Assembly: GCA_016208685.1 (NCBI GenBank)
Contig: JACQXM010000036.1
Span: 1 to 64,000, forward strand
Direction: 5' to 3'
From: Planctomycetota bacterium
GTDB lineage: Bacteria; Planctomycetota; Phycisphaerae; UBA1845
DNA length: 64,000 bases
A program made the position numbers and the translations under genes. Each line of letters starts with the position of its first letter. The first letter of the stretch is position 1. Below, one piece after another: positions 1 through 64,000 of this stretch. A model generated the notes under the pieces. That model was not told the origin of the DNA. It did not search any database and saw only the letters and a list, made by a program, of their open reading frames with translations.

Positions 1-117
1 CTCAAACGCCCGGGAATGAAATGGGATACGGACAACGCCGCCGCCCTCATGAACCTGGTCGCCCTCCGGGAAAGCGGCCTGTGGGAGCGCTACTGGCAAA
101 GTCGAAGAACCGCCTGA
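1..117 (+). CDS. Transposase, C-terminal fragment (cut by window edge)
   Basis: An open frame runs in from the left edge and ends at TGA 115-117. The 38 visible residues include GMKWDTDNAAALMNL followed by LWERYW. This arrangement (Arg/Lys-rich, GM-x-W, then an Ala/Leu helix and a terminal W-x-x-YW) resembles the very C-terminus of ISKra4-type transposases. The catalytic domain would lie outside the window, so completeness cannot be judged. It is on the opposite strand to the phage-like genes that follow, which fits an insertion sequence lying next to a decayed integrated element. Family assignment is by memory of the tail pattern only and could be another transposase family with a similar end. 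Confidence 0.5.
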   Translation, partial: LKRPGMKWDTDNAAALMNLVALRESGLWERYWQSRRTA

Positions 118-256
118 TGCCAGAATCCGTGGCCAGACCCCACGTCGTGCAGCTCACAACGCACGCCTTGCCAGGAAGCGGACGGGGCGTTATTGTAGTG
201 GCCGTTCCCAGGATTCAGGGCCGGGCGCGTAGGCGCGCGCTGCGGCCCGCTTTGTT

Positions 257-487
257 TCACGCACACCCAGCGGCCCCCCTTCCCCGGGCGCACAGCCGCC
301 CCGTCGGCGCCAGCTCTTCGACGATGCAGCCGCGTCCGATGAAGTCGTCAATTTCGTCAGCACGCCAGCGCGTGGAGCGTGCAACCTTCAAAGGTCGCGG
401 GAGCTTCCCGCTCGCGGCGAGCTTGTAGACCTGCCTCCCCGACAACTTCAACCGTGCCGCAACCTCTCTGCACGTCAGTAGTTCCAT
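257..487 (-). CDS. Small helix-turn-helix protein (AlpA/excisionase-like)
   Basis: This 76-residue protein begins MELLTCREVAARLKLSGRQ, the classic start of the HTH_17 / MerR-like winged helix found in excisionases and AlpA-type regulators, followed by VYKLAASGKLPRPLKV and a Trp-Arg segment (TRWRADEID). Such proteins bind DNA and control excision or prophage gene expression. The start at 487 is chosen over an upstream in-frame start because GGAG lies 8 bases before this ATG. The tail after about residue 60 is Gly/Arg-rich and looks non-conserved. Context (terminase small subunit and other orphan genes on the same strand) supports a mobile-element origin. No integrase gene is visible nearby. 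Confidence 0.7.
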   Translation of the reverse strand: MELLTCREVAARLKLSGRQVYKLAASGKLPRPLKVARSTRWRADEIDDFIGRGCIVEELAPTGRLCARGRGAAGCA

Positions 488-667
488 TCTTTGGACTCCA
501 ACAAGAGCCGCACCATCGCGGCGTCTGCGGGAAGTATTCAACGTGGTCCGGAATGGAATTAATTCGGAGTCTTTAGTCCGTCGGTTGGCAGGGTTGGGAA
601 TGGCTTGGCGGGGTCAGGAATGCGGGCGAATTCAGCGCCAGAATTTAATCAACGGCCTTGACAGCAT

Positions 668-1330
668 TTATTTCCGGCAGCGCTTCCGGTTGCGATCCAC
701 GGCGCGGCGCACGTCATCCGCGGTGAAGGGCGTGTCATTCGGTTTCAAGCCAAGCGCGTTGGCGCAGTCCGCGTACCTCCCGTATTTCCCGGAGTTCCAG
801 GCCTTGCAGATGCGTTCGTCGGATTTGGGGTTGGTGTCTCCGCTGCCCTTCGGCCGCCCGCGCGCCCGTTTCGGCTTGCCCGCGGCATCCGCCGCCGCGC
901 GGAGTTGATCCTCAAGGTCCTCGGCAAGCTCCGTCGCCCGATAGAGCCAGCGTTCATACGGCGGCGCCTGCGGCCCCGGTGGGTGACGAAGCCGTTCCTT
1001 CAGGCTTTGTCTGGTTTGCCGCCGCGCGTTGCGCCTGAAACCATCCCAGTCCAAAACGAGGAGTTCGGGAATGGGACCGACCAGTTCAGGAAGCCCGTCG
1101 ATCTCTTCGCCGGTCTCCAGGATGATGGGTTTCTCTGGAGAGAAGGCGTATGCCGGTCGTCCGAAGAACGCCTCCAGGAACGAGTCCTGCCGCAGTCGTT
1201 CAATGATCTGGTCTACAAACCGTCGCGGGCCGACCCAGACGTGCGCGTCGACGGTTCTGGTCCCCGCGTCGGCGGGCAGCCCATGAACGCTCAGCACCAC
1301 GGAATCGTCGGACAGGTTCGGCACTTGCAC
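668..1330 (-). CDS. Hypothetical protein of phage-like segment, with AT-hook-like motif
   Basis: A 220-residue protein that I do not recognise. It starts with GTG at 1330; a second GTG two codons later has better spacing to an upstream AAGG. The middle holds a charged, probably helical stretch (ARRQTRQSLKERL, then ERWLYRATELAEDLEDQL). Residues about 155-165 read KRARGRPKGSG, an AT-hook-like Arg-Gly-Arg-Pro core that could touch the DNA minor groove. The C-terminus is basic (DRNRKRCRK). It lies between the HTH gene and the terminase small subunit on the same strand, so it is probably an accessory gene of the same element. A DNA-binding role is inference from the hook and the charge only. Confidence 0.5.
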   Translation of the reverse strand: MQVPNLSDDSVVLSVHGLPADAGTRTVDAHVWVGPRRFVDQIIERLRQDSFLEAFFGRPAYAFSPEKPIILETGEEIDGLPELVGPIPELLVLDWDGFRRNARRQTRQSLKERLRHPPGPQAPPYERWLYRATELAEDLEDQLRAAADAAGKPKRARGRPKGSGDTNPKSDERICKAWNSGKYGRYADCANALGLKPNDTPFTADDVRRAVDRNRKRCRK

Positions 1331-1425
1331 CTACCTTGGGGCCGGTCCGGGCGCCGTCGATGTAGGTGCGCACCAACGGTCACCCGGTCCGTGCGGCGAG
1401 CCGTCGCCCGCCTGCCCTCCAAAAC

Positions 1426-1890
1426 CTAGCCTTCGTGCGGCCTGTCGTCCAGCGGGACCGGGCCGAAGAACCGCGCAGCCCCATCGTCCGCTTGCGGAGG
1501 GGGTTCCGTGCCGAAGCCCAGCCGCGCCCGGGCCGCGGGGTTGAACCCGAACCGATCCTCCAACGTGCCGAGCTGTTGGGCGAGCTGGTGTGCCCGCCGC
1601 ATGACCGCTGGGCTGGGGTCCGGCTCCGCACTGAGCCTCCACCACTCGGCGAGCGTCTGTACGTACCGACCCAGGCTGTGCTGGTCCAACGGGCTCAGCC
1701 GCCCTGTGCCCCGGAACCGCACCACCGCGTCGTTCCACAGCAGGCGGGCATCCGGGGTCAGCCACTCCGGCGCTTCGGGCTCGCCCATCGGTACGGCCGG
1801 TATGTCCACGCCTTCCCGCCCTGCCGCCAGGGCACTTCCACGAAGCCTCAAACGTTCAGCCGATTCCGGTAGTGGTCCACGTCTACCCAT
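1426..1890 (-). CDS. Phage terminase small subunit, P27 family
   Basis: A 154-residue protein that begins MGRRGPLPESAERLRLRGS, the signature N-terminus of P27-type terminase small subunits (MGRRGP then a basic LRG motif), followed by PEWLTPDARLLWNDAV, the usual W-L-xx-A-xx-W block. These proteins recognise phage DNA and hand it to the large subunit for packaging. The ATG at 1890 is preceded by GGAGG at 9 bases, so it is preferred over the in-frame TTG at 1905. No large subunit, portal or capsid gene is visible on either side, so this is either a relic of a prophage or part of a satellite. The C-terminal third is Pro/Asp-rich and poorly conserved-looking. Confidence 0.75.
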   Translation of the reverse strand: MGRRGPLPESAERLRLRGSALAAGREGVDIPAVPMGEPEAPEWLTPDARLLWNDAVVRFRGTGRLSPLDQHSLGRYVQTLAEWWRLSAEPDPSPAVMRRAHQLAQQLGTLEDRFGFNPAARARLGFGTEPPPQADDGAARFFGPVPLDDRPHEG

Positions 1891-2007
1891 TTTAACAGCC
1901 TCCAAAGTTCGCCATTTTCAAAACCCTCGAAACGGTGCGCGGCCTTGGCCGATGGTCAATCCGACCCCAAACGCCAGAATTTCGCCCCCCCTACCCCCTG
2001 GGCAACG

Positions 2008-2226
2008 CTACGTCCGGGGGGTAGGCGTCACCAGCGCCCGCCAGTTCCTCGGCAGACTGCGGACCAGCGCCCCGTCCCACAAGGCTTCGATCCCCGTGGC
2101 CCGGAACCGCACCACCGCGCCGCCGGGTCCGTGGTCGTCCCGCGGGTGCCGCTCGACGTAACCGACCAGCTCCGCCCCCACCGGTAAGGGGCTTGCCTGC
2201 ACCATCATTCTCGCCGCAATTGTCAT
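2008..2226 (-). CDS. Small hypothetical protein of mobile segment
   Basis: A 72-residue protein starting at ATG 2226 with GGAGG 9 bases upstream. The start overlaps the stop of the preceding same-strand frame as ATGA (2223-2226), which suggests translational coupling and argues that this is a real gene. The sequence has no motif I recognise; it contains GGAVVRFRATGIEALWDGA, and the DNA encoding VVRFR is nearly identical to a stretch in the neighbouring terminase gene that encodes DAVVRFRGTG. Function is unknown. Confidence 0.5.
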   Translation of the reverse strand: MTIAARMMVQASPLPVGAELVGYVERHPRDDHGPGGAVVRFRATGIEALWDGALVRSLPRNWRALVTPTPRT

Positions 2227-2495
2227 GGCCTGTTCCTCCCTGCCGGCGTACCGGCGCTCGCCTTCACCATCGCCACGATCCCCGCCCGCAGGGCTTCGGG
2301 CAGCCTCGGCCACGCCGCCACCACCACCGTCAAGTCGGGGTGTTCCTGCGCAGAATCCGTCAAGCTGGACGCCAAGACACCTTGCGGCCCGCCCCCGGAT
2401 TCGTTACTTACTTCTTGCGGACAAACGACTTGCGCGCCGTTGGGCGCGGTGGGCAACAGGGGTTCGAATCCCCTTGGGGGTAGTCTCCGCGGCAC
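2223..2495 (-). CDS. Possible integrase-tail-like remnant reading out of the attachment site
   Basis: An open frame of up to 90 residues whose C-terminal half reads DLTVVVAAWPRLPEALRAG. The pattern D-L-x-x-V-V-x-A-W-P-x-L-P-x-A-(I/L)-R-A-G-I is one I associate with C-terminal tails of tyrosine recombinases and neighbouring genes in planctomycete-type mobile elements; this is recollection, not a search. The N-terminal part reads through a tRNA-like T-arm (2458-2474) and is probably not native, so the true protein is likely truncated by recombination at that site. The stop overlaps the next gene as ATGA. If correct, it is what is left of the integrase that inserted this element. Confidence 0.35.
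   Translation of the reverse strand: MPRRLPPRGFEPLLPTAPNGAQVVCPQEVSNESGGGPQGVLASSLTDSAQEHPDLTVVVAAWPRLPEALRAGIVAMVKASAGTPAGRNRP
2450..2482 (+). other. tRNA-like T-arm, putative attachment-site scar
   Basis: Positions 2458-2474 form a perfect 5-bp T-stem with the loop TTCGAAT, followed by TGGGGGT and A in the places of a tRNA acceptor strand and discriminator. A matching 5' strand GCCCCCG lies at 2391-2397, but the intervening 60 bases do not fold as D and anticodon arms, so this is not a functional tRNA. Tyrosine recombinases often integrate into tRNA 3' ends and leave this kind of partial copy. Its position at the boundary between phage-like genes (left) and ordinary chromosomal genes (right) fits an attR-type junction. 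Confidence 0.35.
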
Positions 2496-2650
2496 ATGTC
2501 AGAGTCGCGGGGTTGGTGGGCGGCCAGGGCGGAACCTGCGTGCAAGCGAGGGAATACGACGATGCCTCCCGGCGCGGCGAGGCCATTCGGCGCCGCGATC
2601 CGGCGACCCCGGGCCGCACGCGCGCGGTGAGTGCCACAAAGGAGGCACTC

Positions 2651-3199
2651 ATGCGCCCCTCGCGCCTGCGCTTATGGTATCGCGCCAAGCACCCGGTGTT
2701 CCGCTTCGTTTCGCTTCTGACGCTGCTGCTCGTACTATGCGAGATTATCGCCTCGGGCACGCTGGTGCACGACCGCGCCGTGCCCGCCTATCAGCGGCTG
2801 TGCGCCCGCATGTCCGCCGCGGCCATGCGCGTTTTCGGCGAAGACGCCACGGTTTCCGACTGCACGATCATGTCACCTCGGTTCATCGTGGACATTAAGC
2901 GGGGGTGCGACGCCGTGCAGCCCACGGTGCTGTTCGTCTCAGCGGTGCTGGCGTCGCCCGTGGCGTGGTGGACGAAGCTGCCGGGGATTCTCGCGGGACT
3001 TGCGTTCCTGGTGATCATGAACCAGGTACGGGTCATCAGCCTCTTCTACATCGGCGCGTTCTGTTCCCACGCCGTGTTCGACATCATGCATCACGACGTG
3101 TGGCAGGCGGCGTTCATCCTCCTGTCCGTACTCGCCTGGGGGCTGTGGGCGGTGTGGGCGGTACGCGTGACCCGGACGGCGCCGCATGCGACCGCATAG
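2651..3199 (+). CDS. xrtH: Exosortase H (XrtH-type transpeptidase)
   Basis: A 182-residue integral membrane protein with about four to five hydrophobic helices. It carries the three exosortase active-site elements: Cys in RGCDAVQPT, Arg in MNQVRVISLFYIG and His in the DIMHHDVWQA segment. The Cys-block context and the short length fit exosortase H, which recognises IPTLxxWG-type C-terminal sorting signals and processes secreted proteins at the inner membrane. Start at 2651 is supported by AAAGGAGG just upstream; longer in-frame starts would read through the tRNA-like scar. Its end overlaps the next gene by 14 bases, so the two are almost certainly co-translated. No protein with an IPTLxxWG tail is encoded in this window. 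Confidence 0.8.
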   Translation: MRPSRLRLWYRAKHPVFRFVSLLTLLLVLCEIIASGTLVHDRAVPAYQRLCARMSAAAMRVFGEDATVSDCTIMSPRFIVDIKRGCDAVQPTVLFVSAVLASPVAWWTKLPGILAGLAFLVIMNQVRVISLFYIGAFCSHAVFDIMHHDVWQAAFILLSVLAWGLWAVWAVRVTRTAPHATA

Positions 3200-3776
3200 C
3201 GTCATCCCGCGTTTTTGCGGCATCGCCGTGCTGCTGTACACGCTGCTCATACTCCCCTGGCCGGGCGTGCGCTCGGCGTATCGCGCGATGTATGTGGCGG
3301 TGGCGCAGGCAATGTTCTCGCACTTCGGGGGCGCGGGGCGCGTGGTGTTCGAGCCGCGGCCGTCGCCAGACCGCGGGCGGGACGATCTGCTGCTCACGCT
3401 TGGGCGGGAGGATGTGGAGGTCGCCGGCGAGGTGGAGGTGGACACGGGCCGGGTGGGGTACGTTCCGACCGTGGAGCTCGTCGCGCTGGTGTTTGCGTCC
3501 CCCGTTGCCTGGCCACGAAGGTGGCGATCGCTGGTAGTCGGGCTCCTGTTGGTTAACGCCTTCGTGGCGGCCCGGATGGCGCTGCTGCTGTTGCATTGGT
3601 TCTCGATGCCCACGCCGTTTCGCCTGTATGCCCCCGGGGCGCCAGGGCAGGGGCTGCTGTCCTGGTCGTACGAGTGCCTTTTCGTGTCCCCCGCGGGCTC
3701 GTTCCTCGTGCCGCTGTTGATCTGGGGCGCGGTGACCATCCGCCGCGAGGACATAGTGCGTTGTTTTCGGACTTGA
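3186..3776 (+). CDS. Exosortase-H-associated membrane protein
   Basis: A 196-residue protein with an N-terminal hydrophobic helix (FCGIAVLLYTLLILPWPGV), a soluble 60-80 residue middle segment and further helices near residues 95-130 and at the C-terminus. It overlaps xrtH by 14 bases and has no independent promoter. A membrane protein encoded directly after XrtH is a recurring arrangement, and this position and topology match it. The soluble middle, probably facing the periplasm, contains DDLLLTLGREDVEV and a Gly/Val repeat but no catalytic motif that I can identify. It may present substrates to, or stabilise, the sortase; that role is inference. Confidence 0.65.
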   Translation: MRPHSVIPRFCGIAVLLYTLLILPWPGVRSAYRAMYVAVAQAMFSHFGGAGRVVFEPRPSPDRGRDDLLLTLGREDVEVAGEVEVDTGRVGYVPTVELVALVFASPVAWPRRWRSLVVGLLLVNAFVAARMALLLLHWFSMPTPFRLYAPGAPGQGLLSWSYECLFVSPAGSFLVPLLIWGAVTIRREDIVRCFRT

Positions 3777-4267
3777 CGTGCCTGTGGTCGCCTTCGGGCG
3801 GGATCGGTGTCGTGGGACGCCGCCGGCCCGGAACGCCGGGCCTGGCCCTGGCGAATGGGAAACATCCTTACGTACCTGCCGGTTTCCGGCCACCAGCACC
3901 GGGGCGTTTTCGCACTGGCGGGCGCGGGAATTTCTTTCCCGCCGCGCTGGACAGCCGTGGCCCGGGGACCTATAATGAGAAAATCGCTGGGGTTGCCGCG
4001 ACAGGCTCGAGTTTCCGCGCCGCGGCTGATCGGGTGCGCCTTCTGGATAGCGTTGGTCTGCAGCAAAAGCGGAGGGCGGGCGGTTTTTAGGGGTCTGGGG
4101 GACGACTAAGTCTTTCGCGTTGCGCTAGTTCGCACTAATGCGGGTTTTTTGGGAACCGTGTCGAGGCGTGGAGCGCGCTTCCGCCGCCGGGCCCTCAGCT
4201 CCGTTGGGGGCAGGCCCCGCGGGCCGGGGTGCGGGCGCCGGCCGCGCGGTGCGTCCGGTTTGAGTTA
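3777..4267. other. Intergenic region, no gene seen
   Basis: No credible gene. Short frames here lack ribosome sites and coding character. A frame starting at ATG 3974 follows TATAATG closely and encodes about 44 residues with a hydrophobic patch, but has no upstream Shine-Dalgarno and is not supported. The DNA from about 4140 is very GC-rich. Confidence 0.5.
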
Positions 4268-4296
4268 TTGAATTCGGCGGTCTAAACTGCTAGCAT
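4268..4296 (+). promoter_or_regulatory. Candidate sigma-70-type promoter of the secreted Cys-rich protein
   Basis: TTGAAT (4268-4273) and TAGCAT (4291-4296) are separated by exactly 17 bases in a locally AT-rich patch of otherwise GC-rich DNA. The start codon lies about 60 bases downstream. The same TAGCAT -10 hexamer occurs with 17-base spacing in the cysH promoter in this window. Confidence 0.5.
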
Positions 4297-4358
4297 GCAA
4301 GCGCCGGCGGCGCGAGGGTACGCTGCCGTTCTCCGCATGCTGAAGAAGGGGACAAGCG

Positions 4359-6476
4359 ATGAAAAGTTCGGTGAAGTGGTTCACCCTGGCCGCGGGGATG
4401 GCGGTAACGCTGGGCCAGGTGGCGTTGGCACAGACTCCGACGCTGAAACTCGTGGCGGTGGAGGTCAACGACGTGCCATGCGCCGGGTGTCCGACGTCCA
4501 ACCTTACCGGCGTCGCACCCGGCGATGTGATCCGCGTGGACGCCTACGTGGAAGGCTGGGACGACCAGCCCAACCGTGGAGTGTGCAGCGGCCGGCCCAA
4601 TCAGCCGGGGACCCCCTTCGGTTCTGACTGCACCATCGACCAGCCCGGCGCTTGCGGCACGGCCAGGCATTGCAGCGACTCCGGCAGCCTGTGCACCAGG
4701 GATGGCGATTGTAATTCGCAGTCGTGCATCCCCAGCCAGTGCATCAAGGCGCCGCAGATCGCGTCGTACCAGTGGACGCTCGACGGCGGTTCCCTGCACG
4801 GCGCCACCTGCGGCGAGCTGACCCCGGCGTTGATTCCCTGCCTGCCGGACGATTGCTCGGACATCATGGACGGGCTGTGCCCCTGTGCGCAGTACTATCA
4901 GTTCACCGTCCAGTGCACCTGCGCCTTCAACGGAAGCTGCAACGTAACCCTTCCCGACGGGGACTATTGCGATCCGCTGGGCACCGCGTTCGTCGAGCTG
5001 GCCCGGCCGGACTTCCTCTTCTTCGGTCTGCCTACGTTGATGGTCGTCAACCCTTACACTCCCCCGAACATCGAGTGGGGCGGGACGGTGTTGTCGGGCG
5101 GCGCGGTCGATCCGCTGGTTCCGCGTTACCTCGGCACCATCCTCCTTCAGGCTTCGCCCAATGCCCAGGGTACCTACACCTTGAGGATGCTCGATGACGC
5201 CGCGCGCACGTTCGTGAACGATCAAAACGCTAACACCATCACCCAGCGCACGCTGGTCCCCCTGACCATCGACTTCGGCACGTGCTGCCCAGGCACGAAC
5301 TGTGCCGACACCAACCTCTGCACGATCGACTGCGTCGATAGCTGCGACACCTGCGTGTGCACGCATGAGAACAAGCAATGCCCCTTCGGGCAGGTGTGCA
5401 ACCCGGCGACCGGCTTGTGCGTGGTGGAGTGCACCCCGCAGTCGTGCACATCGACGAACCCCTGCGTGACCGCGGCCTGTGTCGGTTCCGTGTGCACGCT
5501 CACCAACAACAGCGACCCGTGCAACGACGGCAACCCCTGCACGGTGAACGACGTGTGCGGCAACGGCAATTGCACCGGCACGGCCAAGGATTGTAATGAC
5601 AACAACATCTGCACTAACGACTCATGCGTGGCCGGCAACTGCGTTAACGCCTTCAACACCGTCGTCTGCAACGACAACAACGCCTGCACCACCAACGATC
5701 GCTGCAACAACGGCGTGTGCACCGGCACGCAGATCCCGTGCAACGACAACAACGCCTGCACCGACGACTCGTGCAACAGCGGGCTGTGCGTGTTCACCAA
5801 CAACACCGCTCCGTGCACGCCGGACACGAACCTGTGTACGGACGACGTCTGCGCCGGAGGCACCTGCACCCACCCACCCAAGCAGTGTCCGCCCGGGCAG
5901 CAGTGCAACCCGGCGAACGGAAACTGCGAGACGACCGGCTGCCCGGCGTTCACCTCGGGCGACCCGCCGAATTGCGAGATCGACGGTCGCCAGCCGCACC
6001 CGGTGAGCAGCACCACGCCGGCGCAAGGTGTCGACCGCTTCAACCTGACCTTCCCGCAGACGTGCACGCTGGCGCCGAGCGACTTTACGCTCTCGGTAGC
6101 CCCGGGCCCGGCGCCGGGAGGCTTCGCCATCAGTCAGGTGAACGTGGTCGGGAACGTGGCGACCGTTGTGTTCAACCAGGTCATCCCGACCAAGAACTGG
6201 ACCTGCGTGATGCACAACGCCAGCGGCAAGAAGCACTGCCTCGGCTTCCTGCCCGCCGACGTCAACAAGAGCCGCGCGAGCAACGCCCAGGACATCACGG
6301 CCCTGGTCAACTCGCTCAACAACGCCGTGCCGCGTCCGCTTCTCGCTACGGACGCCAACCGCAGCGGGGCGGCCAACGCGCAGGACATCGCCGCGGTGGT
6401 GAACCTGCTCAACGGTGCCAGCGCGTTTGATCCGTGGCTGAACGTCACTATCCCCGTGGCCTGCCCGTCGCCGTGA
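4359..6476 (+). CDS. Secreted Cys-rich repeat protein with dockerin-like C-terminus
   Basis: A 705-residue exported protein. Residues 1-25 are a signal peptide ending in VALAQ. Residues about 30-310 look like a beta-rich extracellular domain with scattered Cys. Residues about 310-530 form a Cys-rich repeat region built on units such as CNDGNPCTVNDVC and CNDNNACTDDSCNSG, spaced like small disulfide-linked modules. A short immunoglobulin-like stretch follows, then two Ca-binding-like dockerin repeats near the C-terminus (ADVNKSRASNAQDITALVN and TDANRSGAANAQDIAAVVN). It has no CTERM-type sorting tail. RBS AAGGGGAC precedes the ATG. It is probably a cell-surface or extracellular structural protein; no enzymatic motif is visible. 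Confidence 0.8.
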   Translation: MKSSVKWFTLAAGMAVTLGQVALAQTPTLKLVAVEVNDVPCAGCPTSNLTGVAPGDVIRVDAYVEGWDDQPNRGVCSGRPNQPGTPFGSDCTIDQPGACGTARHCSDSGSLCTRDGDCNSQSCIPSQCIKAPQIASYQWTLDGGSLHGATCGELTPALIPCLPDDCSDIMDGLCPCAQYYQFTVQCTCAFNGSCNVTLPDGDYCDPLGTAFVELARPDFLFFGLPTLMVVNPYTPPNIEWGGTVLSGGAVDPLVPRYLGTILLQASPNAQGTYTLRMLDDAARTFVNDQNANTITQRTLVPLTIDFGTCCPGTNCADTNLCTIDCVDSCDTCVCTHENKQCPFGQVCNPATGLCVVECTPQSCTSTNPCVTAACVGSVCTLTNNSDPCNDGNPCTVNDVCGNGNCTGTAKDCNDNNICTNDSCVAGNCVNAFNTVVCNDNNACTTNDRCNNGVCTGTQIPCNDNNACTDDSCNSGLCVFTNNTAPCTPDTNLCTDDVCAGGTCTHPPKQCPPGQQCNPANGNCETTGCPAFTSGDPPNCEIDGRQPHPVSSTTPAQGVDRFNLTFPQTCTLAPSDFTLSVAPGPAPGGFAISQVNVVGNVATVVFNQVIPTKNWTCVMHNASGKKHCLGFLPADVNKSRASNAQDITALVNSLNNAVPRPLLATDANRSGAANAQDIAAVVNLLNGASAFDPWLNVTIPVACPSP

Positions 6477-6489
6477 GGTCGCGGGCAAC

Positions 6490-6514
6490 GCGGCGGGATC
6501 AGTAGACCCGCCGC
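6490..6514 (+). terminator. Terminator-like GC hairpin, no U-tract
   Basis: GCGGCGGG and CCCGCCGC form a perfect 8-bp stem with a 9-base loop, 14 bases after the stop of the secreted Cys-rich protein. There is no T-run after it, so it could be a Rho-independent terminator of weak type or an mRNA-stabilising hairpin. Confidence 0.4.
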
Positions 6515-6602
6515 GCGGCAACGGTAACGACTTAACCCTGGGGTGTGGCCGTCGGTTCGCCGATTGCCGCACCCCTTGTCTTTGGCACGGACGCTGCTGA
6601 CC

Positions 6603-7097
6603 ATGCTGCCAACTTCGCTTTCCCATCCGGTCATGCTCATACCCCGCTCCGTAGGGCGCGGAGTGCTAGAACATGCGGCGGCGGAGCACCCCAGGGAGTG
6701 CTGCGGAATCCTGATCGGCCGGGTGGTGGAGAACGCGATCCGTGCCGATCACGCCATCGCCGCGAGGAACATCACGGCGGGTGACGCACACCGGGCGTTT
6801 CAGCTTGATTGGACGTCGCTTCAGGCGGCATGGAACCTGGCCCGGCGAACCGAGCTCGCGGTCGTGGGGTTCTACCATTCGCACCCGGACGGCGGCACCG
6901 AGCCGTCTTCCGCGGATGGCGCGGCCGCCTGGCCGGGACTGGCGTACGTCATTGTCGGGCGCCGAGGGCCAGAGCCGGCGATTCGCGCCTGGCGTGCCCT
7001 CCGGGGCGCGCCCGACCTTGAGCCGATTCGGTTGCACCTCTCGAACGGGGCGAACGTCGTTGACAGCGGCGGGATCCATCCGTATCCTGACCTGTGA
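6603..7097 (+). CDS. JAMM/MPN-domain metalloprotease
   Basis: A 164-residue protein with the JAMM zinc signature: Glu in [11 protein letters not shown] and [19 protein letters not shown], which gives H-x-H-P-x(7)-S-x-x-D. Bacterial stand-alone JAMM proteins cleave ubiquitin-like or MoaD/CysO-like carriers. It ends 47 bases before cysteine synthase, recalling the mec-cysO-cysM arrangement of actinobacteria, in which the protease releases cysteine from the CysO carrier protein. No ubiquitin-fold carrier gene lies between them here. The start is uncertain: ATG 6603 and 6633 are both possible and neither has a strong ribosome site. Confidence 0.75.
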
Positions 7098-7143
7098 ATT
7101 CACTGGAATCCGCGAGCCTTGGAGCCCTTTTGGAGAGGCCTAT

Positions 7144-8085
7144 ATGTCCCTGCTCTTTGAGAACATCGTACGAACCGTCGGGCGCACGCCGTTGGTCAAG
7201 GTCCAGCGGATCATCCAGGCGCCGGCCACCGTTTACGCCAAGCTCGAGTTCTTCAATCCCCTGTCCAGCGTCAAGGACCGTATCGGGATGTCGATGATCG
7301 AGGCGGCGGAACGCGACGGGATACTCAAACCAGGCACGCGGGTCATCGAGCCGACATCGGGGAACACCGGCATTGCGCTGGCCTTTGTTTGTGCCGCGAA
7401 GGGGTACCCGCTGACGCTCACCATGCCGGAGAGCATGTCGATGGAGCGCCGAGCGATTCTTAAGGCCCTGGGCGCGGACCTGGTGCTCACGCCCGCCACC
7501 GAGGGGATGAAGGGAGCCATCGCCGCCGCGGAGCGCTTACTCAAGGAAACGCCCAACTCCTTCATGCCGCAGCAGTTCGACAACCCCGCCAACCCCGAGG
7601 TGCATCGTCGAACGACGGCCGAGGAGATCTGGAAAGACACCGACGGCAAGGTCGATATCCTGATTTCCGGGATCGGCACCGGCGGGACGATCACCGGCGT
7701 CGGAGAGGTGATAAAGTCGCGCAAGCCGTCGTTCAAGTGCGTGGCCATTGAACCGGAGGCTTCGCCGGTCATCAAGCAGACGATGGAAGGCAAGCCGGTT
7801 CAGCCGGGGCGGCATTCGATCCAGGGCATCGGTGCCGGGTTCGTGCCCAAGATTCTCAACCTCGAGGTCATCGACGAGGTGCAGCACATCGCCAACGAGG
7901 ACGCCTTCGCGTGGGCCCGCCGCGCCACGAAGGAGGAAGGCATTTTCTGCGGCATCTCCTCCGGGGCGGCGCTGTGTGTCGCGGATCGGGTGGCCCGCAA
8001 CCCGGCGAACAAGGGCAAGGTGATCGTCGCGATCCTGCCCAGCGCCGGCGAGCGCTACCTTTCGACGCCGCTTTTCTCGGAATAG
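7144..8085 (+). CDS. cysK: Cysteine synthase (O-acetylserine sulfhydrylase)
   Basis: A 313-residue PLP-dependent enzyme of the usual family length. It joins O-acetylserine (or a phosphoserine analogue) with sulfide to give cysteine. The PLP lysine sits in [11 protein letters not shown], the substrate/PLP phosphate loop is [13 protein letters not shown], and the Gly-rich loop is [19 protein letters not shown] is the conserved late motif. GGAGAGG lies 7 bases before the ATG. It follows the JAMM protease, so the two are probably co-transcribed. CysK and CysM types are hard to separate by eye, and the JAMM neighbour leaves open use of a protein-bound sulfur donor. Confidence 0.9.
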
Positions 8086-8388
8086 GGCTTGGCCGGGTCT
8101 CTGACGCGGCGTCCAGGCGCCCGTCACGGATGCCCCGCGGCCGTCGCCGGCGGCGCAGGGGTTGCGCCTGGCCGCCACGGCCCGTTGACCGGGCAGGAGC
8201 CTGTTCGTATACTCGCCTTAGTGGTTTCGGTGCGTCTTTGGGACTTCGCGATGGGTCTATACTTTGTCGCCATCATAAAACTGATCGTTTTTCCGGCACC
8301 GTCGTGACCTCCCGATCCCGCCCGAACAGGATGGCTGTTTTGAGCCGAACAGCCGGATGCCCTTTACCCGTTGTGAAGCGGCGTCGGC
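8086..8388. other. Intergenic region, no gene seen
   Basis: No supported gene. TATACT-like hexamers occur near 8209 and 8256 and might belong to a promoter for the kinase gene, but no convincing -35 element accompanies them. Confidence 0.4.
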
Positions 8389-9372
8389 GTGTCCATCGAC
8401 ATTCCCAACTACCGGGCGATTGAGAAACTGGGCGAGGGCGCCCAGACGCGGATCTTCCGCGCGCGCTGCATGCGTACGGGGAAGGATTACGCCGTCAAGG
8501 TAGTCAAGGTGGTCAAGCCGGAGGATATGAGCTTCGTCGACCTGCTTCGGGCGGAGTACGCCATCGGGTCGTCCGTGGACCACCCCGTGATCCGCAAGGT
8601 CTACGAGCTGCGCATCATGCGGCAGCGGCTGCGGGTGCGGGGCGCCATCTTGTTTATGGAGTACGTTCCCGGTGTATCCATGTCGGATCGGGAATTCAGC
8701 CGCTCGCTCGACGAGCTTCTCGGGCTGATGCGCCAGGCGGCGGAAGGCCTGCACGCCATGCACCTCGCCGGATGGGTGCACGCCGATATCAAACCCAACA
8801 ACATCCTGGTGACTCCGGATAATCTGGTGAAGCTGATTGATCTGGGACAAAGCTCGCGCATGCGCGAAGCCAAGACCAGAGTCCAGGGAACGATCGACTA
8901 CATGGCCCCGGAACAGGCGCAGCGTGGCGTGCTGGACCAGCGCACGGACGTCTTCGGCGTGGGGGCGGCGCTGCATCGCGTCGTGGTCGGGCGTCCGGTG
9001 CTCACGGAAATGAACCAGACGGTGAGCCTGCATTCGCAGAGTCTGGTGGGCAAGCGGCTGGAGGAAGTTCGCAAGCCGATGCTGGATGTGCTTCCGACGT
9101 GCGTAGCGCGGCTGATCGACGATTGCTGCAAGGCCGATCCGCACGACCGCATCAGCGACATGCCGGCGCTGGTGGAGCGGATCGAACTTGCCCGGGCGAT
9201 TCTCTCCAAGCACGCCGCCGCCGTTCCCGACGCGCCGCCTCCGCTGGGACTGGAGGATGACGACAGCGCCGAGGACGCGCTCGGCGACGCCATCTTTGAA
9301 CAATTGGGCATACCCGCCGACGGTGACTCCTCGGTCGACATTGAGGACTTCGGCGACCTGCGCGAGGAGTGA
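8389..9372 (+). CDS. Ser/Thr protein kinase, cytoplasmic
   Basis: A 327-residue single-domain Hanks-type kinase without a transmembrane segment. Visible motifs in order: glycine loop LGEGAQTRIF, the ATP lysine in DYAVKVV, catalytic loop HADIKPNNIL (the usual HRD reads HAD but the Asp is kept), metal site IDLGQSS (DLG instead of DFG, Asp kept) and activation-segment end MAPEQ. The substitutions are conservative, so it is probably active. The C-terminal 60 residues are acidic and Pro-rich, probably unstructured. Start is GTG 8389 with a poor ribosome site. No phosphatase, PASTA domain or obvious substrate gene is adjacent. Confidence 0.85.
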   Translation: MSIDIPNYRAIEKLGEGAQTRIFRARCMRTGKDYAVKVVKVVKPEDMSFVDLLRAEYAIGSSVDHPVIRKVYELRIMRQRLRVRGAILFMEYVPGVSMSDREFSRSLDELLGLMRQAAEGLHAMHLAGWVHADIKPNNILVTPDNLVKLIDLGQSSRMREAKTRVQGTIDYMAPEQAQRGVLDQRTDVFGVGAALHRVVVGRPVLTEMNQTVSLHSQSLVGKRLEEVRKPMLDVLPTCVARLIDDCCKADPHDRISDMPALVERIELARAILSKHAAAVPDAPPPLGLEDDDSAEDALGDAIFEQLGIPADGDSSVDIEDFGDLREE

Positions 9373-9952
9373 CGCAGTCGCATCCTTTCCGCTCGGTGAC
9401 AATTTTCTGACATTCGATTTGCCTTCGGCATTTTATCGGTAATAATAGGGACAACAGCGTTTTCGCCGGAGCATTCTGCGTCCCTCTGATGGTACCCGGT
9501 GGAAACGTGCGCGAGGGAAAGTAGTCGCGCGGACCTTGCGTTCTGCGTCGTTGGGTCTACGTGTAGCAGGTATCTCCCCCAGTAGCGCGTTGGACGGCCG
9601 CCGCCGTCCGGAAGGGGCTCGGTGCGCACGCGAAGGCGCGCCGCGCGGGAATCGGCAGATACGGTCCGACGGGTCCGCCTCGTCAGCCCGTAGGCAGGGA
9701 CCGCCGGCCCGTGGGTGTGTGCACAAAGGGCACTCTTCCAGGTGATCGGGACTTGACATAGACGGGAGGGTTCGTCACCCGTGCAGCCGCGTTCGTTTCG
9801 GCGAGGGCGGGGATTTCATGCGCCCTTTTCCCACCGGGCGAACAGGTGCTTTCCAGCAAGGGGAGGGATCGGTCGAGGGGTAGGGAGGTACGGAGCCTGG
9901 GCGGCCTAAGCCGGCGGGCAGCGGCCGTCCAGGCGCCCGTGCATGCGCCCTG
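9373..9952. other. Intergenic region, no gene seen
   Basis: About 580 bases without a supported gene between the kinase and purN. A TTGACA hexamer occurs at 9753-9758 on the plus strand but no plus-strand gene follows. The short minus-strand frame here is Arg/Pro-rich and lacks a ribosome site. Confidence 0.4.
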
Positions 9953-10588
9953 TCAGATGATTGACACCTTGCCGCCTTGCAGACGCAATCGACCCGCCGC
10001 GAACCACTCGATCGCCAGCGGGTAGGCGAGGCACTCTTGTTCGAAGACCCGCGCCGCAAGAGACTCGGCGCTGTCACCGGGCAGAACCGGTACGCGGCGC
10101 TGGAGAATGATGGGGCCGTGGTCGTACTGGTTGTCGCAGAAGTGCACGGTGCAACCGCTCTCGCTTCGCCCCGCCGCGAGCACCGCCTCGTGCACGCGAT
10201 GCCCGAACATGCCGGAGCCGCCGAAGTCCGGCAGCAGCGCCGGGTGGATGTTCATCACCCGCCCCACAAACTCCTCCGGGAACCGCCACAGCGACAAAAA
10301 ACCGGCCATGCACACCAGATCGACGCCGGCCACGGCGGCGGTGATGCGATCCTGAAACTCCTTCGGCGCCAGCCCGGCGCGGTCCACCACTTGCACGTTC
10401 AAACCGCGGTCGCGAGCGCGCTGAACCCCGCGAGCCGCCGCGCGCGAGCAAACCACCACGGCGATCTTCGCCGGCAGCGTGCCGGCCAGGATCCGCTCGT
10501 GAAGATTGAGCAGCGTGCGCCCACCGCCGGAGATCAGGACGCCGAGGTTGAGCGGAGTCGTGGGCATGAGGACACCAAACGGCGTCAT
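9953..10588 (-). CDS. purN: Phosphoribosylglycinamide formyltransferase
   Basis: A protein of about 204-211 residues, normal for PurN, which uses 10-formyl-THF to formylate GAR in purine synthesis. It shows the GAR phosphate loop NLGVLISGGGRTLLNL, the formyl-transfer motif MNIHPALLPDFGGSGMFG with the catalytic His, and the downstream Asp region CDNQYDHGPII. Two ATG starts are possible, 10588 and 10567; the later one (MPTTPLNLG) gives the normal N-terminus. No other purine gene is in the window. It ends about 150 bases from the MATE gene's stop side and reads the same way. Confidence 0.9.
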   Translation of the reverse strand: MTPFGVLMPTTPLNLGVLISGGGRTLLNLHERILAGTLPAKIAVVVCSRAAARGVQRARDRGLNVQVVDRAGLAPKEFQDRITAAVAGVDLVCMAGFLSLWRFPEEFVGRVMNIHPALLPDFGGSGMFGHRVHEAVLAAGRSESGCTVHFCDNQYDHGPIILQRRVPVLPGDSAESLAARVFEQECLAYPLAIEWFAAGRLRLQGGKVSII

Positions 10589-10735
10589 TCCCTCTCGGCA
10601 GCGTCATGCGCTGCGTCACGCACATCCACCTGGATAAGCTCTCCGGCCGACCCGTCCGGCCTTTCGCCATGAGAGGACCGGCCGGAAGGCCGATCGCACC
10701 GCGGGGCGAGTGTGGACCATTAACCCCGCCCCACG

Positions 10736-12151
10736 TCAGGCCGGCGCATCTGCCGCCGACCGGCCGAACAGGTCGATCTTCATCCAGGCCCCACCCTGCC
10801 AGCGCCACCAGAAGAAAGCAGCGCCGAAACCGAGCAACGTGGCCGCCGCCATCCACGGCCCCGTGCTGCCCAGCTCCGGGAACCACGTCGCGGCAAGCCA
10901 ACCGCCGCCGACGATAACCACCCAGTTCATCAGGGTAAACACCACCGAGGGCACGAAGGTGTCCCCCGCGCCGCGCAGTGCCGCGCCGTAGGCGATGGCG
11001 ATGCCGTCGAACAACTGAAACACCGCAGCGCAGAGCATGACCCTGGCCCCGATTCCCATGACCGCCGGATCGTTGTTGAATCGGCCCACCAGCGCTCCAC
11101 CCCACCACGCGTACACGCCGGAGAGCGTGCCCATGTAGGCCAGGCAGACGAACATGGCGAAACGCGCCTCTCGGCGGGCACGGGGCAGGTCGCCGGCGCC
11201 GATGGAATGCCCCACCAGCGAAGTGAGTGCCTGCCCCACGCCGATGGCGGGCATGAATGCCACGCGCATGTACTGCCAGGCGGCGTTGGTGGCGATGAGG
11301 TGCGGCGTGCCGAACTTGGCGCCGATCAGGTAGTTCACGAAGATCGCCCACACCATCACTTCGAACATGGATTGCAGCCCGAAGGGGACGCCGACACGAA
11401 GGAGGTTCCGGATGCGCGACCACGACGGGCGCCAGGTGGCGCGGCAGGCGTAGACGTCCGCGTAGCGCGGGGCAAGCATCGCCAGCGCCAGCCGCAGCGT
11501 GCGGTACATAAGCGCGATGAGCGTTCCCCAGGCGGCGCCGGCCATGCCCAGTTGCGGCAGTCCGAAATAGCCGAAAATCAGTGCCAGGCTGGCCACGACG
11601 TTGACCACGTTGGACTCGATCACCGACCACGTGGCCACCCAGGGTTTGTGAATGCCCACGAAAAACCACGCCAGCCCGTTGGAGGCGATCGTCGGACCGA
11701 TGGTCAGCGCCAACACGTTCAGGTAGGCGAGCTCCAGCGCCTGAACGCCGCGTTCGTGGCCGATGGACGTAATCAACGCGGGCAACACGGGGCGAAACGC
11801 CAGCCCGCACAGCCCCAGCCCCAACGCCAGGTACAGGCTCTGCCAGGGATAGGCGCTGCACTCGGCAAGTTGTCGCTTGCCCAGGGCCTGTGCCGTAAAG
11901 GTGTTCACCATGGCCACCACACCCATGCCCAGCACGGTGTAGGTCCACATGAGCATCTGTGCCGGCAAAATAGCCGCCTGCGCCTCGCCCACGCCCATGA
12001 GGGTGATCATGATGTAGTCGGCGACGTCCATCAGCGCTCGCGAACTGGTGGTCAGCACCACGGGGATGGTCATGGCGATGATGCGCCGTGTTTCGGCGCG
12101 GCGCTGCTGCGCGTCGAGCACCGGCGGCAGATCGAGTTCCTGGATGGACAT
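10736..12151 (-). CDS. MATE-family efflux transporter
   Basis: A 471-residue membrane protein with about twelve hydrophobic helices arranged as two six-helix halves. The MATE hallmarks are visible in the first half (TIPVVLTTSSRALMDVAD) and at the matching point in the second half (GVPFGLQSMFEVMVWA). These transporters expel drugs or metabolites in exchange for Na+ or H+. The start MSIQELDLPP at 12151 is chosen over an in-frame start 19 codons upstream because the extra residues are Pro/Arg-rich and non-hydrophobic. The substrate cannot be predicted. It lies 107 bases from the cyclase-family gene on the same strand. Confidence 0.85.
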   Translation of the reverse strand: MSIQELDLPPVLDAQQRRAETRRIIAMTIPVVLTTSSRALMDVADYIMITLMGVGEAQAAILPAQMLMWTYTVLGMGVVAMVNTFTAQALGKRQLAECSAYPWQSLYLALGLGLCGLAFRPVLPALITSIGHERGVQALELAYLNVLALTIGPTIASNGLAWFFVGIHKPWVATWSVIESNVVNVVASLALIFGYFGLPQLGMAGAAWGTLIALMYRTLRLALAMLAPRYADVYACRATWRPSWSRIRNLLRVGVPFGLQSMFEVMVWAIFVNYLIGAKFGTPHLIATNAAWQYMRVAFMPAIGVGQALTSLVGHSIGAGDLPRARREARFAMFVCLAYMGTLSGVYAWWGGALVGRFNNDPAVMGIGARVMLCAAVFQLFDGIAIAYGAALRGAGDTFVPSVVFTLMNWVVIVGGGWLAATWFPELGSTGPWMAAATLLGFGAAFFWWRWQGGAWMKIDLFGRSAADAPA

Positions 12152-12257
12152 TTTGGTTGGGTCCCGTGGTGCGGCTGGTCCGCGCGGCGCCCTTATACCG
12201 GCGAACAACGTCCGGGGCTAACCGCGGCCGCCCTCGGCGCCGGCTGCCGGCTCGCGC

Positions 12258-12878
12258 TCAGCCGATGGTTCGAAGGATGGCCCGTACCGGGCTGGCGTCG
12301 AACCCCGCGAGCCTGAGCGGCAGAGCGATGAGCTCGTACAGGCCGTCGGGCACGTCGGACAGAACCACGCCTTCGAGGATGGCCATGTCGTGCCTCAACA
12401 CGGCGTGGTGCGCCGGCAGGTCCTTGGAGGTGAACAGATCGATACTGGGCGTGTCGATTCCGATAAGGGTCACGCCGCGTGCGGCCAGAAAGTCGATCAG
12501 TGCCGGCGAACAGGCGGCGAAGTCCTCGTTGAAGCGCGTGGGATCGGGGAAGGTGCCGGTCCGCAGCAGCACGCGCGGGGCGGCAACGGCTGCGTTCAGG
12601 GCGTCCGGCGCGATCCGCGACCCGCGCTCGACGCCAACGCCGATTACCTGGCAGGGGCCCAGGTAGTAGTCCAGGGCCCGTTCGTCGATCGCCGGGGCGT
12701 CGGCGCCGTAGTGGTTCGGACCGTCGGCGTGGGCTCCCAGGTGCACCGTGGCGTGCAACGTGGAGAGCGTGATATTGGCCCCCCGGCGGATGTCGCAAAG
12801 TACCTCGCGCGTGGGCGGCGTGTCTCCCGGCCAAACCTTCAACGCCGGGGTAATGGGCGGCGTAATGTCGTAGATCAT
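12258..12878 (-). CDS. kynB: Cyclase-family hydrolase (kynurenine formamidase type)
   Basis: A 206-residue protein beginning MIYDITPPITPALKVWPGD, the typical start of bacterial KynB. The metal-binding motif HLGAHADGPNHY (H-x-G-T/A-H-x-D-x-P-x-H) is intact, and GIDTPSIDLFTSKDLPAHH matches the second conserved block. The family hydrolyses formamides and related esters; KynB removes formate from N-formylkynurenine in tryptophan breakdown. AGGGG lies 5 bases before the ATG. No other kynurenine-pathway gene (tdo, kynU) is nearby, so substrate assignment is likely but not certain. It is divergent from the Rrf2 regulator gene. Confidence 0.8.
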   Translation of the reverse strand: MIYDITPPITPALKVWPGDTPPTREVLCDIRRGANITLSTLHATVHLGAHADGPNHYGADAPAIDERALDYYLGPCQVIGVGVERGSRIAPDALNAAVAAPRVLLRTGTFPDPTRFNEDFAACSPALIDFLAARGVTLIGIDTPSIDLFTSKDLPAHHAVLRHDMAILEGVVLSDVPDGLYELIALPLRLAGFDASPVRAILRTIG

Positions 12879-13087
12879 CCGACCCCTCCGGTCGCGGCGC
12901 GTCCGATGCTGCGTCACCTTCCGGCGCGCGGCGCAGGTACGGTACGCACGCTGCCACCGCCGGGCAAGCGGAAGGCGGGCCTCGCGGCGACATCGCGCCA
13001 TCCGCGTCAGGGGCTTCGCGGCCGGGACCGCGGAGCGCCTCGGTGGCCAGCGGCGCCAGCGCCCGGCGGCCGGCCACACTCTACAGC

Positions 13088-13120
13088 TTGACAGCCTTGC
13101 AACGCCGATACATCTATAGC
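13088..13120 (+). promoter_or_regulatory. Candidate promoter of the Rrf2-type regulator
   Basis: TTGACA at 13088-13093 and TATAGC at 13115-13120 are separated by 21 bases, which is longer than usual. Promoters controlled by DNA-distorting or overlapping regulators can have long spacers, and Rrf2 proteins often regulate their own genes. The site is 25 bases before the start codon. Confidence 0.35.
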
Positions 13121-13144
13121 GAAGTATGCTGGCCAGGGGGCGGT

Positions 13145-13567
13145 ATGACACGGTCGAGTGAGTACGCCTTACGCGCGTTGATCTACCTTGCCCAGCACCA
13201 GGATGGGCGGCCCATCCCCGGTCGGGAGATCGCCAAAGGCGCCGGAATCCCCGCCAAGTACCTCCAGAAGATTCTCGGCGACCTCACCCGTTGCGGCGTG
13301 CTGGCCGCGTCACCGGGTCGAAAAGGGGGGTTCCGCCTGAGTCGTCCCGCGGAACGCATTCAACTCCTGGAGGTTCTCACGCCCTTCGAGCGCTTCCAGT
13401 TGCGGCGTTGCCCCTTCGGCAACGTGGTGTGCAGCGACGCACACCCGTGCCGGGCGCACCACGAGTGGAAGAAAGTGGTGGAGGCGGAGCAGGGCTTCCT
13501 TCGCGAAATGACGCTGGACGACGTGGCCGAACCGTTAGAGCCGGCCCCCCGCCGTCGCGGGCGGTAA
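13145..13567 (+). CDS. Rrf2-family transcriptional regulator with Cys cluster
   Basis: A 140-residue regulator. MTRSSEYALRALIYLAQH and IPAKYLQKILGDLTRCGVL form the winged-helix domain of the Rrf2 family (IscR, NsrR, CymR). Residues about 88-103 contain RCPFGNVVCSDAHPC, a C-x6-C-x5-C cluster where IscR and NsrR bind an Fe-S cluster, so iron-sulfur, NO or redox sensing is likely. GGGGGCGG precedes the ATG. Possible targets within the window include the sulfate-assimilation genes, but no binding site can be assigned. The last 15 residues are basic and probably disordered. Confidence 0.85.
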   Translation: MTRSSEYALRALIYLAQHQDGRPIPGREIAKGAGIPAKYLQKILGDLTRCGVLAASPGRKGGFRLSRPAERIQLLEVLTPFERFQLRRCPFGNVVCSDAHPCRAHHEWKKVVEAEQGFLREMTLDDVAEPLEPAPRRRGR

Positions 13568-13642
13568 GCAAGCGAGCTAACGGTGCCGCTCCTCTGCCCA
13601 CGATCGCACTACGAGTGCCGTCGCCTCAATTGCTCCGGAAGA

Positions 13643-13798
13643 TCAGGCCCCGCGCATCGCAAGCCCCAGGGGGCCGGCGACGAAGCCGACGACCGATAGA
13701 ACGAGAATCGAAGGCAGGCGCACGCGCCAGGCCAGCCCCTGCGCCAGCGCTCCAAGCGGCACGACAACGACGATCTCGTGAGTCCGGTCGCCCTTCAT
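13643..13798 (-). pseudogene. Truncated N-terminus of a cation:proton antiporter
   Basis: The minus-strand frame from ATG 13798 reads PLGALAQGLAWRVRLPSIL then VLSVVGFVAGPLGLAM and stops at 13643 after 51 residues. The pattern L-x-x-x-A-Q-x-L-A-W-R-x-R-L-P-S-I-L-x-L-x-x-x-G-F-x-A-G-P is the first helix pair of NhaP/Kef-type antiporters (usually more than 400 residues). Nothing antiporter-like continues downstream in any frame, so this is a remnant of a lost ion-exchange gene. It sits directly beside an intact chloride/proton exchanger on the opposite strand. Confidence 0.6.
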
Positions 13799-14077
13799 GA
13801 AAGAAGCCGTGCCGCGCCTGCGGTTGCCTTCGCCCAATGACCGTGCGCGATTCTGCGCCGCCTCGTGCGTTTCTTCCCGCTTTGCGATGGTTGCGGTTCT
13901 GCTCCTTCGGCGCCGAATCTCACGCGCTGGTCCAACAAAATCCCAATCGGCGTCGGCGACAGCTGCCGACTCGTGGGACTCAGTGGAACTCAGCAGCCAT
14001 TTTACCCGCCCGCGTGGAAGCAAATCGAGGCCGAACGGCGAGCCCGCCCCGTTGCGGTGGCAGGTGGATCAGCTAGC

Positions 14078-15688
14078 ATGGCCTTCATGGGCGTCAACTC
14101 GACAAGCCCAACCGCACCCGGATCCGCAACCCACGAGTCGACGCTCTTCGGCAGTGCAGCCCGTGCCCCGCGGCACGTTCATTTCGCGCGCACCGCCGTC
14201 GTCGGTCTGTGTGCGGGACTGTTGGCCGTCGGTTTCCGACGTGGGCTGGCGCTCGCGGAAGCGGCACGGGAAGACCTCCTGGCGGCGCTGCGCGATCACC
14301 CGGCCTGGGGTTGGGCGGTCCTCCCGGTGGTGACAGGTTGTGTCGGCTGCGTCGTCGGATGGGCGACCCAGCGCTTCGCGCCCGAAGCCGCCGGCAGTGG
14401 CATCCCCCACTTAAAGGGTGTGCTGCTCCACCTGCGAACCCTCGGCTGGGCGCGACTCGTCCCGGTGAAGTTCCTGGGCGGGATCGCAGGCATCGGCGCC
14501 GGTCTTTCCTTGGGGCGTGAAGGCCCGACAGTGCAGATCGGTGCCGCCGTCGCCCGCGCGCTCGCGGGTCCGCTGCGTACGCCGGCAGCGGACGTTCCGC
14601 AGCTTTTCTCCGCGGGTGCAGGAGCCGGACTGGCGGCGGCCTTCAACGCCCCGCTGGCCGGGTTGATCTTCGTTGTCGAGGAACTCCAGCGGGAGCTTTC
14701 ATCGCGGACGGCCGGCGGCGCACTGATAGCGACCGTGTGCGCTACCGTCGTCACACAGTGGCTCGCCGGGGACACCCCCGCGTTCGAAGCCCGCGGATTG
14801 TTCCCACTGCCGCTGTCCGCCGTACCCTTGGCGATCGTCATGGGGTTGTTGGGAGGCTTGGGAGGTGTGGTCTTCAACAGATCGCTGCTCGCCACACTCG
14901 GTGGGGTTCAACGGCTGGATCGCATCCCACGGTGGAGTCTGCCTGGCCTGGCAGGCCTTGCCGTCGGTTTGGCCGCCTGGTGGCTTCCTGGCGTTGCCGG
15001 TGGCGGGCACTCAATGGCCGAGCGATTACTGAGCGGTGGGGCTCCGGCGAGCGCCGCCTTCCTGGCGTTGCTGCTGGGAACCAAGCTGTTGGCCACGAGC
15101 ATCAGCTATGGATCCGGGGCGCCGGGGGGCATCTTCGCTCCTATGCTCCTCTTGGGAGCTCTGACGGGCGCGGCATTCATTCGGTTGGTCGAGGTCGCTG
15201 TTGCCTCGCCGCAGTACCAGATCCAGGCGTTTGCAGTGCTGGGAATGGCGGCGTTCTTCGTGGGCTCGGTCCGCGCCCCACTGACCGGCATCGTGCTGAT
15301 CAGCGAACTTACCGGCGGCTACCAGCTTCTCTTCCCGATCTGCGTGGCCAGCCTGGTTGCGTACCTGACCGCCGAGGGTCTGCGGAACCGTCCCATCTAC
15401 GAAGCGCTCCTTGAAGTCGATCTCGCGCGGAGCGGCCACGGCCGATCGCACCCGGAACCACGGAACGTCTACATAGGGGTACAACGCGGCGCTCCGTTGG
15501 CGTATCTGCCTATCGCCAAAGCCGGCCTGCCGCGCGGCTGCCTCATCACCGCCGTGGAACGGAGCGGTTTGACGCTGATACCGAGCGCGGACACCGTGCT
15601 GCTGCCGGGCGATCACATCTCCATCCTCGCGCCCGGCGACCGGCCTGAGGCTCCGCTTGAGATCGTCCGGCTCTGTACCGGACTCTGA
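14078..15688 (+). CDS. ClC-type chloride/proton exchanger with TrkA-C-like domain
   Basis: A 536-residue membrane protein. The ClC selectivity motifs are intact: GSGIPH, GREGPTVQIG (the gating Glu is present) and GSGAPGGIFAP. A Glu pair in FVVEELQREL matches the proton-side glutamate of exchangers, so H+/Cl- antiport is likely rather than a channel. After the last helix, residues about 455-530 resemble a TrkA-C/RCK-C regulatory domain (GLPRGCLITAVERSG, then VLLPGDHISILAPGD). ATG 14078 is chosen over a much longer in-frame extension because the extra residues are not membrane or conserved-like and overlap the antiporter remnant. Confidence 0.9.
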   Translation: MAFMGVNSTSPTAPGSATHESTLFGSAARAPRHVHFARTAVVGLCAGLLAVGFRRGLALAEAAREDLLAALRDHPAWGWAVLPVVTGCVGCVVGWATQRFAPEAAGSGIPHLKGVLLHLRTLGWARLVPVKFLGGIAGIGAGLSLGREGPTVQIGAAVARALAGPLRTPAADVPQLFSAGAGAGLAAAFNAPLAGLIFVVEELQRELSSRTAGGALIATVCATVVTQWLAGDTPAFEARGLFPLPLSAVPLAIVMGLLGGLGGVVFNRSLLATLGGVQRLDRIPRWSLPGLAGLAVGLAAWWLPGVAGGGHSMAERLLSGGAPASAAFLALLLGTKLLATSISYGSGAPGGIFAPMLLLGALTGAAFIRLVEVAVASPQYQIQAFAVLGMAAFFVGSVRAPLTGIVLISELTGGYQLLFPICVASLVAYLTAEGLRNRPIYEALLEVDLARSGHGRSHPEPRNVYIGVQRGAPLAYLPIAKAGLPRGCLITAVERSGLTLIPSADTVLLPGDHISILAPGDRPEAPLEIVRLCTGL

Positions 15689-15815
15689 GGAGAGATGGCG
15701 CGCAAACTCCCTCCGTGATGACCGGACGCGTGGGTGCTCCAGCCCATCCGCCGCCGGTCGCGACGCGGTCGACGGGGGGCGACGTCGCACTGCGGCGCAC
15801 TCTCCGGATCTCGCG

Positions 15816-17174
15816 CTATCCGAGCAAGTCAAACGCAAACACCGGCGAAACGTCCTTCGCGGTGTCGAGGCTCCACGCCCGGTCGAGGATGGTGGCCGTG
15901 GATTTCTCGCTGACGACGCCCTCGGCCATGCGGCGGAACTTGGCGATGACTTCGTCGTCGCTCATGGGGTTTCCCGCGTGCCCGCGGGGGAAATCCACGC
16001 GCAGGTTCGCCCGCGTGCCGTCGGTGCAGGTGATGGTCACGTCGTTGGGAATGCCCTTGGGGTAGCCCTTGTTGAGCTCCGCGTCCTCGACGATCTCCGT
16101 CTTGTCGATCAGGTTCAGCAGCTTGGGGTCGGTCAGGCGGTGTTCGTCGAAGGTGGCGAGGGTCACGTCGCCGTCCACGAGGGCCGCGGCGCAGCAATAG
16201 AACATGGAATGATCCGCGGTCTCCCGTGAGGTGGGGCGGAGCTTCTCCGGCTCGCTGCCGATGATGCTCACCGCCGCCTCGAAGCTCTTGATGTGAATGT
16301 CCTTGATGGTTTTGCCCGCCACCTTGGGGCGCAGTTGCAGGCAGGCGTCGATCGCCGACTGCGAGTGATACTCCGCCGGCCAGTACTTGATGTAGGTCTT
16401 GTCGATCATGAAGTCGCCGCCTTCGCCGAGCACCACGTTACGCACGCCGGGTATGTTAAGCTGCTTCATCAAACCCTTGGGGCCCTCGAAGATCTCGTTA
16501 GGGCCGGTCAGCCCGCGGCGGGCAAGATCGGCGGCGAACACGCCGTTGCGCGCGGCGTTGGAAAAGGCACAGGCCTTCCAGTCGGAAATCTGCCCCGTGC
16601 GCGTCTGCCGCGTGGTGATGTTACACACCCCCGCCAGGCCCAGGGCGTGCTCGAGCTGATCCTCGGAAAGGTCCCACAGCCGGCCGGCCAGCAGCGCCGA
16701 GGAGAGCGCTCCGTAGGTCACGTGATCCCACCCGCCGGCGCGCAGACTCGCGGCGTCGCACAGGCGGCACTGGATCTCGTAACCGATGACGATGGCGGTA
16801 ATCAGGTCCCGTCCCGCCTTGCCCGTGGCCTGGGTCACGGCGACGGCCGCGGGGATGTTGTCCGAGGGGTGCGCCGGCTCCAGGCTCAGGTAGGTGTCGT
16901 TGTAGTCCAGATAGCGCACCATGGCGCCGTTGGCGAAGGCGGCCAAGTCGGGCGTCGTGGCGTGGCGGGTGCCCCAAACCGTTGCCGCCGGCGCCGGTGC
17001 CGTCACCGACATCGCCTTCTCACGGACAACTTTCGACGGGTGCGCGTGGTACGCCCCGAGCGTCGTCGCCAGCGAGTCGATCACCCGGCGTTTGACCTCG
17101 TGGATGGTCTTGGCCGGCAAATCCTCATACCGAAGCTGCTTGGCCCATCGGGCCATGCGTCGTGCGATGGTCAT
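15816..17174 (-). CDS. MmgE/PrpD family protein (2-methylcitrate dehydratase-like)
   Basis: A 452-residue protein of the MmgE/PrpD family, whose members include 2-methylcitrate dehydratase, cis-aconitate decarboxylase and iminodisuccinate epimerase. Family blocks visible: VKRRVIDSLATTLGAYHA, ANGAMVRYLDYNDTYL, EPAHPSDNIPAAVAV (the HPSDN loop carries catalytic residues) and KYWPAEYHSQSAIDA. Start at 17174 has AAGGA 6 bases upstream; the longer in-frame start is rejected. Neighbours give no pathway hint: no citrate synthase or methylisocitrate lyase is nearby. The exact reaction is therefore open. Confidence 0.85.
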   Translation of the reverse strand: MTIARRMARWAKQLRYEDLPAKTIHEVKRRVIDSLATTLGAYHAHPSKVVREKAMSVTAPAPAATVWGTRHATTPDLAAFANGAMVRYLDYNDTYLSLEPAHPSDNIPAAVAVTQATGKAGRDLITAIVIGYEIQCRLCDAASLRAGGWDHVTYGALSSALLAGRLWDLSEDQLEHALGLAGVCNITTRQTRTGQISDWKACAFSNAARNGVFAADLARRGLTGPNEIFEGPKGLMKQLNIPGVRNVVLGEGGDFMIDKTYIKYWPAEYHSQSAIDACLQLRPKVAGKTIKDIHIKSFEAAVSIIGSEPEKLRPTSRETADHSMFYCCAAALVDGDVTLATFDEHRLTDPKLLNLIDKTEIVEDAELNKGYPKGIPNDVTITCTDGTRANLRVDFPRGHAGNPMSDDEVIAKFRRMAEGVVSEKSTATILDRAWSLDTAKDVSPVFAFDLLG

Positions 17175-17490
17175 AGCGTTCCTTATGTTTTGCGATCGCC
17201 TCGCGCCGGGCGCTGGTAATCCACGCCCGGCGGCGACACGACCCTTCAATTCCGCGCCCTGGTTCCAGTCCCGGCCGGCGCTGTGGGACCGGCTTTCCGG
17301 CCGGTCGTCCCGACGCCTGACGAAACGGGCCGTAACCACCGTCAGACCCCATTCGCCAGCCTTCGCGATCGTCGCGGCCGCAAGCCGGTGTGCTATAGTA
17401 ACATACGTTCGGGCGGGTGTTTAGCCGCCCCGCGGCAGCGGCGACATGGGGCGTGCCCGGGGCGGCTCGTCGGGACCGGGGAGGGGCGGG
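17175..17490. other. Divergent intergenic region, possible promoter elements
   Basis: No gene seen. TATAGT at about 17394-17399 is a reasonable -10 for the NHL-repeat gene about 95 bases downstream, but the -35 region is GC-rich and unconvincing. Confidence 0.35.
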
Positions 17491-18996
17491 ATGCTTTGCA
17501 ATCGTGAGTCTTGGTGGCGGGCAGGTGTGCTATTCGGCGTGGCCGGAGTATGGATCGGGGCCGCGGCGAATGCCGTGCCGCAAGACCGCGTCGCAGACGC
17601 GGTGCTCGGGCAGCCCGATTTCGTCTCCAACCAGCCCAATCAGCCCGACGGTACGCCCACGGCCGGCAACCTAGCGTTCGAGTTCGCCCCGCATGCCGCC
17701 GTGGCGCCGAGCGGGCGGCTTTACGTTTCGGACTCGGGCAACCATCGCGTGCTGAGCTGGCCCAGCGCCGCGACATTCGCCAGCGGCGCGGCGGCGGACC
17801 TGGTCATCGGGCAGCCGGATTTCACCAGTGGCGCCATGGACTGCTCATTTAGCGGCGGTCCCAGCGCGAGCGGCCTGTGTTTCCCCCAGGGGCTCAGCGT
17901 CGACGCTGACGAGAACTTGTGGGTGGCGGATGCCATCAACCATCGGGTGCTGATGTTTCTGGATCCCGCTGCCACCGACGCAATCGCCGATATCGTCCTC
18001 GGCCAGGCGGATTTCAACTCCGCGGAGCAGAATCTCGGCTTGGGCGAGGCCGCGGCACGCGCGGACAGCTTGAACTACCCCGGCCGGGTGCTGGTTCGCG
18101 GCGCGCACCTGTACGTGGCCGACTCCGGCAACAGCCGCGTGCTGCATTACTCGCTCAGCCAGGGCGTTCAGGGCCAGCTTGCGGCCGACCGTGTCTGGGG
18201 ACAATTCGGCGACTTCACCGCCCCCTTCAAGAACAACGACAACTCCGGCAACTGCGCCAACACGGGAGAACAAGGCTGCGGGCCGCCTTCGGCGGACAAT
18301 CTGTTCAACCCCATCGGCATCGCCGTGGACGCCTACGATTCGCTCTATGTTGCCGACTGGGCGAACAACCGCGTGCTTCGCTTCGACGACCATCTCACCA
18401 GCGACACTACGGCCGACGCGGTGTTTGGGCAGGCGACGTTCGCGGGGAATGCGCCGAACAGCGGCGGCCTGGTGTCCGGCCTGGCGCAGCCGACGGACGT
18501 GGCCGTTGACCCCACCGGGCTTCGCCTGCTGGCGGCCGATGCGGGCAACAACCGCGTCCTGGTGTTCGGCAGTCCCTTGCGGATCACCACAGCTCGGGCG
18601 GTTTTCGGGCAGCTTGGCGATCTGAGCGCCAACGCCGTCAACCACGGGCTGGGCGACGCGGCGACCGATGCGGGAGGCCTTTTCGCCCCGACGGCCTCCA
18701 CGTTTGACGGTCTGGCGAACCTGGTCGTCGTCGACACCAACAACGCGCGCGTGCTTCGTCTGGACATGCCGTTGCGAACCCCGGTGCTTGCGGACATCGA
18801 CGGCGACGACGATGTCGACGCGGGCGATTACCGCAACTTGTGGAGCTGTCTGAACGGTCCTGCCGCGCCGCTGGATCCTACGTGCCGGCGATTGGACTTC
18901 ACTGGCGACCGCCGGACGGACCTGCACGAAGTGTCGCGCGTGTTCGGCTGCTTTTCGGGAACGGGATCCGTTGTTGACCCGTCATGCGATGACTAG
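17491..18996 (+). CDS. Secreted NHL-repeat beta-propeller protein with dockerin-like tail
   Basis: A 501-residue exported protein. The signal peptide covers the first ~27 residues (hydrophobic [16 protein letters not shown]). At least five NHL-type blades follow, each with a pattern like [15 protein letters not shown] or [11 protein letters not shown] after a V-A-D segment, separated by VFGQ/VLGQ-x-D-F linkers that recur about every 70 residues. The C-terminus contains [19 protein letters not shown] and [17 protein letters not shown], two Ca-binding dockerin-like repeats. GGGAGGGG lies just before the ATG. Such proteins probably act at the cell surface in binding or assembly; no catalytic residue set is evident. 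Confidence 0.8.
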
Positions 18997-19024
18997 TGCT
19001 TTGACGCACGCGAATCTGCGCGTT

Positions 19025-19260
19025 GGGTGGCTTGCCCAAGCACTGCACAGCCGTGCGCCGGCATGTGTTTCTTCGGCATGGCGGCGCTGCGCTTGGCCAT
19101 GCCACCCTGAGAATCGGCTGCGTTGGCGCACGCGTGCCTCGACCCACCCGGCCCAGCGGGATGGGTGGCATGCCCAAGCACGGCACAGCCGTGCGCCGGC
19201 ATGTGTTTCGTGGGCATGGCGTTCCTGGGCACGGCGGCGCTGCGCTTGGCCATGCCACCC
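19025..19260. repeat. Two palindromic intergenic repeat units
   Basis: Two related units occupy 19025-19107 and 19163-19260. Each begins GGGTGGC-(T/A)-TGCCCAAGC and ends GCTTGGCCATGCCACCC, so each could fold into a long hairpin. Both share an internal CAGCCGTGCGCCGGCATG segment. They are separated by 55 non-repeated bases. The arrangement looks like a REP-type or miniature mobile repeat family. Confidence 0.6.
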
Positions 19261-19270
19261 TGAGAGCAGG

Positions 19271-20287
19271 GTGCGTTGGGGCACCAGCGGTTTCGGTCGT
19301 TTCGTCCCGACCGTCGCTCCTCCGGCGGGGCTTCGCCGAAGCGGGCGACACCGAACACCCCAGAGCGCGGACGCTTCGAAGACGCCACGCTACCGCCCCG
19401 CGCGCGGGTTCACGCTCGTCGAGCTGCTTGCGGTCCTGGCGGCCGTCGCACTGCTGTTGGGAATGCTGCTGCCCGCCCTGAATCAGGCGCGAAGCGAGGC
19501 GCGCGACCTCGTCTGCAAATCGAACCTCAAGGGCCTGATGAGCGGCATGATCGCCTACGCCGCGGCCAACGGCGAGGCCGTCGTGCCGTCGTACAACATG
19601 CGGGGCATCACCGGCGGCCGCGCCAACCCCCTGGACGGGTGGGCACCGATCCTGGACCAGGGTGGATATGTGCCAGGCAACGACACACTGGCGGGCAACC
19701 CCTTCGTCTGCCCGGAGACCGCAGACTTCCCCGGCCTGGCGGCCACCAACCGCGGCGGCAACGCCGACGATCCCTGGGGTTACATGGACTGGCCGGCGGT
19801 GATTACCTTCACCGGCACGTATGCGACGACCATCCCGCAGCGCGGCTACAACAAGATCATCCGCGTGGGCTACTGGATCAATGGTGAGAACCCCATCGGG
19901 GCGCCACGCGAGGTACGTTCCGGCACTTACTTCACCGGTTCCGTGGGGTACGGCCCTGATCCTAAGGGCCGGCACCTTCAGACCAGCTACTTCGTTCAGT
20001 TCCGCAGTCCGGAGCGGCTGGTCGCCCTGGCCGACGGCGTATTCGCGGGCAACCAACACGCCACGCGGCGCGGGCAGGTCGGCTTGCGCGTGGGCTATCG
20101 CCACCCGGACGGCCCGGGAAGCGCCAACGTGGGCTTCGCCGACGGACACGCCGACGCGGCCACTTCTGACCGGTTTCCCCGTGCCGCCGATCAGGGGGTG
20201 TCCGTGGAGGAGGTTCGGCGCGAAAACGCAGGCTCCGGGCCCACGCTATACGCCGATCCGGCAGCGTTCCTCGAACGCGCGCCGTAG
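19271..20287 (+). CDS. Type IV pseudopilin-like protein (prepilin N-terminal methylation signal)
   Basis: The protein contains [18 protein letters not shown], the prepilin peptidase cleavage and methylation motif (cleavage after Gly, conserved Glu at +5) plus the hydrophobic helix. Its C-terminal part, [20 protein letters not shown], is a variant of the H-x9-DG motif seen in the large pseudopilin families of Planctomycetota. No in-frame ATG lies near; GTG 19271 is my best start and would leave an unusually long leader of about 50 residues before the cleavage site, so the start is uncertain. The upstream sequence is a repeat, which may have displaced the original start. Role is probably surface assembly or secretion. 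Confidence 0.75.
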
Positions 20288-20323
20288 GAGGCCTGCCGCG
20301 TGTCCGGCACCGCGGTTCTCGAC

Positions 20324-21142
20324 TCAAGGCGCCGGAGCACTCGACGTGGTGTAACCTTCCAACGTTCCCGGCGTAAACTCGGCGCCGGTCATGATGGGAT
20401 TGACCACCAGGTCGGTGATGATCCACTCCATGGTTCCCTGGTCGCCGTTGGGCAGCTCCACGATGCGGTTCAGTCGGCGGGGCAGGAGATCCCGTTTGGA
20501 AATGTGCCAGATGGCGGTCCCCTTCACGCCGCTGGTCTTCACGCGCACCACGTAGCACTCCTCGCCGCCGACCTTGTCGTCAGAGCGTCGCTCGACTTCC
20601 GTGGCCGCCAGTTCGTCGTCGAAGGGCCGGGGATGGCTGAACTCCGGGAGACCGATGGCCTGTCCCAGCCGACCACGCGGACCGGTGACCTTGGAATCTA
20701 CGCCGGCGTGGATGATCTTCTTGTCGCGGTCGATCAGGAAGTGGATTTCTCCATCGGAGCCCGCGGTGAACTTCCTGGCCACGTCGTCATTGGGCATGCG
20801 CGCCTCCACTTCGAAGCGGAAGCGGTCAAAGCCGCCGGTGGCCTTGCCGCTGATCAGCGCCGTGCCCTTGACGACCGGCGCCAGCGGCACCATGTGCCCG
20901 GTTCCTTGGAAGACCCCCTTGTAGTGCACGGCGCTGACCTGTTTCATGGCCGCGTCCGCCCGCTTGAGGATTTCCTTGGGGTCCGTCAGTTCGGGGGTGG
21001 TCGGGGTCGTCGCGTCCTTCGGGGCGGCGTCGGCGGGTTTCGGTGCTTCGACCTTCACCGGCGGGTCCGTCGCGGCCGGCGTCTGCGCCGGCGAAGCAGC
21101 AGCGGCAGCCAGGAAAACCAGGTAGACCATCCAGCGCGTCAT
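20324..21142 (-). CDS. Exported LolA/DUF2092-like lipoprotein-interacting protein
   Basis: A 272-residue protein with a signal peptide (WMVYLVFLAAAAASPAQ) and a Pro/Ala/Thr-rich linker to about residue 50. The rest is a beta-rich domain with LKRADAAMKQVSAVHYKGVF and AGSDGEIHFLIDRDKKIIH, the pattern of DUF2092 and outer-membrane lipoprotein sorting (LolA/LolB/RseB-like) folds, which carry acyl chains in a hydrophobic half-barrel. GGAGG precedes the ATG. It follows the UDP-sugar genes on the same strand by 73 bases, so could be co-transcribed. Function in this organism is not established. Confidence 0.6.
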   Translation of the reverse strand: MTRWMVYLVFLAAAAASPAQTPAATDPPVKVEAPKPADAAPKDATTPTTPELTDPKEILKRADAAMKQVSAVHYKGVFQGTGHMVPLAPVVKGTALISGKATGGFDRFRFEVEARMPNDDVARKFTAGSDGEIHFLIDRDKKIIHAGVDSKVTGPRGRLGQAIGLPEFSHPRPFDDELAATEVERRSDDKVGGEECYVVRVKTSGVKGTAIWHISKRDLLPRRLNRIVELPNGDQGTMEWIITDLVVNPIMTGAEFTPGTLEGYTTSSAPAP

Positions 21143-21215
21143 TCACATCCTCCCTTCTTGCACAACGCTCGTCGGGGCATGCTCCTTCGTCGCATTCTAT
21201 CGCCACCGTAGCGGC

Positions 21216-22169
21216 TCATCGAGCCGGCACGGCGCGTAACCACTCGGCGAACCGCGTCAGGCCGGCGCGGAGCGGCGTGGTGGGGCGGTAGCCCAGCTCG
21301 GTGAGGGCGAGGCTGACATCGGCGCAGGTGCACGCCACGTCGCCCGGTTGTGGCGGGAGTCTTTCGATTCGCGCCGGCAGCTCCAGGACCTCCTCGAGAA
21401 GAGCGATCAGCTCGTTCACCGAAACCGGCTGCTCCTCGCCCAGGTTATACACGCGATAGCCACAGGCGCGATCCAAGGCCCGCAGAAGGCCGTCCACGAT
21501 GTCGTCGATGTAGGTGAAATCCCGTCGGGCCGTGCCGTCACCGAACACCGGCACGGCCGCGCCGGCGAGGATCAAACGCGCGAACTTGTGGATCGCCAGG
21601 TCCGGCCTTTGCCGCGGACCGTACACCGTGAAGAGCCGCAGGCAGGAGGCGTTCATGCCGTACAGGTGGTGGAACGTGTGACAGAGAAGCTCGCCCGCTT
21701 TCTTGGTGGCCGCATAGGGCGAGATGGGATCGTCCACCCGGTCCGATTCCCGGAAGGGGACGTTGGTGCGATTCCCATAGACGCTGGAGCTGCTGGCGAA
21801 GATGAACCGGCAGCCCGGCAGGCGGCGACAGGCTTCGAGGAGCGTGACCGTACCTGCCACGTTCACGTCGACGTAGGTGAGTGGCGCTACGATCGAAGGC
21901 CGGACGCCGGCACGCGCCGCCAGGTGAACCACGGCCGCGGTATCCGGGAGGACCACCCGGTTCACCGCGGCCGCATCGCGAATGTCGCCTTCCACCAGCC
22001 GAAAGCGGTCATGGCCCAAGGCTGCCGACAGGTTGGCACGCTTCACCGCCGGGTCGTAGAACTCGTCGAAGTTATCGAAGGCGATAACCTCGTCACCGCG
22101 GCGCAGCAACGCCTCGCACAGATGCGAGCCGATGAACCCCGCGCCGCCGGTAACCACGATTCTGGACAC
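21216..22169 (-). CDS. NAD-dependent nucleotide-sugar epimerase (UDP-glucuronate 4-epimerase type)
   Basis: A 317-residue extended short-chain dehydrogenase. VVTGGAGFIGSHLCEAL is the NAD-binding glycine motif, and the catalytic set is Ser in FASSSSVYG with Tyr-Lys in SPYAATKKAG. RRDFTYIDDIVDGLLRAL is the substrate-side motif. It follows UDP-glucose dehydrogenase by 108 bases on the same strand, so converting UDP-glucuronate to UDP-galacturonate is the likely reaction, feeding polysaccharide or lipid decoration. The start is GTG 22169 with GGGAAG upstream. 4-epimerisation of other UDP-sugars is the main alternative. Confidence 0.8.
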   Translation of the reverse strand: MSRIVVTGGAGFIGSHLCEALLRRGDEVIAFDNFDEFYDPAVKRANLSAALGHDRFRLVEGDIRDAAAVNRVVLPDTAAVVHLAARAGVRPSIVAPLTYVDVNVAGTVTLLEACRRLPGCRFIFASSSSVYGNRTNVPFRESDRVDDPISPYAATKKAGELLCHTFHHLYGMNASCLRLFTVYGPRQRPDLAIHKFARLILAGAAVPVFGDGTARRDFTYIDDIVDGLLRALDRACGYRVYNLGEEQPVSVNELIALLEEVLELPARIERLPPQPGDVACTCADVSLALTELGYRPTTPLRAGLTRFAEWLRAVPAR

Positions 22170-22277
22170 GATTCACTTCCCGGCGAAAGTCAGCGACGAA
22201 TTCCGGCCCGCACGTCCCCGCCTCACGGCGCAGACGGACCAGGTGTCCGGCCGCGCTCGGCCCGGGGCACCGGCGCG

Positions 22278-23615
22278 TTACTCTGCCGGTTTCGTCGGTC
22301 TGCCGACGCACACGTAGCGGAATCCTCGCTTCGCCAACGTCGTTGGATCGTACATGTTCCGGCCGTCGAAGATCAGTTTAGTCTTGAGCCGTTCGCTGAC
22401 GAGGTCGAAGTCCGGATTACGAAAGTTCGGCCAGTCGGTGAAGATGACAAGCGCGTCGGCGCCCTGGAGCGCCTCGTATTCGTCCCCGCACATTTCCACC
22501 GCCGGGTCGCCGATCTCCAGGGCTCCCGTCTGCATGGCCTCGGGGTCGTGGGCCCGCACCCGCATCCCCCGCTCGCGGAACATCCGCACGGCGGCGATGG
22601 CGGGCGCCTCGCGCACGTCGTCGGTCCGCGCCTTGAACGCCAGGCCCCAGACGGCGAGCGTGGTACGGCGGCAGGCGTCGCCGAAGTGGTCAATCACACG
22701 CTGGGCGAAGCGTCGTCGTTGTCGCTGGTTGACCTCCTGCACAGCGGCCACCACGCTCATGGGGTGGCCGACCGCCTCGCCCATCGACACCAGGGCGCTG
22801 ACGTCCTTGGGAAAGCAGGAGCCGCCGTACCCGACGCCGGGAAAGAGAAAGGCGCTGCCGATGCGGGAGTCGGAACCAATGCCGTGCCGCACCTGCTCAA
22901 CATCGGCGCCCAGCCGCTCGCAGAGTCCCGCGATCTCGTTCATGAAGGAAATCTTCGTTGCCAGCAGGGCGTTGGCCGCGTACTTGGTCATCTCAGCGCT
23001 CGCCGGATCCATCACCAGCAACCGTTCGCTACGGCGCATGAAGGGGGCGTACAGCTCACGCATGATCTCCACCACGGCGTGGTTGTTGGCGCCGATCACC
23101 ACCCGGTCCGGCTTGGTAAAGTCCTCGATGGCCGCCCCCTCCTTGAGGAACTCCGGATTGCTGACGTAATCAAACGGGTGGTCGGTCTGCGAGGCGATGG
23201 CTTCCGACACCTTGGCGTGCGTGCCCACCGGAACGGTGCTCTTCATCACCACGATGCGGTAGGCGTCCTTGCGCTCCAGACCGGCCATGGTTCGACCGAT
23301 GGTGCGCGCGACGTCGAGGATCGCGGAGAGATCGGCGGAGCCGTCGGCGGCGGGCGGAGTGCCCACCGCCAGGAAGACGATCCGCGAGCGCTTTACGGCG
23401 TCTTCCAGCCGGGTGGTGAATTGCAGCCGGCCCGCTCGGGCGTTGCTGACCACCAGTTCCTTGAGCCCGGGTTCGTAGATCGGCACTTCGCCTTTGTTCA
23501 GTAGGTCGATCTTGCGGGCGTCACAATCGACGCAGATCACGTGGTTGCCGCTCTCGGCGAAGCACGTGCCCGCGACCAGCCCTACGTACCCCGTTCCTAC
23601 CACCGACATTCTCAT
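22278..23615 (-). CDS. ugd: UDP-glucose 6-dehydrogenase
   Basis: A 445-residue enzyme of normal length. It oxidises UDP-glucose to UDP-glucuronate in two NAD-dependent steps. MRMSVVGTGYVGLVAGTCF is the NAD-binding start, SNPEFLKEGAAIEDF contains the catalytic Glu, the helix residue Lys lies in ALLATKISFMNE, and the thioester Cys is in GYGGSCFPKD. NLTxDxR-like sugar contacts are replaced by WGLAFKARTDDVREAP. It is first in a short leftward cluster with the 4-epimerase. Confidence 0.92.
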   Translation of the reverse strand: MRMSVVGTGYVGLVAGTCFAESGNHVICVDCDARKIDLLNKGEVPIYEPGLKELVVSNARAGRLQFTTRLEDAVKRSRIVFLAVGTPPAADGSADLSAILDVARTIGRTMAGLERKDAYRIVVMKSTVPVGTHAKVSEAIASQTDHPFDYVSNPEFLKEGAAIEDFTKPDRVVIGANNHAVVEIMRELYAPFMRRSERLLVMDPASAEMTKYAANALLATKISFMNEIAGLCERLGADVEQVRHGIGSDSRIGSAFLFPGVGYGGSCFPKDVSALVSMGEAVGHPMSVVAAVQEVNQRQRRRFAQRVIDHFGDACRRTTLAVWGLAFKARTDDVREAPAIAAVRMFRERGMRVRAHDPEAMQTGALEIGDPAVEMCGDEYEALQGADALVIFTDWPNFRNPDFDLVSERLKTKLIFDGRNMYDPTTLAKRGFRYVCVGRPTKPAE

Positions 23616-23637
23616 GAGCTACCACTCCCGCGCCGCG

Positions 23638-24954
<1,317 letters not shown>

Positions 24955-25011
24955 GAGTGTCGAGCCTATGTCGCAAGCTACGGTTTGCAAAGCGACTCGG
25001 GGCGACCGCAG

Positions 25012-26838
25012 CTAGAACGGCAAGGCCGGGGGAAGCGATAGCACCTCTCCAACCGCCGGCGGCGACATCGCACGGAATTCGTCCCTGTCCCACATCAACC
25101 AGCGCAGCGAGGCATCCTCCAGCCGGGTGCGGAACCTGAATCGCACTTCCGAGGCGCGGCCATCGGCACCGAGCTGCGAAACCTCGACCTCGGCCTCGGG
25201 TAGGGCAAGCACCTCGCCCTGCCGCATCGGATGGTTCGGGGAACGAAACAATTGATCCAGCGAGCCCGTCAGGTAGGGCGGGTCGGGCCGCACGATCAGC
25301 GTTCGTTCGTCGGGTCGGGAGAGCTGCACCGCCGACCCGCTGGGCGAAAGCAAGCGCACACGACGCGGAACGGGCGAGCCTTCCAGGGCCCGGGTGATGG
25401 GCAGTGAGCCGATTACCAGCGCCATGGGGGCGTTGACGATGACCACCGTCTGCCTCTCCACGGCGGCGTCCATCGGCGTCCGGACGTGCACTCGGCCCAG
25501 CACGGTGGCTGTGCCCACGACGGGCCCCACGCGGAGCGGCAGCAGAATGGGGGCGAGTAGTGCATGGATCGCCAGCACAGACGCCCAAGCCCCTCGCGCC
25601 AGCCGCCGGGTCGCCGGCCGCGCCGCGTCCTTGGCCCAGGCGGCGAAGGCGGGCATCGCCTGCCCCAACAGACCAAACGCCCCGACCCCGACGAACATCA
25701 ACAGTCGATCCGACGCGAAGGTCGAGGTCACCGGCACCGCCGCAAGCACCGTGCCCAATCCCCAGAACCTCGCAACAGGGTCGCGGCGAAGCAGCGGAAC
25801 CACCGCCGCCACCAACCCCAGACACGCAATCGCGGCGACCGTCGAGAAGGTCTGCATCCCGCGCGGACCCAGCAGTATCGACAGATCCGCGGGCGGACCA
25901 AGGAACTGCGCCGCGAGCAGAATGGGAAAACGCTGAAGCAGGGCGACGGCGAAGCGCATGGGATCATGCAGCGGGTCGATGTAAACCCCGATGTCGGCCA
26001 CGCCGTACCCGCCAAGCGTCCAACCGATCCGCCAGACCGCCACCAGACCCACGAACCAACCGAGGTCGGAAAGCCGCTTTCGCCACGGACGCCGGTCAAG
26101 GCAGACGGCATGCGCCGTGAGGTAGGCCAGCGTCGCGATGCCGCCCTCGGCGGCCAGCAGCGCCAGGGCGAACCAGAGCAGGGCGGCCATCAAGGTGCGG
26201 GGATCGGCGAGGCGCGTCCAACGCTCGTAGGACAGGAGGGCGGCGACGCCGAAGAACGTGCTTACCAAGGCGTTGCGATTGGCGAGGAACGCGATGGTAG
26301 TGCCGTGTGCATCGTCCACGGCGTAGAGCACGGCCGCGAGCCCGGCGGCCCAGGCGCTGCTCATGGTCCGCCGGTAGAGGACGCCGGCCAGAACCACGAC
26401 GCCGCCGTACCACAGAAGACTGTGGACGTGCATCAGCAGGGGCTTGTCCGGCCAGAGCTGGTAGTCAAGCCAATGAGTCGCCGCGGACACCGGGCGGAAG
26501 AATGCCGCGTGCGCCTCGCGCGATGTCCACCAGGGCGTGACGCCAAGTTCGATGAGCTTGTCATTATGCGACGGATCGCCGTCGAAGAAGTGGAAGAGGT
26601 CGAGCGCGAAACGCGGGCGAAGCGCGCCCTCCAGCCACGGCGGGCAGGGGGGGCGCACGAGCATGAAGTGCTGGATGTGATCGTCGGCGAACCGGCCGCC
26701 GGTGATGGAGGGGAGCGCCAGCACGACGCCCGCGGCCGCCGCCAGCCAGGGCAGCCGCGCGTGAGCAAGCAGCCGCTCAAGGGTCCGCTGTTTCCGCGGG
26801 GGAATGGCAGGCTCCCTGGTGCGTCCGGGCCTTCGCAC
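25012..26838 (-). CDS. Large polytopic membrane protein, glycosyltransferase-like
   Basis: A 608-residue protein with about eleven hydrophobic helices spread over residues 28-430 and a soluble C-terminal domain of about 170 residues. The first loop contains GGRFADDHIQHFML, and a later loop has FFRPVSAATHWLDYQLW; an acidic DD/DH motif in the first external loop followed by a P-x-S-x-x-x-H-x-x-D loop is typical of GT-C-fold lipid-linked sugar transferases. That assignment is structural analogy, not proof. The start is GTG 26838. It has no obvious operon partner and ends 21 bases before the upstream end of mutY reading the same way. Confidence 0.55.
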   Translation of the reverse strand: MRRPGRTREPAIPPRKQRTLERLLAHARLPWLAAAAGVVLALPSITGGRFADDHIQHFMLVRPPCPPWLEGALRPRFALDLFHFFDGDPSHNDKLIELGVTPWWTSREAHAAFFRPVSAATHWLDYQLWPDKPLLMHVHSLLWYGGVVVLAGVLYRRTMSSAWAAGLAAVLYAVDDAHGTTIAFLANRNALVSTFFGVAALLSYERWTRLADPRTLMAALLWFALALLAAEGGIATLAYLTAHAVCLDRRPWRKRLSDLGWFVGLVAVWRIGWTLGGYGVADIGVYIDPLHDPMRFAVALLQRFPILLAAQFLGPPADLSILLGPRGMQTFSTVAAIACLGLVAAVVPLLRRDPVARFWGLGTVLAAVPVTSTFASDRLLMFVGVGAFGLLGQAMPAFAAWAKDAARPATRRLARGAWASVLAIHALLAPILLPLRVGPVVGTATVLGRVHVRTPMDAAVERQTVVIVNAPMALVIGSLPITRALEGSPVPRRVRLLSPSGSAVQLSRPDERTLIVRPDPPYLTGSLDQLFRSPNHPMRQGEVLALPEAEVEVSQLGADGRASEVRFRFRTRLEDASLRWLMWDRDEFRAMSPPAVGEVLSLPPALPF

Positions 26839-26890
26839 GTTTCGATGCGTTCGTGCTCCCGGTCGCGGGCGTTAACGCCCCCTCGCCCCG

Positions 26891-26955
26891 TTGCCAAATT
26901 GCCTCGTTGCCTTGTTGCCCTGTTGCGTTGTTGCCTTCGTTCTTGCCTTGCCGCC
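26891..26955. repeat. Degenerate short GTTGCC tandem repeat
   Basis: The stretch contains about nine imperfect copies of a GTTGCC/CTTGCC unit spaced 6-10 bases apart (for example TTGCCTCGTTGCCTTGTTGC). It lies just downstream of pepD and just upstream of the large membrane-protein gene. Confidence 0.5.
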
Positions 26956-26961
26956 TCCCCC

Positions 26962-28458
26962 TCAACACTTCGCCAGCACCGGCAGCAGAGCGGAAAGATA
27001 GCGCCACGTTCGCTGCACGGACGCTACGTAAACTCGTTCCTCGGGACTGTGGGCGCCGCGGATCGTCGGCCCCAGCGAGACGGTATCCATGCCCCCGACG
27101 CGCTCGCCGATGATTCCGCACTCCAGTCCGGCGTGAATGGCGGCGATTTTCGGCTCCTTTCCGAACAGCTCCTGGTAGACGCCGCGGCAAACCGCCAGGG
27201 TCGGCGAGTCCGGATTCGGAGACCAGCCAGGATAGACGTTGGCGTTGGAGGTTGCGGCGCCGGCCGACTTCCCGAGGGACGCTAATCGCGCCAGCGTCTC
27301 TTCCATACGTTTCGCGGAGGAGCTGCGCGAAAGCGTGCCGGCGCGGACGTGGATCTGCGACCCCCCAACCTGGGTGCCGACCGTCGAGAGGTTGTTCGAA
27401 GTCTCGACCAACCCGGGCACGCGCGGATGCATACCCAGCACGCCGCTGGGGATTTCCGCCAGCGCCGCCAGCAGGCGCGCCGTGTGCTCGGGGCTGATGC
27501 ATGAGCTCGGCGCGACGCCGCGCAGTGCCTCGACGCGGATCGCCGCGGGCTCGGAGGTCTCCTTCTTCGACTGCCCGGCGACATCGGCCGCCGCGAGCGC
27601 CAGGGCCGCCGCAAGTCCTGTCGGACCGACCACCACGGCGCCCGCCTCCCGTGGTATGGCGTTGCGTTTGCTTCCGCCGTTGAGCTCCGCCAGTTGCAGG
27701 CCCGCCGCCTTGGCACCCAGCAGCGTGCGGACCAGCAGCTTGATGGCGTTGGCGCGGCGTTCGTGAATGTCGACGCCGGAGTGCCCGCCACGGAGTCCGG
27801 AAACCTCAACGCGGCAGCTCTCAGCGCCGGCCGGCGTGCCGCGGGCGTCGAAGGCCCACGCGAAATCAGTGTCGCAGCCGCCGGCGCAGCCGATGTACAG
27901 GGCGTCGTCCTCCTCGGAATCGAGATTGAGCATCCGCCGCCCGCGGAGCGATTCCCGCCGCACCGCCTTGGCGCCCGACATGCCGTCCTCCTCGTCCACG
28001 GTGAACAGCAGTTCCAGCGGGCCGTGTGCGATGTCGGTGGAGGTGGCCGCCGCCAGCGCCAGTGCCACGCCGATACCGTTGTCCGCCCCCAGCGTAGTGC
28101 CTTCGCCGCGCACGATCTGCTCACCGGTGGCGGGCTCGATCTCCACCACCATCCGAATGCCCTCGTGCTCGAAGTCATGCCGGGTGGCCGCGTTCTTCTC
28201 GCAGACCATGTCGAGATGCGCCTGGAGCACGAGGATGGGGGCGTCGGCGAGCCCGCGCGTGGGCGGAACATCGATCACCAGGTTCCCGGCGCCGTCGGTG
28301 TGCACGCACAACCCCCGGCGACCAGCCACCGTCTGCACGTGTTCGCGGATGCGCTGTTCGCGCTTCGACGGACGCGGGACTGCGGCGATCCCCGTGAAGA
28401 ACTCCCATACCGGTCGCGGCTCGAGCCCGGAAAGCGGACCCCCCGTTTGCGCTGCCAT
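26962..28458 (-). CDS. pepD: Cytosolic dipeptidase PepD (M20 family)
   Basis: A 498-residue di-zinc aminoacyl-dipeptidase. Zn-binding and catalytic motifs in order: His-Asp in LVLQAHLDMVCEKN, the bridging Asp in TTLGADNGIGVALALA, the general-base Glu pair in LFTVDEEDGMSGA, a further Asp in LNLDSEEDDALYIGCAGG and the late His in LGPTIRGAHSPEERV. Length and the CEKN/GADNGIG motifs match M20C PepD (beta-Ala-His and other dipeptides). AGGAG lies 8 bases before ATG 28458; the longer in-frame start reads through a palindrome and is rejected. Confidence 0.92.
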   Translation of the reverse strand: MAAQTGGPLSGLEPRPVWEFFTGIAAVPRPSKREQRIREHVQTVAGRRGLCVHTDGAGNLVIDVPPTRGLADAPILVLQAHLDMVCEKNAATRHDFEHEGIRMVVEIEPATGEQIVRGEGTTLGADNGIGVALALAAATSTDIAHGPLELLFTVDEEDGMSGAKAVRRESLRGRRMLNLDSEEDDALYIGCAGGCDTDFAWAFDARGTPAGAESCRVEVSGLRGGHSGVDIHERRANAIKLLVRTLLGAKAAGLQLAELNGGSKRNAIPREAGAVVVGPTGLAAALALAAADVAGQSKKETSEPAAIRVEALRGVAPSSCISPEHTARLLAALAEIPSGVLGMHPRVPGLVETSNNLSTVGTQVGGSQIHVRAGTLSRSSSAKRMEETLARLASLGKSAGAATSNANVYPGWSPNPDSPTLAVCRGVYQELFGKEPKIAAIHAGLECGIIGERVGGMDTVSLGPTIRGAHSPEERVYVASVQRTWRYLSALLPVLAKC

Positions 28459-28481
28459 CGCTCTGCTCCTATCGGGTGAAC

Positions 28482-28506
28482 GGTGTACCACCCGGCATGG
28501 TACACC
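28482..28506. promoter_or_regulatory. Perfect inverted repeat upstream of pepD
   Basis: GGTGTACCA and TGGTACACC form a perfect 9-base inverted repeat around a 7-base centre (CCCGGCA). It lies 24 bases upstream of the pepD start codon, in the right place for an operator or a 5' UTR hairpin. No neighbouring regulator is obvious. Confidence 0.5.
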
Positions 28507-28543
28507 AGGGTGCGGAAGAATCCACGGCTGGGCCGGACGACCG

Positions 28544-28957
28544 CTAGGGTGGGCGCGGTGTTCCCCCGTCGGCACGGAACAGCGATGCGAGGCGCTCGAC
28601 GAACGCCGATCGGGGCAGAACTTCGTCGGCGCCTGCGGCGCGCGCTTCTCGAGCCTGCGCCGTCTGGACGTGCGAAAAGTACGCCACCACGCGGGCCTCC
28701 GGTTGCCGCGCCTTTACGGCACGGATGGCGTCGGTCGGCGATACCCCCTGCACGTTCATGTCCACGACGGCCAGCAGGGGCGGGTCGGTCGGCTCTGCTT
28801 CGCGCTCGGCGGGGCCGGAATTGGCCGGGGCCGGCGCCGCCAGGGCCTCATCGAGCGCCCGCAAGTCCGCCGCTACAGCGCAGGGTACTCCGGCGTGCCG
28901 CGCCGCCTGTGCGATGCGAGTGGCGAAGAGTAGATCAGAGACGACGGCAATCACCAT
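28544..28957 (-). CDS. Receiver-like (degenerate response regulator) protein
   Basis: A 137-residue single-domain protein with the order of a CheY-like receiver: strand MVIAVVSDLLF, an Ala-rich helix, LLAVVDMNVQGVSP with a phospho-acceptor-type Asp, then RVVAYFSHVQT (Ser in the Thr position) and DEVLPRSAFVERL, where the usual Lys is replaced by Arg. Only one acidic residue is visible at the first-strand pocket. The missing Lys and reduced acidic pocket suggest weak or no phosphorylation. It has no output domain. It lies between hemB and pepD, all leftward, with 91- and 85-base gaps. Confidence 0.6.
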   Translation of the reverse strand: MVIAVVSDLLFATRIAQAARHAGVPCAVAADLRALDEALAAPAPANSGPAEREAEPTDPPLLAVVDMNVQGVSPTDAIRAVKARQPEARVVAYFSHVQTAQAREARAAGADEVLPRSAFVERLASLFRADGGTPRPP

Positions 28958-29048
28958 GGTCCCGGCTCCGTACCGCGAGCGATTGGGGCATTCCGCGGCC
29001 GCGTCGGAGCACGGACCGGCGGCGGGCCCTACGGCTTCGCAGGCGGCG

Positions 29049-30038
29049 TCAGGCGGGCTCCGACTGCAACCACTGCGCCGCGGCTTTGGCGAAGTAGGTG
29101 ATGAGCACGTCCGCGCCGGCGCGCTTAATGGCGGTCAGGGCCTCCATCGCCGCTCGGCGTTCGTCCAGCCAGCCGCGCTCCGCCGCCGCTTTGATCATGC
29201 TGAACTCGCCGCTCACCTGATAGGCCGCCAGGGGCGCCGAGGGGAACGCCTCCCGCACGCGGCGGATTACGTCCAGGTAGGGCAGCGCGGGCTTGACCAT
29301 GATCATGTCCGCGCCTTCGTCGAGGTCCAGGCGCGCCTCGGCCAGCGCTTCCCGGGCGTTGGCGGGGTCCATCTGGTAGCCGCGGCGGTCGCCGAACTCC
29401 GGTGCCGACTCCGCCGCCTCGCGGAAGGGGCCGTAGAAGGATGACGCATACTTGACCGCGTAGGACAGAATCCCCACTTCATGGAACCCCGCGGCGTCCA
29501 GCGCCGCGCGAATCGCCGCCACCATGCCGTCCATCATGCCGCTGGGCGCCACCAGGTCGGCGCCGGCGCGAGCATGGGCCACCGCCATGCGCCCCAGAAT
29601 CTCGAGCGTGTCGTCGTTGTGCACCTGCCGCCCGCGCACCACGCCGCAGTGGCCGTGGTCGGTGTAGCTGCAAAGACATATATCTGTCATCACGGCCAGT
29701 CCCGGCGCCACTTCGCGCACGCGGGCGATGGCCCGCGGCACGGCGGCATCCGCGGCCCCGGCGCGGGAGGCTACGGCATCCTTGCCCGCCGGCACGCCGA
29801 ACAGCAGAACCGCCGGCAGACCCAGCGCGGCGAGGGACTCGATCTCGCGGGGCAGCGTCTCCAGCGTGTGGCGCGCCACGCCGGGCATGGACGCCACGGG
29901 GCCCGCGGCCGCGGCATCCTCCACCACAAACACGGGATACACGAAGTCGGCGCAGGAAAGTCGCGTCTCCCGCACCGCGGCACGAAGCGCCGGCGTGCGG
30001 CGGAGGCGGCGAAGTCGGCGTTGGGGAAACCCGCTCAT
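29049..30038 (-). CDS. hemB: Delta-aminolevulinic acid dehydratase (porphobilinogen synthase)
   Basis: A 329-residue enzyme that condenses two aminolevulinate molecules to porphobilinogen. Zn-site cysteines lie in ICLCSYTDHGHCG, and the two active-site lysines in ILSYAVKYASSFYG and MIMVKPALPYLDVI. DLVAPSGMMDGMV and YQVSGEFSMIKAA are family blocks. ATG 30038 overlaps the stop of the cobA-hemD gene as ATGA. It is last in the leftward tetrapyrrole run, although the enzyme acts before HemC in the pathway. Confidence 0.93.
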   Translation of the reverse strand: MSGFPQRRLRRLRRTPALRAAVRETRLSCADFVYPVFVVEDAAAAGPVASMPGVARHTLETLPREIESLAALGLPAVLLFGVPAGKDAVASRAGAADAAVPRAIARVREVAPGLAVMTDICLCSYTDHGHCGVVRGRQVHNDDTLEILGRMAVAHARAGADLVAPSGMMDGMVAAIRAALDAAGFHEVGILSYAVKYASSFYGPFREAAESAPEFGDRRGYQMDPANAREALAEARLDLDEGADMIMVKPALPYLDVIRRVREAFPSAPLAAYQVSGEFSMIKAAAERGWLDERRAAMEALTAIKRAGADVLITYFAKAAAQWLQSEPA

Positions 30039-31552
30039 GTGTTCGCCGGAGCTCCGGAAAAATGCCCCGCCAGCGCCGCCACCATACCGGCGCTGGAATG
30101 CCGGGACGAAACCACGTCGACCGTCAACCCGGCGTCCAACGCGGCGCCGGCCGTTACCGGTCCGATGCAGGCGATGATCGCGCCCGCGCGCGGAAGCCGC
30201 AAGCCCACGAACCGGCGCACCGCCGACGGACTGCATAACACCACCGCGTCCACGCCCTCGCCCAGCGCCAGCACGGCCTCCTTCGGCGGCTCCGCCTCGA
30301 TGGTTCGATACGCGATGCAGCCGTCCACGGTGGCACCTGCCTGTCGAAGCCGTTCCGCCAGCGTCGGGCGCGCGATGTCCGCACGCGGGTGGAGAACCTT
30401 CCCCGGAGCACCACCACCGCCGCCGGCGGCCACCATCGCCTCGGCGAGGGATTCCGCAGTGGCGGCGGCGGGAATCACGTCCGGACGGATGCCGACCCGT
30501 TGCAGCCGGCGCGCCGTGGCGGGCCCGATGGCCGCCACGCGACACCCGCCCATAGCCCGCGCGTCCGCACCGGCGCTCGCCACGCGGCGGAAGAACCCCC
30601 GCACCCCGTGCATGGAAGTGAAGGCCACCCACTGATACTCGCTCAGTCGGCGGATCGAAGCGTCGAGTTCGGCACAGTCTGCGTCGTAGTCAATTCGCGT
30701 CAGCGGACAGGGAATGGGCGCGGCTCCGGCGTCGGCCAGCAAGCGGCACATCTCACCGCCCGAAGAAGTCGGGCGGGTTACCACGACGCGGCGACCCGCG
30801 AGGGGTGTACTGTGGTGCGCCGGCTCGGCGGCGTAGGCCGCGACGGCTCCCACCACCAGGAGCACCGGCGAATCCAGGCGGTCATGGGCTACCGCTTCGG
30901 CGATGGTCGCGACCGTGCCGACGGCGACGCGCTGTTGCGGTGTCGTGGCGGCGTGAATGGCCGCTGCCGGCGTGCCTGGGGCGCGGCCTGCGTCGACCAT
31001 CGCTTGCGCAACCTGAGGCAACCGTTCGCGCACCATGAGCACCACGACGGTGTCGATGCCGGCCAGTGCCTGGTAATCGAGCGGCGGCGAGGGACGGTGT
31101 TCGGCGAGCCGGCCGGTGACCACCGCCAGCGACCGGACCGACTGCCGTTCGGTGAGCGGGATTCCCGCCGCCGCCGGCCCCGCGAGCGCGCTGCTGACAC
31201 CGGGCACCACGAAACACGGCACCTCGGCCTGCCGGCAGGCTGTCAGTTCCTCGAACCCGCGCCCAAAAACGTACGGGTCGCCGCCTTTGAGGCGCACGAC
31301 CACCATGCCGCGGCGAGCACGGTCGATGAGGACCGTGTTGATCTGTCCTTGTTTGAGTCGGTGGTCGCCGGCGGCCTTGCCGGCGTCGATGATCTCCGCG
31401 TGCCGCGGGACGTGGCGGAGAAGCTCGCGGGCGATGAGGCGGTCGTGGACGACCACGTCCGCGCGGCGCAGCAGTCGCAGGCCGCGGAGTGTCATCAGCC
31501 CAGGGTCGCCGGGCCCGGCGCCCACCAGATAGACTACGCCCTCGTCCTGCAT
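30035..31552 (-). CDS. Uroporphyrinogen-III C-methyltransferase / uroporphyrinogen-III synthase fusion (CobA-HemD)
   Basis: A 505-residue two-enzyme protein. Residues about 5-245 are a SAM-dependent CobA/SumT methyltransferase (VYLVGAGPGDPGLMTLRG, VVRLKGGDPYVFGRG, VVPGVSSALAGPAAAGIPLT). Residues about 250-500 are HemD uroporphyrinogen-III synthase (GRRVVVTRPTSSGGEM, then VAFTSMHGVRGFF and AIGPATARRL). Together they make uroporphyrinogen III and methylate it to precorrin-2, the start of siroheme. It overlaps cbiX-hemC upstream by 19 bases and hemB downstream by 4, so expression is tightly coupled. No CysG-like precorrin-2 oxidase domain is present. Confidence 0.92.
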   Translation of the reverse strand: MQDEGVVYLVGAGPGDPGLMTLRGLRLLRRADVVVHDRLIARELLRHVPRHAEIIDAGKAAGDHRLKQGQINTVLIDRARRGMVVVRLKGGDPYVFGRGFEELTACRQAEVPCFVVPGVSSALAGPAAAGIPLTERQSVRSLAVVTGRLAEHRPSPPLDYQALAGIDTVVVLMVRERLPQVAQAMVDAGRAPGTPAAAIHAATTPQQRVAVGTVATIAEAVAHDRLDSPVLLVVGAVAAYAAEPAHHSTPLAGRRVVVTRPTSSGGEMCRLLADAGAAPIPCPLTRIDYDADCAELDASIRRLSEYQWVAFTSMHGVRGFFRRVASAGADARAMGGCRVAAIGPATARRLQRVGIRPDVIPAAATAESLAEAMVAAGGGGGAPGKVLHPRADIARPTLAERLRQAGATVDGCIAYRTIEAEPPKEAVLALGEGVDAVVLCSPSAVRRFVGLRLPRAGAIIACIGPVTAGAALDAGLTVDVVSSRHSSAGMVAALAGHFSGAPANT

Positions 31553-33270
31553 GCCGTTACCGTTGCGTCCGCGGCGCGCATGCGCCGCAGCGATTCCGCC
31601 GCGCGCCTCGCGGCCTCCGTGGGATCCGCGTGTTCCACTGCGACATCATAGACCGGCACCCCCTCCGTGCCGATCCATCGGCCCCGGAGCCGAACGCACG
31701 GTCCGTCGGCGTCCTGCATGCCGCCGACGACTTCCGCATACGCCGCCACGACCAACCCGGGCTCCGCCTCCAGCGCCCGAAGCAGCTCCAGCTCTGCAAG
31801 CGCCGCCGTGGCCGAAGGGGGGTGATTCAGAATCCGCACGGCCTCCGCCGCGGCTCGGTCGTCGCCACGAACCTGCACTACCATGGCGCCCTGGCCCGGA
31901 GCCGGAAGGAAGCTGGTCAGGGAGAGTTCCTCGCAGATATCGTCGCATAGGCCCAGCCGTTCCAGTCCCGCCGAGGCGAGGACAGCCGCGTCGAACGCGC
32001 CTTGGTGCACTTGTTGTACGCGCGACTCCACGGCGCCGCGGATCGGCACGGGGGACACGTCCGGGCGCAGCGCCAGCAATTGTGCCGCGCGCCGCGGGCT
32101 GCTGGTGCCCACGCGCGCACCCTGGGGCAGGTCCGCCAGCCGCAGTCCGAGGCGGGAAACCAGGCATTCACCCACGCTGCCGCGCGGTAGAACCGCCGCA
32201 ATGAGCAGGTCCTCCGGGAGGTGCGTGGGCAGGTCCTTATAGCTGTGGACTGCGGCGTCGATCGTCCCCGCGCGAAGCGCGGCGTCCAGGTCGTCGGTAA
32301 ACGGGGAATCGGAGGGCAACTCGGCGATGGGTCGATCCAACTGGCGGTCGCCGGAGGCGGTCAAAGGGACGAGCTCCACCTTCGTGCCTGCGCGTTGTAG
32401 CCGCTCCGCCACGTGTCGTGCCTGCCAGAGTGCCAGAGCGCTGGCACGGGTTCCGAGACGAAGGATCGCCGGCGCCTTCCGCGGCGCTGCACCGGCCCTA
32501 CGCCCGGCAGATTCCCGTCCTTCCTCCGCCAGATCAGCGATGATGTCGACGATTCCCGGCAGCGAGCCGACCGCGGTGTCACACACCAGGCGGCGGCCGC
32601 CGACAACCCCCTCGAGGGGGAAGGTCGCGTCCTTCGCAGGGACCAGCCCCATGCGCGCCGGCGTATCCGCCAGCGCGTGCCGCCCAGCGCCGATGAGGAA
32701 CGGCACGACCACGATGGTGGACCGGGTGGCACGTTCCGGGACAGTCTCCGCGTACGGTTCTTCATCAAGGAACGCCGCCAGCACTTCGCCGCACACCTGG
32801 CGCGTCGCCAGCGCCGCCGCGAGGTTCACCGTGGCGGCGCGGCTGCGGCGGTGCCGCTCCGTGCCGTGCCCGACCAATGCCAGGGTCGTCGCTGATGCCT
32901 CGAGCTGGAACCTCCCAAGCAGGTCGACCACGCGCCGGGCGATCACGTCGAGCATCCGGCCGTGCGTCCCCGCCGGCCCCGTCCGGCGCACCTGAACCCG
33001 TGGGAACCGCCGGTTCTTCGCCAGCTCTCGCGGCAGCAGCGTATCGCAGAAGTATCCCTCACTGGTCATCACCGGCACGACCGTGAACCGCTCCACCGGC
33101 AGGCGGTCGAGGGCCTCGGCGAAAGGGGGGTCGCCGTGATGGAACGCGGCGGTGACGGTGTCGAAGGGCAGGCGGGCGGCGAGTTCTTCTGCCCAGGCGC
33201 GGATGCCGGCGTTGACGGCGGGCTCGACCCTCGATCCGTGCGCGGCCAGGATGAGGGCGTGGCCGCTCAC
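31534..33270 (-). CDS. Fusion of sirohydrochlorin chelatase (CbiX) and hydroxymethylbilane synthase (HemC)
   Basis: A 578-residue fusion starting at GTG 33270, which overlaps the hemA stop as GTGA. Residues 1 to ~255 are a two-lobed CbiX-type chelatase (ALILAAHGSR with the first metal His, later LALVGHGTERHRR). Residues ~268-578 are HemC (LRLGTRASALALWQARHVAE; HSYKDLPTHLPEDL with the catalytic Asp; GTSSPRRAAQLLALRPD). In HemC the loop before AYAEV normally reads GGCQVPIG and its Cys carries the dipyrromethane cofactor; here residues ~501-506 read EAEPGL, with no Cys within 15 residues. Either the cofactor is held differently or this domain is altered in function. Confidence 0.85.
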   Translation of the reverse strand: MSGHALILAAHGSRVEPAVNAGIRAWAEELAARLPFDTVTAAFHHGDPPFAEALDRLPVERFTVVPVMTSEGYFCDTLLPRELAKNRRFPRVQVRRTGPAGTHGRMLDVIARRVVDLLGRFQLEASATTLALVGHGTERHRRSRAATVNLAAALATRQVCGEVLAAFLDEEPYAETVPERATRSTIVVVPFLIGAGRHALADTPARMGLVPAKDATFPLEGVVGGRRLVCDTAVGSLPGIVDIIADLAEEGRESAGRRAGAAPRKAPAILRLGTRASALALWQARHVAERLQRAGTKVELVPLTASGDRQLDRPIAELPSDSPFTDDLDAALRAGTIDAAVHSYKDLPTHLPEDLLIAAVLPRGSVGECLVSRLGLRLADLPQGARVGTSSPRRAAQLLALRPDVSPVPIRGAVESRVQQVHQGAFDAAVLASAGLERLGLCDDICEELSLTSFLPAPGQGAMVVQVRGDDRAAAEAVRILNHPPSATAALAELELLRALEAEPGLVVAAYAEVVGGMQDADGPCVRLRGRWIGTEGVPVYDVAVEHADPTEAARRAAESLRRMRAADATVTACRTRA

Positions 33271-34385
33271 GCCGCGACTCCCAGCTTGAGTTTCATGATC
33301 CGCCGATGCAGCGATTGCCGGTCCGCGCCGTCCGCCGCGGTGTCCATGCCGTCCCCGCTCCGGAGCAGTTCTTGGATGAGCGGCGCCGCCGGGCGTTCGC
33401 GCAACCAGCGCGCGAACCGTTCCAGTTCCTCCGCCACCACGCGCTGGGCCGCGGCGACGCCCATGTGGAGCTGCCGCGGCGCGCAACCGGAACCGACGAG
33501 GCCTTCGAGGTGTTCCAGCGTTATATCGGGGAGCCCGGCAACCGTCGGATCAATGGCTCGGGGGACGCTCAGGTCCCAGAGGCGAAGCCGTCCGCTGGTG
33601 CGGGAGGCCAGTGTCCGCGGATCGATCAGGTACGACCCCGCCGACGTGCAGGCAACCACCGCGTCCACGCGCTGAAGCACGCCCCGCAGATCGGCAAGAC
33701 CCACGGCCTCCCCGCGGACTTTCAGGGCAAGTTCCGCGGCGCGCTCTGCACTTCGACTGCTCACCACGATCGCCGCCCGTCGCGCCGCAAGATGGACGGC
33801 GACATCCAGTGCCAACCTGCCGGTGCCGAGGATCAGCACGGTGCGATCCTGGAGCAGTCCGAAGTCCTCCTCGATGCGGTCGGCGGTGATGGAGGCGATG
33901 GACCGGGCCTCAACGTTAATCGGCGTCTCCCGGCGAACGCGTTTGCCGGTGTGGATGGCGGCGCGACCCAGGGCGGAGAGCACCGGGCCCGTGGCGCCGG
34001 CCGTTCCGGCGAGCAGAAACGCCCGCCGCACCTGGCCGAGGATGTGCGGCTCGCCCACGATGCGCGATTCAAGGCCGGCGGCCACACGCAACAGATGTTC
34101 GGCCACGGCCACGCCCTCGAAGGCGTGCAGGTGCTCTTCAAGCAGCGCGCGGTCGGCGCCCAGCACGCCCGCCAGCGCCGTGTGCCATTCCGGCGTCACG
34201 TCGCCGTCGCACCAGGCGTAGATTTCGAAGCGTTCGCAGGTGCTTACCACCAGGCGTTCTGCGGCGGCCGCTGCGAGGCAGTTTAGCAGGCGAACCTGCA
34301 CCTGCGTGTCCGCCCGCAGCCGCTCACGAACGGGCAGCGGGGCGGTTCGGTGCGTGGCCCCCAGGTACAGCAGCCGCCCGGTCAT
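33267..34385 (-). CDS. hemA: Glutamyl-tRNA reductase
   Basis: A 372-residue NADPH enzyme that reduces Glu-tRNA to glutamate-1-semialdehyde, the first step of C5-pathway tetrapyrrole synthesis. The catalytic Cys is in VVSTCERFEIYAW, GLESRIVGEPHILGQVRRAF is the substrate block, and the NADPH fold is VLILGTGRLALDVAVHL. It is translationally coupled to cysI (ATGA overlap, 34382-34385) and to cbiX-hemC (GTGA). hemL is not in this window. Confidence 0.92.
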   Translation of the reverse strand: MTGRLLYLGATHRTAPLPVRERLRADTQVQVRLLNCLAAAAAERLVVSTCERFEIYAWCDGDVTPEWHTALAGVLGADRALLEEHLHAFEGVAVAEHLLRVAAGLESRIVGEPHILGQVRRAFLLAGTAGATGPVLSALGRAAIHTGKRVRRETPINVEARSIASITADRIEEDFGLLQDRTVLILGTGRLALDVAVHLAARRAAIVVSSRSAERAAELALKVRGEAVGLADLRGVLQRVDAVVACTSAGSYLIDPRTLASRTSGRLRLWDLSVPRAIDPTVAGLPDITLEHLEGLVGSGCAPRQLHMGVAAAQRVVAEELERFARWLRERPAAPLIQELLRSGDGMDTAADGADRQSLHRRIMKLKLGVAA

Positions 34386-36115
34386 GACAGAACCTCCAAC
34401 GGGAGCGTGCCCTGCGTGGGCTCCTCTTTGCCGGTGATGGACATGCGCGGCACGGTGCGGGCGAGGAGGCGTTGATAGAAGTCTCCCAGTCCTTCGCCGG
34501 CGTGCCGCCGCCGCGCCCAGTTGACCAACAGGGGGCGCAGCGTCGGAACCAGGTTCTCGACGGCGACATCTGCCGCGTACAGGTCCACGGCACGATCACC
34601 CGCCAGCCCGCCGCCCACGTACACGTGGTAGATGTTGGGGCGGCGACCGACAAATGCGATGTCCGCGGTGTAGGGGCGGGCGCAGCCGTTGGGGCAGCCG
34701 GTCATGCGCAGCGTGATGGGCTCGTCACGGAGCCCCAGCGACGACAGCGCCGCCTCGAACGCATCGACCACCGAGGGCATCACACGCTCCGAGTCGGCCA
34801 TCGCCAGTCCGCAGGTTGGCAGCGCGGGGCAGGCCATCGAATAGCGCCGCGCGGCGGAAAGCTGCGCCGCGGGGATCACGCCGTGGTCTACCAGAAGCCG
34901 CTCTACGGCGTCGACGTCCTTCCCGCTCAAGCCTGTGAACAGCAGGTTCTGATGCGGCGTGAGCGTGATTTCCGGACGGAAGCGGGTGACCACGTCGCGG
35001 AACGCAGTTTTGATGCGTGCCGCGGCGGTGTCGTGGATCCGGCCGTTCTCCACGAACACGCCGTAGAACCACCGCCCGTCGTCCTGCGGCAGACGACCGA
35101 GATGGTCGTGAACCGCTGGCGACGGCATCGGCTGCCACTCCGCAAGCTCGAACGTCGCGCGACTGCGAAACTCCGCCCGGAAGCGATCCATGCCCCATTC
35201 GGCGAGCAGGTACTTGAGGCGGGCGTGGCGGCGATCGGCGCGATTCCCGAAATCGCGGAAGATGGCGCAGACGGTGCGCACGGTCTCCACGACGTGCTCG
35301 GCCTCGACGTACCCCAGGTTCCGGGCGAGGCAGGCCGCGGTGTCCGCTTTGCCGTGCGTCATTCCCATCCCGCCTCCGACTACGACGTTGTAGCCTGCCA
35401 CGGTGGCGCCATCGAGCAGGGCGATCAGCCCGCAGTCATCGTTGAACACGTCCACACAGTTGTCGTTGGCCAGCGCGATGCCGGTCTTGAACTTCCGTGG
35501 CAGATACACGCCGTCGTAAAAGGGTTCCTCCTCCTCGGTCGAGCTGTATTTCTCGCCGTCGAGCCAGATTTCGTGGTAGGCCCGGGTCTTGGGGCGAAGC
35601 TGGACCGCGACTTCGCGGGCCACCCGCCGCAGCGTCACATGGGCCTCGTCCTGGAGCGGCGCGGGGCAGGCCATCACGTTGCGCTCCACGTCGCCGCAGG
35701 CGGAGATGGTGGTGAGCAGTGTGTGGTTGATGCCCGCGATGGTGGCCTTCAGGTCGCGTTTGAGCACGCCGTGAAACTGGAACCCCTGCCGCGTGGTGAT
35801 GCGCAGCGAATGGTTGCCGTAGGCGTCGGCAAGCTGGTCCAGTGCCAGGTATTGATCCGCGGAGACCACGCCCGCGGGGATGGCGACGCGGACCATGAAC
35901 TGGTACGCCTCCTCCAGCCCCTGTTTGCGGCGTTCGTGGCGCAGGTCGCGGTCGTCCTGCTGATACGTGCCGTGGAACTTCAGGAGACTGACGTCGTCGT
36001 CGCTGAAATGCGTGGCATCGGACGCCAGGGTTTCCGCAATCGAGCCGCGCAGGTGCCGGCTGCTGCGTTTGGCGACCTCGACTTTGGACTCTTCTTTCTT
36101 CGGGACTTCAGCCAT
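34382..36115 (-). CDS. cysI: Assimilatory sulfite reductase hemoprotein
   Basis: A 577-residue siroheme and 4Fe-4S protein that reduces sulfite to sulfide. FHGTYQQDDRDLR is the family N-terminal block, ITTRQGFQFHGVLKRDL the substrate/siroheme Arg motif, and the cluster/siroheme cysteines lie in CPALPTCGLAMADSE and MTGCPNGCARPY (C-x5-C and C-x3-C). AGGAT precedes the ATG. Its end overlaps hemA, which, with CbiX and CobA downstream, ties production of the apo-enzyme to production of its siroheme cofactor. No CysJ flavoprotein is nearby, so electrons may come from ferredoxin; this is inference. Confidence 0.92.
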   Translation of the reverse strand: MAEVPKKEESKVEVAKRSSRHLRGSIAETLASDATHFSDDDVSLLKFHGTYQQDDRDLRHERRKQGLEEAYQFMVRVAIPAGVVSADQYLALDQLADAYGNHSLRITTRQGFQFHGVLKRDLKATIAGINHTLLTTISACGDVERNVMACPAPLQDEAHVTLRRVAREVAVQLRPKTRAYHEIWLDGEKYSSTEEEEPFYDGVYLPRKFKTGIALANDNCVDVFNDDCGLIALLDGATVAGYNVVVGGGMGMTHGKADTAACLARNLGYVEAEHVVETVRTVCAIFRDFGNRADRRHARLKYLLAEWGMDRFRAEFRSRATFELAEWQPMPSPAVHDHLGRLPQDDGRWFYGVFVENGRIHDTAAARIKTAFRDVVTRFRPEITLTPHQNLLFTGLSGKDVDAVERLLVDHGVIPAAQLSAARRYSMACPALPTCGLAMADSERVMPSVVDAFEAALSSLGLRDEPITLRMTGCPNGCARPYTADIAFVGRRPNIYHVYVGGGLAGDRAVDLYAADVAVENLVPTLRPLLVNWARRRHAGEGLGDFYQRLLARTVPRMSITGKEEPTQGTLPLEVLS

Positions 36116-36231
36116 CGGTTATCCTCCGCGGTGAACTCTGGGCGGGTTCGTTTCCGCCCGGGACCGTGTCACGGCTCCTTATCGTTCGCTTGTCGCGCCG
36201 CTCCCTTAGCAGCCTGTAGCAGAAATCGTGG

Positions 36232-36272
36232 CATGGGCTTCCAGCCCATGGTTTCACGGGCAGGATGCCCGT
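36232..36272. repeat. Twin hairpin repeat between cysH and cysI
   Basis: CATGGGCTT-CCAGCCCATG (36232-36250) and ACGGGCAGGATGCCCGT (36256-36272) are two adjacent hairpins. Similar GGGCTTCCAGCCCATG elements are a familiar intergenic repeat in high-GC planctomycete-type genomes. They lie in the 523-base spacer within the sulfate-assimilation run and could affect mRNA processing or stability. Confidence 0.5.
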
Positions 36273-36457
36273 ACTACATCGCGTAGGCCGCTTTTCGCCA
36301 CGGGCTGTTAGGACCCGGTTCCCGGCGTGCTGATTCCGGCGGGTCATCACCGGCATTCACCGGTTGAAATCGCTGGCTCCGCGGCGCGCCGGTGTCCTGC
36401 TCCCGGTTCCCTGTCCCCTTTGTCTCCGCGCATTGGGCTGCGGCCGTCGTCGCTCCA

Positions 36458-36632
36458 GCGGTCCGATCCCCGACGGTCGCGGTGCGGATCGTTCGAGGTC
36501 ACGTCCACGCGGTGCACGTTCCCGCGGTCCGATCTCCGACGGTCGCGGTGCGGATCCCTCACCGCCACGTCGCGACCTCGGCCCGCTCCCTGACGGTCGC
36601 GGCTCAGTTTCCGCATTCCGCATTCACCATTC
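36458..36632. repeat. Clustered GACGGTCGCGG repeats
   Basis: A unit GCGGTCCGATC-(C/T)-CCGACGGTCGCGG extended by TGCGGATC occurs at 36458-36490 and 36524-36556, followed by a related CGCTCCCTGACGGTCGCGGCT segment. The last part, 36581-36632, is found in inverted orientation at 39147-39199. The cluster begins 7 bases after the cysH stop and fills most of the cysH-cysI gap. Confidence 0.65.
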
Positions 36633-36638
36633 CGCATT

Positions 36639-37355
36639 CTAAATACCCGCTCCGCCGTGTAGCCCGCACTCCGTCTTCTCCGTACCCGCCCAGCGACCGG
36701 CCCGCGAATACTCGCCCGGCGCCACGCCCTCGACCGGCGTGGTGCAGTGCGTGCAGCCGACGGTGGGATAGCCGCGTTCGTGCAACTCATTGTAGGGCAC
36801 GTCGTTCTGCTTGACGTACTCCCAGATCTGCTTGCGATCCCATTTGACCAGCGGGCTGATCTTGAGCACCTGATACTGCCAGTCCCAGTCGATGAGCCGC
36901 AGGTTGGCGCGGGTGGACGACTGCCCGCGGCGCAAGCCGGTGACCCAGACGTCCGCCTCGGCCATCACCGGGAACATGGGGTCCACCTTCCGCAGCTTGC
37001 AGCACAGCGTGGGGTTGTGCTTCCACAGTTCGTCGCCGTGAAGCCGCGCCTGCTCCTCCGGAGTGAGCGTGGTGCCGCGGTTGACGAACTCGATATGGGG
37101 GTATCGCTGCACCAGCCGGTCGCGGAGTTTGTAGGTCTCGGGGAAGAAGAACATGGTGTCCAGATACACCACCGTAACCGGCTGTCCGTGGCGGGCATAC
37201 ATGTCGATCAGCGCACAGCCCTCCATCCCGAAGGAGCTGGTCATGATCATGCGCTGGCTCGCGAAGCGCTCCAGCGTCCAGGCGATGAACCGGTCCGTCG
37301 GCGTTTCCTCGTTGATGACCTCCGACTGACCGAGGGGGGAAATCTGTAATTCCAC
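36639..37355 (-). CDS. cysH: APS/PAPS reductase (adenylyl-sulfate reductase type)
   Basis: A 238-residue thioredoxin-dependent enzyme that reduces activated sulfate to sulfite. SSFGMEGCALIDM is the nucleotide loop, VTGLRRGQSSTRA the binding motif, and ECGLH at the C-terminus carries the catalytic Cys. The CC pair in PTLCCKLRK and VGCTHC indicate a 4Fe-4S cluster, which points to APS rather than PAPS as substrate. GTG start with AGGAG 8 bases upstream. It leads the cysI-hemA-cbiX/hemC run and is preceded by an attenuator-like leader (37430-37687). Sulfate adenylyltransferase is not in this window. Confidence 0.9.
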   Translation of the reverse strand: MELQISPLGQSEVINEETPTDRFIAWTLERFASQRMIMTSSFGMEGCALIDMYARHGQPVTVVYLDTMFFFPETYKLRDRLVQRYPHIEFVNRGTTLTPEEQARLHGDELWKHNPTLCCKLRKVDPMFPVMAEADVWVTGLRRGQSSTRANLRLIDWDWQYQVLKISPLVKWDRKQIWEYVKQNDVPYNELHERGYPTVGCTHCTTPVEGVAPGEYSRAGRWAGTEKTECGLHGGAGI

Positions 37356-37429
37356 GATCCGGCTCCTATAACGCGGCGGCTTCTCTCACCACACCGATCC
37401 CACCTGGCGGCCACCACGGGCCGCGTACT

Positions 37430-37464
37430 CAAACAAAAGGCCCGCGGGAACGATCCCACGGGCC
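37430..37464 (-). terminator. Intrinsic terminator in the cysH leader
   Basis: On the minus strand GGCCCGTGGG and CCCGCGGGCC form a 10-bp stem (one U-G pair) with a 6-base loop ATCGTT, followed directly by TTTTGTTTG. It lies between the leader ORF and cysH, in the normal place for a transcription attenuator. No other gene ends here that would need a terminator. Confidence 0.75.
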
Positions 37465-37489
37465 GCGAACGAGAGTCCTCTGCTGGGGG

Positions 37490-37558
37490 CTACGGCGCCG
37501 TCAGGTCGTTCCTCCGCGAGCGGAGGCACAACAACAGGCGCAATAGCACGCACACCAT
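37490..37558 (-). CDS. Candidate 22-residue leader peptide of the cysH operon
   Basis: ATG 37558 opens a 23-codon frame ending at TAG (37490-37492). The peptide is MVCVLLRLLLCLRSRRNDL followed by TAP. It holds two Cys codons, at positions 3 and 11, and a Leu/Arg-rich core. A 7-bp hairpin (CCTCCGC/GCGGAGG) lies within its coding sequence and the terminator starts 25 bases after the stop. It sits about 95 bases downstream of a promoter and about 135 bases before cysH. No strong Shine-Dalgarno is seen. Ribosome stalling on scarce cysteine could prevent termination; this is inferred from layout and is not demonstrated. Confidence 0.6.
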   Translation of the reverse strand: MVCVLLRLLLCLRSRRNDLTAP

Positions 37559-37658
37559 CGATTCCGGGGAATACGGCCGGCCTTCCGCACGGACGGATTT
37601 GACCGCCGCGAGCCGCACCGCACATCGAATGGAAACCTCTCCCCGATCATCAATTCAC

Positions 37659-37687
37659 ATGCTAATCATCGAGCACGCAGGTGTCAA
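37659..37687 (-). promoter_or_regulatory. Promoter of the cysH leader and operon
   Basis: Minus-strand TTGACA (37687-37682) is followed after exactly 17 bases by TAGCAT (37664-37659). The -35 is a perfect consensus. The transcript would start near 37652, giving a leader of about 300 bases before cysH that includes the leader ORF and the terminator. Confidence 0.7.
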
Positions 37688-37828
37688 CCCCGTGCCGCAG
37701 CGCTTCGGGTGGCAAAAACCCCTGTTTCGCATACCGTACCGGCGGCACGCGGCACGGACCGGATCGCCGGTGTCTCGAATCCGAGACGGCTTTATCGGCC
37801 GATGCCAGCGCGCCGGGAAGGCTGTGTC

Positions 37829-38992
37829 ATGTCCACGAAGGCGGTGGTTTTGGGGTGCGGGTTGGTCGGCGCGACGATGGCACGCGACTTGGCTGCCGAT
37901 AGCGCGTTCGAAGTTGCGGTCGTCGACGTCAGTGCCGAGCGCTTGGCGCAGGCAGCCGCTGGAGCGCGGCTGCATACCCGGCAGGAAGACCTGGCCGACA
38001 TGCGGCGCCTGGCGGCTCTGGTGGCGGACTTCGACCTCGTGCTCGGCGCCCTGCCCAGTGCCATCGGTTTTTCCGCGCTTCGGACCATCATCGAGGCCGG
38101 CAAGCCATACTGCGACATCACGTTCATGCCCGAGGACGCCTGGGAGCTTGACGACCTGGCGCGCCGCCGCGGGGTGCTGGCCGTGGTGGACTGCGGCGTG
38201 TCACCAGGGCTGTCGAATCTGGCCATCGGGCATGCCCATTCGCTCCTCGATCGAACCGAGCGCGCCGAGATTCTGGTGGGCGGGCTCCCCAAGGTCCGCC
38301 GCTGGCCGTTTCAGTATAAGGCGCCTTTCGCGCCCTCGGACGTCGTCGAGGAATACACGCGGCCGGCGCGGATCAAGGAGCACGGGCAAGTGGTCGTGCG
38401 CCCGGCGCTCTCCGAGCCGGAGCTGGTCGACCTGCCGCGCGTGGGAACGCTGGAGGCGTTTAACACCGACGGTCTGCGGAGCCTGCTGGCGACGCTCGAC
38501 ATCCCGAACATGAAGGAAAAGACACTTCGCTACCCCGGCCACGCGGAACTCATGCGGGTGTTTCGCGAAACCGGCTTCTTCGAGAAGCAGGAGATCGAGG
38601 TGCGCGGGGCGAAGGTCCGGCCGCTGGACGTCACCGCCAGGCTGCTGTTCCCCAAGTGGACGCACGAGCCGGGAGAGGAAGAGTTCACGGTCATGCGGGT
38701 GACGGTGGCGGGTGAGGCCGGCGGCCGGTCGTACTGCCACGTTTACGACCTGTACGATGAAACCGACCGCGCTTCCGGTGTCAGTTCCATGGCACGCACC
38801 ACGGGGTTCCCGTGCGCCATCGTCGCCCGTTTGATTGCCCGCGGGGAGCTTCGCGAGCCCGGCGTCCTTCCGCCCGAGCGGCTGGCGCGGCACGCCGGGG
38901 TCTTCGATCACATGGTGCGCGAACTCGCGGCGCGCGGAGTACACCTCACGCACTGCGTTAGCGGAATCGCCGCCGATCCCCCCAGCGCATGA
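37829..38992 (+). CDS. Saccharopine dehydrogenase family protein
   Basis: A 387-residue oxidoreductase. AVVLGCGLVGATMARDLA is the NAD(P)-binding start, DCGVSPGLSNLAIGHA and TLRYPGHAELMRVF match the substrate-side blocks of saccharopine dehydrogenase C-terminal domains, and the late GVSSMARTTGFPCAIVARLI is conserved in lysine-dehydrogenase-like members. Substrates are probably lysine-pathway or carboxyspermidine-type compounds; which is not clear. Start at ATG 37829 with GGGAAGG upstream; the longer in-frame extension runs over the cysH promoter. It is transcribed divergently from cysH. Confidence 0.8.
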   Translation: MSTKAVVLGCGLVGATMARDLAADSAFEVAVVDVSAERLAQAAAGARLHTRQEDLADMRRLAALVADFDLVLGALPSAIGFSALRTIIEAGKPYCDITFMPEDAWELDDLARRRGVLAVVDCGVSPGLSNLAIGHAHSLLDRTERAEILVGGLPKVRRWPFQYKAPFAPSDVVEEYTRPARIKEHGQVVVRPALSEPELVDLPRVGTLEAFNTDGLRSLLATLDIPNMKEKTLRYPGHAELMRVFRETGFFEKQEIEVRGAKVRPLDVTARLLFPKWTHEPGEEEFTVMRVTVAGEAGGRSYCHVYDLYDETDRASGVSSMARTTGFPCAIVARLIARGELREPGVLPPERLARHAGVFDHMVRELAARGVHLTHCVSGIAADPPSA

Positions 38993-39013
38993 GCCGACGC
39001 CGTCGCCCATGTG

Positions 39014-39552
39014 CCGGCGAGCCGCGAGCTTCGGCTCGCGCGGCCCCGTCAAAGTTGCTGATTGACCGGCTGGAAAGCCGGTCCCACAGCGCTGGTGGGT
39101 GGCCCACCGCTTTAGCGGTGGGGGAGCCGAGCGCTTCGCGAATGACGAATGGTGAATGCGGAATGCGGAAACAGAGCCGCGACCGTAAGGGAGCGGGCCT
39201 TTGCCGCTGGGGAACGGCTGCCGCGCCATCAGTACCGCGAGTGCCAACCAGCGGTCACTTGCACATTCTTCGAGGGACCCGCTCCACCCGAAGCACGACT
39301 CGTCCGCCCTACGGGCGGGAGCGGTTTGAGAAGGGTCCGATCCCCAGGGGCTCAAAGCCCCTGGCAACGCCCGCCGGCCCTCCGGGCCGCGTGGGCCACC
39401 GCTTCAGCGGTGGGGAAGCCGATTCGAATGGCAAGTGTCGGATAGCGAACGGCGGAAGCAAGTGCTCCGGCGAGCCGCGAGCTTCAGCTCCCGCGGCCCC
39501 GTTACAGTTGCTCATTGACCGGCTGGAAAGCCGGTCCCACAGCGCTGGTGGG
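39014..39552. repeat. Direct intergenic repeat pair with inverted mobile-like segment
   Basis: Two 86-base copies, 39014-39099 and 39467-39552, begin CCGGCGAGCCGCGAGCTTC and end GCTGGTGGG; they match except at a handful of positions. Between them lie small hairpins (ACCGCTTTAGCGGTGGGG and ACCGCTTCAGCGGTGGGG) and, at 39147-39199, the inverted copy of the element found at 36581-36632. The intervening DNA has no supported gene. Confidence 0.65.
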
Positions 39553-39665
39553 GAAATCGAAGATCGTGCGGGGCGTCGTGGACAAGTGTGCTGACGGCTG
39601 AAGGCACCCGCCGTACGCTGGCGCGGACATTCCGCGTTCCGCATCCACGATCTCGCATTCCGGAA

Positions 39666-40850
39666 CTACTTCGCAAGCAGCCTCCCCAGCAGGCCGCGGC
39701 GGGCCCCGGTCTTCCCGGACTCCTGCACCGCGTCGCCCAGGATGCGGCGCCCCATTTTTCCGATGGCGGCTCGCACGGGATTGCCGCGGTCGATGGCGGC
39801 GATGGGGCGGCCGAAATCCAGCGAGCGGGATACGAACTGGTAGTCGTTGGGAATGGACGCGAAGATCGGCTTGCCGATCGTCTCCTCCAAGTCCTTGCTG
39901 GTGATGCGCCCGCCGCTGCTGTCGCCGCGATTGACCACCACCTCGATGCGCTCCTCGGGAATCCCCAGCCGCAAGAGCATTTCACGATAACGGTTCACGT
40001 TGCGGATGCTGGGGACCAGGAGCTGGCAGACAATGATGATCAGGTCCGCCTGACCCAGCGCCGCGGTGATGCTGGGGTCCACATGCCGCGGAAGGTCGAC
40101 GATGGTCGTCTCATACACGGTCGCCATCAGGTCCAGCGTATGGTGCACGACGTCGGCGTTGATCGCCTCGCACTGCTCGACCTTGTCCGGCCGCGCCAGA
40201 AGGTGCACCTGGCAGGGGAGCGAGGTCAACACTCCGGCGAGAACGGTCCGGTCCACGTGCCCGCCGGATTCCGCCAGGTCGTAGAAGGTGTATTTGGGAT
40301 CGCAATCGAAGTTGATCGCCGCGTCGCCGAACTGGAAGTCCATGTCCACCAGGCCGCAGGGCTTGTCCGTCAGGTGCGCTACCTCCATCGCCAGGTTGCA
40401 GGCGATGGACGTTGTTCCCGCTCCGCCGCTGGCGCCGACGACGCAGATTCTCCGGCTCTTGGAGCGTGTCAGCAGCCGCTTGCTGGCCACACGGCTGACG
40501 GCCGTCGCCAGATCCACGGAGTCGATCGGCTCGCAGACGAACTGGTCGCACCCGGCACGGATGGTGGCGAGGATGGCATCCGGAGCCGTGACGTGGCTGA
40601 TGCCGATCAGGGCGATTTCGGGAAAGCGCGTGGCAACCTGGTCCACCACTTCGAGGGCCGACGCCTGGTCCGGATCCAGATGAAAGAAGATCAGGTTGAT
40701 GCCGGCCTCATGCAGCATGCCGGCGAGCTGTTCCGGCGACTTGGCCTCGGCAACCAGACGCACGAAGTTAAGACTGGTGATCTGCGCCCGCAGGGGCGCG
40801 GAGGACTCGGCCTCGGTGTTGTAGAGACAGACCTGTAGGATGTTGCTCAT
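39666..40850 (-). CDS. CpaE-like pilus-assembly ATPase (MinD/ParA fold)
   Basis: A 394-residue protein. Residues about 1-125 are a receiver-like domain (FFHLDPDQASALEVVDQV) typical of CpaE/TadZ; residues about 130-375 are a MinD-type ATPase with the deviant Walker A ICVVGASGGAGTTSIAC and downstream GLVDMDFQFGDAAINF, plus ETTIVDLPRHVDPSI. TadZ/CpaE localises tight-adherence pilus machinery at the pole. No other tad/cpa gene is in the window. Note that the usual signature Lys pair is partly replaced (GGAGTTS), as is common for CpaE. GGGGAAC precedes ATG 40850. Confidence 0.8.
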   Translation of the reverse strand: MSNILQVCLYNTEAESSAPLRAQITSLNFVRLVAEAKSPEQLAGMLHEAGINLIFFHLDPDQASALEVVDQVATRFPEIALIGISHVTAPDAILATIRAGCDQFVCEPIDSVDLATAVSRVASKRLLTRSKSRRICVVGASGGAGTTSIACNLAMEVAHLTDKPCGLVDMDFQFGDAAINFDCDPKYTFYDLAESGGHVDRTVLAGVLTSLPCQVHLLARPDKVEQCEAINADVVHHTLDLMATVYETTIVDLPRHVDPSITAALGQADLIIIVCQLLVPSIRNVNRYREMLLRLGIPEERIEVVVNRGDSSGGRITSKDLEETIGKPIFASIPNDYQFVSRSLDFGRPIAAIDRGNPVRAAIGKMGRRILGDAVQESGKTGARRGLLGRLLAK

Positions 40851-41326
40851 CGGTTCCCCATCGACCAGGCCGGCGCAGTCCCGCGTTGCGAACCGTCGTG
40901 TCCGGGTACGACGCTTAATGTATCGGTGGACCACGGCGGCGAGTTTGCCTGCCGTGTGAAACTACCCTGGCGTTCGGGATACGTCCGATAGCGACGCGAC
41001 AGGGCGTTCAACATTCCCGCAGCGCGCCGATGCCGGGCTGTGCGAAGGGGCGTCGTTGGTAGAGCGCCGGCCGAGTCCGCCGCGCCGCCTGTCTTCCGGG
41101 CCGGAGTTCCACCGCCGACCCCCCGGGCGTGCGACTTGGGCCACGTGTGCCGCGGTCCGGCTTGTGTTATGTTCCGTTCGGGCCGGACTGCGGTGGCGAT
41201 CCGGCGCCGCGTTAGCGGCGATTGCCCGCCGCCTCCTTGCACGGTCGCCATTGAGGGGGCGGGCGCTGGCTCGCACGGCGGCGCCGGATGGTGCGGCGTG
41301 ATCGAGCCCCGCGGATGCTTACGGCG
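40851..41326. other. Divergent intergenic region, no gene seen
   Basis: About 475 bases between the divergent cpaE-like and nadE genes. Minus-strand frames in it are Arg/Pro-rich and unsupported. No clear promoter pair was found. Confidence 0.4.
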
Positions 41327-42976
41327 ATGAAGGTCGCTCTGGCGCAGATCAACACCACGGTTGCCGACATCGACGGGAATACGGCGCGCATTCTTGACCG
41401 GCTGCGCTCGGCCCAGGACGCAGGCGCCGACCTGGTGGTCTTCCCTGAGCTCAGCGTTTTCGGATACCCGCCGAAGGACCTGGTCCGCCGCCGCGATCTG
41501 GTGCAACGCAACGTCGCCGCCCTGGAGCGTATCGCTGGGTGCTGCACGTCCGTCACCGCCGTGGTGGGCTTCGTCGCCCCCGATCCCGGCGGCGGGGGGA
41601 CCGGCATCCTCAACGCCGCCGCCGTCTGCCGCGGAGGGCGCATCATCGCCACCTACGCCAAACGCCTGCTCCCCACCTACGACGTGTTCGACGAATCACG
41701 TTACTTCAACGTGGGCGACGAGGTCCGCGTAGTGCCTTGCGGCGCCGGCGGGTCAGACACCGGCGTGGGCCTGACCATCTGTGAAGACCTGTGGAACGAC
41801 CGGCAGTTCGAGGATCGTCGGATTTACGGGGTGGATCCCGTGGCGCAGACGGTCGCCGCCGGCGCCGGGCTCCTTCTCAACCTTTCGGCGTCGCCGTATC
41901 GCGCCGGCAAGCAGGAGCAGCGTGAACGACTCTTTACGCAGCAGGTTCGCGACCATGGCGTCTCCCTGGTGTACGTCAACCTGGTGGGGGGCAACGATGA
42001 TCTGCTCTTCGATGGCGCCAGCCTGACGATCGACGCACAGGGGAACGTCGTGGCGCGGGCGAAGGCCTTCGACGAGGACCTCCTGTTGGTGGACCTCTCC
42101 GCCCCGGATACGGCGCGGCGCGAATGCTACCCGCGGCGCATCGAGGGAATTCGGCGGGCGCTGGTGATGGGTCTTCGGGATTACATCGTCAAGTGCGGGT
42201 TCGGGGGCGTGGTGCTGGGGCTTTCCGGCGGCGTGGATTCCGCGGTGACGGCGGTGCTGGCGGTGGAGGCCGTCGGCCGGCAAAGCGTGCACGGCGTAGC
42301 CATGCCTTCGCGGTACAGCAGCGCCCACAGCCTCGAAGACGCCGGGCTTCTGGCCGAGAACCTTGGCATCCGCTTCTCCGTTCTGCCCATCGAGGGAGTT
42401 CACCGCGCCGCGGAGCAGGCGCTGGTCGAGCCGTTCGCCGGCACGCCGCCGGGCATCGCCGAGGAGAACGTGCAGGCGCGCATCCGCGGCACTTTCCTCA
42501 TGGCCCTTTCCAACAAGTCCGGCGCGCTGCTGCTGACCACGGGCAACAAAAGCGAACTGGCGGTTGGCTACTGCACGCTCTACGGCGACATGTGCGGAGG
42601 CCTGGCGGTGCTCAGCGACGTTCCCAAGACCGTGGTGTACGAGCTGGCGCGACACCTCAATGCAACGTGGACGGGGCCGTGCATTCCCCAGCGAACGCTG
42701 GACAAGCCGCCTTCCGCGGAACTCAAGCCCGACCAGGCGGATCAGGACACGCTGCCGCCCTATGAAGTGCTGGATGCGATTCTGGAGCTCTACGTGGAGC
42801 AGGAGTTATGCGTTGCGGACATCGCCACTCGCGGCCTGGACCCGGTCACGGTGGAGCGCGTGGCGCGCTGGGTGGACCGCAGCGAATACAAACGCAAGCA
42901 GGCGGCCGTGGGCCTTAAGGTGACCAGCCGCGCCTTCGGCACCGGCCGGCGCATGCCCATCGCGGCCAGGTACTGA
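41327..42976 (+). CDS. nadE: Glutamine-dependent NAD+ synthetase
   Basis: A 549-residue two-domain enzyme. Residues about 1-250 are a nitrilase-type glutaminase (Glu in VVFPELSVFGYPPKDL, Lys in YAKRLLPTYDVFDE, Cys in LTICEDLW). Residues about 275-549 are the synthetase, with GLSGGVDSAVTAVLAV as ATP loop and TTGNKSELAVGYCTLYGD as the NaAD/ATP block. It turns NaAD into NAD+ using glutamine nitrogen. ATG 41327 gives the normal MKVALAQIN start; an ATG 4 codons earlier is possible. Its 3' end abuts the truncated duplicate of the CC-repeat gene. Confidence 0.92.
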   Translation: MKVALAQINTTVADIDGNTARILDRLRSAQDAGADLVVFPELSVFGYPPKDLVRRRDLVQRNVAALERIAGCCTSVTAVVGFVAPDPGGGGTGILNAAAVCRGGRIIATYAKRLLPTYDVFDESRYFNVGDEVRVVPCGAGGSDTGVGLTICEDLWNDRQFEDRRIYGVDPVAQTVAAGAGLLLNLSASPYRAGKQEQRERLFTQQVRDHGVSLVYVNLVGGNDDLLFDGASLTIDAQGNVVARAKAFDEDLLLVDLSAPDTARRECYPRRIEGIRRALVMGLRDYIVKCGFGGVVLGLSGGVDSAVTAVLAVEAVGRQSVHGVAMPSRYSSAHSLEDAGLLAENLGIRFSVLPIEGVHRAAEQALVEPFAGTPPGIAEENVQARIRGTFLMALSNKSGALLLTTGNKSELAVGYCTLYGDMCGGLAVLSDVPKTVVYELARHLNATWTGPCIPQRTLDKPPSAELKPDQADQDTLPPYEVLDAILELYVEQELCVADIATRGLDPVTVERVARWVDRSEYKRKQAAVGLKVTSRAFGTGRRMPIAARY

Positions 42977-42982
42977 GCCCGC

Positions 42983-43759
42983 GTGATTGCCGCAGTAGGG
43001 ATCCGGCGCCCCGCAACAGGGCGTCCCCTGCCCACAGCACGGATTGTCCGGGTTGCAACAAGGGTCCGGGCTGCCGCAACAAGGATCACTGGGGTTGCAA
43101 CAGGGATCGGGGCTCTCGCAACAGGGGTTGTCCGTCTGACCACAGCGGTTCGGATTGCCGCAGCAGGGATCGCTGGAGTTGCAGCACGGGTCCGGGCTCT
43201 CGCAGCAGCCAGGGTCGTAACAGCAACGGTTGCCGCAGCAGGGGTCGGGATTCCCGCAGCACGCGAAGATGCTGCCGCAACACGGATCGGGGTCGCCGCA
43301 GCACGGATCCGGGTTGTCGCAGCATTCGGGGTTGTTGCAGCACCGAGGCACCCGGCCGGTGAGCGGGTGCGGGCGGCAGGGGGGATCGTCGTCGTCACAC
43401 GGCGGCGACTGGCAGGTGTCGTCGCGTTCGCAATCCACCAGCGTCAGCACTGCGTCGAACACATCCTCGGGCGTGGCACGCGGGGGCGGCGGGTAAACCC
43501 GCAGAAGCTCCACCTCCGGACGCGCATAAACCGCCAGGCGGCAGCGGATGTTGTCCTGAAGCGCCTCCGGCCCGGTCGCGCCGGACACGCCCGCCACGGA
43601 GCCCGCGTCATCCGAAACCGCCATCAGCTCCCGCACCAGCGCCCACGTCGCCGGCCGCCAGTGGATTATATCCGCCACAGGCGACTCAAAGCCGATGCCG
43701 TCGTTTCCAATGGTGTTTGCGGGCGGTATGGACGGCCTGGAACGCAGGTTAAATCCCAA
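42983..43759 (-). pseudogene. Truncated duplicate of the CC-pair repeat protein
   Basis: The DNA 42983-43703 is a near-copy of 46191-46905, which lies inside the intact CC-repeat gene. The frame encodes GIGFESPVADIIHWRPATW and then the CC repeats (NPDPCCG, SPDPCCNSSDPCCG), but lacks the signal peptide and the first ~125 residues, and its downstream end runs into antisense nadE sequence, losing the last ~450 residues. A start-like ATG at 43759 exists but no secretion signal. Point differences such as PYC for PCC suggest it no longer evolves under the same constraint. It is probably a non-functional partial duplication. Confidence 0.8.
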
Positions 43760-43820
43760 GCAGCGGCACGCGTTCCGACGTGCCGCCAGATTGTCTCAAC
43801 CCATCGGATGGCTACGGGCA

Positions 43821-44816
43821 TCACTGCCTTCGCAACTTGTCCTGTTCGCGAAATACGATGCTGACGCAGAAGTACTGCGGATCCGAATCGGTCACTAGAA
43901 TCTGCATTTCGTCCCACCAGTGCGGCGGCACTTGTCGAAGGGCATGGGGATCCCGATTCGTCGTCCACTCGCGCGAGCGAATCAGCCCGCTAAACACGCG
44001 TACACCGTCGTACGTGGAGTCCGAGCCCTGCCCAACCAGCTCGGCCGCCTCCGCGAACGGAGCGCGAAGCAGTTTAACGAAGAGGGAATAAAACGCCGGT
44101 TTGTCGAAGAAATCCTCCAGGTTGTCAGCCAGGGGCCCACGCGAAAACTGGTCGGGGCGGGGCTTGACAAACAGTCGCTCCTTGCCGAAGAGCCGAAAGC
44201 GGATGAAGACTGCTTCCGGGTCGGACGCGCGGCGCCAGAGCGGGATCAACTGGACGCCCCCGGCCGCCCATGCGCCGTGGATGGCGTCCTCGACGCGAAG
44301 TTCGTCCGGCCGGCGGGAACAATCGACCTCGTACTCCGCCGTTGTCGCAATACCGTTCACCTCCGCCAGTGGCTTCACCTCACACGGCGTCAGCCCGTGC
44401 AGGTCGGCCGACTCCCAGTCCTTCGGAACATAGTCGTTTTGCAATACATCTCCCACCATCGCCTTGAACCGGGCGATTTCCGCTTCGGGCACGGCTTCCC
44501 GAGGCACTCGAATCCCATCGTTCCTGACGTCCCCCGTCAGGCCGGGTATGAAGTGACGAGTCCGCTCGCGGGCTCGGCGCATCGCGTGCAAGAAACAGGG
44601 GCGTCTGAACACGTCCGCGTCGTCATCGGCCGCCGAGCGGATACAGACGCAGCAGCTCATGTCGGCGTTATGAATGTGTGCGCGCTCGCCCCAAAACGGA
44701 CCGTGGAGAGCGTCCTGTCCGAATGCGGTGGACCATGTCGCCGTAAGCACGAGCGACGCGATTACACCACCTCGACACAGGACTGCACAGCTGGACGACG
44801 ATTCAGTCGAAGCCAC
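43821..44816 (-). CDS. Secreted protein of unknown function, partner of the CC-repeat protein
   Basis: A 331-residue protein that I do not recognise. GTG 44816 has GGAGAAGGG upstream. A signal peptide is likely (IASLVLTATWSTAFGQ). Early residues NADMSCCVCIRSAADDD hold a Cys-C-x-C group; the middle contains HFIPGLTGDVRNDGIRVP, and late residues read PPHWWDEMQILVTDSDPQYF. It starts 15 bases after the CC-repeat gene on the same strand, so the two are certainly co-transcribed. It does not contain the CC repeats itself. Its fold and role are unknown; a partner or accessory to the upstream protein is the simplest idea. Confidence 0.6.
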   Translation of the reverse strand: MASTESSSSCAVLCRGGVIASLVLTATWSTAFGQDALHGPFWGERAHIHNADMSCCVCIRSAADDDADVFRRPCFLHAMRRARERTRHFIPGLTGDVRNDGIRVPREAVPEAEIARFKAMVGDVLQNDYVPKDWESADLHGLTPCEVKPLAEVNGIATTAEYEVDCSRRPDELRVEDAIHGAWAAGGVQLIPLWRRASDPEAVFIRFRLFGKERLFVKPRPDQFSRGPLADNLEDFFDKPAFYSLFVKLLRAPFAEAAELVGQGSDSTYDGVRVFSGLIRSREWTTNRDPHALRQVPPHWWDEMQILVTDSDPQYFCVSIVFREQDKLRRQ

Positions 44817-44831
44817 AATCCCTTCTCCAAC

Positions 44832-47285
44832 TTAGGGACAACTAATCGGACCCATGACGCTTCCAGGATGCACGTACAACGTTCCATCCGGGAGCGGGAG
44901 TATCCAATGCTGCGACGCAGCCTCTCCATTCACAATCTCCAAGTACAGCCTACAGGTGGAATTGGCATCATAGCTGTTCCAAACAGCATAGTACTTCCCT
45001 GCCACATAGATGCTTCCCTCGAAATTGTTCCAATTGCGCTCCGCTGCCGGCGGCGGATCGAAGTCCCAGATCAGCTTGAAGGCCTCATTGCCGACGATAC
45101 CATCGCCATTCAGGTCCTGAGTATAGCCAAGCGCGCCTGCCGAGGTGACTTCAACGGAGTCGACGACGGCGTCAGTGGATGCGAAGGTTTTGTACTCAGC
45201 AGCGTCTGGGATTCCGACGAGCTGGAGGGCGAGGTTCATTAGGTGTACCTGGTCATGGCATTCACCGAAGTACCAGATGTTATCCGGAGTGTGTCCGGCC
45301 AGCAACTTCCAGTCGTCGGCCTGCCGCTCTTCGCGAGTCGGTTCGTTGGGATCCGCCAGACCGTCAAGCGGCGGATCGTTGTCTAACCGGAAGTGAATCC
45401 CATCCGCCGCAGCAAGTGCGTCCCCTGCCTGCGCCGCGGCGTAGCAGACGAAGTTCAACCGCCGTTCCGTGGCGCGGTGCGTTTCGTCGAGAGCGTGGTC
45501 CGCCGGCGGGTCGCCGAAGGTGACGTAGATCGGGTGCTGGGTGTTGCGGATGAACGTCCAGTTGGACTCCCCCGGCGCCTGCACCGACCAGGCCAGGCCG
45601 GCGGGCGTGTACGCCTTCACGACGGAAGGCAGCGGCGTGGTCACCACGGTAACCCAACGTTCTTCCGTTCCGCACGGCACGTTGAACGTCCCGTCGCCGC
45701 CAATCCCGCCCGGCCCGGCGACGCGCAGCGTCGCCAGCCCGCCTCCGGTGCTGCCGGTCACTTCCAGCCGCACCGTGATCCGCGTCGGCGTCCCGCGGGT
45801 GTAGGCGACGGGGTGATCGGGGTTTCCGCTGCTTTTCCAGTCAGGTCCCGCCAGTATGGTTGCGGTCCCCCAACAGGAGCCGGGATCGGCCGCCTCGCAC
45901 GGTGGCCCCTCGGCGTACACGGTATGGTCGTCGTAAAACGTGATCTCCTTCAGGGTAACACGCACCTCGCACGCCTGCGAACGAACCGGGGCATCGCAGC
46001 AGGCGTCGCCGCAGCACGAATCCGGCTCGCAGCAGGTATCCCCGCCGCAGCAGACTTCCCCGGCACCGCAGCAGGTCCCGTTGCAACACACGCGCCCTGA
46101 AGGACAGCATCCGCTTCCACAGCACGAGCTCCCGGCCACGCAGCACCTGTCGCTGCAGCAGACTCCGCTACAGCCGCAGCACGGGTCCGGATTGTTGCAG
46201 CACGGATCCGGCGCCCCGCAGCAGGGCGTCCCCTGCCCGCAACACGGATTGTCGGGGTTGCAACAAGGGTCCGGGTTGCCGCAACAGGGATCGCTGGGGT
46301 TGCAGCACGGATCGGGGCTCTCGCAACAGGGATTGTCCGTCTGACAGCAACGATTCGAGTCGCCGCAGCACGGATCGCTGGAGTTGCAGCACGGGTCCGG
46401 GCTCTCGCAGCAGCCGGGGTCGTAACAGCAGCGGTTGCCGCAACAGGGATCGGGATTCCCGCAGCAGGGGAAGATGCTCCCGCAGCACGGGTCGGGGTCG
46501 CCGCAGCACGGATCCGGGTCGCCGCAGCAAGCGGGGTTGTTGTCGCAGCACCGCGGCACCCGGCCGGTCAGCGGGTGCGGGCGGCAGGGGGGAATATCGT
46601 CACATGGAGGTGACTGACATCCGTCATCGTTCTCGCAGAGGATCAGCGTCAGCACGGCGTCGAACACGTCCTCGGGCGTGGCGCGCGGCGGCGGCGGGTA
46701 AACCGGCGGGAGCTCCGCCTCCGGCCGCGCGTAAACCACCAAGCGGCAGCGGATGTTGTCCTGAAGCACCTCCGGCCCCGTCGCGCCGGCATCCTCCGGC
46801 GCGGCGTCGGCCGCCACCCCCATAAGCTCCCGCACCAGCGCCCACGTCGCCGGCCGCCAGTGGATTATATCCGCCACAGGCGACTCGAAGCCGATGCCGT
46901 CGCTGACGGGTGGACGGGGCGGCACGGCGGTTGCTTCCGCAAACGGCCCCACAGCCCGGTCGGTCCCCAAGGCGGCCTCCGCCGCGGCCACATCGGTAGA
47001 CGTCGTCAGGCGCACGTCGTAAACGTACAAACTCCCGCCCGCGAAGTCGTGCCACCAGGCAAGGTATCCCGACTCAAGCTGCCACGCCTCACCCGGCGGT
47101 GCGGCGTCGTAGACGAGGAGAATGCCCTCCGGGACGATGACTCGTTTTCGCAGGCCGGCGTTGTCGCCGGCCGAACGGGGCTGTGCCGCCGGTGCCGGCG
47201 TTACGGCGAGGCAGCCGACCACCGCCGCGACCGTCCCGCGCCGGGCGATGCAGAGGGCTCGTTGGGTCTTCAAGTCCGGCCGCAT
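44832..47285 (-). CDS. Secreted protein with extended CC-pair repeats and transglutaminase-like C-terminus
   Basis: An 817-residue protein. Residues 1-35 are a signal peptide; 36-240 a novel domain (IGFESPVADIIHWRPATWA). Residues ~245-430 are almost entirely repeats of about seven residues, xPDPCCG, giving adjacent Cys pairs roughly every seven residues, then denser CC units. Residues ~430-560 look like a beta-sandwich; ~660-790 resemble a transglutaminase-type fold: ECHDQVHLMNLALQLVGIP matches the Cys helix, but the His position reads NWNNFEGS, so activity is doubtful. DLNGDGIVGNEAF is a Ca-binding-like loop. GGAG lies 8 bases before the ATG. The CC region could bind metal or form a disulfide rod. 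Confidence 0.75.
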   Translation of the reverse strand: MRPDLKTQRALCIARRGTVAAVVGCLAVTPAPAAQPRSAGDNAGLRKRVIVPEGILLVYDAAPPGEAWQLESGYLAWWHDFAGGSLYVYDVRLTTSTDVAAAEAALGTDRAVGPFAEATAVPPRPPVSDGIGFESPVADIIHWRPATWALVRELMGVAADAAPEDAGATGPEVLQDNIRCRLVVYARPEAELPPVYPPPPRATPEDVFDAVLTLILCENDDGCQSPPCDDIPPCRPHPLTGRVPRCCDNNPACCGDPDPCCGDPDPCCGSIFPCCGNPDPCCGNRCCYDPGCCESPDPCCNSSDPCCGDSNRCCQTDNPCCESPDPCCNPSDPCCGNPDPCCNPDNPCCGQGTPCCGAPDPCCNNPDPCCGCSGVCCSDRCCVAGSSCCGSGCCPSGRVCCNGTCCGAGEVCCGGDTCCEPDSCCGDACCDAPVRSQACEVRVTLKEITFYDDHTVYAEGPPCEAADPGSCWGTATILAGPDWKSSGNPDHPVAYTRGTPTRITVRLEVTGSTGGGLATLRVAGPGGIGGDGTFNVPCGTEERWVTVVTTPLPSVVKAYTPAGLAWSVQAPGESNWTFIRNTQHPIYVTFGDPPADHALDETHRATERRLNFVCYAAAQAGDALAAADGIHFRLDNDPPLDGLADPNEPTREERQADDWKLLAGHTPDNIWYFGECHDQVHLMNLALQLVGIPDAAEYKTFASTDAVVDSVEVTSAGALGYTQDLNGDGIVGNEAFKLIWDFDPPPAAERNWNNFEGSIYVAGKYYAVWNSYDANSTCRLYLEIVNGEAASQHWILPLPDGTLYVHPGSVMGPISCP

Positions 47286-47352
47286 GCCGCGAGCTCCAAA
47301 GCCGGCAGGCGCCGGCTAGTAACCCTGGAGCGTGACATCTCAATGGAACAGT

Positions 47353-47381
47353 GCATTAGCATAACAGAATCCAAATGTCAA
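47353..47381 (-). promoter_or_regulatory. Candidate promoter of the CC-repeat protein gene
   Basis: Minus-strand TTGACA (47381-47376) is separated by 17 bases from TAATGC (47358-47353), which is preceded by TGC as an extended -10. The region is AT-rich compared with its surroundings. The start codon is about 65 bases downstream. Confidence 0.5.
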
Positions 47382-47506
47382 TAGTAACATTGCAAAAACT
47401 TGCGGAGTACTGTTGTGCAAGTGCAAAACAACGGCGCGCCGTTGGCATCGTTGCATCGCGAACGGCCATGCTCCGCGGCGGGGGCTGCGGGTAGAATGAC
47501 TACGTC

Positions 47507-48817
47507 ATGAGAGCAAACTCAATTATCTTCGTGTTGCTCCCGGCGGCATTGGTCAACGCGGCGGAACCCGGTGACCGGCCCGGGCGCGCCCTCCGGCGAA
47601 CGCCGGTCGTCGAGGCCTACGAGCGGGCCCGCACAGCCGTGGTGAACATCTCCGCGACGGACAAAGTCCGTCGCCTGGGCGTGGACCTGTGGGGCGAAGT
47701 CTTCATGATGCCCCAGGAAAACAGCGTGGGGAGCGGGTTCGTGATCCATCCCGACGGCTACATCGCTACCAACGCCCACGTGGTGTCCGCTGGTTCGCAG
47801 CTCAAGGTGACCTTCGCCGACGGGAACGAGTACGAAGCGCAGATCATCGGCCGTGACACCACCCGCGACCTGGCGGTGATCAAGATCGAGCCGCGGCAGC
47901 CGCTTGCGCCCATCGTCCTGGGCCGCAGCGACGACCTGATGATCGGGGAGCAGACTATCGCCGTGGGCAACCCCGTAGGGCTGCAGAACACGGTGACCGC
48001 GGGGATCATCAGTGCCCTGCACCGCGAATTGCAGGTGGGCAATCGCGTCGTCTACCGCGACGTGATCCAGACCGACGCCAGCATCAACCCGGGGAACTCG
48101 GGCGGGCCGTTGCTCAACGCCCTCGGGGAGCTCATCGGCGTCAACACCGCCATTCGCAGCGACGCGCAGAACATCGGCTTCGCGATTCCCGTGGACCAGC
48201 TCCGCGAGATGCTCCCCGAGATTCTGGACGGCGAGAAGCTCAATAAGGTGCAGATCGGCCTACGCGTGGACGGCATGGACCCGCCAAGGGTGGTGCACGT
48301 TCGGGAGGGCAGCCCGGCGGCGAAGGCGGGGGTTATCTCCGGCGACGTCATCACCGAAATCGACGGCCGTCCTGTGCCCCGAAGCGTGGACCTGCAAATC
48401 GCTCTGCTGGAGCGCAAGGCGGGCGAGGAGCTGAACCTCAAGCTCCTGCGCGACGGCCACGCGACCGACGCTCGGCTGCCACTCGTCCCGTTGCCCAAAC
48501 CGGACGGCAAGAAACTGGCGGTCGAGCGGCTTGGAGTGACGGTAGCGGACGTAAAGGAGAACGCCGCCAAGCGCTTCCAATGGGGCCGGCAGGGCGGGGT
48601 GATCGTGATGGCGGTCGAACCGCGCAGCCCCGCCGCCGAGGCGGGCCTGGCCCCGGGCGACCTGCTGGTGTCGTTCGGGCGCTACTGGCTGACCGACATC
48701 AGTCAGATGAGTGCGTTGCTGGCCGAGGTCGAGCAGGGAACCGCGGTGGACGTGGGGTTCCGCCGCGCGGTGCAGGGCCGCTTGCTGGAAGGGGAGACTC
48801 GCCTGTACATTCGCTAG
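47507..48817 (+). CDS. HtrA/DegP-type serine protease with two PDZ domains
   Basis: A 436-residue periplasmic protease. A signal peptide (NSIIFVLLPAALVNA) is followed by the trypsin-like domain with catalytic His (ATNAHVVSAG), Asp (TTRDLAVIKI) and Ser (NPGNSGGPLLNALGELIG). Residues ~235-320 and ~330-435 are two PDZ domains (SPAAKAGVISGDVITEIDG and SPAAEAGLAPGDLLVSFG). It probably degrades or refolds misfolded exported proteins, which is relevant next to the Cys-rich secreted proteins encoded divergently. The ribosome site before ATG 47507 is weak. Confidence 0.92.
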   Translation: MRANSIIFVLLPAALVNAAEPGDRPGRALRRTPVVEAYERARTAVVNISATDKVRRLGVDLWGEVFMMPQENSVGSGFVIHPDGYIATNAHVVSAGSQLKVTFADGNEYEAQIIGRDTTRDLAVIKIEPRQPLAPIVLGRSDDLMIGEQTIAVGNPVGLQNTVTAGIISALHRELQVGNRVVYRDVIQTDASINPGNSGGPLLNALGELIGVNTAIRSDAQNIGFAIPVDQLREMLPEILDGEKLNKVQIGLRVDGMDPPRVVHVREGSPAAKAGVISGDVITEIDGRPVPRSVDLQIALLERKAGEELNLKLLRDGHATDARLPLVPLPKPDGKKLAVERLGVTVADVKENAAKRFQWGRQGGVIVMAVEPRSPAAEAGLAPGDLLVSFGRYWLTDISQMSALLAEVEQGTAVDVGFRRAVQGRLLEGETRLYIR

Positions 48818-48821
48818 TCGA

Positions 48822-49259
48822 ATGGCCATGGGCGAACGAGACGACCGATCCTACTTCGACAAGCCGCACGACGATTCGGTCACGCCGGCGGACCTGAAGG
48901 TCAAACTCTCAGAGCAGCGGCTGTACATCGACTGGAAAGATGGCGCCCGCAGCGAGTTCGCCTTGGCGGAGCTTCGCCGTGTCTGCCCCTGCGCCACCTG
49001 TCGCACGGAGCGCGAATCGCAGGGAGCCAACCCCCTTCGCATCCTGCGCGCCGATCCCACCGGCGTACGCGTTGTGAGCGCTCAGCTTGTAGGGACCTAC
49101 GCCATTCAGTTCCAGTGGTCCGACGGGCATAATACGGGTATCTTCGACTTTCGCTTCCTGCGGCACCTGCACCAGGCGGCGGAGCCGAAGGGTGTGGAAT
49201 CGAGGGGGCAGGGAGCTCCCGGCGCCGGCGGCGCCGGCGGGCACCCCCCTACGCCGTAG
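48822..49259 (+). CDS. DUF971 (GBBH-like) protein
   Basis: A 145-residue protein containing the DUF971 core: LYIDWKDGARSEFALAELRR, then VCPCATCRTERESQG and FQWSDGHNTGIFDFRFLRHL. This fold occurs at the N-terminus of gamma-butyrobetaine hydroxylases and stand-alone in Fe-S carrier-linked proteins; the C-x-C-x-x-C group may bind a metal. It begins 5 bases after the htrA stop and ends 15 bases before accD, so the three are likely an operon. The Gly/Pro tail after residue ~125 is probably disordered. Start at 48822 or 48828. Confidence 0.8.
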   Translation: MAMGERDDRSYFDKPHDDSVTPADLKVKLSEQRLYIDWKDGARSEFALAELRRVCPCATCRTERESQGANPLRILRADPTGVRVVSAQLVGTYAIQFQWSDGHNTGIFDFRFLRHLHQAAEPKGVESRGQGAPGAGGAGGHPPTP

Positions 49260-49274
49260 TCCAGGGCCTGCGCT

Positions 49275-50078
49275 ATGCCGGAACGAGTGGACATACCGGC
49301 CGGACTGTGGAGTCGCTGCGAAAGCTGCGAGCACATGGTCTACGAGAAGGAAGTGGCCGAGGCCCTGTACGTCTGCCCCGAATGCGGCTTCCACCGCCGG
49401 GTGGACGCGCGGACACGCATCGAGCAACTGGTTGATCCCGGCTCGTTCGAAGAGTTCGCGCAGGACCTGCGCTCGACCGACCCGCTATCCTTCAAGGATC
49501 GCATCACCTATCAGGAGCGGCTGCGCCGGGAGCAGGAGAAGACGGGCGAGCCGGATGCGATGGTTGTCGGTCGCGCGTTCATCCGTGGCCGGGGCGTGAT
49601 CCTCGGCGTGATGAATCCCTCGTTCATCATGGCCTCGATGGGGGCCGTCGTCGGCGAGAAGGTGACGCGCGCCATCGAGCGGGCGCTGGAGGACAACCTG
49701 CCCCTGGTGCTGGTGACCGCGTCGGGCGGTGCCCGGATGCAAGAGGGCATGGTCTCGCTGGTTCAGATGGCCAAGACGTCCGCGGCGCTGGCGCGGCTGG
49801 ACGAAGCCGGCGGTCTGTACATCGTGGTGGCCACGGACCCCACAACCGCCGGGGTGGCCGCCAGCTTCGCCGCACTGGGGGACGTGATTCTTGCCGAACC
49901 CAAGGCTATGATCGGTTTCGCCGGACCGCGGGTCATCGCCAACACCATTAACGCCGAACTGCCGGACGGCTTTCAGACGGCGGAGTTCATGCTGGAGCAC
50001 GGCTTCGTCGACCGCATCGTTCACCGCGCCGAGCTGCGGCGCGAGATCGCTCGCATCATCGACTACTGCGGAAAGTAA
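49275..50078 (+). CDS. accD: Acetyl-CoA carboxylase carboxyltransferase subunit beta
   Basis: A 267-residue subunit of the enzyme that makes malonyl-CoA for fatty acid synthesis. The N-terminal zinc ribbon is C-x2-C-x15-C-x2-C (RCESCEHMVYEKEV to VCPECGFHRR). The crotonase-like carboxyltransferase core shows SGGARMQEGMVSLVQMAKTS and the Gly-rich loops TDPTTAGVAASFAALGD and IGFAGPRVI. Length is slightly short but complete. It is separated from DUF971 by 15 bases. accA is not in this window. Confidence 0.93.
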   Translation: MPERVDIPAGLWSRCESCEHMVYEKEVAEALYVCPECGFHRRVDARTRIEQLVDPGSFEEFAQDLRSTDPLSFKDRITYQERLRREQEKTGEPDAMVVGRAFIRGRGVILGVMNPSFIMASMGAVVGEKVTRAIERALEDNLPLVLVTASGGARMQEGMVSLVQMAKTSAALARLDEAGGLYIVVATDPTTAGVAASFAALGDVILAEPKAMIGFAGPRVIANTINAELPDGFQTAEFMLEHGFVDRIVHRAELRREIARIIDYCGK

Positions 50079-50186
50079 GGGCGCACGGAATTCTCAAAGA
50101 AATTCGCGCCGTTGCGCCGATGAAACGATCGCCGGAGACAACGGGTACACCGGCGATCGGTCGGCGGCATTCCGCTTGCGGCTCCC

Positions 50187-50762
50187 ATGACGCAACGCAT
50201 TCGTATGCTTCGCACGCTTACGTGTCTCATCGTGGCGATGAGCGGGACTGCCGCGCTCCTTGGCTGGATCGACCCTTCCGACCCTGCGTCCCTGGACGCC
50301 GCCACCGCTGACGAAATCGTCCGGCTCACTCGCGCCGTCGTCGAGGAAGACGTCGCCGTGGTGCAGGGTCGGTGGCGGAGCGTCGAGGTACGGTGGGACT
50401 CCGGTCCGGCACCATCGGGGGCGATGCTTGCGGCCACCGACTATGCTGAACCGTGCCACTTCTTCCTGGCGCCGGACGGCCGCCCCACGCGCGGCGCCTT
50501 CTGGCAACACCAGGCCGCGGCGCCGGGGCGCACCGGCGTGATCACCATCCACTTGGCGAGTCACGGGCGAGGAAACGCCCTTACTTCCGGCCAGCACTTC
50601 GGCTTGCGCGCCCTTTTGTTGGCGTTGCACTCCGCCGCAGGCCGGGGCGAACACCCGCTTGCCGTGTACCTTCAGGACCCTCCCGACGACAACCTGACCG
50701 CTGCCTCCGCAACGGGCCGCGGCCGCACCGGCCGACAGCTCGCCGCGCCGTCGCCCGGTTGA
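50187..50762 (+). CDS. Hypothetical exported protein
   Basis: A 191-residue protein beginning with a possible signal peptide (TLTCLIVAMSGTAALLGW). Its core holds CHFFLAPDGRPTRGAFWQHQ and TIHLASHGRGNALTSGQHFG, with LRALLLALHSAAGRGEHPLA near the end. The pattern of a hydrophobic strand, His-containing loops and a long Ala/Leu helix could be a small hydrolase-like or peptidoglycan-related fold, but I do not recognise it. It follows accD by 109 bases on the same strand and precedes a tRNA gene on the opposite strand. Function is unknown. Confidence 0.5.
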   Translation: MTQRIRMLRTLTCLIVAMSGTAALLGWIDPSDPASLDAATADEIVRLTRAVVEEDVAVVQGRWRSVEVRWDSGPAPSGAMLAATDYAEPCHFFLAPDGRPTRGAFWQHQAAAPGRTGVITIHLASHGRGNALTSGQHFGLRALLLALHSAAGRGEHPLAVYLQDPPDDNLTAASATGRGRTGRQLAAPSPG

Positions 50763-50910
50763 CCGACCCGGCGCTCCCGCGCGAACATCTCCACACAGGC
50801 CGCCCGCCCCGCGCACGATGCCCCCATCACCTGCCCGAACCGTGCCCGGCGTCGCGCCCGCGTTCCGTTGCCGTGCCGTTAGTCGGTGTTCAGAGAAGAT
50901 TCTGGTGTGA

Positions 50911-50994
50911 TGCCGGAGGAGGGAGTCGAACCCTCACACCCTTGCGGGCACGGGATTTTGAATCCCGCGCGTCTGCCAATTCCGCCACTCCGGC
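50911..50994 (-). tRNA. tRNA-Leu (anticodon CAA)
   Basis: The minus strand gives an 84-base class II tRNA: acceptor GCCGGAG paired with CTCCGGC, D-arm with GGCAGACG, anticodon arm GGGATTCAAAATCCC with anticodon CAA, a long variable arm (TGCCCGCAAGGGT) and a T-arm GAGGGTTCGACTCCCTC, ending in discriminator A. The 3' CCA is not encoded. Class II form, A discriminator and CAA anticodon identify leucine. It lies 8 bases upstream of the STAS protein gene on the same strand. Confidence 0.95.
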
Positions 50995-51001
50995 CGCAGG
51001 C

Positions 51002-51343
51002 TCATTTGCCCGAGACCCGCAGACAGGCCTCCGCCTGACTGTCGCAAATGTCGAACCACGTATCCAGCCGCGTGATGTTCAGCACCTCGCGCACGAAGGG
51101 CGACGGAGCGAACAGCACCACCTGCCCCCCGTTGAGCCGCGATCGCGTCACCAGGTGAATCAGCGCCGCCAGCCCGTCCGAGTTCACGAAGCGGAGGCCG
51201 GAAAGGTCCACCGCTAGCGCCGCCCCCTGGCCAACCACCAGTTCCTGCATCGCCTCGCTGAACGACTCCACGGTTTCCGTGGTCACCTCGCCGCTCACTC
51301 GGGCAACGCGAACCGTGCCCACGCTTTCCACGAGTACATCCAT
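51002..51343 (-). CDS. STAS-domain protein (anti-anti-sigma factor type)
   Basis: A 113-residue single STAS domain. VARVSGEVTTETVESFSEAM and ALAVDLSGLRFVNSDGLAAL carry the usual first strand and the phosphorylatable Ser in FVNSDG. SpoIIAA/RsbV-type proteins of this length bind anti-sigma kinases when dephosphorylated. A PP2C-type phosphatase of the matching class occurs at 62351-63964, but far away and without a visible anti-sigma kinase, so pairing is only possible. It starts 6 bases after the end of the internally duplicated secreted protein on the same strand, and is translated leftwards with it. Confidence 0.8.
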   Translation of the reverse strand: MDVLVESVGTVRVARVSGEVTTETVESFSEAMQELVVGQGAALAVDLSGLRFVNSDGLAALIHLVTRSRLNGGQVVLFAPSPFVREVLNITRLDTWFDICDSQAEACLRVSGK

Positions 51344-51349
51344 CGGCCG

Positions 51350-52366
51350 CTACTTCCTGAGATTGCCCAGATCTACGCGCCGCATCGCCGCGCGCGCCAG
51401 CAGGTAGTTCTGATCGTCGAACGAGGTCACCTCGCCGGAGACCACGAACACCACCCCCGCCGTGCCCCGTTGCGACGCCTGCACCATCAGCTCCACGCTT
51501 TTGTTCGGAAGCAGCTTCAGAGGCGGCTCCGGGTGCTCCGGCCGGTCCGATTCGAACACGAACGTCCACCACGCCCCCTCCCGAACCAGCCGGCCCGGAC
51601 GGTTCACCAGCGGCGTGCCGTCCGTCAGCAGCGCGCGGCCGGCCCTCTTCCGCGGCACAGGCGCCAGCCCCGTCGCCGCGGGGGAGACGACTTCCTGTGC
51701 CGGTTGCTGCTTCTGGAGCAGCGACAGCACATCCTCAGCCGCCGCGTCCGGAGCGACGGCAGGCGCCCCAGTGGCGCTCGCAGCGGGCGGCACGCTCTCC
51801 CCTGTCGCTGGTGGCGGCGCGGAGGGCTTTGCCGGCGGAGCGTTTCGTGCCGCCCAGCGCACCACCAGGTAGTTCTCGTTCTCGAAAACCGTGTACTCCC
51901 CCGAAACCGCGAACTCGATGGCGGAATCCGCCCCCAGGTTGGAGCGCATCATGGACTCCAGCGTGGCGTTCGGCAGCAGCCGAAGCGGCGCCTCCCCGTC
52001 CACCCCCGTCGCCAGGGTCCACCAGCCGTCGTGGAAGGCAATTCGCCCGGAGCGGTTGATCTGGTGCGACCCTTCGGGCATCAAGCGGCGCTCCGCGGGG
52101 CGATCGCGTCGCTCCAGAGCGCCGGCCGAGGGGATCACCTCGTTGAACGGCCGCTTCTGCTGCAAGGCCCTTACAATGTCCTCAGCCGTGGAGTGGACGG
52201 ACGCATCCGTGCCCTTGCCGGCGCCCTGCGAAACGGCGATGGTCGATGCGGCTGTATTCCGCGGCGCGGGCTGAGCCGCTCCCCCGGCAGGTTCGGCCGG
52301 ACCCTTGACCGGCTCGGCCAGAACCGCGCCGGCGGCAAGCGTTACGAAACATACGGCCAGCCACAT
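51350..52366 (-). CDS. Secreted protein with two tandem copies of an unknown domain
   Basis: A 338-residue exported protein, signal peptide MWLAVCFVTLAAGAVLA. Two homologous halves each have a helical box (AEDIVRALQQKRPFNEV and AEDVLSLLQKQQPAQEV), a Pro-rich linker and a beta-rich unit (LVNRPGRLVREGAWWTF matching INRSGRIAFHDGWWTL; LPNKSVELMVQASQ matching LPNATLESMMRS), ending VSGEYTVFENENYLVVRW and VSGEVTSFDDQNYLLARA. No known motif. A longer in-frame start upstream is rejected because the extra residues are Arg/Pro-rich and the hydrophobic segment would be internal. Function unknown; it is followed by the STAS gene. Confidence 0.65.
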   Translation of the reverse strand: MWLAVCFVTLAAGAVLAEPVKGPAEPAGGAAQPAPRNTAASTIAVSQGAGKGTDASVHSTAEDIVRALQQKRPFNEVIPSAGALERRDRPAERRLMPEGSHQINRSGRIAFHDGWWTLATGVDGEAPLRLLPNATLESMMRSNLGADSAIEFAVSGEYTVFENENYLVVRWAARNAPPAKPSAPPPATGESVPPAASATGAPAVAPDAAAEDVLSLLQKQQPAQEVVSPAATGLAPVPRKRAGRALLTDGTPLVNRPGRLVREGAWWTFVFESDRPEHPEPPLKLLPNKSVELMVQASQRGTAGVVFVVSGEVTSFDDQNYLLARAAMRRVDLGNLRK

Positions 52367-52894
52367 TCGGTTCTGAGCCCGGTTTCCAGTCGCCCAGCGA
52401 GCCTTCCCGGCGGATGCCGCCGGCGGCCACCTGCTCACCCACGCATGCTGCGCGGTACTAAAAGCCAGTATCGTCCGCAGGGCGGGAATGTCAAACGTAG
52501 ACCCAGGGCCGACGCCGAAGGGCCGTGTCGCCCCGTGACTGGTTGCGCGGCTCCGCGGGCGCGCGGGGCGGCCTGGGCCATCGCGCAACAGTCCTCGTTG
52601 GCAGGCACCTGCGGCTCTTGTCGTAGGGCAGTACAACGCCCACGCCTGACCCGCGGAAGCGGCATGACCTGCCCCCGATTCATGTACCGGCCGTTATGAC
52701 AGCCGACGGTGCGTCGGCGAGCCGGGCATTCGCCGGCTACGATGTCCGCTCAGCGGCTGGTGAGTTGTCCGGCGGCGGAGAATCATCGACGCTGCGCGTT
52801 GTCAGCGTCCTCCTTCACTACCTAGCGCCGGTGAGTTTGAAGTGGCTCATGGGGGTGTGATGAGTTTGTAGGGACGTTACAGCAGCGCCACCGT
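52367..52894. other. Intergenic region with attC-like half-repeat
   Basis: No gene is supported. From about 52808 the DNA resembles a dispersed repeat (GTGAGTTTGAAGTGGCTCAT, later GCGCGGCTGTAAGCCGTCGC and CAACGGCTTGTTGGGC) that continues into the 3' end of the gajB-like gene as far as 52937. Base composition shifts from GC-rich to more balanced within this stretch, marking the left edge of the defence island. Confidence 0.45.
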
Positions 52895-53980
52895 CTACGC
52901 GCGGCTGTAAGCCGTCGCGTGCAACGGCTTGTTGGGCCATGCGTCTGGCACTACAAATGCAACGCTAAAGCGTGCTCGCGTTACGGCAACGTACAGTTTC
53001 TCGGGTGATCTCAGTTTGGAGGCATCTCCGTCCTCCAGAAACGTGAGCATGGGTTTGGTCGGGAAGATGACGACCCGATCATGTGTGCTTCCTTTGGCTA
53101 GTCCTATGTTCATGGCAGGAAGTCCACAGGTATCTGCGTTCTTGTCATATCTCAGCACAGTTGCCGGCCCATGATCGCGAAGATAACCCCCGAGCAGCCT
53201 CAGTGGCACTGTGAAGACCCCATCGTGTTCACTTGTGGGCACATCAAGAGATTTCGTAGGTGGCATAGCGGGAAAGATTTTGGCCGCGAAATCGCAGATT
53301 GCCTGGTTGCATCGGTAGCTACAATCGCGCTTTTCAAGTTTGCATTGGGCAGTACGTTTGGAAAACCACTCCGCCAGTTCAGCGCCCCGATACTTCCTGT
53401 TTCTTGAACCGAGGTTTGTAGCAAACGTGTGTTGTCTTGGATCCCCCACGACCATCAGGTTAATCCGTGACGACAAAAGCAAATCCAGCACATCCAAATC
53501 GTAGCCGACAAGATCCTGAACCTCATCGATAAGCAGATGAGAGTAGATTCGCTCAAGTCGATCCACGACAGCCCCATTGGTTTCCTTGTTCAGCTCTATC
53601 GCAAGGTCCGACACGCCATCGCGGTACAGATCTGCATTGCTGTCGACAAAATACCGCAAATCGCTCTTCTTTGTGAAACGGTTTCTCCGACCCTTGAAAT
53701 TCAGCCCCCCTATCATGAACGGCTGGCCGGTCAGTGCTCGCTGATATGGCTTGATGCATTGCGTAATCAGAAAGCTGAACCATCCCATGACGGTAATATG
53801 CTTCGGCGCTACGCCCACTTTTTGCGCGATGCGGCGCACAATGTGTCTCTGATTCTCATCCGTGTACGTCGTAATGAGCACCCTTCCGCTGTTCACGGCC
53901 AAGGCCGCGTCTACCAGGCACTCGGTCTTCCGTGAACCTGCCGCGGCAAGAATGGCTATATTCTGGCTAATTGACGACAT
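52895..53980 (-). CDS. UvrD-like helicase of a Gabija-type defence system (GajB-like)
   Basis: A 361-residue superfamily I helicase-type protein, starting at ATG 53980 and overlapping the gajA-like gene by 14 bases. The Walker A region reads ILAAAGSRKTECL (GSRKT rather than GSGKT), motif II LLIDEVQDLVGYD, motif III MVVGDPRQHTFATN and motif VI YVAVTRARFSVAFVV. Paired OLD nuclease plus UvrD helicase is the hallmark of Gabija (and of class 2 OLD) systems, in which the helicase acts on DNA during phage attack. The last ~13 residues (PNKPLHATAYSRA) are encoded by an intergenic repeat and were probably added when it joined the gene end. GC content is clearly lower than in neighbouring genes. Confidence 0.75.
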   Translation of the reverse strand: MSSISQNIAILAAAGSRKTECLVDAALAVNSGRVLITTYTDENQRHIVRRIAQKVGVAPKHITVMGWFSFLITQCIKPYQRALTGQPFMIGGLNFKGRRNRFTKKSDLRYFVDSNADLYRDGVSDLAIELNKETNGAVVDRLERIYSHLLIDEVQDLVGYDLDVLDLLLSSRINLMVVGDPRQHTFATNLGSRNRKYRGAELAEWFSKRTAQCKLEKRDCSYRCNQAICDFAAKIFPAMPPTKSLDVPTSEHDGVFTVPLRLLGGYLRDHGPATVLRYDKNADTCGLPAMNIGLAKGSTHDRVVIFPTKPMLTFLEDGDASKLRSPEKLYVAVTRARFSVAFVVPDAWPNKPLHATAYSRA

Positions 53981-55580
53981 CTTGGATGTACTGCGGCATG
54001 TGGAGTTTGGTGTCAGATTCGAAGATGGCGAGTGCCCAAGCGGTCTTGTCGGCCAGCATCGCCCTGAGCACATCATCCTTCGTGGCGTACTTCACACCCA
54101 GGGCGGAATTGAGGGTGCGCAAGTTGTTTGCCTTGACGATATTTGGTTCCAGCGTATTCAGCTTCGGATCGTCGGCGGTGTGAAGAGTCACCTTGTTCTC
54201 GACAAGGTATTTGGAGAAACGTTCCTTCACAGCATCCAAGGACCTACCATCGTTGTCAGTAACCAACCACACGCGGCGGCCAAGTCGAATGGCGAGCTCG
54301 GCGAAACGATTATGCGAAAGCCCAACACTAATCACGTCGATACCGTCCTCGATCGGCAACCGACCATGTTTGTCTTGGTAGGCTCTTTGAAGAATCAACT
54401 CGTCCGAGGGACCTTCTACGAGGATGGCCGACTCGGCCAGGGCGAGACGAAGAGTGTCGAACCCTGGAAGCTTCTTGAAGAACCTAACGGTATCGGGCGA
54501 CAGGTCGGTGATGCGCGTTGGTTGCCCCGTTCCCAAAAGCACAAGATTTTCGATGCCAAGTTTGTTGAGGACGTAAGTGCTATGCGTAGCTATGACGACT
54601 TGTTTCCCCGCGCACTTGGCGTCGATTCGGCTTATCAATTTCCGCAGATTGGCGAATGAAAGATGGTTCTCGGGCTCCTCGATCAAAACGACGTGCGCGG
54701 TGTCAGCCTTCTGCCCGATGGCGAGAAGTGTTTTGAGGGCGTTCTGGTCTCCCTTGCCGATCAGGTCGAAGGGGAGATCGTCCAGATGAGCCACCAGGTT
54801 GGCCTCCCAAGTGTATCGCTGCGATATGTCGATCGATAGGCTGAGTCTCCGGTCAGTGATCGCGTCGCCTGTGTTCTTAAGTCGCTTGTTGATCGCCCTG
54901 ACGGGCTCTTTTTCGCTGAATTCCTCGCGCAAACTTCGGTACTGCCGCGATAATTCAACGCGCTCTTTGGGATCAAGATTCCCGCGGATGATCTGTTGCA
55001 GGTGATAGTCGACGCCTGACTGAAGGCGGATCGTGGACGCGTCTATGACGCGAACATCGATGGGGACACTCCGGCCTGAGATCCGGCTGCCGGAGAATCC
55101 AAGCATCTCGACGGTGTAGTACTCGGTCGGCACAAGTCGCACAGTGTCGGGTTGTGAGATGAAACTCGTGTATTCCTCGGTGAAAGCCGGCGACAGTTGG
55201 GCTTGCAGTCGAATGCCGCATGCGTTCTCTCCGCTTAGATTGTTTGTACCGCGCAAAATCTCTACAGCGTCCGCGTCATCCAGGTAAACCTCGATAACAA
55301 TTTCCGGTGGAGTAGGGGCGGCGCCACCGGAGTTGAGGGCCGTGATGTACTGTTGAGTTGCGTCTCTGTTAATCAGATGGGGAGAAAGTTCTTGCTCGAA
55401 CGCGCGGCCGTGCAGGCGACCCGTCAATGCAAGTGTAATGGCTTCGATGAGCGTCGATTTGCCTGTATCATTCCGCCCAGCCAAGATGTTCATACCTTCT
55501 GAAAGGTCGAGATCAAGTTCGCGGAACAGCCGGTAGTTTCGCACAGCAACTTTTCGTATCACGCGAGCTGCTCCACTCAT
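53967..55580 (-). CDS. OLD-family ATPase/TOPRIM nuclease, Gabija-type (GajA-like)
   Basis: A 537-residue protein. The ATPase part has Walker A ILAGRNDTGKSTLIEA, a central coiled or beta insert, and Walker B HVVLIEEPENHLSFAN followed by VIATHSTYVLNKL. The C-terminal TOPRIM domain shows Glu in AILVEGPSDELIL and Asp pair in WLVTDNDGRSLD, with a later DD. OLD nucleases of this build cut or nick phage DNA when nucleotide levels fall. It overlaps the downstream UvrD-like gene by 14 bases, as in Gabija operons. The region is visibly less GC-rich than its surroundings, which supports horizontal transfer. Defence activity is inferred from family and pairing. Confidence 0.8.
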   Translation of the reverse strand: MSGAARVIRKVAVRNYRLFRELDLDLSEGMNILAGRNDTGKSTLIEAITLALTGRLHGRAFEQELSPHLINRDATQQYITALNSGGAAPTPPEIVIEVYLDDADAVEILRGTNNLSGENACGIRLQAQLSPAFTEEYTSFISQPDTVRLVPTEYYTVEMLGFSGSRISGRSVPIDVRVIDASTIRLQSGVDYHLQQIIRGNLDPKERVELSRQYRSLREEFSEKEPVRAINKRLKNTGDAITDRRLSLSIDISQRYTWEANLVAHLDDLPFDLIGKGDQNALKTLLAIGQKADTAHVVLIEEPENHLSFANLRKLISRIDAKCAGKQVVIATHSTYVLNKLGIENLVLLGTGQPTRITDLSPDTVRFFKKLPGFDTLRLALAESAILVEGPSDELILQRAYQDKHGRLPIEDGIDVISVGLSHNRFAELAIRLGRRVWLVTDNDGRSLDAVKERFSKYLVENKVTLHTADDPKLNTLEPNIVKANNLRTLNSALGVKYATKDDVLRAMLADKTAWALAIFESDTKLHMPQYIQDVVN

Positions 55581-56340
55581 TTACGTTATGATCAGGCCCG
55601 ACGAGGTTAAGGCCGACCCGGCTTGCACTTCAAACACGGTTTGGAGTAGCCGCCCAAACCGGGGGCGATGGAGGCGAGACGTTTGGTCCGGCAACACTGC
55701 CCGCCGGTTCGAGATGCCCCATACGGGGTGCCGAACGCTCTTTCACTGTTAACTAACGGGCGATGTTGGCGCGGAAGGGCGAGAATTCGAGACGCCATCA
55801 TTCGTGGTTCGAGCGAAATCCCGGCGCGCCGGCATTCCGACCCGCCCCCGCACGTGGTGGTGAGAAACCCGACGCCGCATCGTCACCAACACGGCCACCC
55901 GGCGTTCGGGCCGGGTTGCCACTGCGCCATTGGCGCCCTTGCCATTCCGCTCGCCCACGCCATTCAAACGCCCGTATCTCTACGCCGAACCGTAGGGTTC
56001 CGCCGGCCGGGCCGTGGTTATCCCCGCATTGGGGTGTTTGCCGGCTCGAACAAAAGTTTGGTTAACAGACATCTCCCTTCGCAAAAGCGACCGGTTGAAG
56101 CGACAACGCCCGCACGTTCGACGGCATTCCAATCGTGCGTATACTACCCGGTCGGGAGGCGGATCGCAAGTCAAGCACGTTCGCCCGCGGGATGGCCGAG
56201 ACCGAGTGTGTTTCAGCCTCGAGTTGGCGGCCGGGGGTCGCGGGGCGGTACTCGTTGGGGCGGGATGTGCGCGAAGGGGGCATCCAACCGGTCCCGCCTG
56301 GAGCGCAACGTCAAACGTCGTAGTGACTTACGGAAACCGG
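55581..56340. other. Intergenic region right of the defence system
   Basis: No gene is supported. Long frames here are Arg/Pro-rich antisense or read through repeats. AT-rich patches lie near 55750 and 56060, and 55637-55662 contains a short inverted repeat around CGGTTTGG and CCAAACCG. Confidence 0.4.
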
Positions 56341-56451
56341 CTGGTGCGAGAGTCCCTTCTCGCACGCACCCCTTGCGGGAATCCCTTCCCGCGTCTCTCA
56401 GAACTCCAGCGCATCCATGGCCATGGTGCGAGAAGGGATACTCGCACCAGC
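56341..56451. repeat. Long inverted repeat (about 25-base arms)
   Basis: CTGGTGCGAGAGTCCCTTCT starts the left arm at 56341 and AGAAGGGATACTCGCACCAG ends the right arm at 56451. The two arms are reverse complements over about 25 bases with one or two mismatches, spanning roughly 60 bases of loop. Transcribed either way this could form a stable hairpin. It directly precedes the 48-base tandem repeats. Confidence 0.6.
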
Positions 56452-56460
56452 CATCCACCC

Positions 56461-56604
56461 GACCACTGCTGACACAGCAGTGGCACGCGCGGGGGATCAC
56501 TGCGGTCCGACCTTTGCTGACAAGGCAGTGCCACACACCGGTGCCCACCGCGGCCCGACCACTGCTGACACAGCAGTGGCACACGCCGGCGCTCAGCGCG
56601 GCCC
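56461..56604. repeat. Three tandem 48-base repeats with palindromic core
   Basis: Units begin at 56461, 56509 and 56557, a constant 48-base period. Each has a 26-base dyad GACC(A/T)(C/T)TGCTGACA-(C/A)-AGCAGTGGCAC-type core followed by a 22-base segment ending CGGTCC or CGGCCC. The 22-base segments share bases at several positions and are therefore diverged repeat DNA rather than unrelated spacers. There are no cas genes nearby. Confidence 0.65.
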
Positions 56605-56628
56605 GGGGTTCACCATTCCGTACGCGGG

Positions 56629-58605
56629 TCAGCGGGGTTGCGCGCGTTGCCACCAACAGAGCGACAACAGTGCGAACAGCAGATCGGCGTGATCTGCTCG
56701 GCGTGCAGCGTGGTCGGCAAAAACCCGCTGTACCCCCGCGTAGGAAAGCATACCGAAGGACCCGACAACGTCCGCCGTCACGGTGTCGAAGAATAGTTCG
56801 CGCAGCGGACCGCGGAAAAACTCGCCGACCGGCACCTCGAACCCCTGCTTGGGGCGGTCGAGCACCTCGTCCGGCAGAAGCCCGCGATAGGCGTCAACCA
56901 GCACCCGCTTGCGCACCCCGCGGTCGATCTTCCAATCGGCGGGCATGTCCAGTGCCAGCCGCACGACCCCGGGGTCAAGAAACGGCGTGCGCACCTCCAG
57001 TGAGTGCATCATGCTCGCCAGGTCCACCTTTTGCAGCATGTCGGCGGGAAGCTGGTACTGAAGATCGAAGGCCAGCACGCGGTTGAGCGGGTCGGTGCCG
57101 CTTAAGGTCGCCGTGAGGGCGTGGGCCCGCTCGCGGCAGCGCAACTCCATTGCTTCGAAGACCTCCGCACTGCCCAGTGCTGCCGCGGCCTCGGGGGAAA
57201 GAATGCGCGACCATGCGATGTGGCGCGCAAGCGGGTCATCGTGCCCGGTTGTTGACCGCCGCCCGGCCGGGCCCTCGACACGCAGGAACTTGCGCGCCTG
57301 CCGCAGCCGATTGCCCAACGCCGACGATCGCGACACGCCGCCCGCCCGCGCCAGCGCGCCGAACAGGAAACGGCGGATCGGCGCCGGAACGCGGCGGTAG
57401 GCCTCGATGACCCGATGCCCAAGGTAGCGCCAGTACCCGCCGAAAAGCTCGTCCCCACCGTCGCCGCTCAGCGCGACGGTCACATAGCGCCGGGCCACCT
57501 GCGACAGGAGGGCCGTGGGGATTATGGAGCTGTCGCCCACGGGCTCGCCGAGGTGGTCGAGCACGCGGGGGATGAAGTCGAGCACCTCCCGCCGCGTGAC
57601 CCGCACCTCGTGGTGCCGCGCGCCCAGCCGCTCCGCCACCAGCCGCGCGTACCGCGATTCATCATAGGAACGCTGATCGGCGTAGCCGACGCAGAAGGTC
57701 TGCACCGGGGCGCCTACGGCCGCCACCAGGCGCGAAGCGACGATCGACGAATCGAGCCCGCCGGAAAGAAAGGCGCCGATCGGAACATCCGACACGCGGC
57801 GGATGGCCACGGCGTCCGCGATTGTCCGGCGCAGTACGGCGCACGATTCGGTGTAGCTGTTGCGGCCAGGCTCGCCGTTGCGGCCGGCGCCGTCGCCGCG
57901 CGGCGCACCGGCGCTCACCAGCGGATTGAAGTAGCGCGTCGGCGCCTCGGGACCGTTCGCGGTGAACTTCAGGACATGCCCGGGCTCCAACCGCGACACG
58001 TCACGGTAGATGGTCTCCGGGTGGGCGATGTAGCCCAGCAGGAGATGGTGCAGCACGGCGTCGATGTTGGTTTGCCGCGATCGGTCGTCGAGTCGGCGGA
58101 GGGCTTCGAGCTCACTGGCGAAGACCAACTGCCCGCCCTCGGTGGAATACAGGAGCGGCTTGACGCCGAAGCGATCACGCGAGAGGAACCCGCAGCGCGC
58201 CACGGTGTCGTAGAAGGCCAGCGCCCACATGCCGTTGAAACGGGAAAACGCCTCCACGCCCCAGCGCGCGCATGCCGCGAGGACCACTTCGGTGTCGCCT
58301 TCGGTGCGGAACTCGGCACCGGCCTCGACCAGCTCGGCGCGGAGCCGGCGGAAGTTGTAGATCTCACCGTTGTAGACCAAGACGGAGCGCCGGGAAGGGT
58401 CGAACATCGGTTGATCCGCCGCGGGCGACGGATCGAGCACAACCAGTCGGGTTGCGGCCAGCCCCACCGCCGGCGGAGCCGTCGCTGAGGTCCAGCAGGA
58501 GGAGCGATCCGGACCGCGATGCCGCAGCGCCGCGCCGGCGCGGAGCAGCGGTTCACGTTCCAACGGTGGCCCGGAGAAGCGAACGATGCCGGCGATCCCG
58601 CACAT
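56629..58605 (-). CDS. asnB: Asparagine synthase (glutamine-hydrolysing)
   Basis: A 658-residue two-domain enzyme. The N-terminal Cys2 glutaminase (MCGIAGIVRF with LRHRGPDRSS and NGEIYNFRRLR) is intact, and the synthetase domain has the ATP loop FLSGGLDSSIVASRL, EVRTPFLDPGVV and SGDGGDELFGGYWRY. It converts aspartate to asparagine, or acts in cell-envelope/antibiotic-type amidotransfer in relatives. A low-complexity Gly-rich insert lies near residues 230-245. It reads leftwards and ends about 25 bases from the tandem repeats. No obvious partner gene. Confidence 0.9.
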   Translation of the reverse strand: MCGIAGIVRFSGPPLEREPLLRAGAALRHRGPDRSSCWTSATAPPAVGLAATRLVVLDPSPAADQPMFDPSRRSVLVYNGEIYNFRRLRAELVEAGAEFRTEGDTEVVLAACARWGVEAFSRFNGMWALAFYDTVARCGFLSRDRFGVKPLLYSTEGGQLVFASELEALRRLDDRSRQTNIDAVLHHLLLGYIAHPETIYRDVSRLEPGHVLKFTANGPEAPTRYFNPLVSAGAPRGDGAGRNGEPGRNSYTESCAVLRRTIADAVAIRRVSDVPIGAFLSGGLDSSIVASRLVAAVGAPVQTFCVGYADQRSYDESRYARLVAERLGARHHEVRVTRREVLDFIPRVLDHLGEPVGDSSIIPTALLSQVARRYVTVALSGDGGDELFGGYWRYLGHRVIEAYRRVPAPIRRFLFGALARAGGVSRSSALGNRLRQARKFLRVEGPAGRRSTTGHDDPLARHIAWSRILSPEAAAALGSAEVFEAMELRCRERAHALTATLSGTDPLNRVLAFDLQYQLPADMLQKVDLASMMHSLEVRTPFLDPGVVRLALDMPADWKIDRGVRKRVLVDAYRGLLPDEVLDRPKQGFEVPVGEFFRGPLRELFFDTVTADVVGSFGMLSYAGVQRVFADHAARRADHADLLFALLSLCWWQRAQPR

Positions 58606-58896
58606 GACGGTCCATCATGGTGCTGCGACAGGGAGGTTCGGCAATCGCGGATCGCCGGGCGGCCACGAGCGGCGGGCTCCGGCAGCGGCATGAAAAACGG
58701 CGGCCACCTCCGGCACCCGGCCGGCGTCGGCACCGGGGTCAAGGGCACGACCAGACATCCCTTGCGCGCCGGCCAGGGAATTCTGAATCCCCAAATCGGA
58801 ATTTAACCGCAAATCAATCTCGCGCACCGCGATAGCGAGGAGCCCCGCGCCTGCGCTGCGGGAACGCCTTTCCAGCCGCTCACTCCGCCACGGACC

Positions 58897-59619
58897 CTAC
58901 GGTGTCCGTGTTTCCTGCGCCACACGATCCGACGGCAGTTCGCCGCGCGTCTGAAGCTGTTCCATCACCCAGGCGTTTTGCGGCTCCAGCCGGTGCGCCA
59001 TCTGCAAGTGCTGTACGCCCGCGGCCTCGTTGCGGTTCGCGATCAGGAACTTCGCCAGCGCCACGTGCGCTTCGGCGCTCTTGGGCTCCACCGCAACCGC
59101 CTGGCGATAGCGGAGAAACGCACCGTCCAGGTCCCCGCGTTCCTCCAGCTCCCGCGCCAGGAAGAGATATTGCCTGGCCGAAGGCCCCACGAACTGCACC
59201 GCCCATTCCGTGTGCTTAAGCGCCTCGGCGAATTGGCCCTTCAGTTCCAGGGCGATGTTCTTCCCCTCCAGCGAGGGCACGTGCCCGGGCAGCTCGTTGA
59301 TCGCCTGGGAGTAGTAGTTCACGGCGGCGTCGATCTCGCGCATGGCCGCTGCGTAGTTCATCTGCGCGAACTTGTCCTTGGCGAGCATGACGCTGCACAC
59401 GCCCATGTCATGCAGGTTCTCGGCCCGGCGCGGCTTGGTCTCGTCCGCCTGCTGGAAGAGAATGCGCGCCGGCCCCCACGCTCCCTCGAGCATGGCCGAC
59501 TGGCCTTCCTTCCTCAGATCGTGATACGACGGCCCGCAACCGGTAAGCAGCACGGCCGCCACGCACGCCGGCAGCACTCCCCCCCAAACGACTGGCACCA
59601 TCCGTTGGCATCGGTTCAT
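58897..59619 (-). CDS. TPR-repeat lipoprotein
   Basis: A 240-residue protein with a lipoprotein signal (CVAAVLLTGCGPS, Cys at the lipobox). At least five tetratricopeptide repeats follow, e.g. AAVNYYSQAINELPGHV and AFLRYRQAVAVEPKSAEAHV, with alternating helices suited to protein binding in the periplasm or on the inner face of the outer membrane. AGGAG lies 10 bases before ATG 59619. Its role is a scaffold of unknown target. The stop is just before the asnB upstream region, on the same strand. Confidence 0.8.
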   Translation of the reverse strand: MNRCQRMVPVVWGGVLPACVAAVLLTGCGPSYHDLRKEGQSAMLEGAWGPARILFQQADETKPRRAENLHDMGVCSVMLAKDKFAQMNYAAAMREIDAAVNYYSQAINELPGHVPSLEGKNIALELKGQFAEALKHTEWAVQFVGPSARQYLFLARELEERGDLDGAFLRYRQAVAVEPKSAEAHVALAKFLIANRNEAAGVQHLQMAHRLEPQNAWVMEQLQTRGELPSDRVAQETRTP

Positions 59620-59726
59620 TCCGGCAATCTCCTTACATCCGTGACCGTTCCTCCGCTTGCCGCGCGGCGCCGATTGGTGGTACACAGAAGGCCGCCACCG
59701 GCAAGCCCAGGGAGGCCAGGCAGTCC

Positions 59727-60098
59727 ATGCCCAACCGCTTCACCATTCTACACCACCGCACGCCCGATGGCGAGCACTGGGACCTGATGCTGGAACAGGG
59801 CGATGTCCTACTCACCTGGCAGCTCCCGCGCCGGCCCGCGAGTGGCGCCGACTTGCCCCTCCCCGCGCGCCGCATCGCCGACCACCGCAAACGCTACCTG
59901 GACTATGAAGGCCCCATCAACGGTAACCGTGGGGACGTCACGCGGATCGAGGCCGGAACCGTCACCTTTCTGGAGTCAACGTCGGCGCGGTTCGAGCTGG
60001 AACTGCACAGCCCGCGGTTCGCCGGCCGTTTCGCGCTGCGCCGTGCCGGCGACGACTGGGAGTTTGTCAGCGTTCCCGAACCAGCAGCGCCCGGTTAA
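59727..60098 (+). CDS. LigD 3'-phosphoesterase-domain-like protein
   Basis: A 123-residue protein resembling the phosphoesterase (PE) domain of bacterial DNA ligase D: FTILHHRTPDGEHWDLMLEQ matches the HWDLRLE motif with His, Asp and Glu, and then TWQLPRRP and RRIADHRKRYLDYEG (the DHR-x-x-Y-x-D-Y-E-G block) follow. PE domains trim 3' phosphates or ribonucleotides during repair. No Ku or ligase gene is nearby; stand-alone copies are known in this kind of genome. It converges with the RNase HII-like gene, overlapping it by 32 bases at the 3' ends. Confidence 0.7.
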   Translation: MPNRFTILHHRTPDGEHWDLMLEQGDVLLTWQLPRRPASGADLPLPARRIADHRKRYLDYEGPINGNRGDVTRIEAGTVTFLESTSARFELELHSPRFAGRFALRRAGDDWEFVSVPEPAAPG

Positions 60099-61029
60099 CG
60101 CCCAGAAGGCTGATCGCGGGAGCGGCCTGCCGCAACCAGCGCTGCGCGTCCACGTAGTAACCGGCCGTCGGCTCCAGACCCGCGTGCTGCGCGCACCAAT
60201 ACCGGTTGAACTCCGCCATCAGCAGCTCGCGCAGGTACTTGCTGTAGATGCTGGCCAGTGCCACCGGGAGATGGCGACTTTCGCCTTCCGTGGCGAATTC
60301 CACCTCGTAGGTGCGCGGCAGGCGTGTGAGGCGATAGGCGCTGCGCTCCGCAGATTCCTCCAGGATGGCGACCTCATGCGCCGGCCAGGAGTCCGCCAGC
60401 GGCTCGCGGTAGTGCTGCCGCCCACCCAGCCGGTCCACGCAAATGCGGATGCGCTCGTCCGCGGCCGCGCTCCGGATGCGCTCCATGACGCGAAGTGCCA
60501 TCCCGGTAAGCACCACGGCCTTGTTGCGCGTGTTGCGGACCAGGCGGTTGAAGTGGCCTTCCGGGAGCAATTCGCAGAAGACGCCGAGCAGCGAAATGCC
60601 GTTGCTTGCGAAGTCGCGCCGGACGGCGTTGGCCTTAGTGGCAACGTCGCCGGGGTCAAGGCACACGGGCAGCGCCGGGGCGGCGGCCGCGTACCAGGGA
60701 TACGATTGCAGCAGTTCCCGCCCCCCGGGGCAGACTTCGTCGAGCAGTTCCACCAGCGTCGCGGGACGCCGTTCCGCGGCGGCCAGCATCACCAGCGCGG
60801 CGCGCTCCAGGGCTGCCAATCCCTCGCCGCCGCGAAACAACTTCTTGCTGTCGCCGACGACCAGCCGCCGCCCATGACGGTCCGCGGTCGCCGTGCAGCT
60901 CGCTCGCAGCGCCTGCCACAGACAACCGCTAAGCAGGTTGTCGGGCACACGAAACGCCGTTCCGGTGACCACCAGCGGCCCGAGCGTGGGCCCGTAGCCC
61001 GCTTCGTCAATGCCCGCAAGAACAGCCAA
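60067..61029 (-). CDS. RNase HII-like protein
   Basis: A 320-residue protein with the RNase H-type acidic sites: Asp-Glu in LAGIDEAGYGPTLGPLVV, GDSKKLFRGGEGLAAL (the DSK block), then VDRLGGRQHYREPL carrying an Asp, and ALASIYSKYLRELLMAE. Overall order matches RNase HII, but the protein is about 100 residues longer than typical, so it is annotated as HII-like. The chosen start is TTG 61029, with GGGAG 7 bases upstream; the ATG farther up would add a non-conserved Arg-rich leader. It probably removes ribonucleotides from DNA, or a related RNA:DNA role. Confidence 0.7.
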   Translation of the reverse strand: MAVLAGIDEAGYGPTLGPLVVTGTAFRVPDNLLSGCLWQALRASCTATADRHGRRLVVGDSKKLFRGGEGLAALERAALVMLAAAERRPATLVELLDEVCPGGRELLQSYPWYAAAAPALPVCLDPGDVATKANAVRRDFASNGISLLGVFCELLPEGHFNRLVRNTRNKAVVLTGMALRVMERIRSAAADERIRICVDRLGGRQHYREPLADSWPAHEVAILEESAERSAYRLTRLPRTYEVEFATEGESRHLPVALASIYSKYLRELLMAEFNRYWCAQHAGLEPTAGYYVDAQRWLRQAAPAISLLGVNRALLVRER

Positions 61030-61451
61030 CGCTTGCTCCCCAGAAGTCTGCCGCCCGCTCGCGCCGGTACGGTGGGCGCGAGGCTCCGCTGCAACCCGCG
61101 CCCCGTGCCGGCCTTGTACCGCGCGGGACGTGGCCCGCAAGTTGCCGCCGCGGTTCCTGCGTTCAATCGCTGCGGACTCGGGTCGCCGAGCTTGGGACCC
61201 ATGAGCCCTTGGTCAGCGGTGGGGGGAGACACGGCTGGGCGCGGGGGCAGTCGCTGCAACGTGTGAGCGGCTGCTGCGATCAGCACCGCGCGCCGGCAGC
61301 CGTTCTTGCGATTACTGACTTGAACCCCTTCGGAGTGCCTTCCCGGGCGTAGGGATGTGGATCGTGCCACCGTTCGTGGGATGCACGCGACTCACACTGT
61401 GGGTGCCACGCGGGGTGGGGCAACGCCGGAGGGTTGTGTTACGATCACGCC
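61030..61451. other. Divergent intergenic region, no gene seen
   Basis: No gene supported between the RNase HII-like and QueD-type genes. The long minus-strand frames running through it are shadows. No clear promoter pair. Confidence 0.4.
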
Positions 61452-62255
61452 ATGAGGCTCATGCGCGAGGTTCGCTGTCACTCGGCTCCGGAAACCGGCA
61501 CCTCGCCCTGCAACACCTGGTCGGGCACCGGCGGCGACGGCGGGTTGCGGTCCTACTGGGCCGTGCGCGCCATTGTCGAGGGCGCGATTGACCGTGCCAG
61601 CGGGTACCTCTGCGACATCAAGGCGCTCGATGCCGTGTTGCGGGAGGCGGTGGTGCCGCCGCTGCGGGAATTGCCGCCGGGCAGCGACACACTCGCCCAT
61701 CTGGGCACGGCGCTGCTGGCGGGGTTCCGCGCCGCAACGCAACGAGTGCCGAGGGTGGTGGCGCTTCGCCGCCTGGAGCTGCTCCTTTCCCCATACCTGA
61801 GCGTGGCCATTGTGGCCGGGAGTTCGTGCATGCTACGTGTGACGCAGTCATTCGAGTTTTCCGCCGCCCATCGGCTCTGGTGCGCGAATTGGACGGACGA
61901 GGAGAACCGCCGGGTATTCGGAAAGTGCAGCAACCCCCACGGACACGGGCACAACTACGTGCTCGAGGTGACCCTGGCCGGCGACCCCGACGGCCGCACC
62001 GGTGCTATCATCGAGCTTCCCGCATTCAACCGCATCGTCAAGGAGCACGTGCTCGAGGCCTTGGACCATCGCAACCTGAACCTTGAATGTCCGGAATTCG
62101 CGGCCACCAACCCCACCGTGGAGAACATCGCGCGGGCGATTTTTGAGCGGCTGCTGCCGGCTTTCCCCCCGGGGCGACTGGCGGGTGTGCGGGTGTGGGA
62201 AACGGCGAAGACCTACGCCGAGTACGGCGGCGACGAGTCGATGCCGGCGGGTTGA
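61452..62255 (+). CDS. Two-domain 6-pyruvoyl-tetrahydropterin synthase / QueD-type protein
   Basis: A 267-residue protein. The C-terminal ~140 residues are a complete QueD/PTPS domain: FSAAHRLWCANWTDEENRR (first Zn His), FGKCSNPHGHGHNYVLEV (catalytic Cys and HGH zinc pair) and DHRNLNLECPEFAATNPTVE. The N-terminal ~120 residues look like a second, degenerate copy: SYWAVRAIVEGAIDRASGYL then DIKALDAVLREAVVPPLRE parallels TGAIIELPAFNRIVKEHVLE, but no HGH zinc motif remains. A fused degenerate-plus-active pair is unusual. Product is queuosine precursor or a pterin; no que cluster is nearby. Start is uncertain (TTG 61434, ATG 61452 or 61461). Confidence 0.75.
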   Translation: MRLMREVRCHSAPETGTSPCNTWSGTGGDGGLRSYWAVRAIVEGAIDRASGYLCDIKALDAVLREAVVPPLRELPPGSDTLAHLGTALLAGFRAATQRVPRVVALRRLELLLSPYLSVAIVAGSSCMLRVTQSFEFSAAHRLWCANWTDEENRRVFGKCSNPHGHGHNYVLEVTLAGDPDGRTGAIIELPAFNRIVKEHVLEALDHRNLNLECPEFAATNPTVENIARAIFERLLPAFPPGRLAGVRVWETAKTYAEYGGDESMPAG

Positions 62256-62350
62256 GTGGTTCGCGTGGTTGGTGCCTCTCGGTGTCACCTCGCGGAGTTG
62301 GTTCAACGCGCCGCGCCGCGGCGTGCCGTTGCGCGAGCGGGAACGCGGCC

Positions 62351-63964
62351 TTAATCCACGGCGGCGGCGAGCAGCGTGATGTCGTCGCTCTGCGGAGCGC
62401 CGGCCGCGAAATCGGCCACCTCGCGGCGGATCTGCCGGACCAGCGCCTGGGCGTTCAGCGGCGCATCCCCATGAAGCAAGGCGCGCAGCCGCTCCGATCC
62501 GAACCACTCATTTTGCGGGTTCATGGCCTCCACGATGCCGTCGGTGTACCCCAGCGCCAGGTAGGGCGGCGGCCCGAGCTGCCGGGCGGTGCATGCGTAC
62601 TCGGCTTCCGCCGCGGCGCCCAGGGGCAGGCCGGGGTCGAGCACGAGCTCCTCCGGCGCCGACTGCCCGGGGCGGAGAACGAGCGGCGGGAAGTGCCCGG
62701 CCGTGGCACAGCGGATCTCGTGCGCCCGCGGATCCAGCAGCATGAGCAGGCAGGTGATGAACTTCGCGGCGTCGGTGTTGTGGAAGATGAGACGGTTCCA
62801 CCGTGAAAGCAGGGCGGCGGGGTCGTCGCTTTCATGGATGGTGACGCGGACGGCGGCTTGGAGATTGGCCATCAGCAGGGCGGCGGCCATGCCCTTGCCG
62901 GTGACATCGGCGATCAAGCACCAGACGCGGCCGTCCCGCGCCTCGATCACGTCGTAATAATCGCCGCTCACCGACTGCCCGGGGTCGTTCACCGCGGCGA
63001 TTCTGAGCCCCGGGCGGTTGGGCAAGGCCGCGGGCAGCAGACCGGTCTGGATGGTCCGTGCCATGTCGATGTCATGGCTGAGGCGGATCATGCGTTTCTG
63101 CTCGTCCAGAAGGCGGCAGTTGATGAGTCCAATGGCAAGCTGCTGCGCGATTCCGGCGAGGAAGTCTATGTCTTCGTTGGTGTAGGAAACGGAGGAGCGG
63201 ACGCGGTCACCGTAGATGATCCCCAGCACTTGCTCCCGGTGGATGAGCGGCACGCAGAGCGCCGAGCGGATGCCGTGCTGCACCATGCTCACGGTGGGGT
63301 CGGCCGCCCCGCCCTCGCCCTCCACGAACATCGCCCGCTCCCCGTGCTCCAGGGCGCGGCTGAGCAGGGTGCGGCTGATGGTCAGCTCGCCTCTCGGGCC
63401 TTGCAGGTTGCGCACCACCGGCCAGTCCACCGCCCGCTGGTTGACGCGGCGGACGCCGATGGCCCCGCGCTCGAAATGCAGCATCTCGAAGCAGATGTTC
63501 ATCCCGTCCTCGAGGAGCTGGTCCTGACCCTGGAGGGTCGTGAGGCGTTCCCCCAGCTCGTAGATCATCTTAAGGCGCTGGCGGGAAAGGTTCAGTTCTT
63601 TGTCGCGCGTGGCGTAGCGCGTGGTGTGGCTGGTGGCCGGATCATCGGCGATGCGCACCGCGGTCGCGGACGTGGTCGCCGTCTCCCGGAAGACGAGAAG
63701 CGTCGAGCCGATGAGCACCTGGTCCCCATGCTTGAGCAGGCGCGACTTGGTGGGCACTTCGTTCACCAGCGTGCCGTTCTTGCTCTCTAGGTCCTCGACC
63801 ACGAAGCCGTAGGGTGTGGGGGCGATGCGCGCGTGGCGGCGTGAACTGCTGGGATCATCCAGGGGCAGATCGCAGGCCGCGTCCCGACCCACTACCAGCG
63901 CGTTGCCCGCCAGCAGGTGGTGCGACACGGTCCCGTTGGCATGCGTGATGACGAGTTCGGCCAT
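62351..63964 (-). CDS. FHA-GAF-PP2C phosphatase (RsbU-type regulator)
   Basis: A 537-residue signalling protein. Residues about 15-95 are an FHA phosphothreonine-binding domain (VVGRDAACDLPLDDPSSSRRH and DLESKNGTLVNE). Residues about 150-290 are GAF (LHFERGAIGVRR, ALCVPLIHREQVLGIIYGDR). Residues about 310-535 are a SpoIIE/RsbU-type PP2C phosphatase (VSGDYYDVIEARDGRVWCLI, DVTGKGMAAALLMANLQAAV, GYTDGIVEAMN, QSDDITLLAAAVD with the metal Asp). Such proteins dephosphorylate anti-anti-sigma (STAS) factors in response to signals and, here, phosphoprotein binding. The partner may be the STAS protein at 51002-51343 or lie outside the window. Confidence 0.9.
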   Translation of the reverse strand: MAELVITHANGTVSHHLLAGNALVVGRDAACDLPLDDPSSSRRHARIAPTPYGFVVEDLESKNGTLVNEVPTKSRLLKHGDQVLIGSTLLVFRETATTSATAVRIADDPATSHTTRYATRDKELNLSRQRLKMIYELGERLTTLQGQDQLLEDGMNICFEMLHFERGAIGVRRVNQRAVDWPVVRNLQGPRGELTISRTLLSRALEHGERAMFVEGEGGAADPTVSMVQHGIRSALCVPLIHREQVLGIIYGDRVRSSVSYTNEDIDFLAGIAQQLAIGLINCRLLDEQKRMIRLSHDIDMARTIQTGLLPAALPNRPGLRIAAVNDPGQSVSGDYYDVIEARDGRVWCLIADVTGKGMAAALLMANLQAAVRVTIHESDDPAALLSRWNRLIFHNTDAAKFITCLLMLLDPRAHEIRCATAGHFPPLVLRPGQSAPEELVLDPGLPLGAAAEAEYACTARQLGPPPYLALGYTDGIVEAMNPQNEWFGSERLRALLHGDAPLNAQALVRQIRREVADFAAGAPQSDDITLLAAAVD

Positions 63965-64000
63965 ACCGTGACGCCGGGACGATCCACGTGTCGCCCGCCA

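Follow-up and report, generated by a model that had tools for sequence, protein, structure and literature searches.

The region upstream of cysH in the window, by which we mean the whole 64,000-nt stretch of DNA analyzed, from an uncultured planctomycete, carries a promoter, a cysteine-rich leader ORF and a terminator. The features, all on the minus strand and given roughly in the direction of transcription, are as follows.

37687-37682, minus strand: -35 box TTGACA, identified by sequence; TTGAC(A) is kept at the same place in most relatives.
37664-37659, minus strand: -10 box TAGCAT, with a 17-nt spacer to the -35 box, identified by sequence and comparison with relatives.
37650-37501, minus strand: predicted leaderless leader ORF of 49 codons, ATG to TGA, encoding MIGERFPFDVRCGSRRSNPSVRKAGRIPRNRWCACYCACCCASARGGTT and ending in WCACYCACCCASARGGTT before the stop; supported by ATG spacing and the conserved poly-Cys frame.
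37558-37490, minus strand: 22-codon ORF MVCVLLRLLLCLRSRRNDLTAP of the initial annotation, judged to be an out-of-frame by-product of the leader.
37554-37528, minus strand: regulatory Cys-codon cluster TGT GCG TGC TAT TGC GCC TGT TGT TGT, with 6 Cys in 9 codons.
37520-37506, minus strand: antiterminator 5′ strand CTCGCGGAGGAACGA, with the core GGAACGA at 37512-37506, identified by species-matched complementarity to the terminator.
37464-37439, minus strand: intrinsic terminator hairpin GGCCCGTGGGA-TCGT-TCCCGCGGGCC, 11 bp, conserved and covarying.
37453-37447, minus strand: antiterminator partner TCGTTCC within the terminator (loop and 3′ arm).
37438-37431, minus strand: terminator T-tract TTTTGTTT, identified by sequence and comparison with relatives.
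37355-36639, minus strand: cysH, phosphoadenylyl-sulfate reductase, the first structural gene (NCBIfam NF002537, above cut-off).
36115-34382, minus strand: cysI-type assimilatory sulfite reductase, second gene of the presumed operon (NF010029, above cut-off).

The initial annotation had placed cysH downstream of the terminator, and the NF002537 match bears this out. Siroheme genes come after the cysI-type gene, and it is plausible that transcription continues into the whole sulfate-siroheme operon: in 34 of 57 loci, the fetched flank has a cysI-like gene downstream of cysH. The gap between the two genes in the window measures 520 nt (36116-36638) and contains repeated GC-rich stretches that yield similar peptides in several frames (e.g., SDGRGADRS).

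The promoter proposed earlier, TTGACA-N17-TAGCAT, is present at 37687-37659 and is the better of only two sigma-70-like sites found over 9.6 kb, where 0.7 would be expected. When the promoter of each locus was taken as the best TTGACA/TATAAT-like pair, chosen without regard to ATGs, an in-frame ATG was found 6–11 nt past the -10 box in 41 of 45 strong-promoter loci, with 7, 4, 0, and 0 in the next spacing intervals, and 41 of the 42 ATGs at that distance were in the Cys frame. The ATG of the window's leader (37650) lies 8 nt past the -10 box. Transcription usually starts about 7 nt past the -10 box; with this ATG spacing, the leader AUG would therefore sit at the 5′ end of the RNA or no more than a few bases from it. 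The leader ORF is predicted, solely from promoter position, to be leaderless.

The density of Cys codons in the window's cluster was reached by none of 100 dinucleotide shuffles. A Cys-rich ORF occurs upstream of cysH in all 30 loci of the relatives taken first (for example, CACCCCCCC...), whose records are named as Phycisphaerae or Planctomycetota MAGs, and in most loci of a wider set of Phycisphaerae plus MAGs labelled Acidobacteriota and Gemmatimonadota, bearing in mind that taxon labels of MAGs may be wrong. Across 69 loci, the maximum number of Cys per 9 codons averaged 4.6, vs. 2.1 in dinucleotide shuffles and 2.0 on the reverse strand. Additionally, TGT accounts for 72% of the Cys codons in the leaders vs. 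23% in cysH genes.

The leader is followed by a GC-rich terminator of about -25 kcal/mol in the window; the 10-bp stem and T-run described initially are real, with the stem extending to 11 bp. In almost all Phycisphaerae loci, the terminator reads GCCCGCAGGA-loop-TCCTGCGGGC-T-tract and lies at a similar distance past the leader stop, ending ~50–90 nt beyond it in nearly all of them, and a terminator of the same form was also found in the Acidobacteriota and Gemmatimonadota MAGs. In the alignment, 96% of its cells are paired, and its covariation exceeds that of 500 of 500 shuffles and lies far above slid controls. The distance from terminator to cysH is varied, ranging from ~27 to >300 nt. The neighbouring gene is divergent (37709 onward, plus strand), leaving no upstream gene whose transcription a terminator in this place would end.

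The 3′-terminal part of the leader ORF, GGAGGAACGACC (the "RGGT" codons), can base-pair with the loop and 3′ arm of the terminator (UCGUUCC). Over 53 loci, each leader paired better with its own terminator than with permuted ones (z -4.5 and -5.3; 0 of 20,000 permutations as good), and in a stricter set of 37 loci the own-terminator pairing had a z of -3.7 (6 of 20,000 permutations); these permutations removed near-duplicates only, and relatedness can inflate shuffle tests. The control segment just past the leader stop showed no species-matched pairing (z -0.4). The pairs are recognizable by eye as GGAACGA/TCGTTCC in the window, GGAGCGATC/GATCGCTCC in L099, GGGACAC/GTGTCCC in L097, and AGGGCT/AGCCCT in L112. 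None of 500 shuffles reached the covariation of the antiterminator columns, and slid versions scored lower, with the columns being paired in just 62% of cells, with register shifts; the antiterminator is weak or absent in some relatives. The permutations, the column covariation and step-wise folding all indicate that antiterminator and terminator are mutually exclusive.

Step-wise folding was carried out on the window, L086, and L096, hiding the RNA upstream of the ribosome and up to 12 nt past the ribosomal A site. With the ribosome on the Cys codons, the probability of the antiterminator is near 1 while the first 8–10 nt of the 3′ arm emerge; with the ribosome at the stop codon, the terminator forms. 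In full-length equilibrium folding, the terminator of the window wins at every ribosome position, and switching fails for many relatives as well. Since the switch is seen only in step-wise folding, switching must be kinetic, occurring as the 3′ arm is made. The hairpin claimed inside the 22-codon ORF is real in the 129-nt fold of the window (z = -4.1). As a protector (1:2) hairpin, which would bring about termination in the absence of translation, it is strong in that fold and unsupported by covariation (z -1.1).

Comparison of the sequences establishes the poly-Cys frame, the position of the ATG, the terminator, the species-matched antiterminator and the association with cysteine genes. We infer translation of the leader, ribosome stalling, termination, and a response to cysteine. 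The element ahead of cysH is very probably a ribosome-mediated transcription attenuator that senses charged tRNA-Cys; in agreement with the original proposal of cysteine-responsive leader-peptide attenuation of the cysH operon, the comparative evidence from the poly-Cys frame, terminator and antiterminator supports this function strongly. With an RNA that starts at the leader AUG or a few bases from it, a ribosome would load at the 5′ end behind RNA polymerase. If Cys-tRNA were sufficient, the ribosome would clear the Cys codons, reach the UGA and cover the GGAGGAACGACC strand, upon which the terminator at 37464-37439 would fold and the RNA would end before cysH. If Cys-tRNA were scarce, the ribosome would stall in the Cys run and leave GGAACGA free to pair with UCGUUCC in the loop and 3′ arm, thereby blocking the terminator and allowing transcription of cysH and the sulfite-reductase and siroheme genes.

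The peptide originally assigned to this element was the 22-codon ORF, with two Cys codons; such a leader might also sense Leu or Arg. This ORF, with its ATG, is present as written and its DNA is partly conserved, but it lies in the wrong frame: at least two Cys occur in that frame in merely 6 of 58 loci, on which basis we rejected it, and the conserved spacing from promoter to ATG and the Cys run belong to the adjacent frame (37650-37501), whose leader has 7 Cys in total vs. 2. The Leu run (LLL) of the shorter peptide corresponds to the TGT repeats (TGTTGTTGT) read one base off. Likewise, LRSRRND did not hold up as a conserved peptide; a degenerate search for it in 60 relatives gave scattered matches, and a control pattern matched too. 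The underlying DNA, CGCGGAGGAACGACCTGACGG, owes its conservation to RNA pairing, being the antiterminator strand. We therefore regard the 22-codon reading as extremely improbable.

A different account would keep the poly-Cys ORF and move the regulation to translation, as reported for the leaderless poly-Cys sORFs of mycobacteria, which act on downstream translation; stalling would then alter how accessible the downstream ribosome-binding site is, with the terminator playing a secondary part. Against this stand the strong covarying terminator with its T-tract in nearly all Phycisphaerae loci, the fact that the partner of the antiterminator is the terminator itself, and the wide range of distances between terminator and cysH, so that we consider translational attenuation improbable here. 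Terminator-controlled sulfur genes are often regulated by riboswitches, and Cys-rich uORFs are able to bind metals; the sensor could accordingly be an RNA that binds a metabolite or protein (riboswitch, T-box), or a Cys-rich peptide that binds metal. However, a search with Rfam 15 gave no riboswitch, T-box or leader family, or any other match, here at gathering thresholds, the only match in the window being a tRNA (50911-50994). Moreover, the conserved sequence beyond the Cys run consists of the antiterminator and terminator, and full-length matches to the element precede cysteine-pathway genes. Such a sensor has, in our opinion, very little to recommend it over an attenuator that reads charged tRNA-Cys.

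The distribution of the element was analyzed with a covariance model built from it, R1, whose training set includes many of the family sequences described below. At E < 1e-8, the element adjoins cysH in 29 of 29 cysH-bearing genomes of the same family (36 searched, many of which trained R1) and occurs in 0 of 7 same-family genomes without cysH. The window's genome has a single copy. When 294 Planctomycetota genomes were searched with R1, only weak matches turned up beyond the family; the ones inspected proved to be ordinary terminators lacking a Cys leader, with the exception of a possible leuA leader. Matches outside the training set were also found in Acidobacteriota MAGs, where the element lies before a NirA/CysI-like siroheme sulfite/nitrite reductase in three genomes, and before a cysteine synthase, followed by JAMM-protease and MoaD-like genes, in one. 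These copies of the Cys element (L202, L203, L204, and L205) constitute a small cysteine regulon, and the kinds of gene that they precede speak for cysteine being the signal.

Leader-peptide attenuation is itself classic. Like the enterobacterial trp, his, and leu attenuators, the planctomycete element has codons for the end product, an antiterminator and terminator that share a strand, and predicted termination with the ribosome at the stop codon. Unlike them, it has Cys as its presumed signal, a predicted leaderless ORF and an unsupported protector hairpin, and occurs in different phyla. In Actinobacteria, Cys leader peptides (Mycobacterium cys operon, P. acnes, B. longum cbs) similarly carry their Cys runs close to the stop of a short ORF that precedes cysteine genes, but among the mycobacterial cys leaders a 2005 survey saw no conserved terminator hairpins, and its authors suspected Rho (PMC1262725). 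Also among the closest counterparts are the leaderless poly-Cys sORFs of mycobacteria (Canestrari et al., 2020, as related in PMC9031893, PMC9094748 and PMC13236596), which likewise have contiguous Cys codons ahead of cysteine genes and are thought to read Cys-tRNA via ribosome speed; as described there, they are translation attenuators, whereas the planctomycete element has an intrinsic terminator with a matched antiterminator and is found in other phyla. A 2010 survey stated that, before its own Firmicutes case, Proteobacteria and Actinobacteria were the only groups with demonstrated leader-peptide systems, and that a function was known for almost none of the attenuators of Acidobacteria (PMC2965389). 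No later report of a leader-peptide attenuator in the phyla considered here was found in the literature searched. As far as that literature shows, the combination of a leaderless poly-Cys ORF, matched antiterminator and intrinsic terminator in these phyla is new. By joining a leaderless poly-Cys ORF to an intrinsic terminator, it links the mycobacterial and trp-type designs.

Whether planctomycetes are bacteria with compartmentalized cells has long been debated. Attenuation needs a ribosome close behind RNA polymerase; a planctomycete attenuator supported by covariation therefore makes transcription-translation coupling in these organisms directly testable.

A similar layout was observed ahead of other amino-acid genes. 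Two loci of Gemmatimonadota MAGs, L207 (G401 C139 40085-40223) and L208 (G398 C49 31908-32044), have Phe-rich leaders (MPQSRNVWFFYFTSPARPDGRPESVA and MIRSNRGWFYFYFTSAGAARCPSGVGRVL, respectively, each ending at a stop codon), with an ATG 6 nt past the -10 box, a terminator and then prephenate dehydratase; these are likely leaderless Phe attenuators. At a planctomycete locus, L167 (G128 C223 8811-8931), a Leu/Val/Ile-rich leader (MNQGYIQSRSQVHRLALVCGEIALVLALALLLPGVIAGGI, up to its stop codon) lies just past a TATAAA box and is followed by a terminator and a leuA-like gene, recognized by eye, making it a possible branched-chain attenuator. It is conceivable that leaderless leader-peptide transcription attenuators are a general, unrecognized control of amino-acid genes in Planctomycetota, Acidobacteriota and Gemmatimonadota, responding to Cys (cysH, siroheme reductase, cysM), Phe (pheA) and branched-chain amino acids (leuA), a proposal that we hold tentatively and with rather more doubt than confidence. 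If true, it would imply tight coupling of transcription and translation and ribosome loading right at the 5′ terminus of the RNA.

Finally, the cysH loci of Pirellulaceae (L118-L121) have very short ORFs, several of which end in CCCRRA, CCCRFA, or CCCSSA, followed by a shorter terminator whose sequence differs (GACCGCGGGG..CCCCTGCGGT); they are perhaps a reduced variant of the Cys element.
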